Shown here in pieces: positions 1-64,000 of a stretch of 64,000 bases of DNA (positions within the stretch are counted from its first letter, which is position 1; each line of letters begins with the position of its first letter). This DNA is from Oryzias latipes (lineage: Eukaryota > Chordata > Actinopteri > Beloniformes > Adrianichthyidae), in contig NC_019876.2 of NCBI RefSeq assembly GCF_002234675.1, forward strand, positions 13,576,829-13,640,828, read 5' to 3'. The notes below the pieces were generated by a model. That model made no database searches. It was not told the origin of the DNA and worked only from the letters and a program-made list of their open reading frames with translations. A program made the position numbers and the translations under genes.

Positions 1-583
1 GAACCAAATACGGCCACAGCCGTAACTTATATGGTGCCTCTGTCAGACTCCTCCCCCCTTCCTCTCCGCTTGGTTCCTGATTCAGCCCACCTGCAACCAC
101 TTACCTCATCGTCTCTTCTGCCTTCATAAGGAACTCCAGGATCATCACTCCTCGCCAGTCCGTTGCCCCTGATGGTGCATAGTTGGTCCTCAAGTCTAGT
201 TCATGCTCTCACGCTACGTTTGTTCCACATCTAATACCTATTTGTACTTGCCCTCAGGAATCCATTGCCGCAAGTGGTCGCCTGAAGCTGTCTAAGCTGA
301 AGAACCTTCCTCCTGACTTCACTCCTTGGTTACACCTTGAGCCTCTGCCGTTTCCTCTCTCCCCCGGGACCTCCGCCGACGACAACTCACTCTGTAAGCC
401 TGCGAAGGGGATCCACCAGTGACGCCACCGAAGACTACGTTCCGCATTCTGGAAGCCACGTATCCTGCTCTCCCTCCATGGCAGGCCTCCTTATTAAATC
501 CTCTTACCTGCCACTCTCGTCCTCCCCTGTTTCTTCCGGGTTTCAGCGTCTGGGTCGAAAAGTGTTCTGTAGCCATGACAGTA
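1..583 (+). repeat. Probable LTR-retrotransposon remnants (LTR 3' portion)
   Basis: The first 25 bases resemble the terminus of the solo LTR at 20,126-20,848 (shared AAATACGGCCACAG). The rest has no usable ORF. Its end looks like the R/U5 part of a fish Gypsy-type LTR: an ATTAAA poly(A)-like signal near 492, pyrimidine-rich sequence, the phrase GCGTCTGGGTC near 547 and a terminal TGACA near 580. The 5' boundary cannot be defined here. Alternative: unrelated unique sequence. Confidence 0.35.
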
Positions 584-599
584 ACATTGTCAATAATGA

Positions 600-850
600 A
601 TTAGAGAACATTGTAGACTAGGTTCGATTTCCGCCTTGCCTGCCCATGTGTCCTTGGGCAAGACACTGAACCCCACCTTGCCCCTGGTGAAAAGGTTGGC
701 ACCAGAGTTCAGCAGCGGAGCTGCCACCAGTGTGTGAATGTGTGAATGGATTTGTGACCGTTTAGCGCTTTGGGCCTTGGAGAAAGGTAGAAAGCTCTAA
801 ACAAGTAGACGCCATTTTTCCATTTACTTTTCTCATACACAGAATCATCA
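600..850 (+). repeat. tRNA-derived SINE copy (5'-truncated)
   Basis: This copy carries the SINE body CCTTGGGCAAGACACTGAAC and a tail with AGCGCTTTGGGCCTTGG followed by AAGTAGACGCCATTTTTCC. The same body and tail recur in this window at 31,875-32,105, 34,851-34,995 and 50,690-50,872. The copy at 16,690-16,862 retains the tRNA-like head. Confidence 0.6.
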
Positions 851-929
851 TCCACTTTAATCATCTTCCAGTCAATTTTCAAAGCCTTCACAGTTGTGTT
901 TTAATCAGCCGTTTTTAATAAAAATCAGA

Positions 930-2170
930 AACCCCCTGTCATTTCCTAGGATATAATTTCTGCAGAACAGACGTTCAATAGAAATTCAGCTGAGTTGTGG
1001 GCGGGACTGTTGGCTGTTTACACGTTCTCCCACTAGCTTACAGCCCCCCTCACACCCCCAACCTATCATTCACGGTGCAACAAAAATGGCAAGCAACACA
1101 TGTCGAGTCATTTCTATTCATTTTCAATGCTGCCCAACTCGAATGGCTCAGGAGAGAACGGAGGACGCTGGACAACTCCACTCATTTTAACTTCTTTTTA
1201 TTCTTCTTTTATTAACATTTATCAGAAATGTTTGTCAAAAATGTACAGTTATTTTAAACTTTTGCAAATATTGTGCCATTTAACTATTTCACTTGTTGAA
1301 TAATGTTCCCACAAATATCAGACTATAAATGAAATTGAAATAAACATACCAATGGCGTCACCAAACTCATCCAAGCATTGAAATGTTTGTTCAGCTCACC
1401 ATGACTGCCAGACAAAACTCCCACCTGCACACTGTCACTTATTTAAATACCTCTTCCCATCTACCTGCCTGGTAGATTAGGATTCACGTTTTCCTTATAC
1501 TGCCCCCTGCAGCTATGGAGTTGATCCTACCTGGAACAATCCTCCAAATCAATGTTCAGCATCAAAATAAAGAAAATAGACAATAAGGCAGAATAAACAA
1601 ATCTTAATATAGGAGCTATCCAGCATTAGAGTTTGGAGACAGATGTCACCTCAGATGAGGGAAAAAAAGACGTACATGGATCTCTTTTTCTAAAAAAAAG
1701 TGGATGCATCAGAATGGAGCAGAGCAGGGAGCTTGTAGCTTCTACGTCACACCTACATGCTTTTTTCAACTGCATTTTTTCTCCATGTTTTGTTTGAATA
1801 AATACTCAGAAATGCAATTTGAGCTTAATTTTCTTTCTATATGTTCTCTATCTTTAGAAAAACATTTTTCATCAGAATGGGTCTTTAAGATACTTAACCT
1901 TCAGTTTCTCCTAATAAATTTATGTTTTATATAAATAATTCTACGTTAGATCAGGTTCTGACTTACCACAATGCAAAAAAATGGATTAATCCACCTTCTT
2001 CCAGCTTTTTCTAAAGGGCTGAAAGTGCCTTGTAAAGTCAGAGAAGAGATCCTTCTCTGCTACTGTAGCACTTTAGATGAAACACTGCCATCTGGTGTCG
2101 TATTGGTGAATTACAAATCTTCAACTAAACTTGTCAAAATCTTTTATTTTTTTAATAAAATGTAAATTTG
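930..2170 (+). repeat. Interspersed repeat family A, copy 1
   Basis: Recognised by shared blocks: TTTCTGCAGAACAGACGTTC, then GAGTTGTGGGCGG, a GGATGCATCAGAATGGAGC block and AATACTCAGAAATGCAATTT. Other copies or fragments lie at 6,735-6,850 (-), 35,040-35,760, 37,380-37,860, 41,205-41,940 (foldback), 47,425-48,050 (-), 48,640-48,900 and 56,095-56,690 (-). Copy 1 has about 515 bases (1,096-1,610) that are absent from its closest match at 35,040. No coding capacity was seen; class unknown. Confidence 0.55.
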
Positions 2171-2639
2171 ATTTAATTGAAAACAATCAAAAAGCCCATG
2201 TATTTAAGTACCTGCTGAAAATGTTCAATGCAAGCTGCTCATAAATTAATTTAACAGTGAACTGAAGTCCAGAACTCATTAGCTTAGAAATGTAGATAAT
2301 TGGGTGGAAGTTTAGTTGCCTCTTTTCAGACTGAGGGTCTAGATCAGTCAGTCACACAACCTACTGGGAAACTCGAGACATCACAAATGCCCAGACTATA
2401 AAAACTGTGATAATTGAAGACATCCGTTTGAACCAATCACCTGTAGAAAAGACACCTGTCCACAGAGTCAGTCAGTCATTGCAGTCCTCCACTCCGACTC
2501 TCACACATACACAGTAGGTGACGGACATGCACCTTGACACTGGTTCCACCCGCCATTTAAACAGGAAGAAGAAGGATCAGTCAATCCCTGTCAGGTAGTG
2601 ATTGGGGAGCAGAAAGATCTACTCTGCAGGTAATTTCTA

Positions 2640-3368
2640 GAGCCATGATCAGTTCTGTCTTGGACTACGGCTTTTTGGGGCTGCTGCAATTGAAGCTTTA
2701 AGAATCTGCTGTGGGGCATTTAGACCAATGTCAATTCCAGCTTTGTTGGTTGAGATGGAAGAGTCCTGTTTGAAGCTGGGTGTACATTACTGGACTAGTG
2801 TGTCGGGATACAGCGGTGACTTGGCTGTGAAATGTCTTCTTGTGGACTGCTGGGAATTTGGGGGCGTCCATAAGAAAGTTAATTTTATGAGTCACAGTGT
2901 GTGAGTATTGGATCCTATGGAAGAGAAGAGAGACTCTCTGATTGGGTTGGTGTGGACTCCAAAGCACCACTGGAGCCTACCAGAACCAGATGTGAATATG
3001 AATCTGGTTGGAACGGATAACGGGATCACATGTCAGCAGTTGAGCTTATGTCTTAGTGAACAAGGGGAGGCGGTAAACATTTTCACTGATTGGTCAAAGG
3101 AGAGTTTGTCACTAAACACAGGGTTTAGGGGTTTTATTGATGGGATGCAAGACAGTATAAGTGTCAGAGTAACAAACTGTGTTCTCTGAAAGACCATATG
3201 TATGTGTAATGACTCATCTTCTGCATTGTTGGCCATTCATAGGGACTTGGAGGTCCGTCCCAACCTGGTTTTTAGAATTTTGCAGTGTCCCTACAAGGTG
3301 GAGAGTTTGGGGGCACAGCGCTTTGTTTGTCTGGGTTTCGACAGATTTTGGGATTGAGATGAATATAA
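2640..3368 (+). pseudogene. Fossil LINE ORF2 fragment with RNase H-like motif
   Basis: Frames in this stretch contain phrases typical of the region between reverse transcriptase and RNase H in fish I/Nimb-like LINEs. They include EALRICCGAFRPMSIPALLV, then KLGVHYW, then IFTDWSKESLSLNTG, which resembles the RNase H opening YTDGSK. The frame has in-frame stops (for example after NFMSHSV) and shifts, so this is a dead remnant. The part from about 2,747 recurs in broken form at 35,763-35,825 and 37,918-38,290 within a duplicated segment. The clade assignment is tentative. Confidence 0.5.
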
Positions 3369-3581
3369 TTAACCCTTGTGCTATCCTTGGCACTTTAACG
3401 TTGGGAGTTGGGTCATCTAGACCCACTAGACAGTGCTCTGAACCTTTTTTCTTCAATGATTTGTGATCTTCATTGGTGTCCATGGATTACATGAAATCTT
3501 TCCACCTTCAACCACCTTTGTCATGGTAGGGAGAACACGTCAATGTAAGGGTGGGGTCATCTAAGATAGCAAAAGGGTTAG
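3369..3581 (-). mobile_element. TTAA-type MITE (piggyBac-like), copy 1
   Basis: Short non-coding element with inverted termini CCCTTGTGCTATC / GATAGCAAAAGGG, flanked by TTAA at the left (3,369-3,372) and TTAG at the right (3,578-3,581). Its internal block CATGGATTACATGAAATCTT is shared with copies at 9,046-10,644, 17,273-18,295 and 37,136-37,347. It is inverted relative to those copies. The related locus near 38,290 is an empty site, which fixes the boundaries. Assignment to the piggyBac superfamily rests only on the TTAA target and CCC termini. Confidence 0.75.
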
Positions 3582-3677
3582 TCATATAATAACAGGCTTT
3601 ATTTCTGCCAAGTGCAGTTTATTATTCTGTACTGTAGGCTTTAGCCTGTGAGCGCTCCTTAACATAAATCTTCCTGC

Positions 3678-4133
3678 GTAATTATTGCGGTGTTTACATT
3701 CATTTTATTAGTAATTGAAATTAAGCAATTCTAACATGATTTGTGAACTGTATACGCCATATAAAAGTTATACATTGGTGGTACAAGCATGAAGAGACCG
3801 GTAGACATGTGGAACGGTCATGGAATGCCACAAATTTACGTATGCAAAAATCACGCACAATTGTGTAAGATTTACATAATAATTGCGCATAAACTACATA
3901 AAATACGCATAAACTGTGCAATTCTCAACTGACCCAACATTTTGAACACCTCAAAACCAAATTCATGTAAAGACCTGTCGGCTGGAACCCTCAATGGTCA
4001 TCTGTGCACATCGACGACTGACGAGCACAAGAAAAACGTATGAATTACGTATATCACGCATGTATCAAAAAACACTGAAATTTTATATGACGAAAATGCG
4101 CAAAGTGTACATAGTGGCTGTGTGACACGGTCT
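3678..4133 (+). mobile_element. Nonautonomous DNA element family C, partial copy 1
   Basis: It matches 25,516-26,216 in blocks such as TTGGTGGTACA, TGTGGAACGGTCATG and the terminal GTGGCTGTGTGACAC. It is truncated at the left end, where the duplication shared with 38,392 also stops. Non-coding. Confidence 0.6.
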
Positions 4134-4429
4134 TCAGATGACAGAAGCAATGATACATGGATCACACTATTTCTGACTTTAGGAACTTTTATAAAAGTAA
4201 AATCTTCTGATCACAGTCAGCCAGTTTGATACACAATATGTCTTTGTTTCCTTTTGGCTTTTCCCTTTAGTCGTTGCCACTGCAAATCAGCTTGCATAGA
4301 TCTTGTATTGACGACTTCTGTCTCTATATGGTATATAACACCATGCTAATAGAAAAAGTACTAGCTGTTCACATTTCCCTTAATGTAGCCAATATTATTC
4401 TCCAGCTGTGTCACTGTTGCACTTTATTT
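4134..4429. other. AT-rich sequence without recognised features
   Basis: No coding potential, repeat termini or RNA gene recognised. Confidence 0.4.
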
Positions 4430-4917
4430 TTGTTTCTTCCTTGTCCTGTTCCAACCGGTTGGGGCAGATAACCGCCATTACATGGTAATGCCTTAGACAG
4501 AGGAAAGACAAGAGTTGTTAATTAACATAAAAAAAAGAATGATAAAAAAGACTAAATGTTCCCATAAATTATGTGATAATTATTTCTTTTTATTCGTTTC
4601 TGAATTATTTCGATTCTAGTCTATTTTACAGTTACACAAGAGCAACTCATCACATACATAGCCTACATGGCTTGGCTGAGTGTCACTTGACTTTTTCACG
4701 GATGTTTCAAACTCTTTCATGTAAAGCACACCTTTGTTGCACGCAACCAAACTGCCAGCAGGTGTGGCCTCAATAGGGCTGTTTGGAAATCCCCAGATTT
4801 GTCATAATCGGATTAATCATATAATAATGTCATGCTTTTTATATCACACATAATAGTCTGCTTTCATAATGTGCCGTGGGATTTGGAAAAGAAACATGTT
4901 GGTTTCGCCATGTTGTC
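4430..4917 (+). repeat. Dispersed repeat family D, copy 1
   Basis: Collinear with 19,510-20,125. Both contain AACCGGTTGGG, an ACATGGCTTGGCTGAGTG-like block, TGCATGCAACTGAAC/TGCACGCAACCAAAC variants and CATGCTTTTTA. Non-coding. The 3' end is interrupted here by a LINE insertion; the other copy is interrupted at a comparable point by an LTR. Confidence 0.5.
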
Positions 4918-4928
4918 AAAAGGTCCTA

Positions 4929-6272
4929 GGTCCCAGGTCCATCTGTCCCCTACCCCTTCCCTGGTGGGGGGTGCGGGCCCCTTGGCGACGGCGGCCGTGT
5001 TCCCTGGGTGCTGGCTTCCTGGGCCCGGCGGTGCTCTCTCCGCACGGTGGGGGGGTTCACATTACACCTGAGCCGGGGGTGTTCGTGTCCCTGGGGGGTG
5101 GGTCCTGGTCCTTGCCCCTGAGCGCTGGGCCCCGCCAAACTTCCAACAGTGGCCGAGCCTGGTCGGGCCATATTTACAACACCCCTTGTGGGCCCCCTTT
5201 TTTCCCCGGGGTTCCCCCCTCCTGGGCGGGGGCGGCAGGCCCCTGCCTTGCTCCTCCCTGGACCAACCGTGGGCCGGGTGGGTGGCTGCCTGGAGTGCGG
5301 CCAGGGGGTCCTGGCTCGTACCTTGGGTTGGGGCGGGGGGATGCCCGGAACTCCTGGGTGGTGGTGGGGTGCTCGTCTGGGGCTGTGGGCGTCCTTCTCC
5401 GGTGGGGCCCTGCGTTGGGCTCTCCCGGCGCGGCGGGGGGGCTGCTTTCCTGGTTGGGCTGGGGCGGCGCTCTCTTTCCCTCCGCGCCTCCCTGCTCTCT
5501 GGCTCTGGGGGCCTCGCGGCGTTCCTGCTGGCCCTGGCCTGGGTGGCGGTCTTGGTCGCCCGGGGGGCGGTTGTTCCCTGCCTGTTCCCGTGTGGCGTTG
5601 GGGGGATTCCGGCTGCCGCTGCTGCTGCGGCGGGTGTCTGGGTGTGGGGGTGGCTGTGCGCTCCTCCTCCTTCTTTTCACATTCCACCATCCATTTTAGA
5701 AGAACATAAACACTCACCTGAGCACAGGTGTTAGCTCACCTTTGCACTAATAGTTTGCATGATTGAATGACTGAAAGATTTCACACTAGTTGGTTTAAAG
5801 GTATAGGTATGCGTCCGTGAACATTATCTGTTTTGTGTACATGTTGACATGTGGACATTTTTGCAGCTAGCAGGTGTGTTGATAACATTTGAGTGTGTGT
5901 GAACAGGCCCCGCCCTTTTTGTTCTACATTTGAACCGTACCGTAATGATAAACAACCAGTAAACCTGTCTGCTCTATGCTGCTTCATGGTCTTACCCCCC
6001 ACCTCTCACTATCACCCCCCCCGTCTCTAACATGCCTTTCTCTTTTCCCCTCCTTTCCTTTTCCGTCTGGTCCAACACCAAAGATTTTCAAACATGGTTG
6101 AAATTAATAAAGTTTGGCTTCAATTACAAAAGGGGTTTATTCAGACATACCTTTGGTTTGTCTGAAGATTAATAACCCCTCTTGTTAAAGTAAAATATGT
6201 CCAACATAAGAGGCCCTCAGCTCTCATCTGCCTGCCTAGCTGTTGGACTGGACAAGTTAAAAAAAAAAAAAA
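4929..6272 (+). mobile_element. 5'-truncated LINE retrocopy with GC-rich tail and poly(A)
   Basis: The insertion is bounded by an 11-bp direct repeat AAAAGGTCCTA at 4,918-4,928 and 6,273-6,283 and ends in a run of about 19 A, the signature of target-primed reverse transcription. The first ~760 bases are extremely GC-rich with long G and C runs; the rest is AT-rich 3'UTR with an AATAAAGTTTGGCTTC block near 6,105. The last ~170 bases match another truncated tail at 11,309-11,490. Long GC-rich ORFs on both strands (for example 4,869-5,699 and 4,950-5,717) are low-complexity and judged not to be genes. Confidence 0.7.
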
Positions 6273-6283
6273 AAAAGGTCCTA

Positions 6284-8277
6284 ACATTTCTTTTTTGGTA
6301 TGAATTGTGGAACTGGGAAAGTAAAAACAAGAAGTTTGATAGTTAAAGACCATAAAGTCTTTATCTTTATTTAAAGTATCTAACCGACGCAAGAACAGCT
6401 TTGTAAACATAGAGGATTTTAAAATTGGTTTATTTTAAACAATTAAATAAATGGCTTGATTGGGAGTGGGCAGAAATCTAGAAGTGATGCAGGTACTACA
6501 ATTGGTGGACCTTAAGCCTTCTGCTCCACTCCAATCTAAAGGGTCCATTTGTAGAGAAATAGAAACATTTACTTCTTTGTTTTCTCTAACCGAGCTGGCA
6601 TCTTACTTAAAAGTGTAGGGCTGGGTAGCTCCAATTTTGCTCGCCATTTTTGTTACACCGGTAATATTGGGTTGGGTGGTGTGATGGCCTGTAGCAGGAA
6701 AGACTGGAAACAGAAGGATGTCGGGAACAAGGGTAGGCTGCCGCTCTGCAAAAACTATTCCATAGAAAACAACACAGTTTCTTTTCAATTTTGGCTAAAA
6801 TCAGCATTATCATGATTAAAATAACACTGGGAACGCTTTGAAAAGAGATTAAAAGGTGATCGGAGTTTAATTAAACAATAAAACTGTCACAAAAACTTGC
6901 ATTTCCTAAAAATAATAATAAACATGAACACACCATGTATGCAATTTCATCAGCAGCTTCCTCGTATCACCAAAGAGCCAGTCAAAATCCATATTACACA
7001 GAGTGGACTTTGTACATGGGAACAACTGTCACAATAAATCCATGTTCTGAGAGGAACCTTTGATATTGAACGAGTGAAGCTTTATTTATATAGCACTTTA
7101 TGACACTTTCAGGGTACCAAAGTGCTTTAAATTTAAAGACAGACAAAAAATGAAGAAAAAGCAGCATAAAACTAAAAAAATAAGCCACAAAATACATGAA
7201 AGACAGATAAGAATGCAAAAAAACACATACAAGAAAATAAAATGTCACCAACTGTTGAGCAGTGTTGGGAGTAAAGCTGTTAAGTATAACTGCATTACTA
7301 ACGGCATTACAAGTTGAGTAACTAATTATTTTTATCCCAGCTACAATGGCGTTCTAGTTTTTTTTGGATGAGTCGTGGTGCGTTACTTGACAGTTCATTG
7401 ATGTGGTTTAATGAGCAATCAGATAAATTGCTTGTTTGGGAGTGGGCAGAAGGAAACTTGGATATGCCGAGGTCTTTGAAAAAAAAATCTGTACGGACCA
7501 GTCTGTATGAAGCTAAAGCTGGTGTACCATTTTGAAGATCCCAGTTTCCCTCAAAATTTGAGGGAACGTTAAGGGGAAATTGAAATGGTCTTAGATGAAA
7601 TTTAGTGTAAAAAGACAGTTTGGATGAACATACAATTTAGAAAAGTTGCTGAGAAAGTCAAAGTGATTCTTTTTTTCCCCCCTAAGCGCTTTACAGCAAG
7701 ACTGTCGTCTGTGTGATGCGGGGAGAGGGGCGGGAGTCCCATTCAAGATTATGACTGGCCACAGAGTCAAGTGGACAAATGCATGCTGACACTCTCAAAG
7801 AAGGAACTAACTAAAGGAACAAATTCACGTTTGGCACTGATACAAAGACTTTAACAACGTCCGTCTGAAGCCGTTCAAATCTAACGAAGCACCAAACACA
7901 AGTCACCGAGCCCCAGTGCGAGTACTTCGGTGACAAAACAGCACCATTGAAACGAGTCAAACTGGGTTTTACAGCCAGTAACTCACACAGGAATGAACAG
8001 AAATATGGCAAAGTTATGCAGAGCTGAACTTTCCCATCCCTGCTCAAATATGATCATAATGTGCTTTGATGATGAGAACACAGCATGAAATATGCAGCTA
8101 AAAACGTCATTTCATAGAGTACTTGAAATGCTTGTTTACACTAAATAATAATAATTTAACATTTCCTACATTGCTACTGCATGAAAAAAATCATAAATTT
8201 AGGTTTATTTATATTTAAAGATAGCTTGTTAGAATCAAATCATTTTTTAATCAACTTTAACTCTTGTTCAACTTCAT
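6284..8277. other. Repeat-laced non-coding stretch
   Basis: No gene seen. It contains a reverse fragment of family A (6,735-6,850, with ACACTGGGAACGCTTTGAAA), a fish repeat of the GCTTTATTTATATAGCACTTT type at 7,077-7,140, and two related blocks GGGAGTGGGCAGAA at 6,461 and 7,437. The remainder shows nothing I recognise. Confidence 0.4.
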
Positions 8278-8960
8278 TCAGCAACTAATTAATATTTTTT
8301 CCTGTACTAAAATATTAGCATCCTCAGCAAACATAATAAATCTCAATTTTGTTGACCTTAAAAAAGGGGATTTTTGTTTGTTTTTTCTGCTGACAAATCG
8401 GATTACAATGTTTTGTCTTTTTGACTGTTTTTGAGGAATTCTATGACGTGCAGCTATAGTTTTCCTGTCAATAATAATGTCTTTGCTGCTGAATAACTCA
8501 AAAACCTGCTGCTTAAGTGTGAGTAGTTCACCTGGTGGTGCATCCGGCCCTTCCTTTGATTCTGCAGTGTTAAGAACGATCTTTGAGTGTTGTTCCAGTT
8601 GTTCCACTCTGTTTTCCAGGTCTTCAATTTTTTGTCTTTGTCTTCAATCCCCTTTTTCCATTGTTTTAACTTCCTGCAATAATTTCCTCCTCTGATCCCC
8701 TGATGCCCTTTGCTAAGTTTGCAGCCACTTTAGTGTTTGAGAGGATGATCGGCCTCTGGTATGCCGTACTTTCAACACGAGCCAACAAAGTCTTTTAGGA
8801 TATTCTGGATGGCACAAATAATGCAGTGCCATTAGAGATCACATCAATCCCTACAAGATAAAGTCAATTGGACTGACAGATGTTTACAGTCCTCTGAGAT
8901 TCTTGATGGATTGAAAGAGAGCTGATCAGCAAAGACAAAAGCAGCCAGCGGCCATCTTGT
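8278..8960 (-). pseudogene. LINE ORF1-like (transposase_22-type) remnant
   Basis: On the minus strand 8,278-8,607 encodes a 109-residue fragment. It begins with a coiled-coil-like stretch (MEQLEQHSKIVLNTAE), then LKQQVFELFSSKDI, then a basic RHRIPQKQSKRQNIVIRFVS block. That order (coiled coil, RRM-like core with I-RF-hydrophobic strand) is typical of ORF1 proteins of L1/L2-type LINEs. Upstream sequence to ~8,960 continues with broken coiled-coil coding and a GCCGCTGGCTGC-like 5' end. It lacks the C-terminal part and an ORF2, so it is a fossil fragment. Confidence 0.5.
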
Positions 8961-9213
8961 CCTTCACTTGTTGCAGTTTTTAGTATGATCATTCTGAATA
9001 ACGATGTTTAAAGTCAGGTTTAGGTGCAATATAATAGAAAATTAATTAACCCTTGTCCTATCTTAGATGACCCCACCCTTACATTGACGTGTTCTCCTTA
9101 CCATGACAAAGGTGGATAAAGGTGGAAAGATTTCATGTAATCCATGGACACCAGTGAAGATCACAAATCATTGAAGAGAAAAGGTTCAGCGCACTGTCTT
9201 GTGGGGTCTAGAT

Positions 9214-10590
9214 CAGCGGTCCCCAACCTTTATTGCGCCACGGACCGGTTTGATTTCTGGCAAAATTCTCACGGACCGGTATGTTGTATGTGTCGGACAC
9301 ACGCTCCAGCAACGCTGCAATAAAGGCAGAGACACTTGTTAAGACGTACTCTGCACTTTTATTTTGACACGCTAAACATTGTACATCGCACAGGTGTCAT
9401 CATCCTATCCCCGTCCCACACACATGGTGCTAAAAATAAGTAAACACAACAGGAAGAAATAACTAAAGGTAAAACAATATAACTGCCAGATGAAAGGACC
9501 CATAGGCAAAAAGAAACACCCGTGCTCAACCCTATTTTAACCAAAGCAGGCAAAGGGGATTGATCTAATGCCCTGTGATGCTAGCTCCGACAGTAACCCC
9601 TGCAGCCTGCAGAACTCTGACAGCAGACCAAACGTGCACGTGACCCACACTACAGTACAACAAAAAAATTTGATATGGCCTGCATGAAAACTGTGGTATT
9701 TTCTAAACATAACAATAAACACAAATTATGACATGAGCAACATCCTCTCTGCCCGCAACACTCCCTGGTCGCTATTATTATAACATTTAAAATAGTTATT
9801 TGTGACGTAATACTTAAGTAATTCATCTTTGTCATGTGCTTTATCAATATCTTATGATTTTTAAATTATGTCTGATAAAAACTGGGAACCGGATATTGAT
9901 AAATCATGTAATAAAATGGTTATAGTATAACGGGGTGGGATTATATAAGTTCACTTCCTTCCACTCCCTTTGAAGCAATATTTATTAGTATGTCTAATTA
10001 TACTAAGTTTGATTAGTTACTGTATGAATGTATAACTGATGATTATATTGCTGTTGTGTATTATTTCTACTTAATTGCTTGAAATAAACCATTTTAAATC
10101 AAAAAAAAAAAAAACATTCCTTCAAAATAAGTGCATGGAAAATCCAACCCACCACAATGCTGAATGGTTCAAGGGAATCTCCCGTTGGGATAAATCCGTA
10201 TTTTAAAAGTAGGACTCCTGATACTGGCTCTTAAACGTAGCTTTCTTTTTTTGGAAGTCGAAGGCTCCTCTTCTGTCTCCTGGCTGGGCCTTTTCCCCTT
10301 GGCAAAGAAACTTTCCAAAGATGTTTGTTTTTTTATTCATTTTGCTAGTTCCTGGGCTTTCTTTTAGCGGTATCCTATCACGTGACCGAGACGAGCGAAT
10401 TGGCCTCCGTCAAGAGTAACATAAACTGATGTAACAGAGAATCGGGCAATTTTTCAAAATAAAACATCTTTCAGATTCTGAAATAAATAAAACGGAAGTA
10501 ATGTAAGTTGTTTTATTTTTTCTGTGCGGCCCGGTACCAAATGACCCACGGACCGCTACCTGTCCGCAGCCCGGGGGTTGGGGACCACTT
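9214..10590. mobile_element. hAT-like nonautonomous element inside MITE copy 2
   Basis: It has terminal inverted repeats CGGTCCCCAACC / GGTTGGGGACC next to CAG... and ...CTT ends, with a perfect 8-bp target duplication GTCTAGAT at 9,206-9,213 and 10,591-10,598. Length about 1.38 kb, with no transposase. The interior carries a LINE tail (about 9,880-10,114). The 8-bp duplication and CAG-type terminus fit hAT (Charlie-like) elements. Confidence 0.8.
9880..10114 (+). mobile_element. LINE 3' tail with poly(A), nested in the hAT-like element
   Basis: Contains CGGGGTGGGATTATATAAG, a cysteine-poor non-coding tail, a GAAATAAACC signal and a terminal run of 14 A at 10,101-10,114, the usual look of fish LINE 3' ends. 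The 5' boundary and target duplication could not be fixed. Confidence 0.5.
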
Positions 10591-10644
10591 GTCTAGATGA
10601 CCCAACTCCTAATGTTAAAATGCTAAGGATAGCACAAGGGTTAT

Positions 10645-11308
10645 GTGCAGCAGAGATATTTTTTTTGCTAGTAATTTTTGTCGATGGTTTTGAATTTCCA
10701 TTTTTCCCTCTGTTTCTGTGATTGAACCATTTTTGCTTGTTTTAAAAAAGGAATAACTAGAAAAAGTTTATACTCAAATCCTTTACGTTCAGTTCCTGTG
10801 AAGTTAATATTGTTAACATTTATTTACGTCTTGTTGCCGTGGGATAATTCTGATAGCACGGTTACATGATGGACCTTGACTATGAAGGTCTGTAGACAGT
10901 TTTTTATTTAATGTTGGAGTAAAACTAGAAAAGTAAAGTGGGCACAAAAACTGTCAGATCATACAAGAAGACATAGACTTGTTCCTTCAATTTTATTGAT
11001 AAATCACAGCTTAAGTCGAATAAAACATGGTAGCTTGAACAGAACACACAGCATGGCTTTGTTTATTAAAACAGAAGATTTTCAGAAATGAAAAATTAAT
11101 GTAGTTTTTCTCTCAAATCCAGGTTAAAAAAACAAAAGTATTGCTTTGGAATTGGAAGAGAAGCCTAGTTCAAACTGAATCCAACTTTATTTATAAATAA
11201 ATGCTTGCCATGCTTATTTATTTAGCGCTTTACAATTAAAAATAAATACTTTTCTGTCCAGTCCAACAACAACAAAAAACGGTTACAAATATAATTAGCA
11301 TAAATAAA
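10645..11308. other. AT-rich sequence, only a short fish repeat fragment
   Basis: No gene. A CAACTTTATTTATAAATAAA...TTAGCGCTTTACAATT fragment at ~11,180-11,245 is a common short teleost repeat type; the rest is unrecognised. Confidence 0.4.
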
Positions 11309-11495
11309 GTTTAGTTTACATTACAAATGGGGTTTATTCAACTATACACTTTGTGTATGAGAAGATTCATAACCCCAGGTTGTAACAGTAAGATATGTCT
11401 AACACAAGAGGCCTTCAACTCTCATCTGATTGCTCAGCTGTTGGACAGGACAAGTTGAAGAAAATAAATAAACTTGAAATTATTAAAAAAAATAA
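11309..11495 (+). repeat. 5'-truncated LINE tail, second copy
   Basis: Matches the last part of the LINE at 4,929-6,272: GGGGTTTATTCA, ATAACCCC, TATGTCTAACACAAGAGGCC and GGACAGGACAAGTT, ending in an A-rich run. Non-coding. Confidence 0.6.
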
Positions 11496-11595
11496 ATTAA
11501 AACCCACCCAAACCTATTCCCTACCCCCATCCATTAACACATACACCCCATGAACCTCATATTGTCAATGACAAGTACAAACACAAGTAAAAGGT

Positions 11596-11945
11596 GGGCG
11601 GCAGTGGCCCATGCGGGTGAGCAGGTCGGCCAATGATCAAAGGGTCGGTGGCTCGATCCCTGCTCCCCCCAGTCAACTGTTGTTGTGTCCTTGTCAAGAC
11701 ACCAAACCATTCCTGCCTCCACCGTTGCTCCACGGGTGTGTGAATGTGTATGAATGATCTCGGTGATGGTCAGAGGGGTCGAAGGCGCAATCTGGCAGCC
11801 ACGCCTCTGTCAGTCTGCCTCAGGGCAGCTGTGGCTACATCAGTAATTCACCAAACATGAATGAGGAGTGAATGATTGATGGACACATTGTAAGCGCCTT
11901 GAGTGTCTAGAAAATCCAATCCATTCTTATTATAAAACAGCATTA
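11596..11945 (+). repeat. tRNA-derived SINE, near full length
   Basis: The head resembles a tRNA: GGTGGGCGGCAGTGGCCCATG region with B-box-like GGCTCGATCCC at 11,650-11,660. The body has GTCCTTGTCAAGACACC, GGGTGTGTGAATGTGTATG and a tail GTAAGCGCCTTGAGTGTCTAG. It is a dispersed SINE, not a functional tRNA gene: it cannot be folded into a full cloverleaf with a CCA-proximal acceptor pair that I can see. Confidence 0.6.
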
Positions 11946-12224
11946 TTGGATTGAAATTGTGATTGCAACCCAGAAAAAAGCTGCTATACTACTAACTTTT
12001 CAATTCTACATTGTTTCTTTTATCATAGAAAGAAAGAGCAGGGGCTTTTGCCTTTTCTTGTTAGTGAATTATGATGCCTGAAAATTAACATTTAGAAATT
12101 TTAAAGTGTCAATATTCAAATCTTATGCTGTCTGTTGTGTGAAATTATGTGGTTTGTTCATTTTCTGAGGCAGTTTCAACATTGAAGTGAATGAGCACAG
12201 GAGAACTCCTAAATGTCTGCGTAC

Positions 12225-12872
12225 ATTTTGTGCATTTTTTTTACATGTATGTAATTTCGGTCTTTCGTGATACATGCATGACATCCGTAATTCAAGAGTG
12301 TTGCTTGCATTCGTCAATGTGTGCAGATGTCCATCAAGCGTTTCAGCCCACAAGTCTTTATGTGAATTCGGTTTTGAGTTGCTCAAAATTTTTGGTTGGT
12401 TGAGAATTACACAGTTAATGCGTATTTTACATAGTTAATACATAATTATTACAGAAATCTTATGCAATTGTGTGTGATTATTGCAAGATGCAAATTTGTG
12501 GCTTTCCACGGCCGTTCCACGTGTGTCTAACAGACTTTTTACGCATGTACCACTGGTTTATAACTTTTACATCACGCATACGGCACACATATCACCTTCA
12601 AATTAAGTAATTGATGCACGAATCACTAATGAATTGCATGTAAACAGCGCAATAATCACGCACCGTTCATGTTCTACTTTGCTTTACATGCTCTTTGCGT
12701 GGTTTATTTGTTCTTCTTCCGTGGTTTTAGGGTGGTTCATTCATAATACATTTGTGAAAATTTCATGTAAAGACCGCAACTTTTCTCACTTTTTCCCACG
12801 CATGTTCAAGTATGACCAATTTTCATCAGTGCAATATGCGCAAAATGTAGCAGTGGCTGTGTGCCATGGGCT
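12225..12872 (-). mobile_element. Nonautonomous DNA element family C, copy 2
   Basis: It matches family C elsewhere (CACGGCCGTTCCACGTG, CATGTACCACTGG, GAATTGCATGTAAACAG) and ends with GTGGCTGTGTGCCATGG. It lies about 10 bases downstream of the stop codon of the sulfotransferase gene, so the gene's 3'UTR probably runs inside this element. Confidence 0.6.
12703..12708 (-). terminator. Candidate poly(A) signal for chst12-like gene A
   Basis: AATAAA on the minus strand (TTTATT on plus) about 175 bases after the stop codon, inside the family C element. Other candidates are possible. Confidence 0.35.
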
Positions 12873-12882
12873 TGACATCAGC

Positions 12883-15800
12883 TCAGTCATCCAGCAGTTC
12901 AGTTGGCCTTCTGTAGCCAAATAGTTGAAAGTCTTTTTCATAGATTTTGTACAGCTTCCTCCTGTCTTCTATTGGTACCCCTTGAAACCATTCCATAACA
13001 GAATTACCAGAAGTCATGTTTTCATATGATGGAGGAAACTTAATGGCGTCTTCTAGCTTTAACATCTTCAGCAGCTGCCGAGCATCTTCTTGAAGACTCT
13101 CTTGATGGCCAACAAAGTCATATCTGAGAAGAAAGAAAGAAAGAAAAAATGCTGTTTTATTGCAAATTGTTATTTCATGAGTTTGATACAAAAGTGAATG
13201 CCATAGTTGTTACTTTTGATAAATATGTCCTTACTCAACAAGGCAGGGGTGGCACAGGCGATGCATCTGCCTCCAGTGAGGCTCAAACGGTGCATATTTC
13301 TCTGTTCGCGGGTCAACTATGTACTGAACAAAGTTATGGAACGAAGGTTTGAGATACGTTCTTTTTGTCCCATTATATTTAACAGGTACATTCTTCTGGT
13401 TTTTATAGCGTTGCAAAATGACTCTAACGTAGCCTTCATAAAAGTACTGATCATAATTCAGCATCTTGTCCCTGTAAGCGGAGATGAGGCGCACAAATGG
13501 ATCACGGACAAACAGAAACTTGGTGTAGTGCTTTAGTTTTGCCTGTAAAAGAAATAAATACAAATCACACCTCTATTTGAAACTTTCAGGGCATTCCTAT
13601 TGTTGCTGCACAAACTGACCTTTCTTTCTGGCATTGAATAGTGCTTCAGGAGTCGGAATCTATCAAATTTGTGGACCATGTTACTTTTAAAGGACATGGG
13701 GTCAGGATATGGTTCATTCTGTTTTAAAGCAATCAAAGTCCTTTTCCAGTTGGTACATGCCACCTGCAAAAAATATGTTTATGCTAAAGTGTTAATGCTA
13801 GTGTTTCAAATACTGACACGAAGAGATGTTTTCCATTTTCATTGTTTCAATTTGATAGTTTCGCATGCCAATTACTGAAAACCATGTTTAGCATGTTTTT
13901 ACCTTCCACACAGTTTAAATATACTTAAAAAATGATGGCAAAAGCTATGTTTTCCTCAGAAACTGTTCAAAAACACAGGTTTTGAAAATTAGCCTGTTTA
14001 TCTTAGAATTCCGAACTTGTTAGCATGTCACTAGCATGTTCATTAGCATTTTTTCTAGCTTTAGTGTTACAGTTCTGCCTTCAGATGCAAACACTTTTGC
14101 AATATAAATAATTTAACATATAATTTTGGACCTTTTATTCTGAAAATGTCATGACATTATAAGGAGGACCAAGTTGGGAGACGTTAGCAAACACAGAGTT
14201 AAGAAATTATGTTTAGTTTAGTTTTGTGCGCTGTTACCGTAACATTTGATATTTTTTTCTTATGCTCCGTCTTCTTTAAGTGTGAGGGTCTGTTTGCAGC
14301 CGTACTACAGTCAATTGGTTTGGAGGTTTAGCGGCAGCTTTTGACTACCGAAACTTTTTAACTGTTCACGCAATTAACGTAACGCTAACAAGTTCTGAAG
14401 CAGAGAAAAGCAGCTTTTCGCCGATACACACCACTTTACAGTAGTGAATGCTTACACAATCATGGCAAACCAATTGGTTCTATAGCGGAGACAAGTGGCT
14501 TTACGCTTCGTGCAAAGCCAAAATGGAAAGCCGCTTTTCCCAGAGTCAGAATTAGTTGATAAGTGTTTTCATTGCAGTTTTTTCAAAATAGGTCAATTTT
14601 AATACAGCTTCGAAAACCACCTCCTCCAAGTTTTTTTCGAGAAATTGACATGCTTCCATTAAGCCAATTTATTATTGCAAATCCAATTTGCGCAATTTCA
14701 TAGTCAATGGAAGCGCCTCTATTGATAAACAATCGTAGAGTCACAGTATATATATCTATCAAAAATCAACATGCTGCCGAGGTTGACTCCACCAAGCAGC
14801 AAAAGGTGGTGCCTCAGAGATCGAGTTATCTTAGGTAGGGAAATGAGCTGCAAAAATGACTTCCACAACAAGACTTCCTTAAAAAAATTTGTTCTTTAGT
14901 GTGCCAAAGGTCATATATGATCATACAAATGAACGTGTTTACACTGAAAGACTTGAGAAAATCACAATGTAGACTTTCGTCTCAGTGACAAGCTTACCCA
15001 TAATTTAAACGGATATTCGATTATCAATTGACAATTCAGTTTGCCATTTTACATCCTTATTTGAATTTTATACTTGCAGCTTGAAATTCCATTTATTTGA
15101 AATGGATAATTTACTATTTACACACACACACATTATACTGTATATATATAAAATGTATTAACTTTATTTTAAAGCAACTCAAAAATTTTAATTTGCAATG
15201 GTGTTTTGGCATCAAAATCCAAAAGAAACCAAAAATTAGTGCCCCCTCTGGTTTAAGACACTTTCATTATTTGGCCATCAGGTTTTTATGCCCCAAAATT
15301 AATGTCCATCATTAATAAACATTTACTTTTGCGATTTGGATATTTTCTGTACAACTCAAACCTCCAAACTTCTATCCTGCATAAATGACATACATTTTAG
15401 CCCGGTTGTTTTAAAAAAAAAAAAAAAAGGAACAGGTAAGTAAGAACTGATGATGTGTCACCTTAGGAATGTAACAGTAAATGATGCCGTGTTGGTCGTC
15501 CACAATCAAGTTATTCAAGTCAATATTATTCAAGTTAAACAAACTTTGGTTGACGCCAGCACAGTGTTTCCTCAGAAGATCCTTTCTTAGTCTTTGTTGT
15601 TCTAAATATTTCGGTGCTGTAAACACAAAAACTAAACTTATTAACTTTGCAAAATCATTCATTCCCTTGTACTAAATTTAGTTTTAGCTCTGAAGTCAAA
15701 TGATGAGGAATATCTGACATGCAAACAGAAGCAAAATAGTCAAGTTAAAGAAAAAAAAACTACAGAGCAATTAAAGCTTTCACTGGCTGGGCTTAATTTC

Positions 15801-15956
15801 ATACATTAAATTACACAATACAACAAAATTACACACAAAAGAAAGATTCATACTTATATTTTGCAGATAAAAATCCCATCCATAAATTGTCAAAGTGAGA
15901 AAAACCATGGGTCCCAACAGCACAAAGACAATCATCAATTCTTTGTTTAACCCCAT
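12883..15956 (-). CDS. Carbohydrate sulfotransferase 12-like (gene A, intact)
   Basis: Predicted 316-aa type II Golgi membrane enzyme of the Sulfotransfer_2 (HNK-1ST/CHST8-14) family, which transfers sulfate from PAPS to sugars; closest by eye to CHST12, a chondroitin 4-O-sulfotransferase. Coding exons: 15,854-15,956, 15,462-15,616, 13,620-13,763, 13,235-13,542, 12,883-13,123; phases agree and total 951 nt. A membrane anchor lies at residues ~8-26. The 5'-phosphosulfate site is PKVACTNWKR (~85-94) and the 3'-phosphate site is FVRDPFVRLISAYRDK (~145-160). The C-terminal WF...LYKIYEKDFQLFGY is typical of CHST12. The stem is short (CHST12 is about 400 aa). A 5'UTR exon may end at 16,112 (donor GTAAGTAAT), with acceptor just upstream of the start. 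The exact CHST subtype and substrate are inference. Confidence 0.9.
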
Positions 15957-16111
15957 ATTGTTTGCAATACACTTCTGATGATCAAAAAAAGAAGAAAAAA
16001 AACCACAATTAGAAGTAAAAGCAAAACAAGTCAAAGTTAAATTTCCCCTAAAAAATTTACATTTTTTCCATGTGCCATTGCGTTACTTTTAAAAACTGAA
16101 ATATTACTTAC

Positions 16112-16250
16112 CTAGTTGAGAATCTATGGAGAAATTTAAAAAAAAGACAAAAAAGTACACGTCTGTTTGTCAAAACAAAAGAAAAAAATCTTCGTCTGAC
16201 ATAAGAGGCAAAAATGCCACGAAAGGCAATCACTTGTCTTCATTTAACTC
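16112..16250 (-). other. Possible 5'UTR exon / promoter region of gene A
   Basis: A good donor (AG followed by GTAAGTAAT, minus strand) ends a putative exon at 16,112. The matching acceptor TGATCATCAG sits ~20 bases before the start codon. The paralogue has a similarly placed donor near 26,582. The exon start was not determined. Confidence 0.4.
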
Positions 16251-16689
16251 TCCTCAGCAGAGAGACACTGAGGAAAGCAGCATAGGGAGGGAATTATTTT
16301 GAGCTGACATACAGGAAGTAGAAGCATGTCAGGTAATTTTATGTAGCTGTAGGTGTGACTCCTTAAATCCAGTTTTGCTGAATTATTCTTGATTATAAAT
16401 TGTTGAGCCATTTCAGCTTCACTGGTGAAGAATTTCAATCTAAAAGGTGACATTTATGGACTATTTTCATGAATGATGACAAACCCGCCATCCTATTGCT
16501 CAAAGCATACAATGTTACCTCGTTTCAACTGAGCTGCATGGTCTTGTCCAGTCCAGTGTAAAATTGGCCCGTTAAGGTGGACTGAACCATACAATTTTCC
16601 GGCCCAGATTGGTTGGAAAATGGGACATACTTGTATACCACCTTGGTACTTTCCTCTAGGGACAAAAGTGCTTAAAAGTCACAGTCCCG
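16251..16689. other. Non-coding sequence upstream of gene A
   Basis: No ORF with gene character, and no clear TATA box or repeat termini. Confidence 0.4.
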
Positions 16690-16862
16690 GTCCCACGTCT
16701 GCTGCCAAACACTGGCGCCAACCTACTGTATAACCACCAGAGGCATTGTGAGGTTCAGCGTTTTGCCCAAAGACACTTAAACACATGGGCGGTCAAGGCC
16801 GTAATCGAACCTGCAATCTTCCGATCATAGGTCGACCACCTTACCGCTAACCCAAATTGACC
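16690..16862 (-). repeat. tRNA-derived SINE head and body
   Basis: On the minus strand it has an A-box-like TAGCGGTAAGGTGG (16,836-16,849), a B-box GGTTCGATTAC (16,801-16,811), then CCCATGTG and a GGGCAAAACGCTGAACC body that matches the truncated copies elsewhere. This copy shows that the family is tRNA-derived. Confidence 0.65.
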
Positions 16863-17272
16863 ATTCAAAACCGAGCAGTTATCGGACTGCTCAGTAGAAA
16901 CAAGGCTTAGGTGGCACCAACCAACTCGGCCAGAGTTTATAATACTGTGAAAAGTAAACATTTTGGATCATGACCTATCTGGAATAAAGAGAGGGATTCA
17001 GTTGTGCACATGTTATGTAGATGCCAGGAAAAACTAGTGTCGTAATCAGTAGCGATAACGTTAACCAATGCAACAATATTTCAAAAAGACTACAAAAATA
17101 ATTTTTAAAAATTGGAAAATGTTGTGCAATATACTATGAAAAAAAGTAATTTCAATATCATTACTTTTAGGTTATTTGTTTGAGAAACTGTGTTGCCTTT
17201 CCAAAAGCTCTAAAAAAATACTAAGTCAGGGCTACCGTCAAAAGTTAGAACTTAGCATCACATGTTTTAAGT
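16863..17272. other. Non-coding, nothing recognised
   Basis: AT-rich; no gene or repeat boundary was identified. Confidence 0.4.
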
Positions 17273-18295
17273 TTAACCCTTGTGCTATCTTAGATGACCC
17301 CACCCTTACATTGATGTGTCATTCATACCATGATAAAGGTGGATAAAGGTGGAAAGATTTCATGTAATCCATGGACACCAGTGAAGATCACAAATCATTG
17401 AAGAAAAAAGGTCCAGAGCACTGTCTAGTGGGTCTCTAGATCAGTGTTTTTCAACCAGTGTGCCGCGGCACACTAGTGTGCCGTGGGAGATGGCCAAGTG
17501 TGCCGTGGGAAATTGCCCTCATTAACTGATCTAAAAACATTTCCCATCTCCAGGATTTTAGCTCTCTGTTCATCCAAACAGGCCCTGATAAAACACTGAG
17601 GAGTTAGGAATATAAAAGATCGTAAAATACCTTTTCTTTGCGTTTATTTTATTTTATTAAAGACATTTTGATAAGAATGACGTACCGCGATTCAGCTGCA
17701 CCTTCGGCTGTATTTTGGAAAAGTCCCGTGTTGGGGGGGTTAATCACATGTCATCGGTCTGACCAATCAGAAGTGCTTAAAGTCTTCACTTCCTTGTCCC
17801 GATTTAGCTCGTAAAGTCGCTCAGTTCCAACAGAAATACCAGCTAAAGCTCGTCTTTAGCCGTGGAACAAGTGAACAAAACAATGAAGCTCCGAAAACCG
17901 ACCTTCGGCCGTTTTATGCACTACATTTCCCATGATGCATTGGGTTGTGAGAGTGACAGCGCAAAAGGAGATCTGTTGTTAAACGTCTTGAAATTAACGA
18001 ACACACAAACTGTTTTTAAATCTTCTAACTTAACTTTTATTGCATCTTTTAGAAAAAAACAGCTGCAGTTTCCAGCTTTTTCTGTAACAATTATCTCAAA
18101 AATGTACGTGAGATTGTGCAGGGGCTGTAGATCAATACAGACTATGAGTTTCTCCTTTTTTTTTAATTTTTGGATGCTGGTGTGCCGCGGGATTTTTTTT
18201 AAGGTTAAAGTGTGCCGTGGCTCAGAAAAGGTTGAAAAACACTGGTCTAGATGACCCAACTCCCAATGTTAAAGTGCTTGGGATAGAACAAGGGT
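17273..18295 (+). mobile_element. TTAA-type MITE, copy 3 (interrupted)
   Basis: Starts TTAACCCTTGTGCTATC and ends GATAGAACAAGGGT. It is split at the same internal octamer as copy 2 by a different hAT-like element. Confidence 0.8.
17442..18244. mobile_element. hAT-like nonautonomous element inside MITE copy 3
   Basis: The termini CAGTGTTTTTCAACC and GGTTGAAAAACACTG are perfect inverted repeats. Flanks are CTCTAGAT (17,434-17,441) and GTCTAGAT (18,245-18,252), an 8-bp duplication with one change. The 803-bp interior carries repeated GTGTGCCG(C/T)GG blocks at both ends and no transposase. The terminus is the classical hAT-Charlie type and differs from the element in copy 2. Confidence 0.8.
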
Positions 18296-19194
18296 GAAAA
18301 AGCCACATTTTGAGATTTAAATTTGTGATGTTGCAGCGCAGTAAAAGATCAAATTACAACTAATAAACTAGCTTTTTGAAGTATTCCTAATTAAACAGAC
18401 TTCTTTTACTTTTAAGGTTGAAAAAAAAAATACATAGGGTATTTTTTTAAATCTCAAGCAATTAATAAACACAAAGCATACCACAAGAAGAAACCATCAG
18501 ATCCAAAGTGCTCAAATGTAACAGATAAAATAAATAACACTTTTCTGAGCAATCCAAAAAATATTTACCAGAAACTTCTTATTACCATAGAATACATGTT
18601 GACACCCCTTATTCCACAGTTTACCGTCCATAAATTTATATGAGCGAACACATCGTTGATCTATAGCCCTTATAATGGACAATAGCTTTGAGTTGTGGAC
18701 TTGTTTGTGTTAGGTTTGTACAAAACTACAAAGGCGCACATTGATGATGTCACAGCAGCATTCACACAGCAGTGCACAGACACCAAGACATGCACTGGAA
18801 GCAATGTAAGAAGCATTTTCAGCTGAGTTCAAATAAAACGTTAATGCAAGGAAACTGTTGGACATTTGTTTTTATGTCTGAAAATACTACAATAGCTATA
18901 GATTAAAAATGACATTAACGCGATTAAAAATAAAAATACTTCGCTATATTTTTTACCGCAACAATTTGACACCTCTCATTTTCCACACCATAAAGCACAC
19001 CAGATAAAGTTTTGTGATTCCACTACACAGAATGCCTATAGGGATGTAAACGAAGTCTTGTTTGTAAACTTTATTTTTATTTGTGTTTTCCTATTATTTG
19101 CAATAATCAGTCTTTGCACAGTTCAAGATGACACAAAGGTCAAACTTTATTCACAATAACTCAGCATTGTTCAGTTGTAACACAAAACCTCTTC
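18296..19194. other. Non-coding, nothing recognised
   Basis: AT-rich sequence between repeats; no gene seen. Confidence 0.4.
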
Positions 19195-19430
19195 GTGAGA
19201 GGGCCCTGGTTGGAACTCCACTTGGGTCTATTCTGTGAGTTCTCCTTGTGAATGCAGGGTTTTTCTACCTCCTACAGTCCAAAAACATGCTTCATGGTTT
19301 ACTTGGTGACAGCGGTGGATGTGAGTGAGTGTGTGAACCACCTTTGACGGAGTGGTAACCCATCCAGTGCATGGGATAGGCTCCAGCAACACCAAAGGCA
19401 TTAAGCAGGTTTGGAAAATTGATAGATGGC
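19195..19430 (+). repeat. Teleost SINE/LINE-tail type repeat
   Basis: Contains the familiar fish blocks GAGTTCTCCTTGTG, CCTCCTACAGTCCAAAAACA, GAGTGAGTGTGTGAA and CATGGGATAGGCTCCAGCA in the usual order. Diverged; no coding. Confidence 0.5.
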
Positions 19431-19509
19431 GTAATTCTCCATCTGCGTGACTCATGCAATCATTAACTTGTTTCTCTTTTCATATTATGAAGGAGATAAT
19501 TGTAGTTAG

Positions 19510-20125
19510 TTTGTTTGTTCTCTTCCTTGTCCAATCTAACCGGTTGGGCCACTGTAACTATGTTTGGTTCTACTGAATGTTTCCTGTTGGAGGGTGCCAT
19601 TTTGGTCCCAACCTCACTTTTTACACACTAAGTGGTCGTAATATTATAAAAGAACATGAAATGTTTTAACTTATTTTCTGCATTGGTGGCAGTTTTACTG
19701 AATTCGCTTAACTTTCTATATTATTTATTTCTGAATGGTTTTTATTCCTGCTGTTGTTGGACTTTTGGTTGTAAAGTGGTGCCTTATAGAAAAACACATT
19801 TATTCTAAAAAAAATAGTTTTGATTTCAAATTATTTTAGATTGAAGCCACAGAACCTATTACAGAAATACGTGACATGGCTGAGTGGCGTGTGACTTTTT
19901 CATTGATGTATTGAGCCGTTTTCATGCAAAACACACCCTTCTTGCATGCAACTGAACGGTGTTCTGCCCGCAGGGGGGGGGGCACGTGAGGGCTGTTGGC
20001 AAACACCCAGGTTTATTATCGTCAAACTAATCATGACCTTGTGTAACTGCATGCTTTTTAAATCAGTCACACTAGTCTGTTACCATGCTGTTCCACAGGA
20101 TTTCCAATAGAAACAAGTTTGTGAC
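19510..20125 (+). repeat. Dispersed repeat family D, copy 2
   Basis: Collinear with 4,430-4,917 (AACCGGTTGGG, ACATGGCTGAGTGGCGTG, CATGCTTTTTAAATCA). Ends at the LTR insertion. Confidence 0.5.
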
Positions 20126-20848
20126 TGTTACGCCGCCTTCTGTGTCTAGGGGCACCTAGGGGGGCATAACATAAAAAAGTAAAGTTTTGGCTAGTAAATC
20201 TAAATTAACACACACACCAAACAAATGTCTCCATAAAATATAACCAAATTTTTTTACAACTAAATAAACAACCAACAAGAACTAAAAGTGAAGCAAAAAG
20301 GCTTCAGGGTGAACCAAGGCCAAAATAACAAACAAAACCCCACCTAACTGAAACATGCAATCTTACCTGTAAATGAAAGAAAAGGGAAATCAATGACAAA
20401 CATTAACCTCCCAGAACTAACAAAAACAGGAGAAAACATGTACTAAAGAAAATGGCAGTTCACCCCTACAGCTTCACTTAACATAACTACAAACCATAAG
20501 ACTAAACAGAGTGGGCACAGACAAAACTACGAAGGACTACAAAACAAAGCGCAACACAAACTAAACAAGTGAAGACAAAACCAAAATGAAGAGGGCCAAG
20601 CTGCAGTGGAGACTTGTTGCTGCAAGGCTCCCTTCTCACAGACTGGAGGTCCAAGTGGTGGTTTTAAAGGCTGCCTCCATCAGCTTGTCCAATGGGAGGC
20701 CACACCCTTGCCAGCACACCTGAAAATAATCAGACATAAACAGACACACAAAGATGCACAAAAACACAGAAGTCCCATTCTGATACAAATCCAAATACAC
20801 AAAACACAGAACAAACAACAGAAAACAAATACGGCCACAGCTGTAACA
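20126..20848 (-). mobile_element. Solo LTR
   Basis: On the minus strand it begins TGTTACAGCTG and ends GGCGTAACA (TG...CA), and is flanked by the 5-bp target duplication GTGAC (plus strand, 20,121-20,125 and 20,849-20,853). Length 723 bp. A TTTAAAA box lies near 20,666 on the minus strand. There is no internal gag/pol sequence, so it is the product of LTR-LTR recombination. Superfamily undetermined. Confidence 0.75.
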
Positions 20849-20877
20849 GTGACTTATTAGTAAAAGGTTATTGCAAA

Positions 20878-20878
<1 letters not shown>

Positions 20879-20910
<32 letters not shown>

Positions 20911-21340
20911 GGCCTGCACAATATACCGCAAATTTATCGTTATCGCGAAATCAAGCTGTGCAATATGCATACCGCAAAAGACGGCAAAAATCGCAATAAA
21001 TGATCACCTTAAATGTGCTAAAACAAACTCATGGCAGCTTGAAATATTGAACAAATGAAATAAATCCCTTTATGCATTTAACCAATCAGAAGGACCCGTT
21101 TACGTTTTTGATCAATCAGATGAGCCCTTTTATGTTTGATGTTTGCCTCCTACGTCGACAAGGGTCATTTGGAGTATAATTTTTAAACTGTTGCAGTGAA
21201 ATGGAAATGATGTTTTTGTTTTTTTTGCTATTTGTTTATATACCGCAATTTATATCGTTATCGCAATATTATATACCAATATCGCATATCGCGAGTTTTC
21301 CTCATATCGTGCAGCCCTATATCTATCTATCTATCTATCT
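20879..21340 (+). repeat. TATC microsatellite, split by an insertion
   Basis: Eight TATC units occupy 20,879-20,910, and the array resumes at 21,320-21,340 after a 411-bp insertion. Confidence 0.8.
20909..21319. mobile_element. hAT-like MITE in the TATC array
   Basis: Termini TAGGCCTGCACAATAT and ATATCGTGCAGCCCTA are inverted repeats (two mismatches), with a candidate 8-bp duplication TATCTATC on both sides. The periodic target makes the exact boundary ambiguous. A second copy lies at 53,972-54,389 in an mfsd8 intron; shared blocks include ATTTATCGTTATCGCGA-type ends and CCAATCAGA. Confidence 0.65.
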
Positions 21341-21489
21341 GTGAAGGTTTGAACTTTGAGAGTTCGAACAAGAGAAAGAAAAAGTGTGAAAATGTTCATG
21401 TGGGTCTGAGAAAAGTGTAGTGATGAGTTTAACAGCCTTAAACATTTGTAAAACTACTTCAATGATTTCACCTATTGCTGGTTATTGAA

Positions 21490-22870
21490 ACCGTGGTACT
21501 GTGCCACAATACTTCCGAGATGCTTTAATTGTCACCATCTACATGAAAAAGGGCGAACGTGCAGAGTGCGGAAACCATCGGGGTATATCACTATTGGCCA
21601 TAGCTGGAAAAGTGCTTGCAAAGCTTGTCTTGAATAGATTAAAGACCATTGCTGAAGAAGTACTTCCTGAGTCTCAGTGTGGTTTTCGGGCTGGTTGATT
21701 CACTTCAGACATGATTTTCACTCTGAGACAGCTGCAAGAGAAGGCAGCAGAGCAGCACCAACCACTTTATATAGTCTTTGTAGATTTTACAAAGGGTTTC
21801 GATACAGTCAATCGTACAACTCTATGGAAGGTCCTTGAAACCTATGGTTGCCCAGACAAGCTTCTATACATTATTAGGCAATTTCATGATGGAATGAGGG
21901 CACAGGTTTCAGTTGGTAGTAAACCCAGTGACACCTTTCCAGTTAACCATGGCGTGAAGCAAGGCTGTGTACTGGCACCAACCCCCTTCTGTCTTTATCT
22001 TACAGCTGTACTGGATACTATGAAAGAAGGCCCAAACAAGGGTGTCTTCACAAGAACTGATGGTAAACTTTTAAACCTCGCGCGTCTTCGGGGCCACACT
22101 AAGACACAGGAGATATGTTGACTCGGCCCTTGTAGCTACAGATTGTAGATCGCTTTTCCTCTGCAGCTGAGATGTTTGGATTAAAGATAAATATCTCTAA
22201 GACCGAACTACTGTATCAGCCTCCCACATTATCCAACAAACACCCAGAGACGATTATGTTCCATGATGAATCAAACTCAGCTGATCTGGAAGTGGAACAG
22301 AGAATACGTTCGGCCACTAAGGCCTATGGTGCACTACAAAAGAGACTGTGGAGTTGCCATGACATCAGCACTAGTACCAAAGTGAAGGTATATGCAGCCG
22401 CAGTCATCCCCTGTTTGCTATACTCCATCGAGTATACCACTCTCTACCGCAGACACATCAAGGCTCTGACAAGATTTCGGCTTCGCCACCTTCGCTTCAT
22501 TCTCAACATGAAGTGGCATGTGGCAAGACCGTATCCCAGATGTTGAGGTTTTGAGACGTGCCAACACAGTTAGTGTTGATGCCCTAATCACATCGTCACA
22601 ACTTCGATAGGCAGGGCACGAATGTTGGATGCCCAACAATAGATTGCCCAAAGCAGTATTCTACTCATGGTGAGCCACGGTGGACAGAAACTACGTTATA
22701 AAGATGTGCTAAAGCGACACATGAAGAGACTGCACCTAGAATTTCTGTAGACAAAGATTACAAACAGAAACGAGGATAAGGGAAGCTCTCAAAGAATCCA
22801 ACATGCAATACAGACAGGTCCAACTCACTGCCAGCTATGCGGATCAACCTCATTCTCAAATCATCCAGGG
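21490..22870 (+). pseudogene. Non-LTR retrotransposon reverse transcriptase fragment
   Basis: Reverse transcriptase motifs on the plus strand: HRGISLLAIAGKVLAKLVLN (from 21,574), LPESQCGFRAG, then IVFVDFTKGFDTVN (catalytic palm motif A) and GVKQGCVLAP (motif B) to ~21,990. Defects: TGA at 21,696-21,698, then a deletion/frameshift at ~22,115 that removes the ADD catalytic box (sequence passes from GAGATATGTTG straight to ACTCGGCCCTTGTAGC). Later frames (22,172-22,546) carry the thumb region with RIRSATKAYGALQKRLW. No endonuclease domain or 3' tail is present. A dead LINE fragment; clade not assigned. Confidence 0.75.
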
Positions 22871-23368
22871 ACAAGATAGGTAGCCTTATTCCTTAATCAC
22901 AATTGCCCTTACAGGTGGAAACCGGCTATCTGTGGCCAAAAGAATAGGTAAAACTGTACGGGATACACAGGTGGCTGATGTTTGGCGAGTCCATATAGGC
23001 AAAATGTTTTTCTTTGGGCATGCAGCCTGCATCAGGCTGTACTGAACACTTGGACAATACGCAAGGGTAAGTAAAGGTGGATTCACTTTTGCAGTTTGTT
23101 AAACATTTTAATCATTCTTGTTGCATTTTTAATCATTTCGGTTGGAGAATGATTTAAAAAACTTTTTAATTAGCAAAAGCAGTTAGATCTATTCAAATTT
23201 ATTTTTGTTGTCAAAACTATTTTTTGAAAAGTTTAGTATTAAATTTTAACATCTACTATTTGGCACATAGTGCTTTTTTAGCCTATATATCAGTAGCCGA
23301 ATGTTATGCTATAGTTAGCGGTAGTTCAACATTAAGGTCGTGAAACACAGTAAGGTTTTGACATAAGA
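22871..23368. other. Non-coding, downstream of the broken sulfotransferase gene
   Basis: AT-rich. A candidate AATAAA (minus strand) for gene B is at 23,198-23,203. Nothing else recognised. Confidence 0.4.
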
Positions 23369-26300
23369 TCAGTCATCCAGCAGTTCAGTTGGCCTTCTGT
23401 AGCCAAAAAGTTGAAAATCTTTTTCATAGATTTTGTACAGCGTCCTCCTGTCTTCCAAAGGTACACCTTGAAACCAGTCCATAACAGAATCAACAGAAGT
23501 CATGTTTTTATTTGATGGAGGAAACGTAATGGCGTTTTCTAGCTTTAACATCTTCAGCAGCTCCTGAGCATCTTCTTGAAGACTCTCTTGATTGCCAACA
23601 AGGTCATATCTGAGAAGAAAGAAAATAAATCGCATTTATTCTCAGTTTTGATACAAAGTTGTACGTTCTAGCTGTTAATTTAGGTAAAAATGTCCTTACT
23701 CAATGAGGCAGGAGTGGCACAGACGATTCATCTGCCTCCAGTGGGGCTCAAATGGTTCATAGGTCCCTGTTTGTGGATCCACTATGTACTGAATGAAGTT
23801 ATAGAATGAAGGATGGAAACCCTCTTTCATTGCCTCTTTATAGCTCAGAGGTAAATTAGTCTGGTTTTTGTACTGCTGCAAAATTGGTCTCACATAACCG
23901 TCATAAAAGTACTAATCATATTTCTGCATCTTGTCCCTGTAGGCAGAGATGAGGCGCACAAATGGATCACGGACAAACAGAAACTTGGTGTAGTGCTTTA
24001 GTTTTGCCTGCAGAGACAAATAAACACACATCCATCCTTTGATCATTTTCATGACATTCCTAGTGTTGCTGCACAAACTGACCTCTCTCTCTGCCTTTGG
24101 AAGTTGTCTTAGAAACTGGAATCTTTCCCATTGGTGAACCCAGTCCCCTTTAAAGGATATGGGATTAGGATATGGCTCACCATGCTTTAAAGCAAGCAAA
24201 GTCCTTTTCCAGTTGTACATGCCACCTGCAGAAAACATAAAAGGCTTGAAGCTAAAAAAAACATCTTCCAGTTAATATTTTACTCTCTTTCAAGCTAAGA
24301 AACAGTTAATATTTGTATTGATGCAATATTACTATTTCTTCAATAACTGTACCATGGTAGGCTGGCAGTTACTATGGGTATGAGTTAGATACTTGTTTTT
24401 GCACTTTTGTTTATTAATTCTTATTAACCTTTTTTTTATGGACATAGACTTTTTTTATGATATCCTTTCAGTCAACCTTTTCTTGTACTTACTGTGTTCA
24501 TTTGGATCAAAAATGTAGCATAGAATTTAAATTCTTTTGTCGTTTAGAAGTGGATACAGTTTAGATAACAGTTTTTACATTTTTTTCCAGCTATTATTTA
24601 ACTTTTATTATTGGATTTAACAATTTTTTGTGCCATTTTTAGCAAAACTTCATACAATAGGCTCAATACTGATTATATGATTCTCATTGCATGCGACCCA
24701 CTGGGTTCCTGAAAAATCAAACAGTTTTGCACATTTTATACTTTATGAGTAAGAGAGTAAGTCCAGATGATGTCTCACCTTGGGAACAAAACAGTAGATG
24801 ATGCCATGTTTGTCGTCCACAATAAAGTTATTTATGTCAATCTTATTCAAGTTGACCAAACTTTGGTTCACATCAGTACAGTGTTTCCTCAGAAGATCGT
24901 TTCTTAGCTTTTGTTCTTTTATAGATACTTGTGCTGCAAACACAAACAAAAAAAATGTCTTTGATTTAAACTCTACAAAATCTATAAAAAATATGTGATA
25001 ACTTTAGCTGCTGACGTTTCATTTTGACGTGAAACTATTTGTAAAATATGTGACTTGCAAATAGAAACTAGAAGGAAGTGCATTCCCAGAATGAAACTTA
25101 AAGGGTAATAATTGGCAGGGGAAAAAAAGAAAAGGAAACAAAAAATGATCAAAGGTGACCATAAATAAAGTGAAAACAGCACAATAATAAAAAAGATATG
25201 TATGGTATGTGAAAAATGCAAGCGAACCAGGTATAGAGTATTGGACATACAATCGGTATAACCTTGGAAAATTTTGAAAAGTTCAAGGAATTGAAGGACC
25301 AAACATCATAACTGGAAAAAGCTAAAACAGCTGCTCATTTTAATAGTTGAATGGTTAAAATAGGTGAAAAATTGTAGGAGTTAAGCGGCAAAAAATGGTG
25401 GAAAATGCTATAATAAATAAAGAGAAACAGGAAAACAATGGGTTGAATGCTTATTAGAATTGAACCAATGAATCATACGGATGCTCTGATAATTACATAA
25501 CACTGCAAAGCCTTAGGGCCGTCTCACACAGCCACATACATTTGACACATATTACACGGTTATTCATTTCTGCATTGGGGAATCAAAATTTCATCGTATT
25601 CTATTCTGTATAGCATATATGTTGTATAGCATTCTTGTTTCATCGTTGACTGAAGTGAGAAAAGTTTTATAGATATATATTTTGTACAGATATATCACAA
25701 ATGAACCACGTTAAAACCACGAAAGAAATGCAAGTAAAACCACGCAAAGAACCCGTGAATCAAGGTCGAACATGAACCAAGTCTGATTATGGTGTTGTTC
25801 ACATGCAATTCATTAGTGATTCGCGCATCAATTACGTAATTCTAACGTGATACGTGCGCTGTATACATAATATAAGAGTTAAACATTGGTGGTACATGCG
25901 TGAAAGGTCTGTAAGTCAGACGTGGACATACGTGGAACGGTCATGAATAAACCACATTTCTGTATGCATCTCGCAAAAAAATCGTGCAGAAGATTTAAGT
26001 CATAATTGCGTATAAACTACGTAAAATACACATAAACTGCGAAATTCTCAACCAACATAAAACAGCTCAAAACCCTCGATGGACATCGGCACACATGACA
26101 AATAACAAATGCAAAAAACATTTATAAACTACATATATCAGGAATGAATCACCAAAGACCAAAATTTCATACATGGAAAAGGCGCAAAATGTACTTGGTG
26201 GCCGTGTGACACAACCTTAAATAGAACAGCTCAACTTTAAATAAAAAATAAATGTTTTTTTACTTTACTTCTAATTCTGTGAACACAAGCTTTGCAGACA

Positions 26301-26470
26301 TTTTTTACAGTTTTTTATTAAATATTTTACATTTTTTTAACGGTTTATTAAAAAAAGAAATTCCTACCTGTTTTTTGTTTGTGAATGTACCATTCTTGAA
26401 TTGTCAAAAACATCAAAACCATGGATCCCAACAGGGAAAAGACGACCATGAAACCTTTGTTTGATCCCAT
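23369..26470 (-). pseudogene. Carbohydrate sulfotransferase 12-like gene B (disrupted tandem copy)
   Basis: Tandem paralogue of gene A with the same five coding exons: 26,368-26,470 (103 nt), 24,779-24,933 (155), 24,083-24,225 (143, gene A has 144), 23,700-24,007 (308) and 23,369-23,609 (241). Two lesions: one base is missing in the PAPS 5'-phosphosulfate site (VACTNWKR in A; GTACAACTGG instead of GTACCAACTGG), and a CAG to TAG change at 23,912-23,914 in the exon carrying FVRDPFVRLISAYRDK. The splice sites and the rest of the frames are otherwise intact (N-terminal anchor MGSNKGFMVVFSLLG), suggesting recent inactivation. Assembly error is an alternative for either lesion, less likely for both. 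Confidence 0.85.
25516..26216 (+). mobile_element. Nonautonomous DNA element family C, copy 3 (intron 1 of gene B)
   Basis: About 700 bp with inverted termini GCCGTCTCACACAGCCAC / GTGGCCGTGTGACAC. Non-coding. It matches 3,678-4,133 and, inverted, 12,225-12,872. Superfamily uncertain. Confidence 0.65.
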
Positions 26471-26699
26471 GGTGGTTTCAATCCACTTCTAATGAACTAG
26501 TAAAAGAGGAAGTTAGATTTAAATTTCTCTATAAAAATGCACCGCACAGCATCCATTTTAAAAGGAAGAGATGTACTAACCAAACTGATGGAGAGATGAA
26601 GAAATTTCAAATGTAAAATAAAATAAAATTCGGCTTTTTTTTCTGGTAATGGTTATCTGCAAGAAGCGCCTCAGGAAGACAGCATAGTGAGGTTGTTAA

Positions 26700-27666
26700 T
26701 TGATTGAGATCTCATTCTGGGTTACAGAAAATAAAAGCATTGCAGGTAATCTATGCAGGTGTGGGTGTGACAGTTTGATCTGGGTTTTCCAATTTCCTCT
26801 TGAACTGACAAAACAAAAAATTTTTAAGATTTTGCTGAGTCTGCAACTTTACAAGTGATTAACTTCAAGAAAGAAAGCCTGCAAAATTCCTCAGCCTCTT
26901 GTCATATTGACCAGTAAAAAAAATGTCCAGCTTCCTGCAACTAAAACAGCTATGGGTGAGTTTCTTCAAACCTGCGCCTCATAGTAGTGAAAGACAAATA
27001 CTAAATCAAATTTTGCATTTTCATTCAATTTCAGAAAGTAATTTTCATCTTGTTACTTTGCCATTTTGGATGAATGTGTCACTCAAAAGACTTTTTTTTT
27101 TCAATCAATAATTATAAAGTGACAAAGGAATGAACAGAGTCAAAGTAGGAAATGACAGCATTTTAGATACGTGTCCTATTTCTGTCAAAACTCTGACAGT
27201 CATGGAAATGTGTTGCCTCATCCTGTGGACAATCACACCTGAAATCTGTCGATATCAGTGACATTCCTCTTTTTTTGTGGTTTTGTTTACATGTTCTGTC
27301 AAGCAGCCGAGCACTGAGAAATGAGAACTTCTTGAGTTGGACGAATTTTTTATCGCGCTTACTGAAATGGTTAAGGAGTTTATTTGAATAAACTCCTTTT
27401 TTAGTTTGAGGGTAAATGTTATTCTTGTTTTGAACCTAATAAGGGAGAAAACAGAGATTATGTAAAATGGGGTGTATTTTTCTCAACTGTACAATGATGG
27501 TGTATAATATTGAGAGGTACCGTAGTAACCTGGAGCATGTCATGTCCTTTCTTTGGTTTAAAGTGATTTACTATCTTTGTATCATAATGTACAACAACAA
27601 AAAACAGTCTTCCATGTATTTGAGTCATAGTCACAAAACTAGATGAACCTCACTACAACACTATAT
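26700..27666. other. Non-coding between gene B and the LINE
   Basis: AT-rich with no recognised gene or element boundary. Confidence 0.4.
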
Positions 27667-27727
27667 AAAAAAAAAAAAACGCCCCTCTCACCCTCCGCGG
27701 GTGGTTTCTCCTCCAAGCTCGGGTCCT

Positions 27728-28245
27728 CTACCAGAGGCCTGGGAGCTTGAGGGTCCTGCGCAGTATCTTAGCTGTTCCCAGCACTGCGCTTTTCTGGACT
27801 GAGAGGTCTGAGGTCTTTCCAGGTATCTGTTGTAGCCACTCCTCCAGCTTGGGGGTTACTGCCCCGAGACTCCAATTACCATAGGCACCACTGTCACCTT
27901 CACTTTCCATGCTTTGTCCAGTTCTTCTCTGAGTCCCTGGTATTTCTCCAGTTTCTCATGTTCCTTCTTCCTGATGTTCCCATCGCTTGGCACTGCCACA
28001 TCCACCAAAACAGCTTTCCTCTGTTCTTTATCCACCACTACAATGTCTGGTTGGTTCGCCATTACCATCCTATCAGTCTGGATCTGGAAGTCCCCCAGGA
28101 TCTTTGCCCTCTCATTCTCTACCACCTTCGGAGGTGTTTCCCATTTTGACCATGGGGTTTCCAGTCCATATTCTGCACACATGTTTCTGTATATTATTCC
28201 AGCCACTTGATTGTGGCACTCCATGTATGCTTTCCCTGCCAGCAT
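27728..28245 (-). pseudogene. LINE restriction-like endonuclease domain
   Basis: Begins KAYMECHNQVAGIIYRNMC and contains the PD-(D/E)xK-type core QPDIVVVDKEQRKAVLVDV (about residues 66-84 of the open stretch). A frame shift near 27,900 joins to LGAVTPKLEEWLQQIPG and the terminal KLPGLW. This C-terminal nuclease distinguishes R2/R4-type LINEs from those with an AP endonuclease. Confidence 0.75.
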
Positions 28246-28246
28246 C

Positions 28247-29695
28247 TTACACCCTGCAGTTATGTCTATCTATTGCTCTGGTGCTCAGGGCTTGTTCCTG
28301 GGCTGCCAGGATGAGCGCTTCGGTGCTGTCCTGTAGGCCAGCCCTTTCTAGCCATTGGTAGGACTTCTTGATATCAGCCACTTCAGTTATGGTCCGGTGG
28401 TACATCCCATGCAGGGGTTTGTCCTCCCATGAGGATCTGTCCTCCAGCACTGTATCCTCTGCTCTCCATTGCCTGAGACATTCACTGAGCACACTGTCAG
28501 TTGGGGCCTTGAGCTTGATGTACTCATGGATCTTGGATGTTTCATCCTGGATAGTGGCTTCTACGCTCACTAGTCCTCGGCCTCCTTCTTTGCGGCTAGC
28601 ATACAGTCTCAGGGTGCTGGATTTGGGGTGGAACCCTCCATGCATGGTGAGGAGCTTTCGTGTTTTAACATCCGTGGTCTGTATTTCTTCCTTTGGCCAT
28701 CTTATTATTCCTGCAGGGTATCTGATAACTGGCAGTGCGTAGCTGTTAATTGCGCGGGTCTTATTTTTGCCATTGAGCTGGCTTCTCAGGACTTGCCTTA
28801 CTCGTTGGAGGTATTTAGCTGTTGCAGCTTTCCTTGTTGCCTGCTCCAGGTTGCCATTTGCCTGTGGAATTCCAAGGTACTTGTAACTGTCCTCGATGTC
28901 TGCTATTGTTCCTTCTGGGAGTGAGACCCCCCCTGTGTGGACTACCTTGCCTCTCTTTGTCACCATCCGGCTGCATTTCTCGAGCCCGAATGACATCCCA
29001 ATGTCAGTACTGTAGATCCTGGTGGTGTGGATCAGGGAGTCAATGTCACGCTCGCTCTTAGCATATAGCTTGATGTCATCCATGTAGAGGAGGTGACTGA
29101 TGTTGGCCCCATTTCTGAGTCGGTATCCATAGCCAGTCTTGTTGATTATTTGACTGAGGGGGTTGAGACCTATGCAGAACAGCAGTGGGGACAGAGCATC
29201 ACCTTGGTATATCCCACATTTGATGGACACTTGTGCAAGTGGCTTCCCATTGGCTTCAAGAGTGGTTTTCCACGGCTTCATTGAGTTTCCTATGAAGGCT
29301 CTTAGAGTCCTGTTGATGTTGTACAGCTCCAAGCATTCAGTGATCCATGTGTGTGGCATCGAGTCATAGGCCTTCTTGTAATCAATCCAGGCTGTGCACA
29401 GGTTGGTGTGTCGTGACTTGCAGTCTTGAGCGACTGTTCTGTCGACCAGGAGTTGGTGTTTGGCTCCTCTGGAGTCTCTACCAATGCCCTTCTGTGTGTT
29501 GCTCATGAACTGATCCATGTGCCTATTTATCTTGGTTGCAATGATGCCTGACATGAGCTTCCATGTTGTGGACAGACAGGTTATTGGCCGGTAGTTGGAT
29601 GGGACTGCACCCTTTGAGGGATCCTTCTGGATCAGGATCGTTCGCCATTCCGTTAGCCATTCGGGGTGAGTACCATCTCTTAGCAGCTGGTTCAT
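28247..29695 (-). pseudogene. LINE reverse transcriptase domain
   Basis: A 482-residue open stretch with palm motifs IDYKKAYDS (residues ~104-112), GIYQGDALSPLL (~161-172) and the catalytic YMDD box (~204-207), followed by a thumb region. It ends at HNCRV, where sequence equivalent to the cysteine-rich knuckle is missing and the frame changes. It belongs to the element at 27,680-31,020 and is separated from its neighbours by frame breaks. Confidence 0.85.
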
Positions 29696-29868
29696 TTGTG
29701 CTGCCAGGCGCTCGTGGAGTGCGGTAAGCTTCTTTAGCCAGTAGCCATGTCAGGGCCCGGTGCTGTCCAGTTCTTCATACCTGAGACTCTTTCTTGGATG
29801 TCTGCCACTGTGATGGTTTCTGGATTCTGTTCAGGGAGGTTGCTATGTTCTTTTCTTAGAGAGACCAG

Positions 29869-30894
29869 CTACTGGGCATTGCTGTTATGTGCTGTCTGTT
29901 TCTCCCATATACTTTTCCAGTACTGTTCAGTTTCTAGCCTTGGTGGGTCTGCTCGGCTGTTTTGACCCTGCCACTGAGCGTACACTTTTGCAGGTTGAGT
30001 TGCGAAGAGCCTGTTTATTCGTCTGGCTTCATTGTCTCTTGTGTATCTCTTTAGGCGGCTGCTCAAGGCTAGGAGCCTTTGCTTGGCAGTTTCCAATGCT
30101 TCAGGTATGGGCATCTGGCTGTATCTCTTAGGTACTTGCTTTCTCATTGTACCTCTTTGAGCCTCTGTCAGCTTACTCACATCCTTCCGAGTTGCCTTGA
30201 TTTTGGCCTCTAACCGTTGCTTCCATGGTGGGTACTGTTTTCTTCCATGGTTGCTCTTGTAGCCAAGCATCTCAAGGATCACTGCTGCTGAAGTGTAAAC
30301 CAGTTCATTGGTTTCTGAGATGGTTGTGGTAGGAATTGCCCTCAATGCTTCATTCACAGTTTCCAGTAGACTTTCAGGTACGTCACTTAACCGTTGTAGT
30401 TGGTGTCGGGGTTGCCTAGTGTTCATTGTAGACATGATCTTGTCTTTCAGGTCAGTTGCTGCCTTGCTCAGCGTAATTGTGGTTGTTGGGGCTGTGTACC
30501 CAATCTCAGGGTGGGAGTGTGGCATAATCTCCTCTCTGACCTGTTGTTCTGGCTCTCCCGTGGCATTGTATTGTATCGCTTCAATTTCAAGTTGTGATAG
30601 GACTTGCCGTTTGTGGATGTTAGAGCACTGAGCTACCAGTTGTTTGGCAGTTAGCCTTGATTGTGGGTTTCGAAGCATCCATTCATTCCACATTCTCTGC
30701 ATGTAACCCCTCTGGGTGGGATTACTTGAGTAGTAGCATTCTAACAGAACCTTGTTCTCACATCTAGTCCATTTCCGTCTTGTTCCAGTAGCCCACTTTC
30801 CATCAGGGTGCTCTGGTTCCTCAGCACCTGACGCAGACCTTGTTTGGCCGGGCGACGTCTGAGCCGGCATGATATGTGGTTCATTGTCTCTCAT
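29869..30894 (-). pseudogene. LINE N-terminal region (DNA-binding-like)
   Basis: A 341-residue open stretch starting [12 protein letters not shown]. It carries a Myb-like patch KWTRCENKVLLECYY...MWNEWM near residues 41-72 and a basic arginine-rich C-terminal half (RLFATQPAKVYAQWQGQN). It ends at TAG directly before the sequence that leads into the reverse transcriptase (VSGMKNWTAPGPDM), so the stop is inside the original single ORF. Confidence 0.65.
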
Positions 30895-31033
30895 GTTGTG
30901 AGGTAGGCATTAACGTTAAGGGTCTTGCCCAAGGACCCTCACTGGGTGATGTAATTGCCCGTCTTTGTTATGGTGATTGCCCCATTTCCATTGTTATGGT
31001 AATTGCCCGTATGTATTCCATATGTATTGCACG

Positions 31034-31109
<76 letters not shown>

Positions 31110-31211
31110 CATATATATATATATATATACATACATATATATATATATGCATATATATACATATACATATATATATACATATATACATTACATATATATA
31201 CATATATACAT

Positions 31212-31264
<53 letters not shown>

Positions 31265-31265
31265 G

Positions 31266-31356
<91 letters not shown>

Positions 31357-31385
31357 GTATAGAGAGAGAGAGAGAGAGAGAGAGA
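31034..31385. repeat. Compound TA/TATAC and GA microsatellite
   Basis: About 325 bases of TA repeats with interspersed TACATA units, then (AG)n at 31,361-31,385. ORFs reading Tyr-Ile repeats here are artefacts. Confidence 0.95.
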
Positions 31386-32965
<1,580 letters not shown>

Positions 32966-32967
32966 AA

Positions 32968-33086
<119 letters not shown>

Positions 33087-33090
33087 TCAT

Positions 33091-33256
33091 TTTACTCCAT
33101 CGGGTCATGACTGATGGAAATTTTAATAGTACTACAAAACACGTTTGGTCAGTTTGACAGACGTGTCCAAGTACATGCAAACATTTTCCTCCACTGACTG
33201 CAAAACTAAAACAGAGATACGCGTGTACAGATAAGAAACTGGCTTGCATGTCATTC
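33091..33256 (+). repeat. Direct copy of 32,132-32,304
   Basis: Shares TTTACTCCATC(A/G)GGTCATGAC, AGTTTGACAGACGTGTCC and GATACGCGTGTACAGATAAG in the same order and orientation. A C-run follows at 33,281-33,292. Confidence 0.8.
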
Positions 33257-33259
33257 TAG

Positions 33260-33683
33260 AAAACTCTGGGTTTTCTTACCCCCCCCCCCCCCTGTAATGG
33301 CCAGAGAGCAGCCAAAAGGCTGTGTGCTTTAAAATGACCATCTTCAATCAAACCAAACTTTATTTATAAAAACGCGCTTCTCATGCCTTGGACAACTCAA
33401 AGCACTTTACATTTAAAAACAAAAGAACATACATAGTATTACATTATAAACCCAACCCACCCTTCACCCCCCCACTCCCATCCATTAACACATACTACCC
33501 CTGGCCCCACACACAATGAATACTTATTAAAGTAAAACAGCTTAAGAACATTTCCAAAGGGGCCCACTAGACTCCTTAGTCTATCCAATAAAATCTGGTG
33601 ATCTACTGGATCTAAAGCAGCACCAGAACAGAAAGTTTCAGAGTCAAATTTTATTCTAAGATCATTAACGATCTTTAAAAGAG
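33260..33683. other. Non-coding, short fish repeat fragment
   Basis: Contains an AACTTTATTTATAAAAACGC...CAAAGCACTTTACATTTAAA fragment (33,355-33,420), a common teleost repeat. No gene. Confidence 0.4.
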
Positions 33684-34242
33684 CCGGTGTACCGTTCGGC
33701 CTGGAACTTCCGTTCGGGGTCCTTTCAACTGAAGGTAACGTCACACTACGGTAGCCCCACTTGGACAAACTACGTAGCGTGGAGACCTGCTCAGGCTCTA
33801 CAAATTTTCATTTCACATTCCCTTTTGTAACCTAAGGTTATTTTCCCTCATAAATTGTGTCTGACAATATTCTTTGTAGTTTTTATAAAGAGATTTTGCC
33901 CCAATCCGCTTGTTATTCCAGTTTAAGTTCAGCCGTGGCTGAAAATGTTGTTTTAACAGCTAAGTGTTGTTCTTCCAGGTCAGTTCTGCCAATAATAAAG
34001 CAATGGGCGCTTGGATTAAAAAACTATAAGTGAACATGCATTCAATGATAATCATAATAATAATAAAGGCACGTTTAAGACAGTCTCGCTTTATGTCGGA
34101 GCTGTTTGTTTTACAACAGACTTAATAATATTTTATATATTTTGTCCAGACCAATCACTATCTGACACATAATGTGACGTCAGCATTAGTCCTAGGACCC
34201 CGAATTGAAGTTCCAGGCCGAACGGTTATGGTACCTACACCG
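33684..34242. mobile_element. MITE with ~30-bp inverted termini
   Basis: The left end CGGTGTACCGTTCGGCCTGG continues with AACTTCCGTTCGGGGTCCT. The right end, read inverted, is CGGTGTAGGTACCATAACCG followed by TTCGGCCTGGAACTTC and CGGGGTCCT. About 560 bp, no ORF. Target duplication not resolved. Confidence 0.6.
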
Positions 34243-34606
34243 TCTCTTTACTGTGGCTTGTCCTAAAGCCAAATTGATATTTTTCTAAAATCTATGAGGT
34301 ATTTAAAAATTCCTGTAGTTGAGTAGCGGCACTTTTTTTTCTATAATTTTACTTAAAAGTGGTAAGTTGGATAAAGGTCTGAGGCTATCCAGAGTATTTG
34401 GATCTAAATGGCTCTTATGCTTGAAGTGAGTTTTGATTATTTCAAAACTTTACTGTGAGCTTTCCTCTTGATTAGAAACTGGAAGAGGATTTCCAAATGC
34501 ACTGTCTTGCATCCTCAACAAGCTGCACAGTGGCGTTAAGACCTCTGAGTGTACCTGAGAAAATTGGAGATCTTGTTTTGAATCTCATAGAAATAGCGAT
34601 AAAAGT

Positions 34607-35035
34607 GACTACACCCACAGAAAATTTATTAAAAAGACAATATATATAAATAAATAAAGCAACATTCAGGAAACCTCTGAATCTTAACAATGCTTAATTA
34701 ACAGTGGCTTATGATTAGATCACAAACAAGTTGGAGTGGTTCTTAGCTGAGCTGCCTGCACAGATTTGCCCATTTTTCATCTACAGTGCAGCTTGTATCC
34801 ACGCATAAGGGCAGTTGTCAATAATGAATCAGAGAACATTGTAGACTAGTGGTGAAAAGGTTGGCGCCAGAGTTCGGCAGCGGAGCCGCCGCCACTGTAT
34901 GAATGACTGAAGGGATTTGTGACCGTAAAGCGCTTTGGGCCTTGGAGAAAGGTAGAAAGCGCTAAACAAGTAGACGGCATTTTTCCATTTACTTTTCTCA
35001 TACACAAAATCATCATCCACTTCAAACATCTTACA
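34607..35035 (+). repeat. Second copy of the 31,660-32,105 segment (with SINE)
   Basis: Shares ACTACACCCACAGAAAAT, AGACAATATATATAA, GATTAGATCACAAACAAG and the SINE body. The SINE here has lost ~55 bases of body (GTAGACTAG joins GTGGTGAAAAGG). Confidence 0.75.
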
Positions 35036-35039
35036 AAAT

Positions 35040-35760
35040 TATAAACCCCCTGTCATTTCCTAGGATATAGTTTCTGCAGAACGACAGACGTTCAATAGAA
35101 ATTCAGCTGAGTTGTGGGCGGGACTGTTGGCTGTTTACACGTTCTCCCACTAGCTTACAGCCCCCCTCACACCCCCAACCTATCATTCACGGTGCAACAA
35201 AAATGGCAAGCAATATAAGAGCTATCCAGCATTAGGGTTTGGAGACAGATGTCACCTCAGATGAGGAAAAAAAAGACGTACGTGGATCTATTTGTCTAAA
35301 AGTGGCTGCATCATAATGGAGCGGAGCAGGGAGCTAGTTTCAACGTCACACCTAAAAGCTTTTTCTAACAGCATTTTTTGTCTGCTCCTGATTCAGGATT
35401 TGTTTGACTAAATACTCAGAAATACAATTTGTAGTTTAATTTTCTTTCTATATGTTCTCCATCTTTAGAAAAACATTTTTCATCAGAATGATGGGTCTTT
35501 AAGATAATTAACCTTCAGTTTCTCCAAATAAATTTAGGTTTTATATAAATAATTCTACATTAAATCAGGTTCTGACTTAACACAATGCAAACAATAAAAT
35601 GGATTAATCCACCTTCTTCCAGCTTTTTCTAAAGGGCTGAAAGTGTCCTGTGAAGTCAGAGAAGAGCATCTCTGCTACTGTAGCACTTTAGATGAAACAC
35701 TGCCACCTGGTGTCGTATTGGTGAATTACAAAACTTCAACTACACCTGTCAAAATGTTTT
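35040..35760 (+). repeat. Interspersed repeat family A, copy 2
   Basis: Closely matches 930-2,165 but lacks the 515 bases at 1,096-1,610. Part of the duplicated segment 34,818-38,392. Confidence 0.65.
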
Positions 35761-36149
35761 TTGGTTGAGATGGAAGAGTTGCGTTTGAAGCTGGGTGTAC
35801 ATTACTGGGCTAGGGTGGCGGGATACAAAGTGACTCTATAACCATGGAAAATGGATTTTAAATAACACAAAGACAAAGTTCAGAAAACCTCAGAATCTTT
35901 ATAATCCTCATTATAAAAGTGGCTTATAATTAGATCACAAACGAGTTGGAGTGGTTTTTCACTGTGCTGTTTGGCACCAGAGTTTGTTTACTTAAATAGT
36001 TCAGTTTAATTTGGCAGGCATAGAGGCTTATCTGCATGCTGGCATGAACCAATTATGTGAATCCTGACGCACATGCAGGATAAAGGTCTCTGTTTACTTT
36101 CAAGTGAACCCGGATGTGGTTTTAGTGGATGTGCTTTTTTTATCCAAGG

Positions 36150-36240
36150 CAGGGGTGTTCATTACGTCGATCGCAAACGACCGGTCGATCTTCAAAGACA
36201 TGAGGGTAGATCGCAGGCCAGCAAAGATAAATAACCCAAA
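36150..36240 (+). mobile_element. hAT-like element terminus, fragment
   Basis: Begins CAGGGGTGTTCATTACGTCG followed by ATCGCAAACGACCGGTCGATC, a known type of fish hAT end. The opposite end was not found. Confidence 0.4.
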
Positions 36241-37135
36241 ACAAAAAAAAGTACTTCTAAAAAAAACTTCGGTGAATCAAAATCCTCACTGAGAAGTACC
36301 GGACTTGATTGACATGCAGAACGTTCAATCCAACATCCTCTGATACATATGTCACTGCACATGCGTGTTTAAATACACTGAGCACAAATATATTTAAACA
36401 CAATAAAGAAATGATTTATCGTTTAAGATCATAAAAATATTCTAAAATAAAATAAAAACTTTCAATTTAAACAAACTGGGTTTCATGAATTGGTATACAT
36501 CAGCACATAAATAACACGTTAACATTGCAAACATTACCTAAATATAAACTAAATTGCGATATTTAATGTTGGAAGGATAATGGATCAAAATAGAAATTAG
36601 ACAGTAATCCTAATATTATTACAATACCTTAGAGATTTGATAATCTGAGAAGGAAATTTAAGAAATCGGACCCTATGCAGTATGAGAAAAAAAATTTTTT
36701 TTGTATCACATAGAAAGAAACCTGCAGCTTTTCCTCCTTACGTTTTGCTCCTTACTGAGCAGGCGTAAATGCTTTACGCACGGGGTGGGACGCCCTTAGG
36801 ATGCCCATAAACTACACTCTGTATCCACTTCCTCCTATCTAACCATCAGATTGCAGCACTAACAGCGCTAAGTAAAGTCTGCCCAACATGCCTGCGTCCC
36901 ACCCACATCACCCTTACTTACCCTTCTGTGATGTATAAGGGTTCACTCTGACCCATCACCCACAGCATGCCTGTAGAAACTGCATGCCATTTTTCATCTA
37001 CGGTGCAGCTCGTATCCACCCATAAGGGCAGTTGTCACAAAGGAATTAGAGAACATTGTAGACTTTTCTCATACACAAAATCATCATCCACTCCAATCCT
37101 CTTCCTGTCTATTTTCAAAGTGTTCCCAGTGGTCT

Positions 37136-37347
37136 TTAACCCTTGTGCTACCGTAGATGACCCCACCCTTACATTGACGTGTTCTCCCTACCATGACAAA
37201 GGTGGATAAAGGTGGAAAGATTTCATGTAATCCATGGACACCAGTGAAGATCACAAATCATTGAAGAAAAAAAGGTTCAGAGCACTGTGTAGTGGGTCTA
37301 GATGACCCAGCTCCCAATGTAAAAGTGCCTATGATAGCACAAGGGTT
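37136..37347 (+). mobile_element. TTAA-type MITE, copy 4 (uninterrupted)
   Basis: TTAACCCTTGTGCTACC ... GATAGCACAAGGGTTA, 212 bp. It is the intact reference for copies 2 and 3; the internal site reads GTCTAGAT at 37,297-37,304. Confidence 0.8.
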
Positions 37348-37379
37348 ACTCATGATTTTTAGCCAAAATCAGAAAAACT

Positions 37380-37860
37380 GTGTGGTTTTATTGGACATAG
37401 TTTCTGCAGAACAGAAGTTCAATAGAAATTCACCTGAGTTGTGGGCGGGGCTGTTGGTGCGGAGTAAGCCCTATTTCGTCTGCTCCTGATTCACATTGAT
37501 TTGTTTGACTAAATACTCAGAAATGCAATTTTGAGCTTAATTGTCTTTCTATATGTTCTCCATCTTTAGAAAAATACATTTTTCATCAGAATGGATCTTT
37601 AAGATACTTAACCTTCAGTTCCTCGTAACAATTCAGGTTTATATAAATAATTAGATCAGGTTCTGACTTAACAGAATTCAAAAAATAAAATGGATTAATC
37701 CACCTTCTTCCAGCTTTTTCTAAGGGGTGGAAGTGCCTTGTAAAGTCAGAGAAGAGCTTCTCTGCTACTGTAGCACTTTAGATGAAACACTGCCACCTGG
37801 TGTCAAATAGGTGAATTACAAATCTTCTTTTTTTTTTTTTTTTTTTTTACAAAAGGTACA
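37380..37860 (+). repeat. Interspersed repeat family A, copy 3
   Basis: Shares GAGTTGTGGGCGGGGCTGTT, AATACTCAGAAATGCAATTT and CACCTTCTTCCAGCTTTTTC, followed by a T-run. Confidence 0.6.
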
Positions 37861-37917
37861 TTTGATATAAATGAAAACAATCAAAAAGTCCATTTATTTA
37901 ATTACGTCCAGTTCCGG

Positions 37918-38392
37918 TGAATTTGGTTGGAACGGATAACGGGATCACATGTCAGCAGTTGAGCTTATGTCTTAATAAACAAGGGGAGGCGGTAAACATT
38001 TTCACTGATTGGTCAAAGGAGAGTTTGTCATTAAACACTGGGTTTAGGCGTTTTATTGATGGGATGAAAGACAGTATAAGTGTCAGAGTAACAAACTGTG
38101 TTCTCTGAAAGACCATATGTATGTGTAATGACTCATCTTCTGCATTGTTGGCCATTCATAGGGACTTGGAGGTCCGTCCCAACCTGATTTTTTTGAATTT
38201 TGCAGTTTCCCTATGAGGTGGAGAGTTTGGGGGCACAGCGCTTTGTTTGTCTGGGTTCCGGCAGATTCTGGGATTGAGATTAATATAAATAATCATATAA
38301 TAACAGGCTTTATTTCTGCCTAGTGCAGTTTATTATTCTGTACTATAGGCTTGTGCCTGTGAGCGCTCCTTAACATAAATCTTCCTGATGTG
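37918..38392 (+). repeat. Second copy of 2,999-3,677 (fossil LINE fragment)
   Basis: Nearly collinear with 2,999-3,677 (TTGGTTGGAACGGATAACGG, GGTCAAAGGAGAGTTTGTCA), but lacks the MITE found at 3,369-3,581, giving an empty site at ~38,288. Confidence 0.75.
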
Positions 38393-38429
38393 GTGTGTGG
38401 GACTTAAATCACTCTTGTACCTTTCCCGA

Positions 38430-39180
38430 AGCTGAAGTCAGAGGAAAGCAGCTGTAAATAGAGATTGGGAGAAGGTCATGTGGTCAGATCAGACCAAAAT
38501 GGAGCTCAACCAATCATGTTTGGAGGAAGAGAAATGCTGCCTATGACCCCAAGAACTCCATTCCCATTGTCAAGCATGGAGGTAGAAGCATTATGCTTTG
38601 GGGATGTCTGACTGCACAGGACTACTTCACCGTAACGATGAGAGGATGGGCGGAGCCATCTGCTATTAAATGCTTAGGGAGAAGCTTCATCCCTCCTTAA
38701 GCCAGGAGACCTAAAATGGATCATGACTCAAGACAAACAGCAAAGGAAACCACGTAATGAATGGCTGAAGAAGAAGCACATCAAGGTCATGGAGTGGTCC
38801 GGCCAGTCCCCAGACCTCAGTCCTAAAGAAAAACCTATGGAGAGAGCTGAAGCTCAGGGTTGCTAAGCAACAGCCACCAACTCTTGATGATTTTAGAAGT
38901 CATTTGTAAGAAAATGGTGACCAAAATTCTTCCTGTTATGTGCAGAAACCTGATCATCAACCACAAGAAACATCTGACTTCTGTGCTGCTACTAAGGGTT
39001 TGGCCACAAAGTGCAAGAGGGTTCAAATACTTTTTTCCTTAAATGAAAGGCAAATAAATTTTAATTCTTTGAAGTCGATTTCTTGATTTTCCATCTCTCA
39101 CTATTTAAATAACCCATCATTAAGATGACAGACAGTCAGCTTCCTTTGAAGTGGACAAACCTACAAAATCAGTAAAGGAG
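38430..39180 (+). pseudogene. Tc1/mariner transposase remnant
   Basis: Plus-strand frames contain EKVMWSDQTKMEL (first catalytic Asp region, ~38,472), a GLGMSD-like W-G block near 38,595, [18 protein letters not shown] (from ~38,773) and [19 protein letters not shown]. Stops and shifts throughout. It ends with a tail containing GTGGACAAACCTACAAAATC. Confidence 0.6.
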
Positions 39181-39581
39181 CAAATACGTCTTTCCTCCAC
39201 TGGCTTTTGGAGTTCTGAAAAGCAAAACTTCTATCCAGTCTTTAAATGGACAATATGAAGTTTATTATGAAGATGCAGCAGAAACGGTCACAGAGTAAGT
39301 TTCTTCTCATATTAAGGGTTCATGAGCGACATCCTCACGATTAAGCTCTGGAGAAGAAGTCAGAAAGCAGCTGAGGATGAACAAGCAAATAAACGGCCAC
39401 TTTTTTTATTTTGAAAAACCTATTAAAACATTAAGTCAAAAACTTTGAATGAATAAAAACACAATGTAAGAGTTACAGGCCACATTCAGGTTCTATTAAT
39501 ATAATCAAGAACATAACTGTTGTACTTCTCTGTTCAGCCTGCAGGGGGAGCATTTCTATAAGCAATTTAGAATTATTATTG

Positions 39582-39587
39582 TTTATT
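39582..39587 (-). terminator. Candidate poly(A) signal for ttc31-like gene
   Basis: AATAAA on the minus strand ~330 bases after the stop codon; a second candidate lies at 39,405-39,410. Confidence 0.35.
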
Positions 39588-39912
39588 ACTATTGGACATT
39601 TCCTCCAAAAATACAACACTGGGGCGGCTTCATGAATTAAACAATACGAGTATTTGTAAAAAAAAAAAAGAAAAAAAGAAAAACTTCTGGCTTTTGTGCA
39701 CATTTTGTCAAGCTTATTGATAATTCCTCGCAAATATAGGATACGTTTTGGTCGATACTGATAATGTCTACCTTTCCGTGAAGACATTTATGCAGCTGAA
39801 CAATCATTTTGGTAACACTTCCGAAAGAAAAGGCGTGAAAGCACATCCTAAATGGCACAGGAGGGTTTCTTCGACAGAGCGCTCAGCTGCTTGAAGCCGT
39901 CGTTTCTTCCCT

Positions 39913-42900
39913 TTAGGTGGCGCCGCGGCGGTCCGGAGGTCTGAAAGGACGGAAAGGCTTCCCGTCCACAGCAGGAAACCTCCCTTGCCTGCAGTCAGTG
40001 GATGATAAGCTGCATTTGAATCAAACTTTTCTGTCTTTTTTTATTTTTCAGTCAAATGGTTAAACTGTAAAAACGAGGGAATACTGCCACCTGCTGGATG
40101 AAAATATAAATTCATGTTCTTTCTGATAAATCTGTATTTCAGAGAATGAACAAAACAAAAAACAGATTGTTCATTTAAAAAAGTCGTTTTTTAAGTATTT
40201 TAAAATTGAAATTACACCTATGAAACTTAAAAAATATATAGAAATTTTGAAGAAATTATTTGAGTTAAAAAAAAACGTTAAAACTGTATTAAAATGAAAA
40301 AAGCTGCCGTTTTGTCTTTTCAACTTTTGTTTTTTCCTGTTACATCATTTCTGCTTCAATATCCTTCCACTGACGTTCAGCAGGGATATCACCACCGTAA
40401 CCTCCACCCCCCCCATGTCAATCACTTCCCGGGAGCCAATAAGCTCAACGTACAATTAGTACATTCAACACAGAAAACGAAAAGTCTAAATAAAGAAATG
40501 AAGGCAAAGAGGAAGAAAAAGGAAAAAACTAAAGTTGAAAATACAAATAAACATTTTTCTATTTGTTCTTTTTTCCAATTAAGTAACAAATCTGTTTGTA
40601 CAAACATTAAAAATTTCTTTTAATTTAAAAAATAACCATATTTAACAAATTTTCTATTTTCTTTTTTTATATTATTTTTGTGTAACTTTTGAGTGTAAAA
40701 TTTTTTCTTCATTCATTTTAAGCCAACCCTGATTTGAAAAAAAAAAATGTCACTGCAGACACCAAAAAATTATTTTTTTTATTATACTGAGCATAAAGCC
40801 AACACTGGTAAAGACTGGAAGCAAACTTCCTTTCAGGTTTTAAAGGAACTAAAAACACTAACCTGGGGTTCTCCTCCTGCAGATCTTTAGCCTTTAGTGC
40901 AGATTTGGAAATACCCATTCCTGCAGGGATCCTGTCTGGGTATCTGACCGCTATCTTCATGCCATTCAGCATAAAACCCTAAAAAGAAGGAGACAGTTTG
41001 TCGTTTAGATCTGCGTTTAGCTGCAACCTTAACCCTTTAACTCCAGAGCTTTTGCTCCACTGTTGCCGCAGCTCTGCAACTATTTACATAATTCTAGCGG
41101 ATTCTAAGGCAGAGTTTCTCTACAACAGAATCTATCGACTGTTCTGTGAGTTCAACTCAAGATTTTTCTGGAAGTCCGCCATCAACTCTAGTTTTCTCTC
41201 TTGCATTCCCAGTGGTCTTTTGATTATTATGCAGATTTTAGTAAAGAATGTAAAGAGCCTGGGTCATTTTAAGACATAGTTTCTGCAGCGCAGCAGGACT
41301 TTATTAGAAATTCACCTCTGGGTTGTGGGCGGAGGTAGCCCTACACGGATATCCCAGCATGCCTTCGTTTACACTCTTTCCTGTTAGCTTGTAGCTTCTC
41401 ACAACCCCAAGCTGACATTGGTGTAGCAAAAAGAAAAAACGGCGAGCAACAGTGGAGATATCCAGCTGTACAGTTTGGAGACAGATGTTAGCTCAGTCAG
41501 AGAAAATAAAGACGTTAATGGGTCTATTCGTCTGCCGGTGGATGCATCAGAATGGAGCGGAGCAGACAAACCTGAGCTTTTTCAACCCGCAGGTTTTTAT
41601 CTGCTCCTGATTAATCAGTTTGAATAAAGAAATACTCAAAAACGCTGTTTTCGTGTTACATTTCTTGTCCTCCTTCATGAGAAAAATGCTACAATTTACT
41701 ATACGAAAAGATTCAAGGTTAAAACTGCATTTCTGAGGATTTCTTTATTCAAAACGGGATGAATCAGGAGCAGATGAAAAACCTGCAGAGTCTCCATTCT
41801 GATGCATCTACTTGTAGACAAATAGATCCATAAATGTTTTTGAGAGAGAGATTGACAGACTTAATCGTGCCAACAGTCCTGCCTACAACTCAGAGGTGAA
41901 TTTCTAATGAACTCCTGCCGCATTTTCTTTTTCCTAGGAGGGGCCTGGCAAAAAATAATTGAGAAGCACTGCACTAACAATAAATAAAGAAATGATAGAG
42001 TACGACTGTTGGGCTTTCTTTAACAAAAAAAAAAAAAAAAAAAGAAATTCCAGTCTAATGTTGCATTTAACACATTTGAGGAAGATTTTATCCAACAGAT
42101 TTGGTTACATACATGGAGCCTGCCTAAAAGGTGCCAGTTTACAGCTTTTAAAAACTTTTTTAAAAAGTACAACAAAGCTTGAGAATAAATACATGAAAAC
42201 TTTTTTTCCATTTGTGTAACTAAAACAGACAAAGCTGATCTTCCCGTCAGCCTGTAGGTGAAATCTCCACACTCACATGCAAGCGTTGGATTGCTTCTTT
42301 ACAATGCTCTTGCTTTGGAAAGTTGACAAAGGCACAGCGTTTGAACTGCAGAATCTTCACACTATGTACGGGTCCAGCCCTGCGGCGGCACAACAGTTAC
42401 CCATTATTGACACATCTGGACAAGCACAGACTTCAACATGGTTCGAGCACAGAAAGAAAAACGCTTTCAAATGACACAACGTACTTGTTAAACACGTTGG
42501 TGATCTCGGCCTCGGTTACCGGGTAAACCAGGTTTCCAACCCAGACCGGAAACAGTTCCCTGTGAGGAAAAAAAAAGGAAAGGTTTCCACACCATCACAT
42601 ACTGGCACTTACTGGCCACAAAGCGCAAGAGGTTCAGCTCTCTCCATAGCGCATGTCGCCCCCTACAGGCGGAAGAGGCTTTTGCGGCTCTTTTCAGATA
42701 CATGGAAGTACTGAACCCTCTAGGGGACAGTGGTTAAAAAGGAAATAAAAATCAGAGAAACTGTTTTTATTTCCTTTTTAACCACTGTCCACTAGATGGC
42801 TCTGTATGAAAGACTTGGTGTTGTGTAATTCGGGCTGGGCAGAAATCCTTGATTATACATTTCTCCTCCTCTAAATGATTGAGTATGTAATGAAAATGCT

Positions 42901-45900
42901 GTAAATCCTTTTATGTTTGCACGGATGGGTTCTTTGTGTTCCCAAAATGATTATTTTCATGACTAAATGTTTTAATGTTCAAGTAAATTATGGAGAAAAA
43001 GTCTCGTTAGTTCAAGTGGAACAGCACAAATCTGGATTTTGATGGGCTTTCAGGCTTGGAGGGGCATCAGAACTCACAGTGGGGGTTGTTGCCGTCGTTC
43101 CTCATCCTTCATTGGTGGAGTTGATTGATTCTGGGAAGGCGGTGCGTCATGGTTGGTTTTTAAAAGCGGCTCTTTGGCCTTTGGAGACGCAGCGCGAGGC
43201 GAGTGAATTCTATTGGCCGACAGGATGGGAGAAACTCCGTTGACGTTTGCTACTTGAGCTGGTGGGGGGGTCCCGTTCCGAATAGCTTCTGAAAACCAGC
43301 AGAGGGAAGATTTAGACCAAAAAGCAGAAGGTGACACGATAATGTCCACAGTGAAGATGGAAGACTCACCTGGATTACAGGTGAGTTTGGACAGGGCCTC
43401 TAAGGCTTTGTGGACCGTCCCGTGAATAATTAAAGCGTTCGAGCTCTGCTCCCGAGTAAAACCATATTGCTGCAAGGAAACATTCACACAATTCCTTAAC
43501 AATGCGTCTCCATCACGTCCTGGAAGATCTAAAGCTTAAAGGTTAAATCTCTACTTTTCTGTTCTGGTTTTGACCATTGACTGTAAATGAGAACTGGACC
43601 GTGTGTTAAAATGCCTCAAATGAAGTGGACATTTACTTTTATTCAACATTTGCAGAATACATTTAAAAAAATATTATGTTTATAACAATTCAATACAAGA
43701 GTATAACTTACGTTCTAAATAAGAGTCATCGTCATTTTAAACTTTAAAATTCTTCAAATCAGCAAAAACAGAGCCGGTGATGAATTTGTGGGCGTTTTTC
43801 CATCACTTGTAAGTGAATTCACAGGACTAAAATAAATAAAGTGGACAATTTTTTGGCAAGACCGACGCCGCTGTTGGAGCCATAGACTAACCAATCAGAT
43901 GCCAGTGGAACGTTCCAAAAGTCTGACAGATTGGGATTTAAGTGGTAGGGGTGTGGATTTCCAACAAGCTCACTCCTGATTAGTGAGAGTGGTTGCCATA
44001 GGAACGTTGACTAAGACTAAGATTCGGGCCAATTACGGCTTACTGATGTCATCTGGTTCCAACATGATGACATCCATGACGGCTGAATTCCCTGTATTTT
44101 GTTGAAACAGGAAGTCATTTTCTGTGGGTGAAATCCAGTTCTCGTATACAGTCAATGGTTTTGAAACACAGCTCAGCTCATGCTTGGATGGCATTTATTA
44201 TGTTTGAAGGTCTTGTTTGTATTTAAGCAAAGCCTTAAACGACACTAGACGGGCATCAACCTCTGCAGGAAAACCTTCTATGACCGAGCAGAAAAGGCAC
44301 AGCTTCATAACCTGCTACTGCCTAAAAGCCCCAAATCCAACGCACCATTAGTTGTATCATCTGCATCCGCAAAAGCTCCTGGGCAGCTTCAGCATACGAG
44401 CTTTCCAGTTTGAGAACCTCCTTGAAGGCCTGAGCAGCTTCTTCATACCTCTGCAAGGAGAGAGAATGAGAGAAATGCATAACAAGTCATTACCTTTTGA
44501 CTTTCCATCTTGTTATTAATTAACTTGCTAAACCAGAAGGCCAAAGTAATCAAAGTCAGAGCAACCGGAACTGTAGCTAGGACTTTTAACTGATCACGCA
44601 CTTTCATGCATCTGCAGCTGCTGATAAGCAGCAGGGAGGGCATAAACCAACAGAAATTTGGCCTCTGAAGCTACAGAAGTAACCAGACGCACAACATGAA
44701 ACACACTCAGCTCTAGGTTTGGGTCTTCTCACCTTAAGTCCTGCCAAAGCTCGGCCTTTCCTATACAGGCCTTTAACCCAGTCCGGGCTGATGTCAAGGG
44801 AGATCTCGGCGTCGGTCAGAGCTTTGTCGTATTCTAGCAGCTTCTCATAACAGAACGACCGATTGCCGAAGAGCCTGTGAGCCAAACACAGCGGCGGCGT
44901 TACCCAAACAGCCAGCACTCCTCCTCTGTGCGTTTAAGAGAGCCTCTTACTTGAACTCTTTAGGGTTGAACTTGATTGCATGTGTAAAATACTTCACCGC
45001 CATATTATAGTCTCCGCCATTGGCAAACTTATTTCCTAAAACTGCAAAGAGAAGATTGTACAAATTCCAGATTTGATCGTTTGCATGTGAAGAGAGGAGG
45101 CTTGATTTAAGGGTGACTTACTTGCAAACTCGGTGCTTATTTTAACGTTGTCCTCCAAGCTGGAGCTACAGTCCTGAACAGACAAAACAAAGGTGTCAAA
45201 CAGACCAAAAACAATTACAAATCCAGGAAAATGTGCAACAAGGGGAAAGGTATTTATATGTGGAACCTTGAGCTCCTCAGCTGCAGCGTTTTTAGGCCTT
45301 TCTTTGTCGGGATTCTTCTTCTTCTCGGCTCTTGGATTCTGCTCCAATTGGCGTTTCGCTATCAGAGCGGCTTTGCTCACAAAGCTACTCGTCATATCCA
45401 GTTCCTCAAAACAGTTACATATCAGTACAAATTGAAAAGTAAGATCGACAACTATTTCAAGGTAATCTAAAATATAACAAATCCGTAAAGTGCTACAAGA
45501 ATCCTGCATTTAGATTTCTGTCATTTATTAATATTTTGTGCAAAATACTCCAAGGATACCTCTGAGTCGACTTTAGAGTCGCCATCTTCATCACTAGATT
45601 CATGTTCGGTGTTGTCGCTGTCACTATCTGTATCTCTAGCTGCAGCCTGTTTATCGCGGGAGGTGGCCTCTTCCTTTGATTCTTCTTGAACGCATTTGTC
45701 CTCCTCCGACTTTGAGCGTCCCCCTTCGTCTTTATTCTGAACGACACAAAAATCCTCGTCATTATCAAACCCTTCCAGTGAGTTTGCAGATCAATCATTG
45801 ACTGTATATGAGAACTGGACGTTCCAAACACGCCAAACGAACAAAATGTTTGACAGATTCTCTCGCTTTCAAGTGGTAGGGGCGTGGCTTTCGAACAAGC

Positions 45901-48900
45901 TTACTCCTGATTGGCGAGAGTGGTTGCCATTGAACGTGTGTTCAAAGTTGAACCAGGCTGAACTTCGACCAATCGGGGACTCGGGTTTAGCAGCTTTCAA
46001 TTCATTGAAGTGCCAACCGTTGGAAAATTGATCATGAAACAGAAATGAATTATTGCGGTTTGTGCCCAGCTGGAATTATACAACACCAAGCATTTCATAT
46101 ATCGGAATAGAGCTGAGAGAAAAAAAGGCCTGGAAGAAGATTTTAAAGCGCTCGGATATTCCGCACCACGCCTCTTCCAGCTGCAGGTGGTGGACGCGCG
46201 TCACATGCTCGGTGTGAACGTAGCATCACTCTGTCCAGTTCTCGTCTACTGTCTTTAGGATAAATCCTGAAACATAACATCGCCCTCCTCATCGCCATTA
46301 CCTCATCTTCTTTGGTGGGATTTTGTTTCTCCTTCTCCATTTGTTTTCTCAGCTTTCGTTTCTGTTAAGGAATAAAAAAGACAAAACGTGAGTGTTGACT
46401 TTTATACACATTTCAACAGTTCATGATGGACAGAGCAGCACTCGCCTGTTTCTTAAGTCGCTTCTTCTCAGCCTTTTCTTTGTTTCTTTTAGCCTCTTGT
46501 AGTAGTCTGGCTTTCCTTTCAGTATCCTGTTACAACAAACATCCTCACATTCAAATCAACCAAATCCAAATGCGATTGATGGACTTTCTAGAAGTGAACT
46601 TACGCTCTCCTTTGCCTGAACTTTCACAGCGGGTGGACAGGAAGGGCTTCGGCTAGAAGCAGCATAATGCAGAGCGGGAAGATAAACAAAGCCGGGTCTC
46701 CCTGTATGGCTCCCCCCTACAACTCTACCACTATTTGAGAACCCATGAAAACTGCTTTGACTGCCCGTCCAGTCGTCATAATCATCAATATCTATATTTT
46801 CATCATAATCAAAGTCTGTAAGAAAGAAAAGATTTGAAATGTAACACCTTATACAACTTTAATGCTTGTAAAATAGAGAGAAAATGCAGAGATTTGAGGC
46901 ATAATAAAAGAGGTCATCTTCTTACCCATAAGGCCACATCTAATAATTCTTTGCATGTGAGGACGGGTGTCAAACAAGTCCAAAACACTGCGCTGAGGAG
47001 GAGAAAAAGATCTGAATGAGAGTCTTCCAGTCATCCCGTTAGTTTGTTCTGGACTTGACCCCCATCCTGCTTCTATACGGCACCGACTGAACAAACATTT
47101 GCCATGTTCCCAAAGCTGTGCCTCTGACACTGCAAGCTAACAAACAAAGCTGCCCCCAGGTTTCATTTTCCTTTATCCAGAACTCCACCAAGACAGCCCA
47201 TAAGTTTCTATTCGGAATCACTTTATTCATCCCACACGTGGACAATTTGGACGTTACCATGGCAGCTTGTAATCATAAAAAGAAAATAGAAAACAATAAA
47301 TACAAGTAAATGTAAACAAATAAGGTGGTATCATAATAATTTAAAAATTATTTACAACAGAAACATTCCAGTTCTAGGTTAAGTTTTACAAACATGTTAG
47401 ACCAGTGCATTCCTACACTAGTTTCGATGTGATTAGAGACCCACTCTGATGAAGATCCTGTTTTTGGAGTTTTGAACATGTTATTGTAGCATTTTTCTGA
47501 TGATGGAGGACATCTATAAAGAAAATTAAGCTAAAAACTGTATTTGTGAGTATTTCTTTATGTCGAATTGTTGAGGAGCTGATGAAAAAAATGCCATTTA
47601 AAAATAAAATTATATTTGTGGCATAAAACCAACCATGGAAAGCCCCAGGCTCCCTGCTCTGCTCCATTCTGAGGCATCCACTTGCAGACAAATCATATTG
47701 TTTCGTTTTCCTCGTCTGAGTCGGCTTCTGGCTCAAAACTTCACAGCTGGATCGCTCAAATATTACTCGCCATTTTGATTGCACCGCTAATGCTTGATTG
47801 GGGGGTGATGGGTTGTTAGTTAGCAGCAAAGAGTGTAAAAAACAGGGAAATGAGGACAGGATTAGTCTGTGCCAACAGTCCCTTCCACAACTCGGATTAC
47901 TGGCGCTCTGCAGAAACTATGTCCTAGAAAATGACATTGTTTTTTGATTTTGGCTAAAAACAGTATTATCACAATTTTTAAAAACAAAGACCCACATGGA
48001 ACAATTTGAATATAGATCGAAATAAGACCTTAGTGGGACTTTAATGTAATGCAATGTAAAGCTCAAGCAAAAAAAAAAAAGATAGAGGAAGTAAACTACA
48101 ACAATTGAGGTAAAGAAAAGAGGGTAAAGTAGCATGGCAAGTATTATATTGTTAATCTGATTTATCTTAAACTATAAACAAAAATATTCAATTTAGAAAA
48201 TGTTTCCAGCACCAAACACAAGTGTTAACAAAATCAAGGCACCTTTCTGATGATAAAAGCAGGATCACTGAAATATCTTATTAGTCGTTGTTCAAAAAAG
48301 CATTGTAAAAAAAAAAAGAAAAGCAAACTTATGAAACCAGTCAGAAAAATAGTGACCCAACCTTTAACTTAATACTTTGTTACATAACCATTCTGGCAAC
48401 CGCTGCTATCAACCCGTATCTATGACTATCTATGACATGTATGCCGTTAATTTGACCTCCAGTTTTGTCTGGTCTGTTCAAAGGAAAGCTTCAGGGCTTG
48501 CTTACATTTCGTGACAAATTATATTTAATTTTTTTTTTTTTTTTTTTAATAGGAACATGTCTGATTGATAGATCATCGACTTTTGGTCTGTTTTCTGTGA
48601 TCCCTGTAGGTTTTTAAAAAAAAAAAAAATCATGATTATGCCCTTTTAACCTGAAATCAAAACGTCTGTGTCGTTTTCAAGGACATATAGTTTCTGCAGA
48701 GCTGCAGTGGTTCAGACATTTGGCTCTGAGTTGCCACAGAGTAATAAGTTTGTCCTCATTCCCCTTTGATCCCTTTGTTTACACTCTGTCCTGCTAGCTT
48801 ACAGCCAAGTACTCACCTAGCTTAGCTAAGATTTCTCGTCTGCTCCTGAAGATTTCAATAAAGAAATACACAGAAACGCAATAATTTTCTTTATAAAAAA

Positions 48901-49633
48901 TTCCTTCCATCGTAGAGAAAAAAAAAACACACAAAAAACATAACTTTTATGTATAAAAAAGGAAAAATAAAATAAAAAAAATACTACACAAAAAGTCAAA
49001 TGTTCCTGCACATTAATAATATCAGAGTTGCGATGCGGCAGACAGACTTATTCATAAAGCTTCCAATTAACAACTATGACCGCTGACGTGTTCAAAATGA
49101 TCTATCCGTCTCGGTTCTTTCCTGGAAACATCTCTGACCCAACGCCAGGTTTCCTGGGTTCAGTTAAGGTGAACCCTATGGGCCTCGTGCTCTTGGATTA
49201 AACGATGTTTGCAACTATAAATAGATGTAATAATTCGTCTCTGTTGTCAGGCTAAACCGGAAATGGACGTGGCAGTCGAGTTTTCTGTAGAAATTAATCA
49301 ATTTAATAGTTTTAATTAAAAAAAAAAAGACTGGCTACTCCTCCTAGGCCCCATCCAAGTTAGCCGCGGATAACCAAAACATCGAATTGTTTTACGAGCT
49401 TTTGAGAGCTAATACAACAAGCTTACTTACTATCATGCGGACATCCGTAACGTCTATAGAAAAGAAGGGAAACAATAAATATAGTTACGCTACTTCGGAA
49501 AAATTCTGAAGCTGTAAAATTTTGTTATTAATCACCAAGCGAAGCGAGCTAGCTTGTTTGCTAGTCACTACGAACTTTTCTAAAAAGTGAAAACAAGTGC
49601 TTTCTTACCCGTTTCTTCTGTATATACCTGCAT
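39913..49633 (-). CDS. ttc31: Tetratricopeptide repeat protein 31-like, with UBA-like and RRM regions
   Basis: Eighteen coding exons, 615 aa, all phases consistent: 49,609-49,633, 49,431-49,453, 46,926-46,992, 46,604-46,815, 46,446-46,526, 46,302-46,361, 45,560-45,736, 45,267-45,404, 45,122-45,173, 44,951-45,035, 44,733-44,874, 44,346-44,450, 43,370-43,469, 43,078-43,288, 42,485-42,559, 42,277-42,379, 40,863-40,978, 39,913-39,988. Domains: acidic N-terminus with DYDENIDIDDYDDW; basic coiled-coil-like stretch ~110-156; acidic Ser/Asp stretch ~190-215; ELDMTSSFVS; three TPRs ~280-385 (LFGNRSFCYEKLLEYDKAL as in TTC31); UBA-like QYGFTREQSSNALIIHGTV ~390-418; RRM ~494-568 with RNP2 VWVGNL and RNP1 RCAFVNF; basic tail FRPFRPPDRRGAT. 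From memory, human TTC31 lacks the RRM. Function is unknown; the RRM suggests RNA binding. Exon 5 uses a GC donor. Confidence 0.85.
41205..41940. repeat. Family A foldback copy (intron of ttc31)
   Basis: Left arm: TTTCTGCAGCGCAGCAGG ... TCTGCTCCTGATTAATCAG ... AAAGAAATACTC. Right arm repeats these blocks inverted: GATTTCTTTATTCA ... GAATCAGGAGCAGATG ... CAACTCAGAGGTGAATTTC. It is thus a long imperfect palindrome. Confidence 0.6.
42725..42790. repeat. Perfect 27-bp hairpin in a ttc31 intron
   Basis: The arms at 42,725-42,751 and 42,764-42,790 are exact reverse complements (GGACAGTGGTTAAAAAGG... / ...CCTTTTTAACCACTGTCC) with a 12-base loop. Weaker pairing extends to CTCTAGG/CTAGATGG outside. 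It may be a palindromic MITE remnant; a small-RNA precursor is possible but unsupported. Confidence 0.85.
43575..44157. mobile_element. MITE family E, copy 1 (ttc31 intron)
   Basis: The inverted termini are CATTGACTGTAAATGAGAAC and GTTCTCGTATACAGTCAATG. The interior shares CAAGCTCACTCCTGATT and GAGAGTGGTTGCCAT with copy 2 at 45,796. Non-coding. Confidence 0.7.
45796..46257. mobile_element. MITE family E, copy 2 (ttc31 intron)
   Basis: Starts CATTGACTGTATATGAGAAC and ends near GTCCAGTTCTCGTCTACTG. The interior AAGTGGTAGGGGCGTGG matches copy 1. Confidence 0.65.
47425..48050 (-). repeat. Interspersed repeat family A, reverse copy (ttc31 intron)
   Basis: Reverse-oriented blocks: TAGCATTTTTCTGATGATGG, GCTCCATTCTGAGGCATCC and CTCTGCAGAAACTATGTCC. 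Confidence 0.6.
48640..48900 (+). repeat. Interspersed repeat family A, fragment (ttc31 intron)
   Basis: TAGTTTCTGCAGAGCTGCAG, CTGCTAGCTTACAGCC and TCTGCTCCTGAAG in family order. Confidence 0.5.
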
Positions 49634-49778
49634 GTTTTGTCGCACACGTCCAGTCCAGACACGGTCTAACTGTATAGAAGAATTTATGACGTACAATGTT
49701 ACATTGCTGCGCAAATTCTTGCCTCTAAACGTCGCCTGCGCTCACGTTTCCGCGCCTTGATGACTGTTGTTAGTGACG

Positions 49779-49785
49779 CCGGAAG
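49779..49785 (+). promoter_or_regulatory. ETS-type site upstream of ttc31
   Basis: CCGGAAG about 146 bases upstream of the start codon, in a locally CG-rich, TATA-less stretch (49,720-49,830). This is typical of housekeeping promoters. Motif match only. Confidence 0.4.
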
Positions 49786-49829
49786 AGAAGGCGGGACTTA
49801 GTGATGGGACTGGCCCGCTTTTTTGACGC

Positions 49830-50689
49830 ATGCGCATTCCTTTGACTTAAACAAAATTAATTCTTAGGATCCAACCAGATCAATTTGTTTGTACCATCGT
49901 TATGCTCAGTTATCAGACGTGTTCAAAATCTAAACAGAAATGATCAAACGGAAACAAAAATAAATGAACCAAAACTAAAAGGATTTTAGAGTAGATTTGA
50001 GCGTTTTATCACTGTGATTAAACTTTCCCTGGCAAAAACTCTGAGGTGGAAGAGTGTTCAGATAGGGGAGGAGAATAATCCTGCCGTGGTGGATGATTAC
50101 TAGTCAGCCGATTCTGTAAATGAATATTTACCAGCTGATGGAGCAGAACTAAATCACTGCATCACTGAAGAGGACAGAGAGTGAGCCCCAGCATAAACTA
50201 CTATTAGACATAAACAATAGCATGAGGAAATACTGTACTCTGCAGTACCGTGATATAACGTACTATATCCACACTATAAGGTGCACTTAAAAGCCTTAAT
50301 GTATTTCAAAGAAACACGATGGGCTTTATCATCTGGAGTGTCTTATATATGGATTCATTCTAGTTGTGCTTACTGATGTTGAAGTGGTTTACAGAGGTAC
50401 ACAACGCTCTGTCAAAACCTTTGGCTGGGTGTTATTGGGAATACACCAACATGGTTAACGTGGCGGTGTCGGACTGTTTTTTTTTTTTTGAAGGGAGTTG
50501 GAGTATTCACAGTAACATTCGTTTTAGCAGTATCAGTCAGTATTTTATATGTTACTTACAAAGTGGGGCCTTATAGTTCAGCGAACCTTATATACATTCA
50601 CCAGCCACTTTATTAGGATTGGATCGCCTTTTGCCTTCAGAACTGCCTCAATAAATCGGGGCGGGGCTGGTGAGTGATTGATCTCTGAT
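49830..50689. other. Intergenic, nothing recognised
   Basis: Between ttc31 promoter and SINE; AT-rich, no gene. ORFs here are short and uncharacteristic. Confidence 0.4.
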
Positions 50690-50872
50690 TGGAGGATCGC
50701 CTGTGTCACCGAACCCCACATTGTTACTGGTGATTGAGCCTGGCGCCATTGTAAGGCCGCCAAAAAGTGTGCGTTTATACGTGTGTGCATGGGTGAATGG
50801 GACTGTGACCTTTGGGCCTTCAAGGAAGGTGGGGAAGCGCTACACAAGTATACGCCATTTACAACTTACACA
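50690..50872 (+). repeat. tRNA-derived SINE tail copy
   Basis: GTGTGCATGGGTGAATGGG, then CTTTGGGCCTTCAAGGAAGG and AAGTATACGCCATTTAC, the family 3' end. Confidence 0.55.
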
Positions 50873-51019
50873 GGATTGGTTCTTTAAAATGAGGAGCCAT
50901 CCAAAAGTTGTCTTTCCTGAAAACAAGAAGAAAAGAGACAAATTCTGAAAGGTAAGAACTTTTATGAATCGTATAGTCGAAGGCTGTCACGTTCAAATAT
51001 GCCGCGGTTGATGAACAGA

Positions 51020-51600
51020 TGGTTAAATCTACTGGAGCCTGTCCATCATGAGGATATGGGTCCTTAAAAGGCTGCAGGCATTAGAAACCTTGCCCTGGCA
51101 TCAACAGCTGAAAATGTGCTAGAAGTCTGTCAAGGAGCAAAGACAATAGACTTATAAGTTCAGGACAAAGGAGGATAAGAGCGTCTGTCTGCAACCTGCC
51201 ATCCATGGGGACCCTCTATAAACAACGCAGCAGGAGGAAAGCGACATAGATAATCACGCATTGATCCAGTGTGTGGACTCAGGCCACGCACACACCACAC
51301 GTTTCCTCAACAGCTTCTTCCCAACAGCAATCAGAATGCTGCACAGGACATCAGAGAGGGAAGACTGAACTGAATCATACGACATGCCATCCAGCTAGGA
51401 CACTAAGTGCAATAAACAATTAACTCCACATGTGCAACAATTCTTCTGAATAGATTGGGACGCTGCAATATTCACATTTACTCATATTTATATTTTATAC
51501 TTTTGTTGTCTAATTTTACTTTATTTGATTTACTTTTACATTTTTGTCCTTACTTTATTCACCCTGATTTGACAGATGCCAAAGAAAAATTCCGATCTAC
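51020..51600 (+). pseudogene. LINE 3'-end fragment (CR1/L2-like)
   Basis: CTGCCATCCATGGGGACC then CGCAGCAGGAGGAAAGC and AACAGCTTCTTCCCAACAGC encode the conserved C-terminal pattern (CHPW/SIGTLYKQRSRRK ... NSFFPTAIRML) of fish CR1/L2-type reverse transcriptases. In-frame breaks; no upstream RT domain. Confidence 0.55.
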
Positions 51601-51888
51601 TGCAAATGGCAAGAAAACCTTGAATTGAAACGTTGCATGCCTGAACAAAAGCATTGGTTCTTCACTGGCATACCGCCTGTGGCCAAAGAAGCAGGAATAC
51701 CTTAATGGCAGTGATGGAGAACCAAGTTTCAAAAAAATAAAATTAAAAAGAAGGCAACAATGACAAAGTGATTAAACCCTGAAAGAGGAAGAAACAAAAA
51801 GAAACTGCGTTGCAATGAAATCCTGTCTACCTTTTGTTGTTGAATGGCAAAAAAATAAAACAGGAAATTCACTTAAGAGTTTTAATGT

Positions 51889-51894
51889 TTTATT
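51889..51894 (-). terminator. Candidate poly(A) signal for mfsd8
   Basis: AATAAA on the minus strand ~310 bases after the stop codon. Confidence 0.45.
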
Positions 51895-52201
51895 TCAGTT
51901 TAAACATTTCAATTTAATTATGACAATACGCTCATCCAGAAATCACTTTCTGAATAATTTAATAATGAAAAACCCACAGCTTTAAACAGCTACAGGTAAA
52001 GCTGGTAAGAGAAACAAACATCAGTATTTTAGAGTCCATCATCGAGGGAACGCTTCCTATGAAGTTTAAAGGTTCAAACCCTGAGTCACAAGTCATAAAA
52101 GGTAATCGGTAACCAGAAGTTTTATTAGGAACGGGCGATAAAATAAAATGCAGCCAAATAAGAGTTGCATGCTTCCATTGGCTCCGCCCCAAAGGGAGCC
52201 G

Positions 52202-55200
52202 TTACTCGACAATCCTTCTGTGGCGCTCCGAAAAGGCGACGAGTTTGCGGTAGCTTGAGGTGAGAAGGATGATGGCGGCCAATACCATACTGCAGATGAG
52301 GCTGAAGGCCCAGCGAGGCCCCAGGAGGGTGTAGACATGGGAGACGAAGACGGGACCGAGTGTTCTGGCGCCGCTCCCAGAGGCTGTCAGCCAGCCCATG
52401 TACACCCCCTGAAGAAAGAGTCAGTCCAGTTTACACAATAACAGTTTTTGTTTTACACTCCAAGGCCTTCTTACCTGAGGTTTGGGTCCAAGGATTTTGG
52501 AGTAGAGCGTGTAGGACATCACATTGCATGCTGGGTATCCCACTCCGATCAGGATGTCAGAGGAGATGTACTGAGCCAGGTGAATGGCAGGAATATACTG
52601 ACACCACGTCTGCTCATAAGGGCAGCCTGTTGGCTCAAATGTATTGTTGGAGGCTAATGCGGCCTTAGAAACCTCACCCACTAGTGTGTTGTTTTTCAGG
52701 TCTGCAGTTAGAAGGGGGTCAAAAAGGGAAAATCTATGTTTAAAATCTGTGCAAATGTTGAAATCTATTTTTATTTTTAATATAAAGATGTCAATAGCAA
52801 CCAATAAATTGACATTTACATATATGGGCAAATATACAGTAATAATAAATACCTGCCCACTGGATTTTGGGGTAGTGGTTGCCCCATGGAAGCAAAACGA
52901 TAAAGCCACAAAATATAACAGCAAAGCCAGCGAGCAACACAGGACGATCTCCAAACCTCACGGGCGGAAAAAGACAAAAGGATGAGGCGACATAAAATGT
53001 TAAAAATCTTTGACAAACGGCAGAAATCCAGATACAGCATACCTTTGAGAAGCTGCTTTTACAGCCAGAAAGACCAGGATGGACTCAAACCCGATGGCAC
53101 ACATAATGATGCCGTTATAAAGCACCGCCTCCTTTCTCGTCCAGGAGAACATGTCCATGGATAAAGGAGTGGCTATTCTGAGGGAGAACAAACAGGCAGG
53201 CCTTTTTGTTTTTTTGTTCCCCAGCAGCCACTGCCATCGCGCTGTTCTTTTTGAGGTTCAAAGAAACACTTACGTTTCAAAGACGGCGAAGATGAACATG
53301 ACCGTGAAGAACAAGATGTTGGAGATGAGCACGGCCACCTGGTCGATGCTCAGCTCATCTTCTTCAATATTAACTCTATCTACAGAGAAGAGAAGAGAAG
53401 ACATGTTAAGAAAAACCCACACAGTCCATTTAATAGTAAAATACTACAACGTTTATGTCTCACACCATCCCTCAGATCCTTTGACTTAAAAAGAACTTTA
53501 CTAAGGAATATCTAAATGCCCCAAAACAACATTTTAACAACAGAAATGACAGTGAGGCATTTGTTTTTGCAATCCAGCATTCTGATTCATGGAAGAAGTT
53601 TAAATCAATTTAAAACATCTTTCACATCACTTAAAAAGTTTTTTTTCTCGCTGATATTTTTTTTCGTGCCAATGTGTATTTTATTTCTCTCAACATTTTT
53701 GTTTTTTGTGCCATTTTTTGTGGTTTGTGTAGTAATTTGTTTTGTGTTGTTAGCGGTAATTTTTTGTGCCATTTTTTCTTCCTCCGTTTTGTCCCTTTCA
53801 GGGTCTCAGGAGCGACCCTGGACAGGTCGCCAGGTCCCCAAGTGGGAGCCCTGAGCAGGTCGCCAGCACACAAAAAACACACACACAAAAATGGAGCACA
53901 AAGGATAAAACAAAACATTTGAACGAAAAACAAGAAAAATTAGAGCTTCAGTTTTTTTCTTCTTCTTTAAAGCCGGCACGATAAATTGAAAATTTATTGT
54001 TATCACGATATCAAGCTTTAATACGTATACCGCAAAAGATGCAGAAAAGTGTGATAAATGGTTCCTTTAATGTACTAAAACAATCTTTCAGCATCTTGAA
54101 GTATTTAGTGAATCAAATAAATCGATTTATGCATTTGACCAATCGAATGGACTCTTTTACATTGTTAGCCAATCAGATGAAGCCCTTTTGTGTTAGACAC
54201 CCACCTCCTTTGTAGACAAGGGTCAATTGGAGTCTGATTTAAATCATGTTCTTATTTGAATCAAACTGTGTGAAATGAAAAGGATGTTTTTGGTTGTTTT
54301 GTTATTTGTTCATTAATCGCAAGTTAAATCTTCATCGCAATATTGATCACTAATATCGCAACTCAAGTTTTCCTCGTATCGTGAAGCCCAAAAAAAGAGA
54401 AAAAACATCTGAAGAGCTGTAAAAACCAAACAAAGTTTTTAATCAGCAGCATGTGGTTCACTGTAGGATCAGATTATAATCATGTGGACATACAGACCTT
54501 CAGAGGTGTAGTTGATAGCTTGAATCTGTTTTCCATCTTCATCCACGCGATGCTCTCTGATGAAAGTGGACAATTTTAGCCAAAGTCTCTGAAAGTTTTT
54601 TTACTCAAAACAAAAACAAAACCTGACTTTTTTGTGGTATTAGTTGTCTTTAACAACAGTTTCTCAACAGCTTTTTTTTTTAATTAACAGTACAGGTTTA
54701 ATAAATGTAATCACATATTTCTTTCATTTTCATTTTTGTGGGGGTTTTATCTGGATTGTCTCATCTTTTGGAATAAATTTTCTCAGTGCATAAATCCTTT
54801 AAATAACTGTAATATGACATAAATTCAGCCTTGCATTAATGCATTTTCTGTGAAAGGGGTAAAAAGGCACAATGAATAAAACAAAAAACGAAAACACATG
54901 AATAAAAGAAATGATTGAAAAATATGATTTAAAAAAAAGGCGCTTTCAATGTGAGAGAATAGGACTGGAGTGTGCGCTCACTTTAACACCAGGACAACAA
55001 GCAGGATGTTGATGAGGCCAAACAGAGCAGCCAGTAGTGCTGGGGTCGTGTACATGCTGAGCTGCAGCTTTATGACGTCCACAGTGATGCCTTCCTCACC
55101 GATGAAGGTCAGACCCGCCTGCAAAGCTGTCGCGCACGACGACAGGAAAAATGTTCATAAAAATTAAGCCTAAAGAGGATTTCAAAGGAAAAAATAATGA

Positions 55201-57521
55201 CTCCACTCAGTGAACTGAGTACCGGGTCCGAGGATGAAACCCAGAGCCTGGCAGGCGCTCATGTTCGCCATGGCGCCAGTCCTCTCCCTCAGTGAAGTAG
55301 CTCCGGCAACGTAAGACCGCACCACAGCAACGTTACCTGAAAAGACAATAACTCAACACCGTGTGGCTAAGCAATAAAAAAATAAACTAAAAAAATAACT
55401 GAATACCTGCTCCGAAGCCCACAAAGGCTCTGGACATCAACAGGTGGTACTTGTTGTTAGTCTTCGGCAGGTAAGCGTAGGCGTAGTAGATGTTTGCCGC
55501 CAGGTTGATGAAGATGGAGCACACCAGCGGCTCTCTGCGCGGCCGGTGATTGGACCACCAGCCGAAGAGGGGCGAGGCCACCATCTGGCCCAGACTGTAA
55601 GCCGCCACCATCCAGCCCAAAAAACTGGCGTCTGCACCACTGTCCACCTTCAAGGAGCACAAAGCAGGTGAGACGAACCTCCTTTGATTCATTGTGATGG
55701 TTGTTAGGTCTGTGTTTTTAAAGACTAGTGTGTTTGTTTTATAGCCATTTATACATCTTATTATTCATTTACAAACTAAACTCATCATAAGATGTAACAA
55801 TTTTACTAAATAAATATTGGTTTTATTAAATAAATATAATTGAATTTCATCAATTCTGGATTTGAATTTTTAAGATGAGAAAAATACAGAATAGTCAGAA
55901 ACTACAAAAGGAATTTCTAAAAATTGGGAGAGGGTTTTAAAGCAATGTTTATATTGATTTCATCTAATATTCAGCCATCCAATCGAATGTTTTAGAAAAA
56001 AATGTACTTGTAGCTCTGGAGTAAATTCTACTTGTCTGTAAATGAATCACCAATACTTTTGTGAACAGAAGTTTCAACATTTTATTAGTTTTTATCAGTT
56101 ACTCTGATGAAAATGGTGTTTTTAACATGATCTTGTAGCATTTTTCTGATGATGGACGACATATTGGAAAAAAAAATTCAGCTTAAAACTGAATTTCTGA
56201 GTATTTTGTCCATTTAAATTGTAGTGAATCAGGAGCAGATGAAAAAACGCTGTTCGAAAAATGTTGCAGTATTTACGTACAAACTACAATCAACCACAAG
56301 CTCCCAGCTGCGCTCCATTCGGATGCGTCCACTTGGAGACAAATCCATGTTTTTTTTTCCTCGTCTGAGCTGGTATCTGGCTAAAAACTATGCGGCTGGA
56401 TAGCTCTGTTGTTGCTCGTTGTTTTTGTTGTACCGCTAATGTAAGATTTGGGTTGTGAGAGGCTGCGAGCTAGATGGAGAACACATAAACAGATGGGTGG
56501 GGGGAATTGGGGACGGGCTTACTCCACCAACAGTCCTGCCCACAACTCAGAGGCAAATTTCGAATGAAATCCAGCTGCCCTGCAGAAACTACGCCCTAGA
56601 AAATGACGGGCTTTTTAATTTGACCTAAAAACATAATAATTAAAAGCACACTGGGAACACTTTTACAATAGATCTAAAGATGATTTGAGTGTGACTTCAA
56701 ATACAGTGTCTTTTTCAAAGTAGTGACAGTGCATGATGCGTTTACCTTTTCTAAGTAAGGCCAGAGTGATGTGATGACAATGGTGAATCCTGAAAACACA
56801 CAAAAAGAAAAACCCAGAAAATATTGATGATTTTTTTCTTTTTTAATCTTAGTTTTCACAGTGATGCAGCATCTCTTTAAATGGGAGTTGCTGATTTAAA
56901 GTAATTAAATTTAAAGGAATATTTTGAAAATGGGATAAATCATTAAGACAAATACCATTTTTTTCTTTCCAAAGCACGTTACATTTTTGCATCCCCTGTT
57001 GATAAATGTCTTACACGTTCAGTAATTGTGCACCTTTGGGATTCATCCAGATGTTGTTTATTATTGATAATACAAATTATGACCTTTAACGTTTCAAAGT
57101 GATCGACCAGCCCAAATGTGACATCATTTAGAACAGGACTGACATGACAGAAACCAGCTAAACCTGACTAGGTGGGTAATATTTTCCAGACAACAGGACT
57201 TAAATCCCCTCTGGTTAAACTTGTTGGACTAACTTGCTTGTTCTGAGTGAACTCACCAACACTGCTGAGGAACATGGTGAAGTACATGACTCTGATGGAC
57301 CTCCACCTGCTCCTGTAGTCCCCATCCTGGGAGCCATCACTAGCAAACAAACACGATTATTTCCACAGCATTTCATGGAAGCATATAGAAGAGACATGGC
57401 GAGTTCACGGTCTGTGAACTTCACACCTCCCTGCTGAATGTTTGCCAGTTGAACTCTGCTCTTACCTGCTTGCATCATCCCGCAGCAATGGAGTGGTGTC
57501 GTCTGGCTCCGGAGGGGACAT
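52202..57521 (-). CDS. mfsd8: Major facilitator superfamily domain-containing protein 8 (CLN7)
   Basis: Twelve coding exons, 506 aa (human 518), phases consistent: 57,466-57,521, 57,257-57,339, 56,746-56,789, 55,407-55,647, 55,223-55,336, 54,982-55,126, 54,498-54,556, 53,274-53,379, 53,043-53,177, 52,853-52,956, 52,475-52,701, 52,202-52,408. A polytopic lysosomal membrane protein of the MFS; loss of the human gene causes CLN7 neuronal ceroid lipofuscinosis. Seen: acidic dileucine signal DTTPLL near residues 8-13 (lysosomal sorting), [20 protein letters not shown] leading into TM1, the MFS signature region [29 protein letters not shown], the loop with NNT glycosylation sites ([15 protein letters not shown]), [15 protein letters not shown] and the C-terminus HRRIVE. 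The start was chosen because it gives the expected N-terminus. Introns contain a hAT-like MITE and family A copy. Identity is secure. Confidence 0.96.
53972..54389. mobile_element. hAT-like MITE copy in mfsd8 intron
   Basis: Starts GCCGGCACGATAA, ends TATCGTGAAGCCC; internal blocks ATACCGCAAAAGA and CCAATCAGATGA match 20,909-21,319. More diverged than that copy. Confidence 0.6.
56095..56690 (-). repeat. Interspersed repeat family A, reverse copy (mfsd8 intron)
   Basis: TAGCATTTTTCTGATGATGG, GAATCAGGAGCAGATGAAAA, CACAACTCAGAGGCAAATTTC and GCACACTGGGAACAC in reverse order of the forward copies. Confidence 0.6.
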
Positions 57522-58084
57522 TTTATTATTTTTATATGATGAAAAATGTACTTTCGGGAGAAGATGCGCCCTGTTATGTCACTAAGTCGCCATGTATCCG
57601 AGTTTCAATGAACTAAACAGTCGCCAGTTCTTCCATTCAGGAAGTAAACTTTGGCTAGCGGCTCAAAGTCGTATTTCCCACTTTCTCATTTTCGACAGCC
57701 TGACAAACGACACACATAATGTTCTGCAGAAGCTCCTAAACCCTGCAGAAATGGATAAAGCTTTAACGCAACGCCGAACCTCACTAAACTGGACTATGAC
57801 ACCAGCCGCGGCACCATCTATTAAACTGGCTACTATTTATTATCCGGTGGTGACTTTCAAAATAAGATCTCAAAACATGCATTTGTCAACAACAATTTCA
57901 ACTTTTAACATGCTTGGCCAGGAAAAGGCCAAATTATGATGTTTATTCACTTTCTAATAGGACTAACAAAGTATGAAATCAGAGCGTTTCATCAATTTGC
58001 TCCTTTATGCAGTTACACAACCCCTGGAGTTTTATTTTGAAGTCACAGATGAGAAGTTCCGGGACCTTGCTGGCGCGAGAGCGC

Positions 58085-58092
58085 TCACGTGA
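58085..58092. promoter_or_regulatory. CLEAR-type E-box upstream of mfsd8
   Basis: Palindrome TCACGTGA, 564 bases upstream of the mfsd8 start codon and beside a CG-rich patch (CTGGCGCGAGAGCGCTCACG). This is the core of the CLEAR element recognised by TFEB/TFE3 in lysosomal gene promoters. The transcription start is not known, so function is inference. Confidence 0.45.
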
Positions 58093-58597
58093 GAAATAAA
58101 TGCAAAAACACTAAATAACATTTCCGGCAACATTTGCAGAATCTTTATTTTTATTTTATTTTATTTATTTGTTTGTTTATTTATTATGTGTTACTTTTTT
58201 GTTTTAATTGTAATACATGTGTGTTCTATTTAAAACAAAAAAACATATATACATATATTTTAATCAATTGTGGATAACTCAATTACTTAGACTATTAGGT
58301 AAAATAGGCCACAAAAGGTTAGCGGGTCTTAGCTCTCTAAAAGTAAACAGCAAACAAATACAAATAAATTCAAACTGTTGCCACAACTGTACTTGACATG
58401 TAACAATTGATTTGGTTGGTCTGTGGTTGTTAGAGTGGGCGGGGCAAACCCTTACAGTAAGACCGCAAAGGCGGAATTTATGTTAATGTTTTATTATGTC
58501 ATCATTACAATTTGTTTTACATGACTCTTTATATTTTTTTGTAATGTGTGTGTGTGTTAACCCTGGTCCAGCTCTCACCAGCTAGTGCCTAGTCCAC

Positions 58598-58642
58598 ACA
58601 CACACAAACACACACACGCACGCACACACACACACACACACA
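58598..58642. repeat. CA microsatellite
   Basis: About 45 bases of CA repeats with a few changes; a short TG run at 58,546-58,557 precedes it. Confidence 0.85.
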
Positions 58643-60838
58643 CTTGAGAAAAGGACAGATGAAAAAGACATTTAGGCCTACATGTAGTATAGCTTAAGCT
58701 TTTACTTGCAGGATAGGCCAGACCCTAAGTGGTGACCCCAGTGGCAAACAAAGATTGGGTGTGCTGATGTCACCTGGTTCCACAAGAGTTGTGGGGAGGA
58801 CAACTGAACTTGAGAGGAAGATGGCTTCATTTGAAAGTACTTTCTGTTCTTTCTAAATAGAATTTGATTTTATTGTGAAACATGACTGTCTTATTTTGCT
58901 GTTTGAGTGGCCCATTTTACCTAAATGTGGCACATTTCAAAAGGACAGCTGATATTTTAAGTTGTAGAACTTCAGCAATAATCTTTTACCCTATATATTA
59001 AACACAGAAATATTAAAAACAATTGCTATTTATATATGGAACGCTGTTTTCCCAAGCAAAAAGTGGCCCAATTTAGCTGATGTCACTATAAAGAGTTGTT
59101 TTTTACGCATTTCAACAAGGGCCTTAAACACTATATTTTTTCTCTCATGGCAAGTTAAAATAAACTCAATTACCCAGAATGCAACTCCACTTGATAAGGG
59201 TCCTAAAAACGAAAGTGACTCTTTTCATTTGTTTGCACATGGTGGTCAGATCCTTAGACGTTGAGGTCAACAGGGATTCATACCTGTGAAGGACAAAAGA
59301 GCTCGACTTGGATAAATAAATCTGGTTTTGTGGTGGCAGTATGGGTAAGAAAGTTTTATTTGTCATGGGGATCGAGTGCTTTAGGCTATTACTCTGTATT
59401 TCATTTGTCAAATCTGTGCACCCTTCTAATAAATACCCGGGGGGCGGGTTTATTGTCTCTCATTCACAGACAGACGGATATTCTATTGGATAGTTTTGGT
59501 GCTTGTTGCTTCATGTTGCAGCTCTGCTCCTGGTGAGTAATTCCAGAAAAAAAGAAAAAAGACCGCGGTCAAGTGAGCCGACATCTGTAGAAGTGCGGTC
59601 TCGCAAGCCGTCACTGACTATCTGCATGCGCGTTTACATCATAGTTTAGGGTCCACACGCCCAGCGAGCTGAAAAGACGGTATAAAGCGCTAATATCACC
59701 CATGTCACTGTTACCATCATCAAATAACATGTAATGTGCTCTGAAATTGATGCGAGCTATTGCAAGCCCTATATTGTTATTTGATGTGCAAATGTATTCA
59801 TTTGGATTGCATGTTTGTTCATTCCATAATAAACTACCAGAAATAACGTGTTTTGTCTGAAATATAATCAATCAGACAGATACTAAAAGTGAGATTTAAC
59901 ACTGACGAGAGTGTTTTGTGGGTTGTGAGCATGACATGGAATGGAATCAAACAGAAGTGAAGAAACTCCACGTAAACAAAGGGCACATCTGGTCATGTCA
60001 ACTCTTTCTAAAGTTCCTGATGGTGACGCAAAACTTACACTGGATAATTTTTGGTCATGATGTTCACTAACATCATAGCAAGTTTGATGAAAATTGACTG
60101 GAGAAAATTAAAGAAAAAAAGTTATAGTTCTCCAAAGCATCCTGCCTTTCCAGTTAAAGTATTACGTATTACCCATTCAAAATGCCACTTTATCAAAAGG
60201 TGACGCAAAACTTTCACTGGATTATTGTTGGTAATGATGTTCATGATCATCACAGCAAGTTTGATGAAAAATGACTGGAGAAAATTACAGATATTGACAT
60301 AATAGACCGATTCAGGCCTTCTCATACATACATAGAGAATAATATGTGAACCATCCAAAATGCCACTTTATCAAATTGTTAATACTTAATACTTTAACTG
60401 TAAAGGCAGGATGCTTAGGAGAACTATGACTTTAATTTCTCTCATTTTCTTTAGTCTGTCAATATCTTTACTTTTCTCCAGTCAATTTTCTTCAAACTTG
60501 CTATGATGTTAGTGAACATCATGACCAACAATAATCCAGTCTAAGTTTTGCGTCACCTTAAATGAAGCAACTTTAGAAAGAGTTGACATGACCAGATGTG
60601 CCCTTTTTTTATGTGGAGTTTCTTCACTTCTGTTTGATTCCATTCCATGTCATGTTCAACAACCCACAAAACACTCTCGTCAGTGTTAAATCTCACTTTT
60701 AGTATCTGTCTGATTGATTATATTTCAGACAAAACACGTTATTTTTGGTAGTTTATTATGGAATGAACAGACATGCTATCCAAATTAATACATTTGTACA
60801 TAAAATAACAATATAGGGCTTGCAATAGCTCTCATTTA

Positions 60839-62452
60839 CAGCGGGGAAAATAAGTATTGAACACGTCAACATTTCACAAAAAACACATTTCTAATCGAGC
60901 TATTGACACGAAATTTTCACCAGATGTCGGCATCAACCCAAGTAATGTACACATAGAAAGAAATCCAAACATTTATGTCCATAAATGAAGTTATGTGTAA
61001 TAAAGTGAAATGGCACAGGGAATAAGTATTGAACACATGAAGAAAAGGAGGAGTAAAAAGGTCTGGCAAGCCAAGAAAGCAGCTGGAGTTTGTCAGTATT
61101 CAGAAGGTTAACCTGCCCCCTATTAGTACAAAGTAATATCAGCTGGTATAGTTCTGACTGATGCCTTTTAAAAAGGTTTCTCACCAGCAAGGTGTTAGAC
61201 AAGAAGCATTGCATGATGGGTAAAAGCAAAGAGCTGTCCAAAGACCTACGCAACCTTATTGTTGCGAAACACACTGAAGGCTTTGGTTACAGGCGCATTT
61301 CTAAACTTCTGAAAGTTCCAGTGAGTACCATTGGGGCCATCATCCGGAAGTGGAAAGAACACGGCATTACCATAAACCTGCCACGGCCAGGTGCTACTCG
61401 CAAGATTTCAGACAGAAGAGTCAGAAAAATCATCAGAAGGGTTCTCCAACAGCCCAGGACCACTTGTGGAGAGCTTCAGAAAGACCTGGAATCAGCAGGT
61501 ACCGTTGTTTCAAAGAAAACAATAAGTAATGCACTCAACCGCCATGGCCTCCATGCACGCACACCACGCAAGACTCCATTTTTGTAGAAGAGGCATGTTG
61601 AAGCTCGTTTGGAGTTTGCGACACAACATTTGGATAAACCCATGACATTCTGGGAGAAGATACTCTGGTCAGATGAGACCAAAATTGAACTCTTCGGATG
61701 TCATAAGACACAACATGTTTGGAGGAAAAGTGGCACCGCACATCACCCCCAAAACACCATACCAACAGTCAAGTTTGGAGGGGGGAGCATCATGGCGTGG
61801 GGCTGTTTTTTCAGCATGTGGTACTGGTAGACTTCATATCATTGAAGGAATAATGACTGGAGAAAAGTATCAAGACATTCTTGATCAGAATCTGCTGTCA
61901 TCTGCCAGGCTGCTGAAGATGAAAAGAGGGTGGATCTTTCAGCAAAACAACGATCCCAAGCACACAGCCAAGGTAGCGCTCAACTGGTTGAACAAAAAGA
62001 AAATAAAGCTGCTAGAATGGCCCAGTCAATCACCAGACTTGAATCCAGTTGAATATCTTTGGAAAGAACTGAAGATCCGGGTTCACAGAAGAGAACCCCG
62101 GAACCTTGAAGATTTGCAGGCAGTTTGAGTGGATGAATGGGCCAAAATCACACCTGAGCAATGTATTCGACTGGTTTCTCCATACAGGAGGCATCTTGAG
62201 GCTGTAATCACCAACAAAGGTTTTTGCACTAAGTATTAAATAAATTTCAGTAAGAGTGTTCAATACTTATTCCCTGTGCCATTTCACTTTATTACACATA
62301 ACTTCCTTTATGTACATAAATGTTTTGGATTTTTATGTGTGCATTACTTGGGTTGATGCCGACATCTGGCGAAAATTTCATGTCAATAGCTCGATTAGAA
62401 ATATGTTTTTTGAGAGAAATGTTGACGTGTTCAATACTTATTTTCCCTGCTG
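60839..62452 (+). mobile_element. Tc1-like transposon with IR/DR ends
   Basis: Ends CAGCGGGGAAAATAAG / CTTATTTTCCCTGCTG with TA target duplications at 60,837-60,838 and 62,453-62,454. The inverted repeats extend ~215 bases. Each holds two direct repeats AATAAGTATTGAACAC (60,849-60,864 and 61,021-61,036; inverted at 62,256-62,271 and 62,427-62,442), the Sleeping Beauty-type IR/DR layout. Length 1,614 bp; contains a degraded transposase. Confidence 0.9.
61192..62245 (+). pseudogene. Tc1-like DD34E transposase (inactivated)
   Basis: The likely start is MGKSKELSKDLRNLIV (~61,216). A paired helix-turn-helix region follows (YRRISKLLKVPVSTIGAIIR, then PRPGATRKISDRRVRKIIRR), then the catalytic core: [12 protein letters not shown] (first Asp), FQQNNDPKHTAK and QSPDLNPVEYLWKELK (Glu). 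Breaks: TAG at 61,585-61,587, one extra T in the run 61,806-61,811 (frame shift), TGA at 62,126-62,128. In addition the second catalytic Asp of the family motif QDNDPKH is Asn (codon AAC, 61,946-61,948). The original C-terminus would be near 62,240 (CTKY). Confidence 0.9.
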
Positions 62453-62466
62453 TATTTCAGAGCAAA

Positions 62467-62982
62467 GGTAAGGGTTAACGGCCGACGAAGTGTGCGTTAC
62501 GACGCGCGCTACACTTCGCGTCGGACGGTTCAGGCTTCCACGGCGTGCGTTAAAAAGTAATAACGCACACTTCGAAGGCCATTAACCCGCTTATACCATG
62601 GTCACTCACGAAGCAATACATATCAACGAGTTTTTAGCCCTTAATTCTTGTTTTTTTTCCGATTTGGATCGCTTTTCACACAAAAAGTGGACAATGTGTT
62701 ACATATAGTCCGCGTCACGCAGCACCTCGCTGCAGTCAAGATTCGGTGATATATATGCTGATCTTTCCGATGGGTTGAATCAGTTCAGAGAGAAAGTTCA
62801 CCTCTTACTGCTTGCTTTTGTCCAAATTATGAAGCAAAAGGTTGTTTTAAAGAAGCCGGCGGAGTGATACAAAACATTTAAGCTAGGTGACCGGAACTTC
62901 TTTTTTCACCATGCGGTTATCAGGTTTTAATGCACACCCAGCAGCCAATCAGAATCGAGTATTCAACCGGACCATAGTATTA
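62467..62982. mobile_element. Second insertion in the foldback right arm, probable MITE
   Basis: This interval has no counterpart in the left arm. It opens with a hairpin: AGGGTTAACGGCC...CGAAGTGTGCGTTA (62,470-62,499) pairs with TAACGCACACTTCG...GGCCATTAACCC (62,561-62,588). It ends CAGCCAATCAGAATCGAG...ACCATAGTATTATA, whose inverse partly resembles TTATACCATGGTC at 62,591. Non-coding, class unknown. Confidence 0.5.
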
Positions 62983-63152
62983 TACATGTTATTTGATAAT
63001 GGGTAACTGTGACATGGGTGATATTAGCGCTTTATACCGACTTTTCAGCTCGCTGGGCGTGTGTAGCGTAAACTATGATGTAAACCTGCATGCAAAAAGT
63101 CAGTGACGGCTCGCAAGACCGCACTTCCACAGATGTCTGCTCACTTGACCGC

Positions 63153-63659
63153 CAGGGAAAAAAGCAAGATTTTCGTTTTCTCTTTGGTTTGGACACATTA
63201 GTTTTAGAGATTTTTTGGGGGGAAAAAATTTATTTGTATAATAGAGTTTCTTTTTTTTAACTTGTGTATGTTTTTATGTGTAAATTTAATGCAAATTTCC
63301 CATTAAAATGTAAATTTTCTGGGAATTTGTGAACATGCACTGCCATAAAACCCAGAAAAGCCTGTAAAACACAAATATAAATCAAATTTGTTTTTATTAT
63401 TTTTATTATACTTTCGTTTAAGAGCTTTTTTTAGCGCAAAGTTTGATTTTTTCTTTTTTAAAATTACATTTTTTCAAACAGCAGAGACAGACATGTCCCA
63501 AATAATGCTGTGTATATTTGAAATGAATTTTAGATTATTTATATTATAGAAAACACTTATCAGCTATTTTATCTGATTTACTGGAACCTTATGGGGAAAA
63601 CCTTCTGGTGACACCTGCTGGACAGTTTATGTAACTACCCCTACAGCTTGATTTATTTA
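63153..63659. other. AT-rich, nothing recognised
   Basis: Homopolymer-rich sequence beyond the foldback element; no gene seen. Confidence 0.4.
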
Positions 63660-63930
63660 TGCTATTTTCTTCTTTGCATTTTGGGGTCGCCATAGCAAAT
63701 CCTCCTCTTCCATCTAACCCTATTCTCTGCATCCCCCTCACTGATACCAACCTCTCTCATGTTCTCCTCTCTGCATCAGTGAATCTCTCCTTTGGTCTTC
63801 CTCTCTAGTCTTCTTTCTTGGGAGCCCCAGTCTTATTTTACAAACAAAATCACTGTCCCTCCTCTGAATAATAAATCCAAATCATCTGAATCTGGCTTCT
63901 CTGTATTGATCTACAATAGATCTGAGTCAT
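63660..63930 (-). repeat. Probable LINE 3'-coding fragment
   Basis: GGGGTCGCCATAGCAAATCC, CTCTGCATCAGTGAATCTCTCC and TTTGGTCTTCCTCTCTAG, in that order, resemble a very common teleost LINE-derived repeat read on the minus strand. Diverged and without ORF. Confidence 0.4.
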
Positions 63931-64000
63931 CCTTGATATGTTCTGTTTTTTCTTCTTCAAGTAAAATTGCAACTATTTAGCTAGACAGCTGTGCAAGTAA

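Follow-up and report, generated by a model that had tools for sequence, protein, structure and literature searches.

The window, a 64,000-nucleotide stretch of the Oryzias latipes genome, contains four copies of a miniature inverted-repeat transposable element (MITE) of about 212 bp (Table 1). Two copies (1 and 4) are intact and contain the octamer GTCTAGAT once each. The other two are interrupted at this octamer, copy 2 (9046-10643) by a 1,377-bp element, e2, and copy 3 (17272-18295) by an 803-bp element, e3. When the insert and one duplication are omitted from the alignment, both copies show the same empty site as copies 1 and 4. This agrees with the sequence-only reading, which had placed two elements of these lengths exactly at the MITE octamer, with an exact 8-bp duplication in copy 2, an imperfect one in copy 3 and a single empty site in the uninterrupted copy at 37,136; the intact minus-strand copy 1 is a further one that it did not name. 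Relative to the intact copies, copy 3 carries an extra TC to the left of e3 (GGGTCTCTAGAT), and a single 2-bp slip in an originally exact GTCTAGAT duplication would explain the imperfect repeat. Copy 2 has an additional G to the left of the target site. The same G recurs in a copy elsewhere in the genome (L042) and so probably represents MITE variation.

Table 1. MITE copies, inserted elements and target sites in the window
Feature	Positions	Strand	Remarks
MITE copy 1	3370..3580	-	uninterrupted; TCTAGA at 3416
MITE copy 2, left part	9046..9213	+	final 8 bp are the left duplication
Left e2 duplication GTCTAGAT	9206..9213	+	
e2, hAT-like element	9214..10590	+	1,377 bp; CAGCGGTCCCCAACC ... GGTTGGGGACCACTT
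MITE copy 2, right part	10591..10643	+	GTCTAGAT at 10591-10598 is the right duplication
MITE copy 3, left part	17272..17441	+	final 8 bp are CTCTAGAT (17434-17441), with an extra TC inside
e3, hAT-like element	17442..18244	+	803 bp; ends inverted 15/15 (CAGTGTTTTTCAACC)
MITE copy 3, right part	18245..18295	+	GTCTAGAT at 18245-18252 is the right duplication
MITE copy 4, uninterrupted reference	37136..37347	+	
Empty target site GTCTAGAT in MITE copy 4	37296..37303	+	

Both inserted elements have the structure of hAT transposons. Their 8-bp target-site duplications are exact for e2 and differ by the one 2-bp slip for e3. The short terminal inverted repeats starting with CAG, which are typical of hAT elements, match at 15/15 positions in e3 and at 13/15 in e2, where one end reads AAG: e2 starts with CAGCGGTCCCCAACC, and its opposite end, read inward, is AAGTGGTCCCCAACC, a CAG end changed on one side. 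In simulated controls of the same dinucleotide make-up (n=10), the best CA-started pair with an 8-bp duplication, for which up to one mismatch was allowed, matched at no more than 12/15 end bases. Elsewhere in the window, 13/15 was reached at one place, 43575-44157, besides five matches in an AT microsatellite. The combined end and duplication structure of e2 and e3 is more than chance. The longest stop-to-stop frame in the two elements is 132 aa, and we take both as non-autonomous elements devoid of a long reading frame. They have no significant sequence in common (best E 0.13) and are alike only in their end letters; an origin of both as deletion derivatives of one insertion was rejected on this comparison. 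A retroposed insert within e2, at the A-run at 10101, was also considered, and short matches gave no convincing duplication.

The interrupted element itself has the properties of a MITE: it is 212 bp long, its inverted terminal repeats pair with each other, it has no coding capacity and its copy number is high, with 1,429 candidates at first look and 16,646 exact empty sites (pattern AGTGGGTCTAGATGAC) in the genome. The sequence-only reading had called it a TTAA-type element. By eye, its own duplication is TA in 3/4 window copies and TTAA in 0/4. Among 30 high-scoring copies from the genome, one end was missed in 5; TTAA flanked both sides in 9/30, TA stood at the expected place on both sides in 18/30, and a one-sided TTAC or GTAA was common. 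These flanks appear to be better accounted for by a TA duplication that favours a TTAA context than by a TTAA-type duplication. In a search for relatives, exact 33-base matching found none in viral contigs or prokaryote genomes, and blastn found none in phages or plasmids. Rfam returned nothing in the window, and none of the titles and abstracts searched mentions this MITE or a hotspot at TCTAGA.

Thirteen TCTAGA hexamers occur in the window, within the range of 7-20 seen in ten simulated windows; 11 were present before the insertions, 4 of them in MITEs. The filled sites are 2/4 of those in MITEs against 0/7 of the others (p 0.11, calculated by hand), a difference that would suit two unrelated elements having met at the same place by coincidence. 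Because the window counts alone are not significant, genome-wide counts were needed. The searched assembly comprises 734,051,031 bases in 25 contigs, all of which are covered by the pattern counts. The MITE flank and duplication followed by CAG, which marks a filled site, was found 531 times, and reversed controls gave 0; set against the 16,646 empty sites, this is an occupancy of 3.1% of exact MITE sites. A comparison of two listings showed that 28/31 filled sites on contig 1 recur with the full CAGnGnTnnnCAACC end. Further hAT-like ends at the MITE site are CAGGGGTCGGCAACC, CAGGGCTCGGCAACC and CAGTGGTCCCCAACC.

The position of insertions along the MITE was scanned with an 8-base anchor followed by a gap of 0-17 bases, which covers 18 positions around the site out of the approximately 212 of the MITE. 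For e3-type ends, the scan gave 303 matches and the control 0. Among the 100 of these that were listed, 90 lie at GTCTAGAT, 8 at GTCTAGTG, which is located nine bases upstream of GTCTAGAT in the MITE, and 2 elsewhere, the site being assigned from the letters for about one-third of the rows and from the match length for the rest. The e2-type ends gave 15 matches against 1 in the reversed control: 9 at GTCTAGAT, 5 at GTCTAGTG and 1 other, which by its letters is a MITE with a small deletion and still lies at TCTAGAT. The e2 and e3 families rank the same two MITE sites in the same order. The tabulation of insertions by position that the sequence-only reading had proposed has thus been run over the 18-position stretch, where it reveals a pile-up at the octamer; together with the occupancy, this bears out the proposal that the MITE supplies a preferred hAT target. 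Given 531 filled sites with a reversed control of 0, and 90 of 100 listed e3-type junctions at one of 18 positions, the probability of mere coincidence is negligible. Away from the scanned site, copy L042, found in the arbitrarily chosen stretches described below, is interrupted at another position by approximately 650 bp containing a GATA array, which we interpret as a LINE rather than a hAT element.

To characterize the target of the e3 family irrespective of the MITE, we collected its ends across the genome. The pattern used yielded 4,185, and since it requires a first base other than A and fixes two inner bases, the true number is higher. Paired ends carry matching 8-mers (by eye). The duplications at 100 listed ends have the consensus nTCTAGAn, with T66 C53 T95 A97 G51 A65 at positions 2-7; a central TA is present in 94, YTAR in 59 and the full TCTAGA in 26. 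All 100 are on contig 1 and include both ends of many elements, and therefore represent fewer than 100 independent insertions. The MITE contains one TCTAGA, and this, together with a common preference, would explain why two families converge on one base pair. The consensus also predicts the second place of GTCTAGTG, which is one base poorer. The sequence-only reading had counted the two families at one base pair as independent hits. The site is indeed the same for both; the two hits are not two independent facts, since e3-family ends favour nTCTAGAn generally.

Such a preference is mostly ordinary, being of a kind known from other hAT elements. Mammalian MER1/Charlie elements target the consensus NTCTAGAN and bear terminal motifs such as CAGnGGTCCCCAACC; the e3-family consensus appears to agree with NTCTAGAN, and the present copies reside in a fish genome. 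The Buster-group transposons TcBuster and Mar produce 8-bp duplications with the consensus nnnTAnnn, according to passages of two reports (PMC3517528, PMC3499496). The 94 of 100 listed e3-family ends with a central TA conform to the consensus given there, whereas the e3 motif nTCTAGAn is longer, and the likeness lies in the duplications. Excerpts from further reports give an 8-bp duplication with the preference nTnnnnAn for Hermes (PMC10368747) and an 8-bp duplication for hobo, whose motif GTNCGNAC, as it appears in that excerpt, is without the central TA found for the e3 family (PMC3276498). Nesting at preferred regions or motifs of other elements is described, in part of one account, for plant LTR retrotransposons (PMC6911290). 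Those belong to another element class and, as characterized there, have a weak palindrome preference, whereas here one octamer accounts for 90 of the 100 listed matches in the stretch tested. While the preference is ordinary, its scale, with hundreds of landings at one spot, is notable.

We then asked how MITE sites compare with other TCTAGA sites. Twenty arbitrarily placed 10-kb stretches (200 kb) served as background and contain 38 TCTAGA hexamers, 8 in the MITE (by eye) and 30 outside. Genome-wide, 1,771 TCTAGA junctions were counted. The 100 listed, which extend over contig 1 into the first part of contig 2, comprise 72 in MITE context (≤2 mismatches) and 28 outside, the share in MITE context being 67/86 for e3 and 5/14 for other hAT types. 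Merging the two ends of each element leaves 66 insertions: 42 of e3 in the MITE and 12 outside, and 3 and 9, respectively, of the other types. Corrected for the first-base rule, and with the window either included in the background or left out, e3 shows an 8-10-fold excess at MITE TCTAGA over other TCTAGA sites (p ~6e-8), and the value is near 15-fold if the MITE numbers are scaled to the genome-wide count of empty sites. In contrast, the other hAT types show no excess (0.8-0.9-fold, p 1). The hexamer alone does not predict the per-site excess of e3 in the MITE, which may reflect a longer target context, the structure of the MITE, local conditions, survival or some co-amplification.

The restriction of the excess to e3 favours a history in which e3 entered a MITE on one or a few occasions and the two then multiplied together, with most filled sites being copies. 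The end subtypes point the same way: TTTTTT was found in 7/7 ends in MITEs and in 24/39 elsewhere (by eye, p 0.08). Such a history is nevertheless improbable. A single-source composite predicts one e3 orientation and nearly one length, but both orientations occur among 13 strict MITE ends (4 + 2 at the left junction, 5 + 2 at the right) and 24/24 measured e3 lengths differ, ranging from 444 to 1756 bp. The pairs measured were chosen by eye; pairs belonging to other hAT types were set aside, as were three of e3 in which one flank was unclear. Outside MITEs, e3 has the same size range (858-1576, n=5) and likewise lies at TCTAGA; it is also present at the second MITE site, GTCTAGTG, and the e3 of the window belongs to another end subtype, TTTTCT. 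One amplified composite of MITE and e3 is thus unlikely, and the subtype bias may reflect a few composites or unequal ages. The orientations and lengths, combined with the E of 0.13 between e2 and e3, also dispose of the objection foreseen in the sequence-only reading, that the two elements could derive by deletion from one insertion copied along with the MITE.

It is conceivable, though we consider it doubtful, that the MITE acts on insertion beyond offering a hexamer: its longer context, structure or chromatin would draw e3 about tenfold above an ordinary TCTAGA, in addition to the preference for the octamer itself. The 42 versus 12 e3 insertions on 8 versus 30 sites favour this, as does the folding of the MITE strand, which beats that of shuffled sequences (z -3.2, 1/200), and hAT target motifs may reach past the duplication, as a passage on hobo indicates (PMC3276498). 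However, the other hAT types lack the excess (3 versus 9), the site background amounts to 200 kb, and composite copies or better survival within MITEs would give the same picture. In addition, no longer palindrome is centred on TCTAGA in GGGTCTAGATGACCC (by eye). If the tenfold attraction were real, the MITE would be a specific, dispersed and presumably harmless platform of one family for another, a tentative view to which we assign a rather low probability. The term landing platform, used in the sequence-only reading, therefore holds in its passive sense; in an active sense, over the 18 of approximately 212 positions scanned, an excess beyond the hexamer applies to e3 only.

We conclude that the single TCTAGA octamer of the MITE is, very probably, an ordinary hAT-preferred target that was spread by the MITE and filled independently by several hAT families. 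GTCTAGAT is a perfect match to nTCTAGAn, presumably the target consensus of a group of hAT transposases acting on elements with CAGnGnTnnnCAACC ends. By spreading to more than 16,000 copies, the MITE would have seeded the genome with this target, and several non-autonomous hAT families, presumably mobilised in trans, would have inserted there independently, generating 8-bp duplications. The transposase and its action in trans are inferred. One preference common to related transposases would account for both families found in the window, the basis for e2 being its ranking of two sites.

The medaka MITE amounts to a natural experiment in target choice, with more than 16,000 near-identical sites in one genome and hundreds of them filled, in which hAT target preference can be measured while the surrounding sequence is constant. 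If the e3 excess beyond the hexamer is real, it would suggest that a vertebrate hAT recognises a longer target or a structure. More generally, the spread of one element can determine the landing places of others.

Besides the MITE (a repeat of about 212 bp) and the hAT-like elements that split two of its copies, the window carries parts of other elements and two related stretches with a sulfotransferase gene. The latter are linked by repeat families D4, D5, D9 and D15, which are common to both, and an exon at 13237-13572 matches Sulfotransfer_2 (E 2.1e-23). The DDE_3 transposase fragment is Tc1-like in appearance; close to it lie the inverted repeats 59750-59926/60659-60835 and 59565-59715/63002-63152. 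In our scan of the window for CA-started end pairs with an 8-bp duplication, the long microsatellite array was a source of false element ends.

Features in the window and in L042, an arbitrarily placed 10-kb genome stretch
Feature	Location	Strand	Details
MITE copy with non-hAT insertion	L042:9036-9897		~650 bp including long GATA array; break near MITE position 126
Retroelement reverse transcriptase frame	28247-29749	-	RVT_1, E 3.9e-28
DDE_3 transposase fragment	61646-62128	+	E 3.3e-11
Further small element (candidate)	43575-44157		ends CATTGACTGTAAATGAGAACTGGA / CATTGACTGTATACGAGAACTGGA; flanks GTTTTGAC/GTTTTGAA
Sulfotransferase-gene stretch, first	12886-15981	-
Sulfotransferase-gene stretch, second	23358-24953
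AT-rich microsatellite array, long	30959-31361

Among 30 high-scoring genome copies of the MITE (L001-L030), a TTAA flank at one end is frequently matched by TTAC or GTAA at the other, and this one-sided pattern suggests that the duplication made by the MITE is TA. In the alignment of the four window copies, positions ~77-125 of the MITE are nearly invariant and the ends vary more; this near-invariant middle may reflect either chance or constraint.
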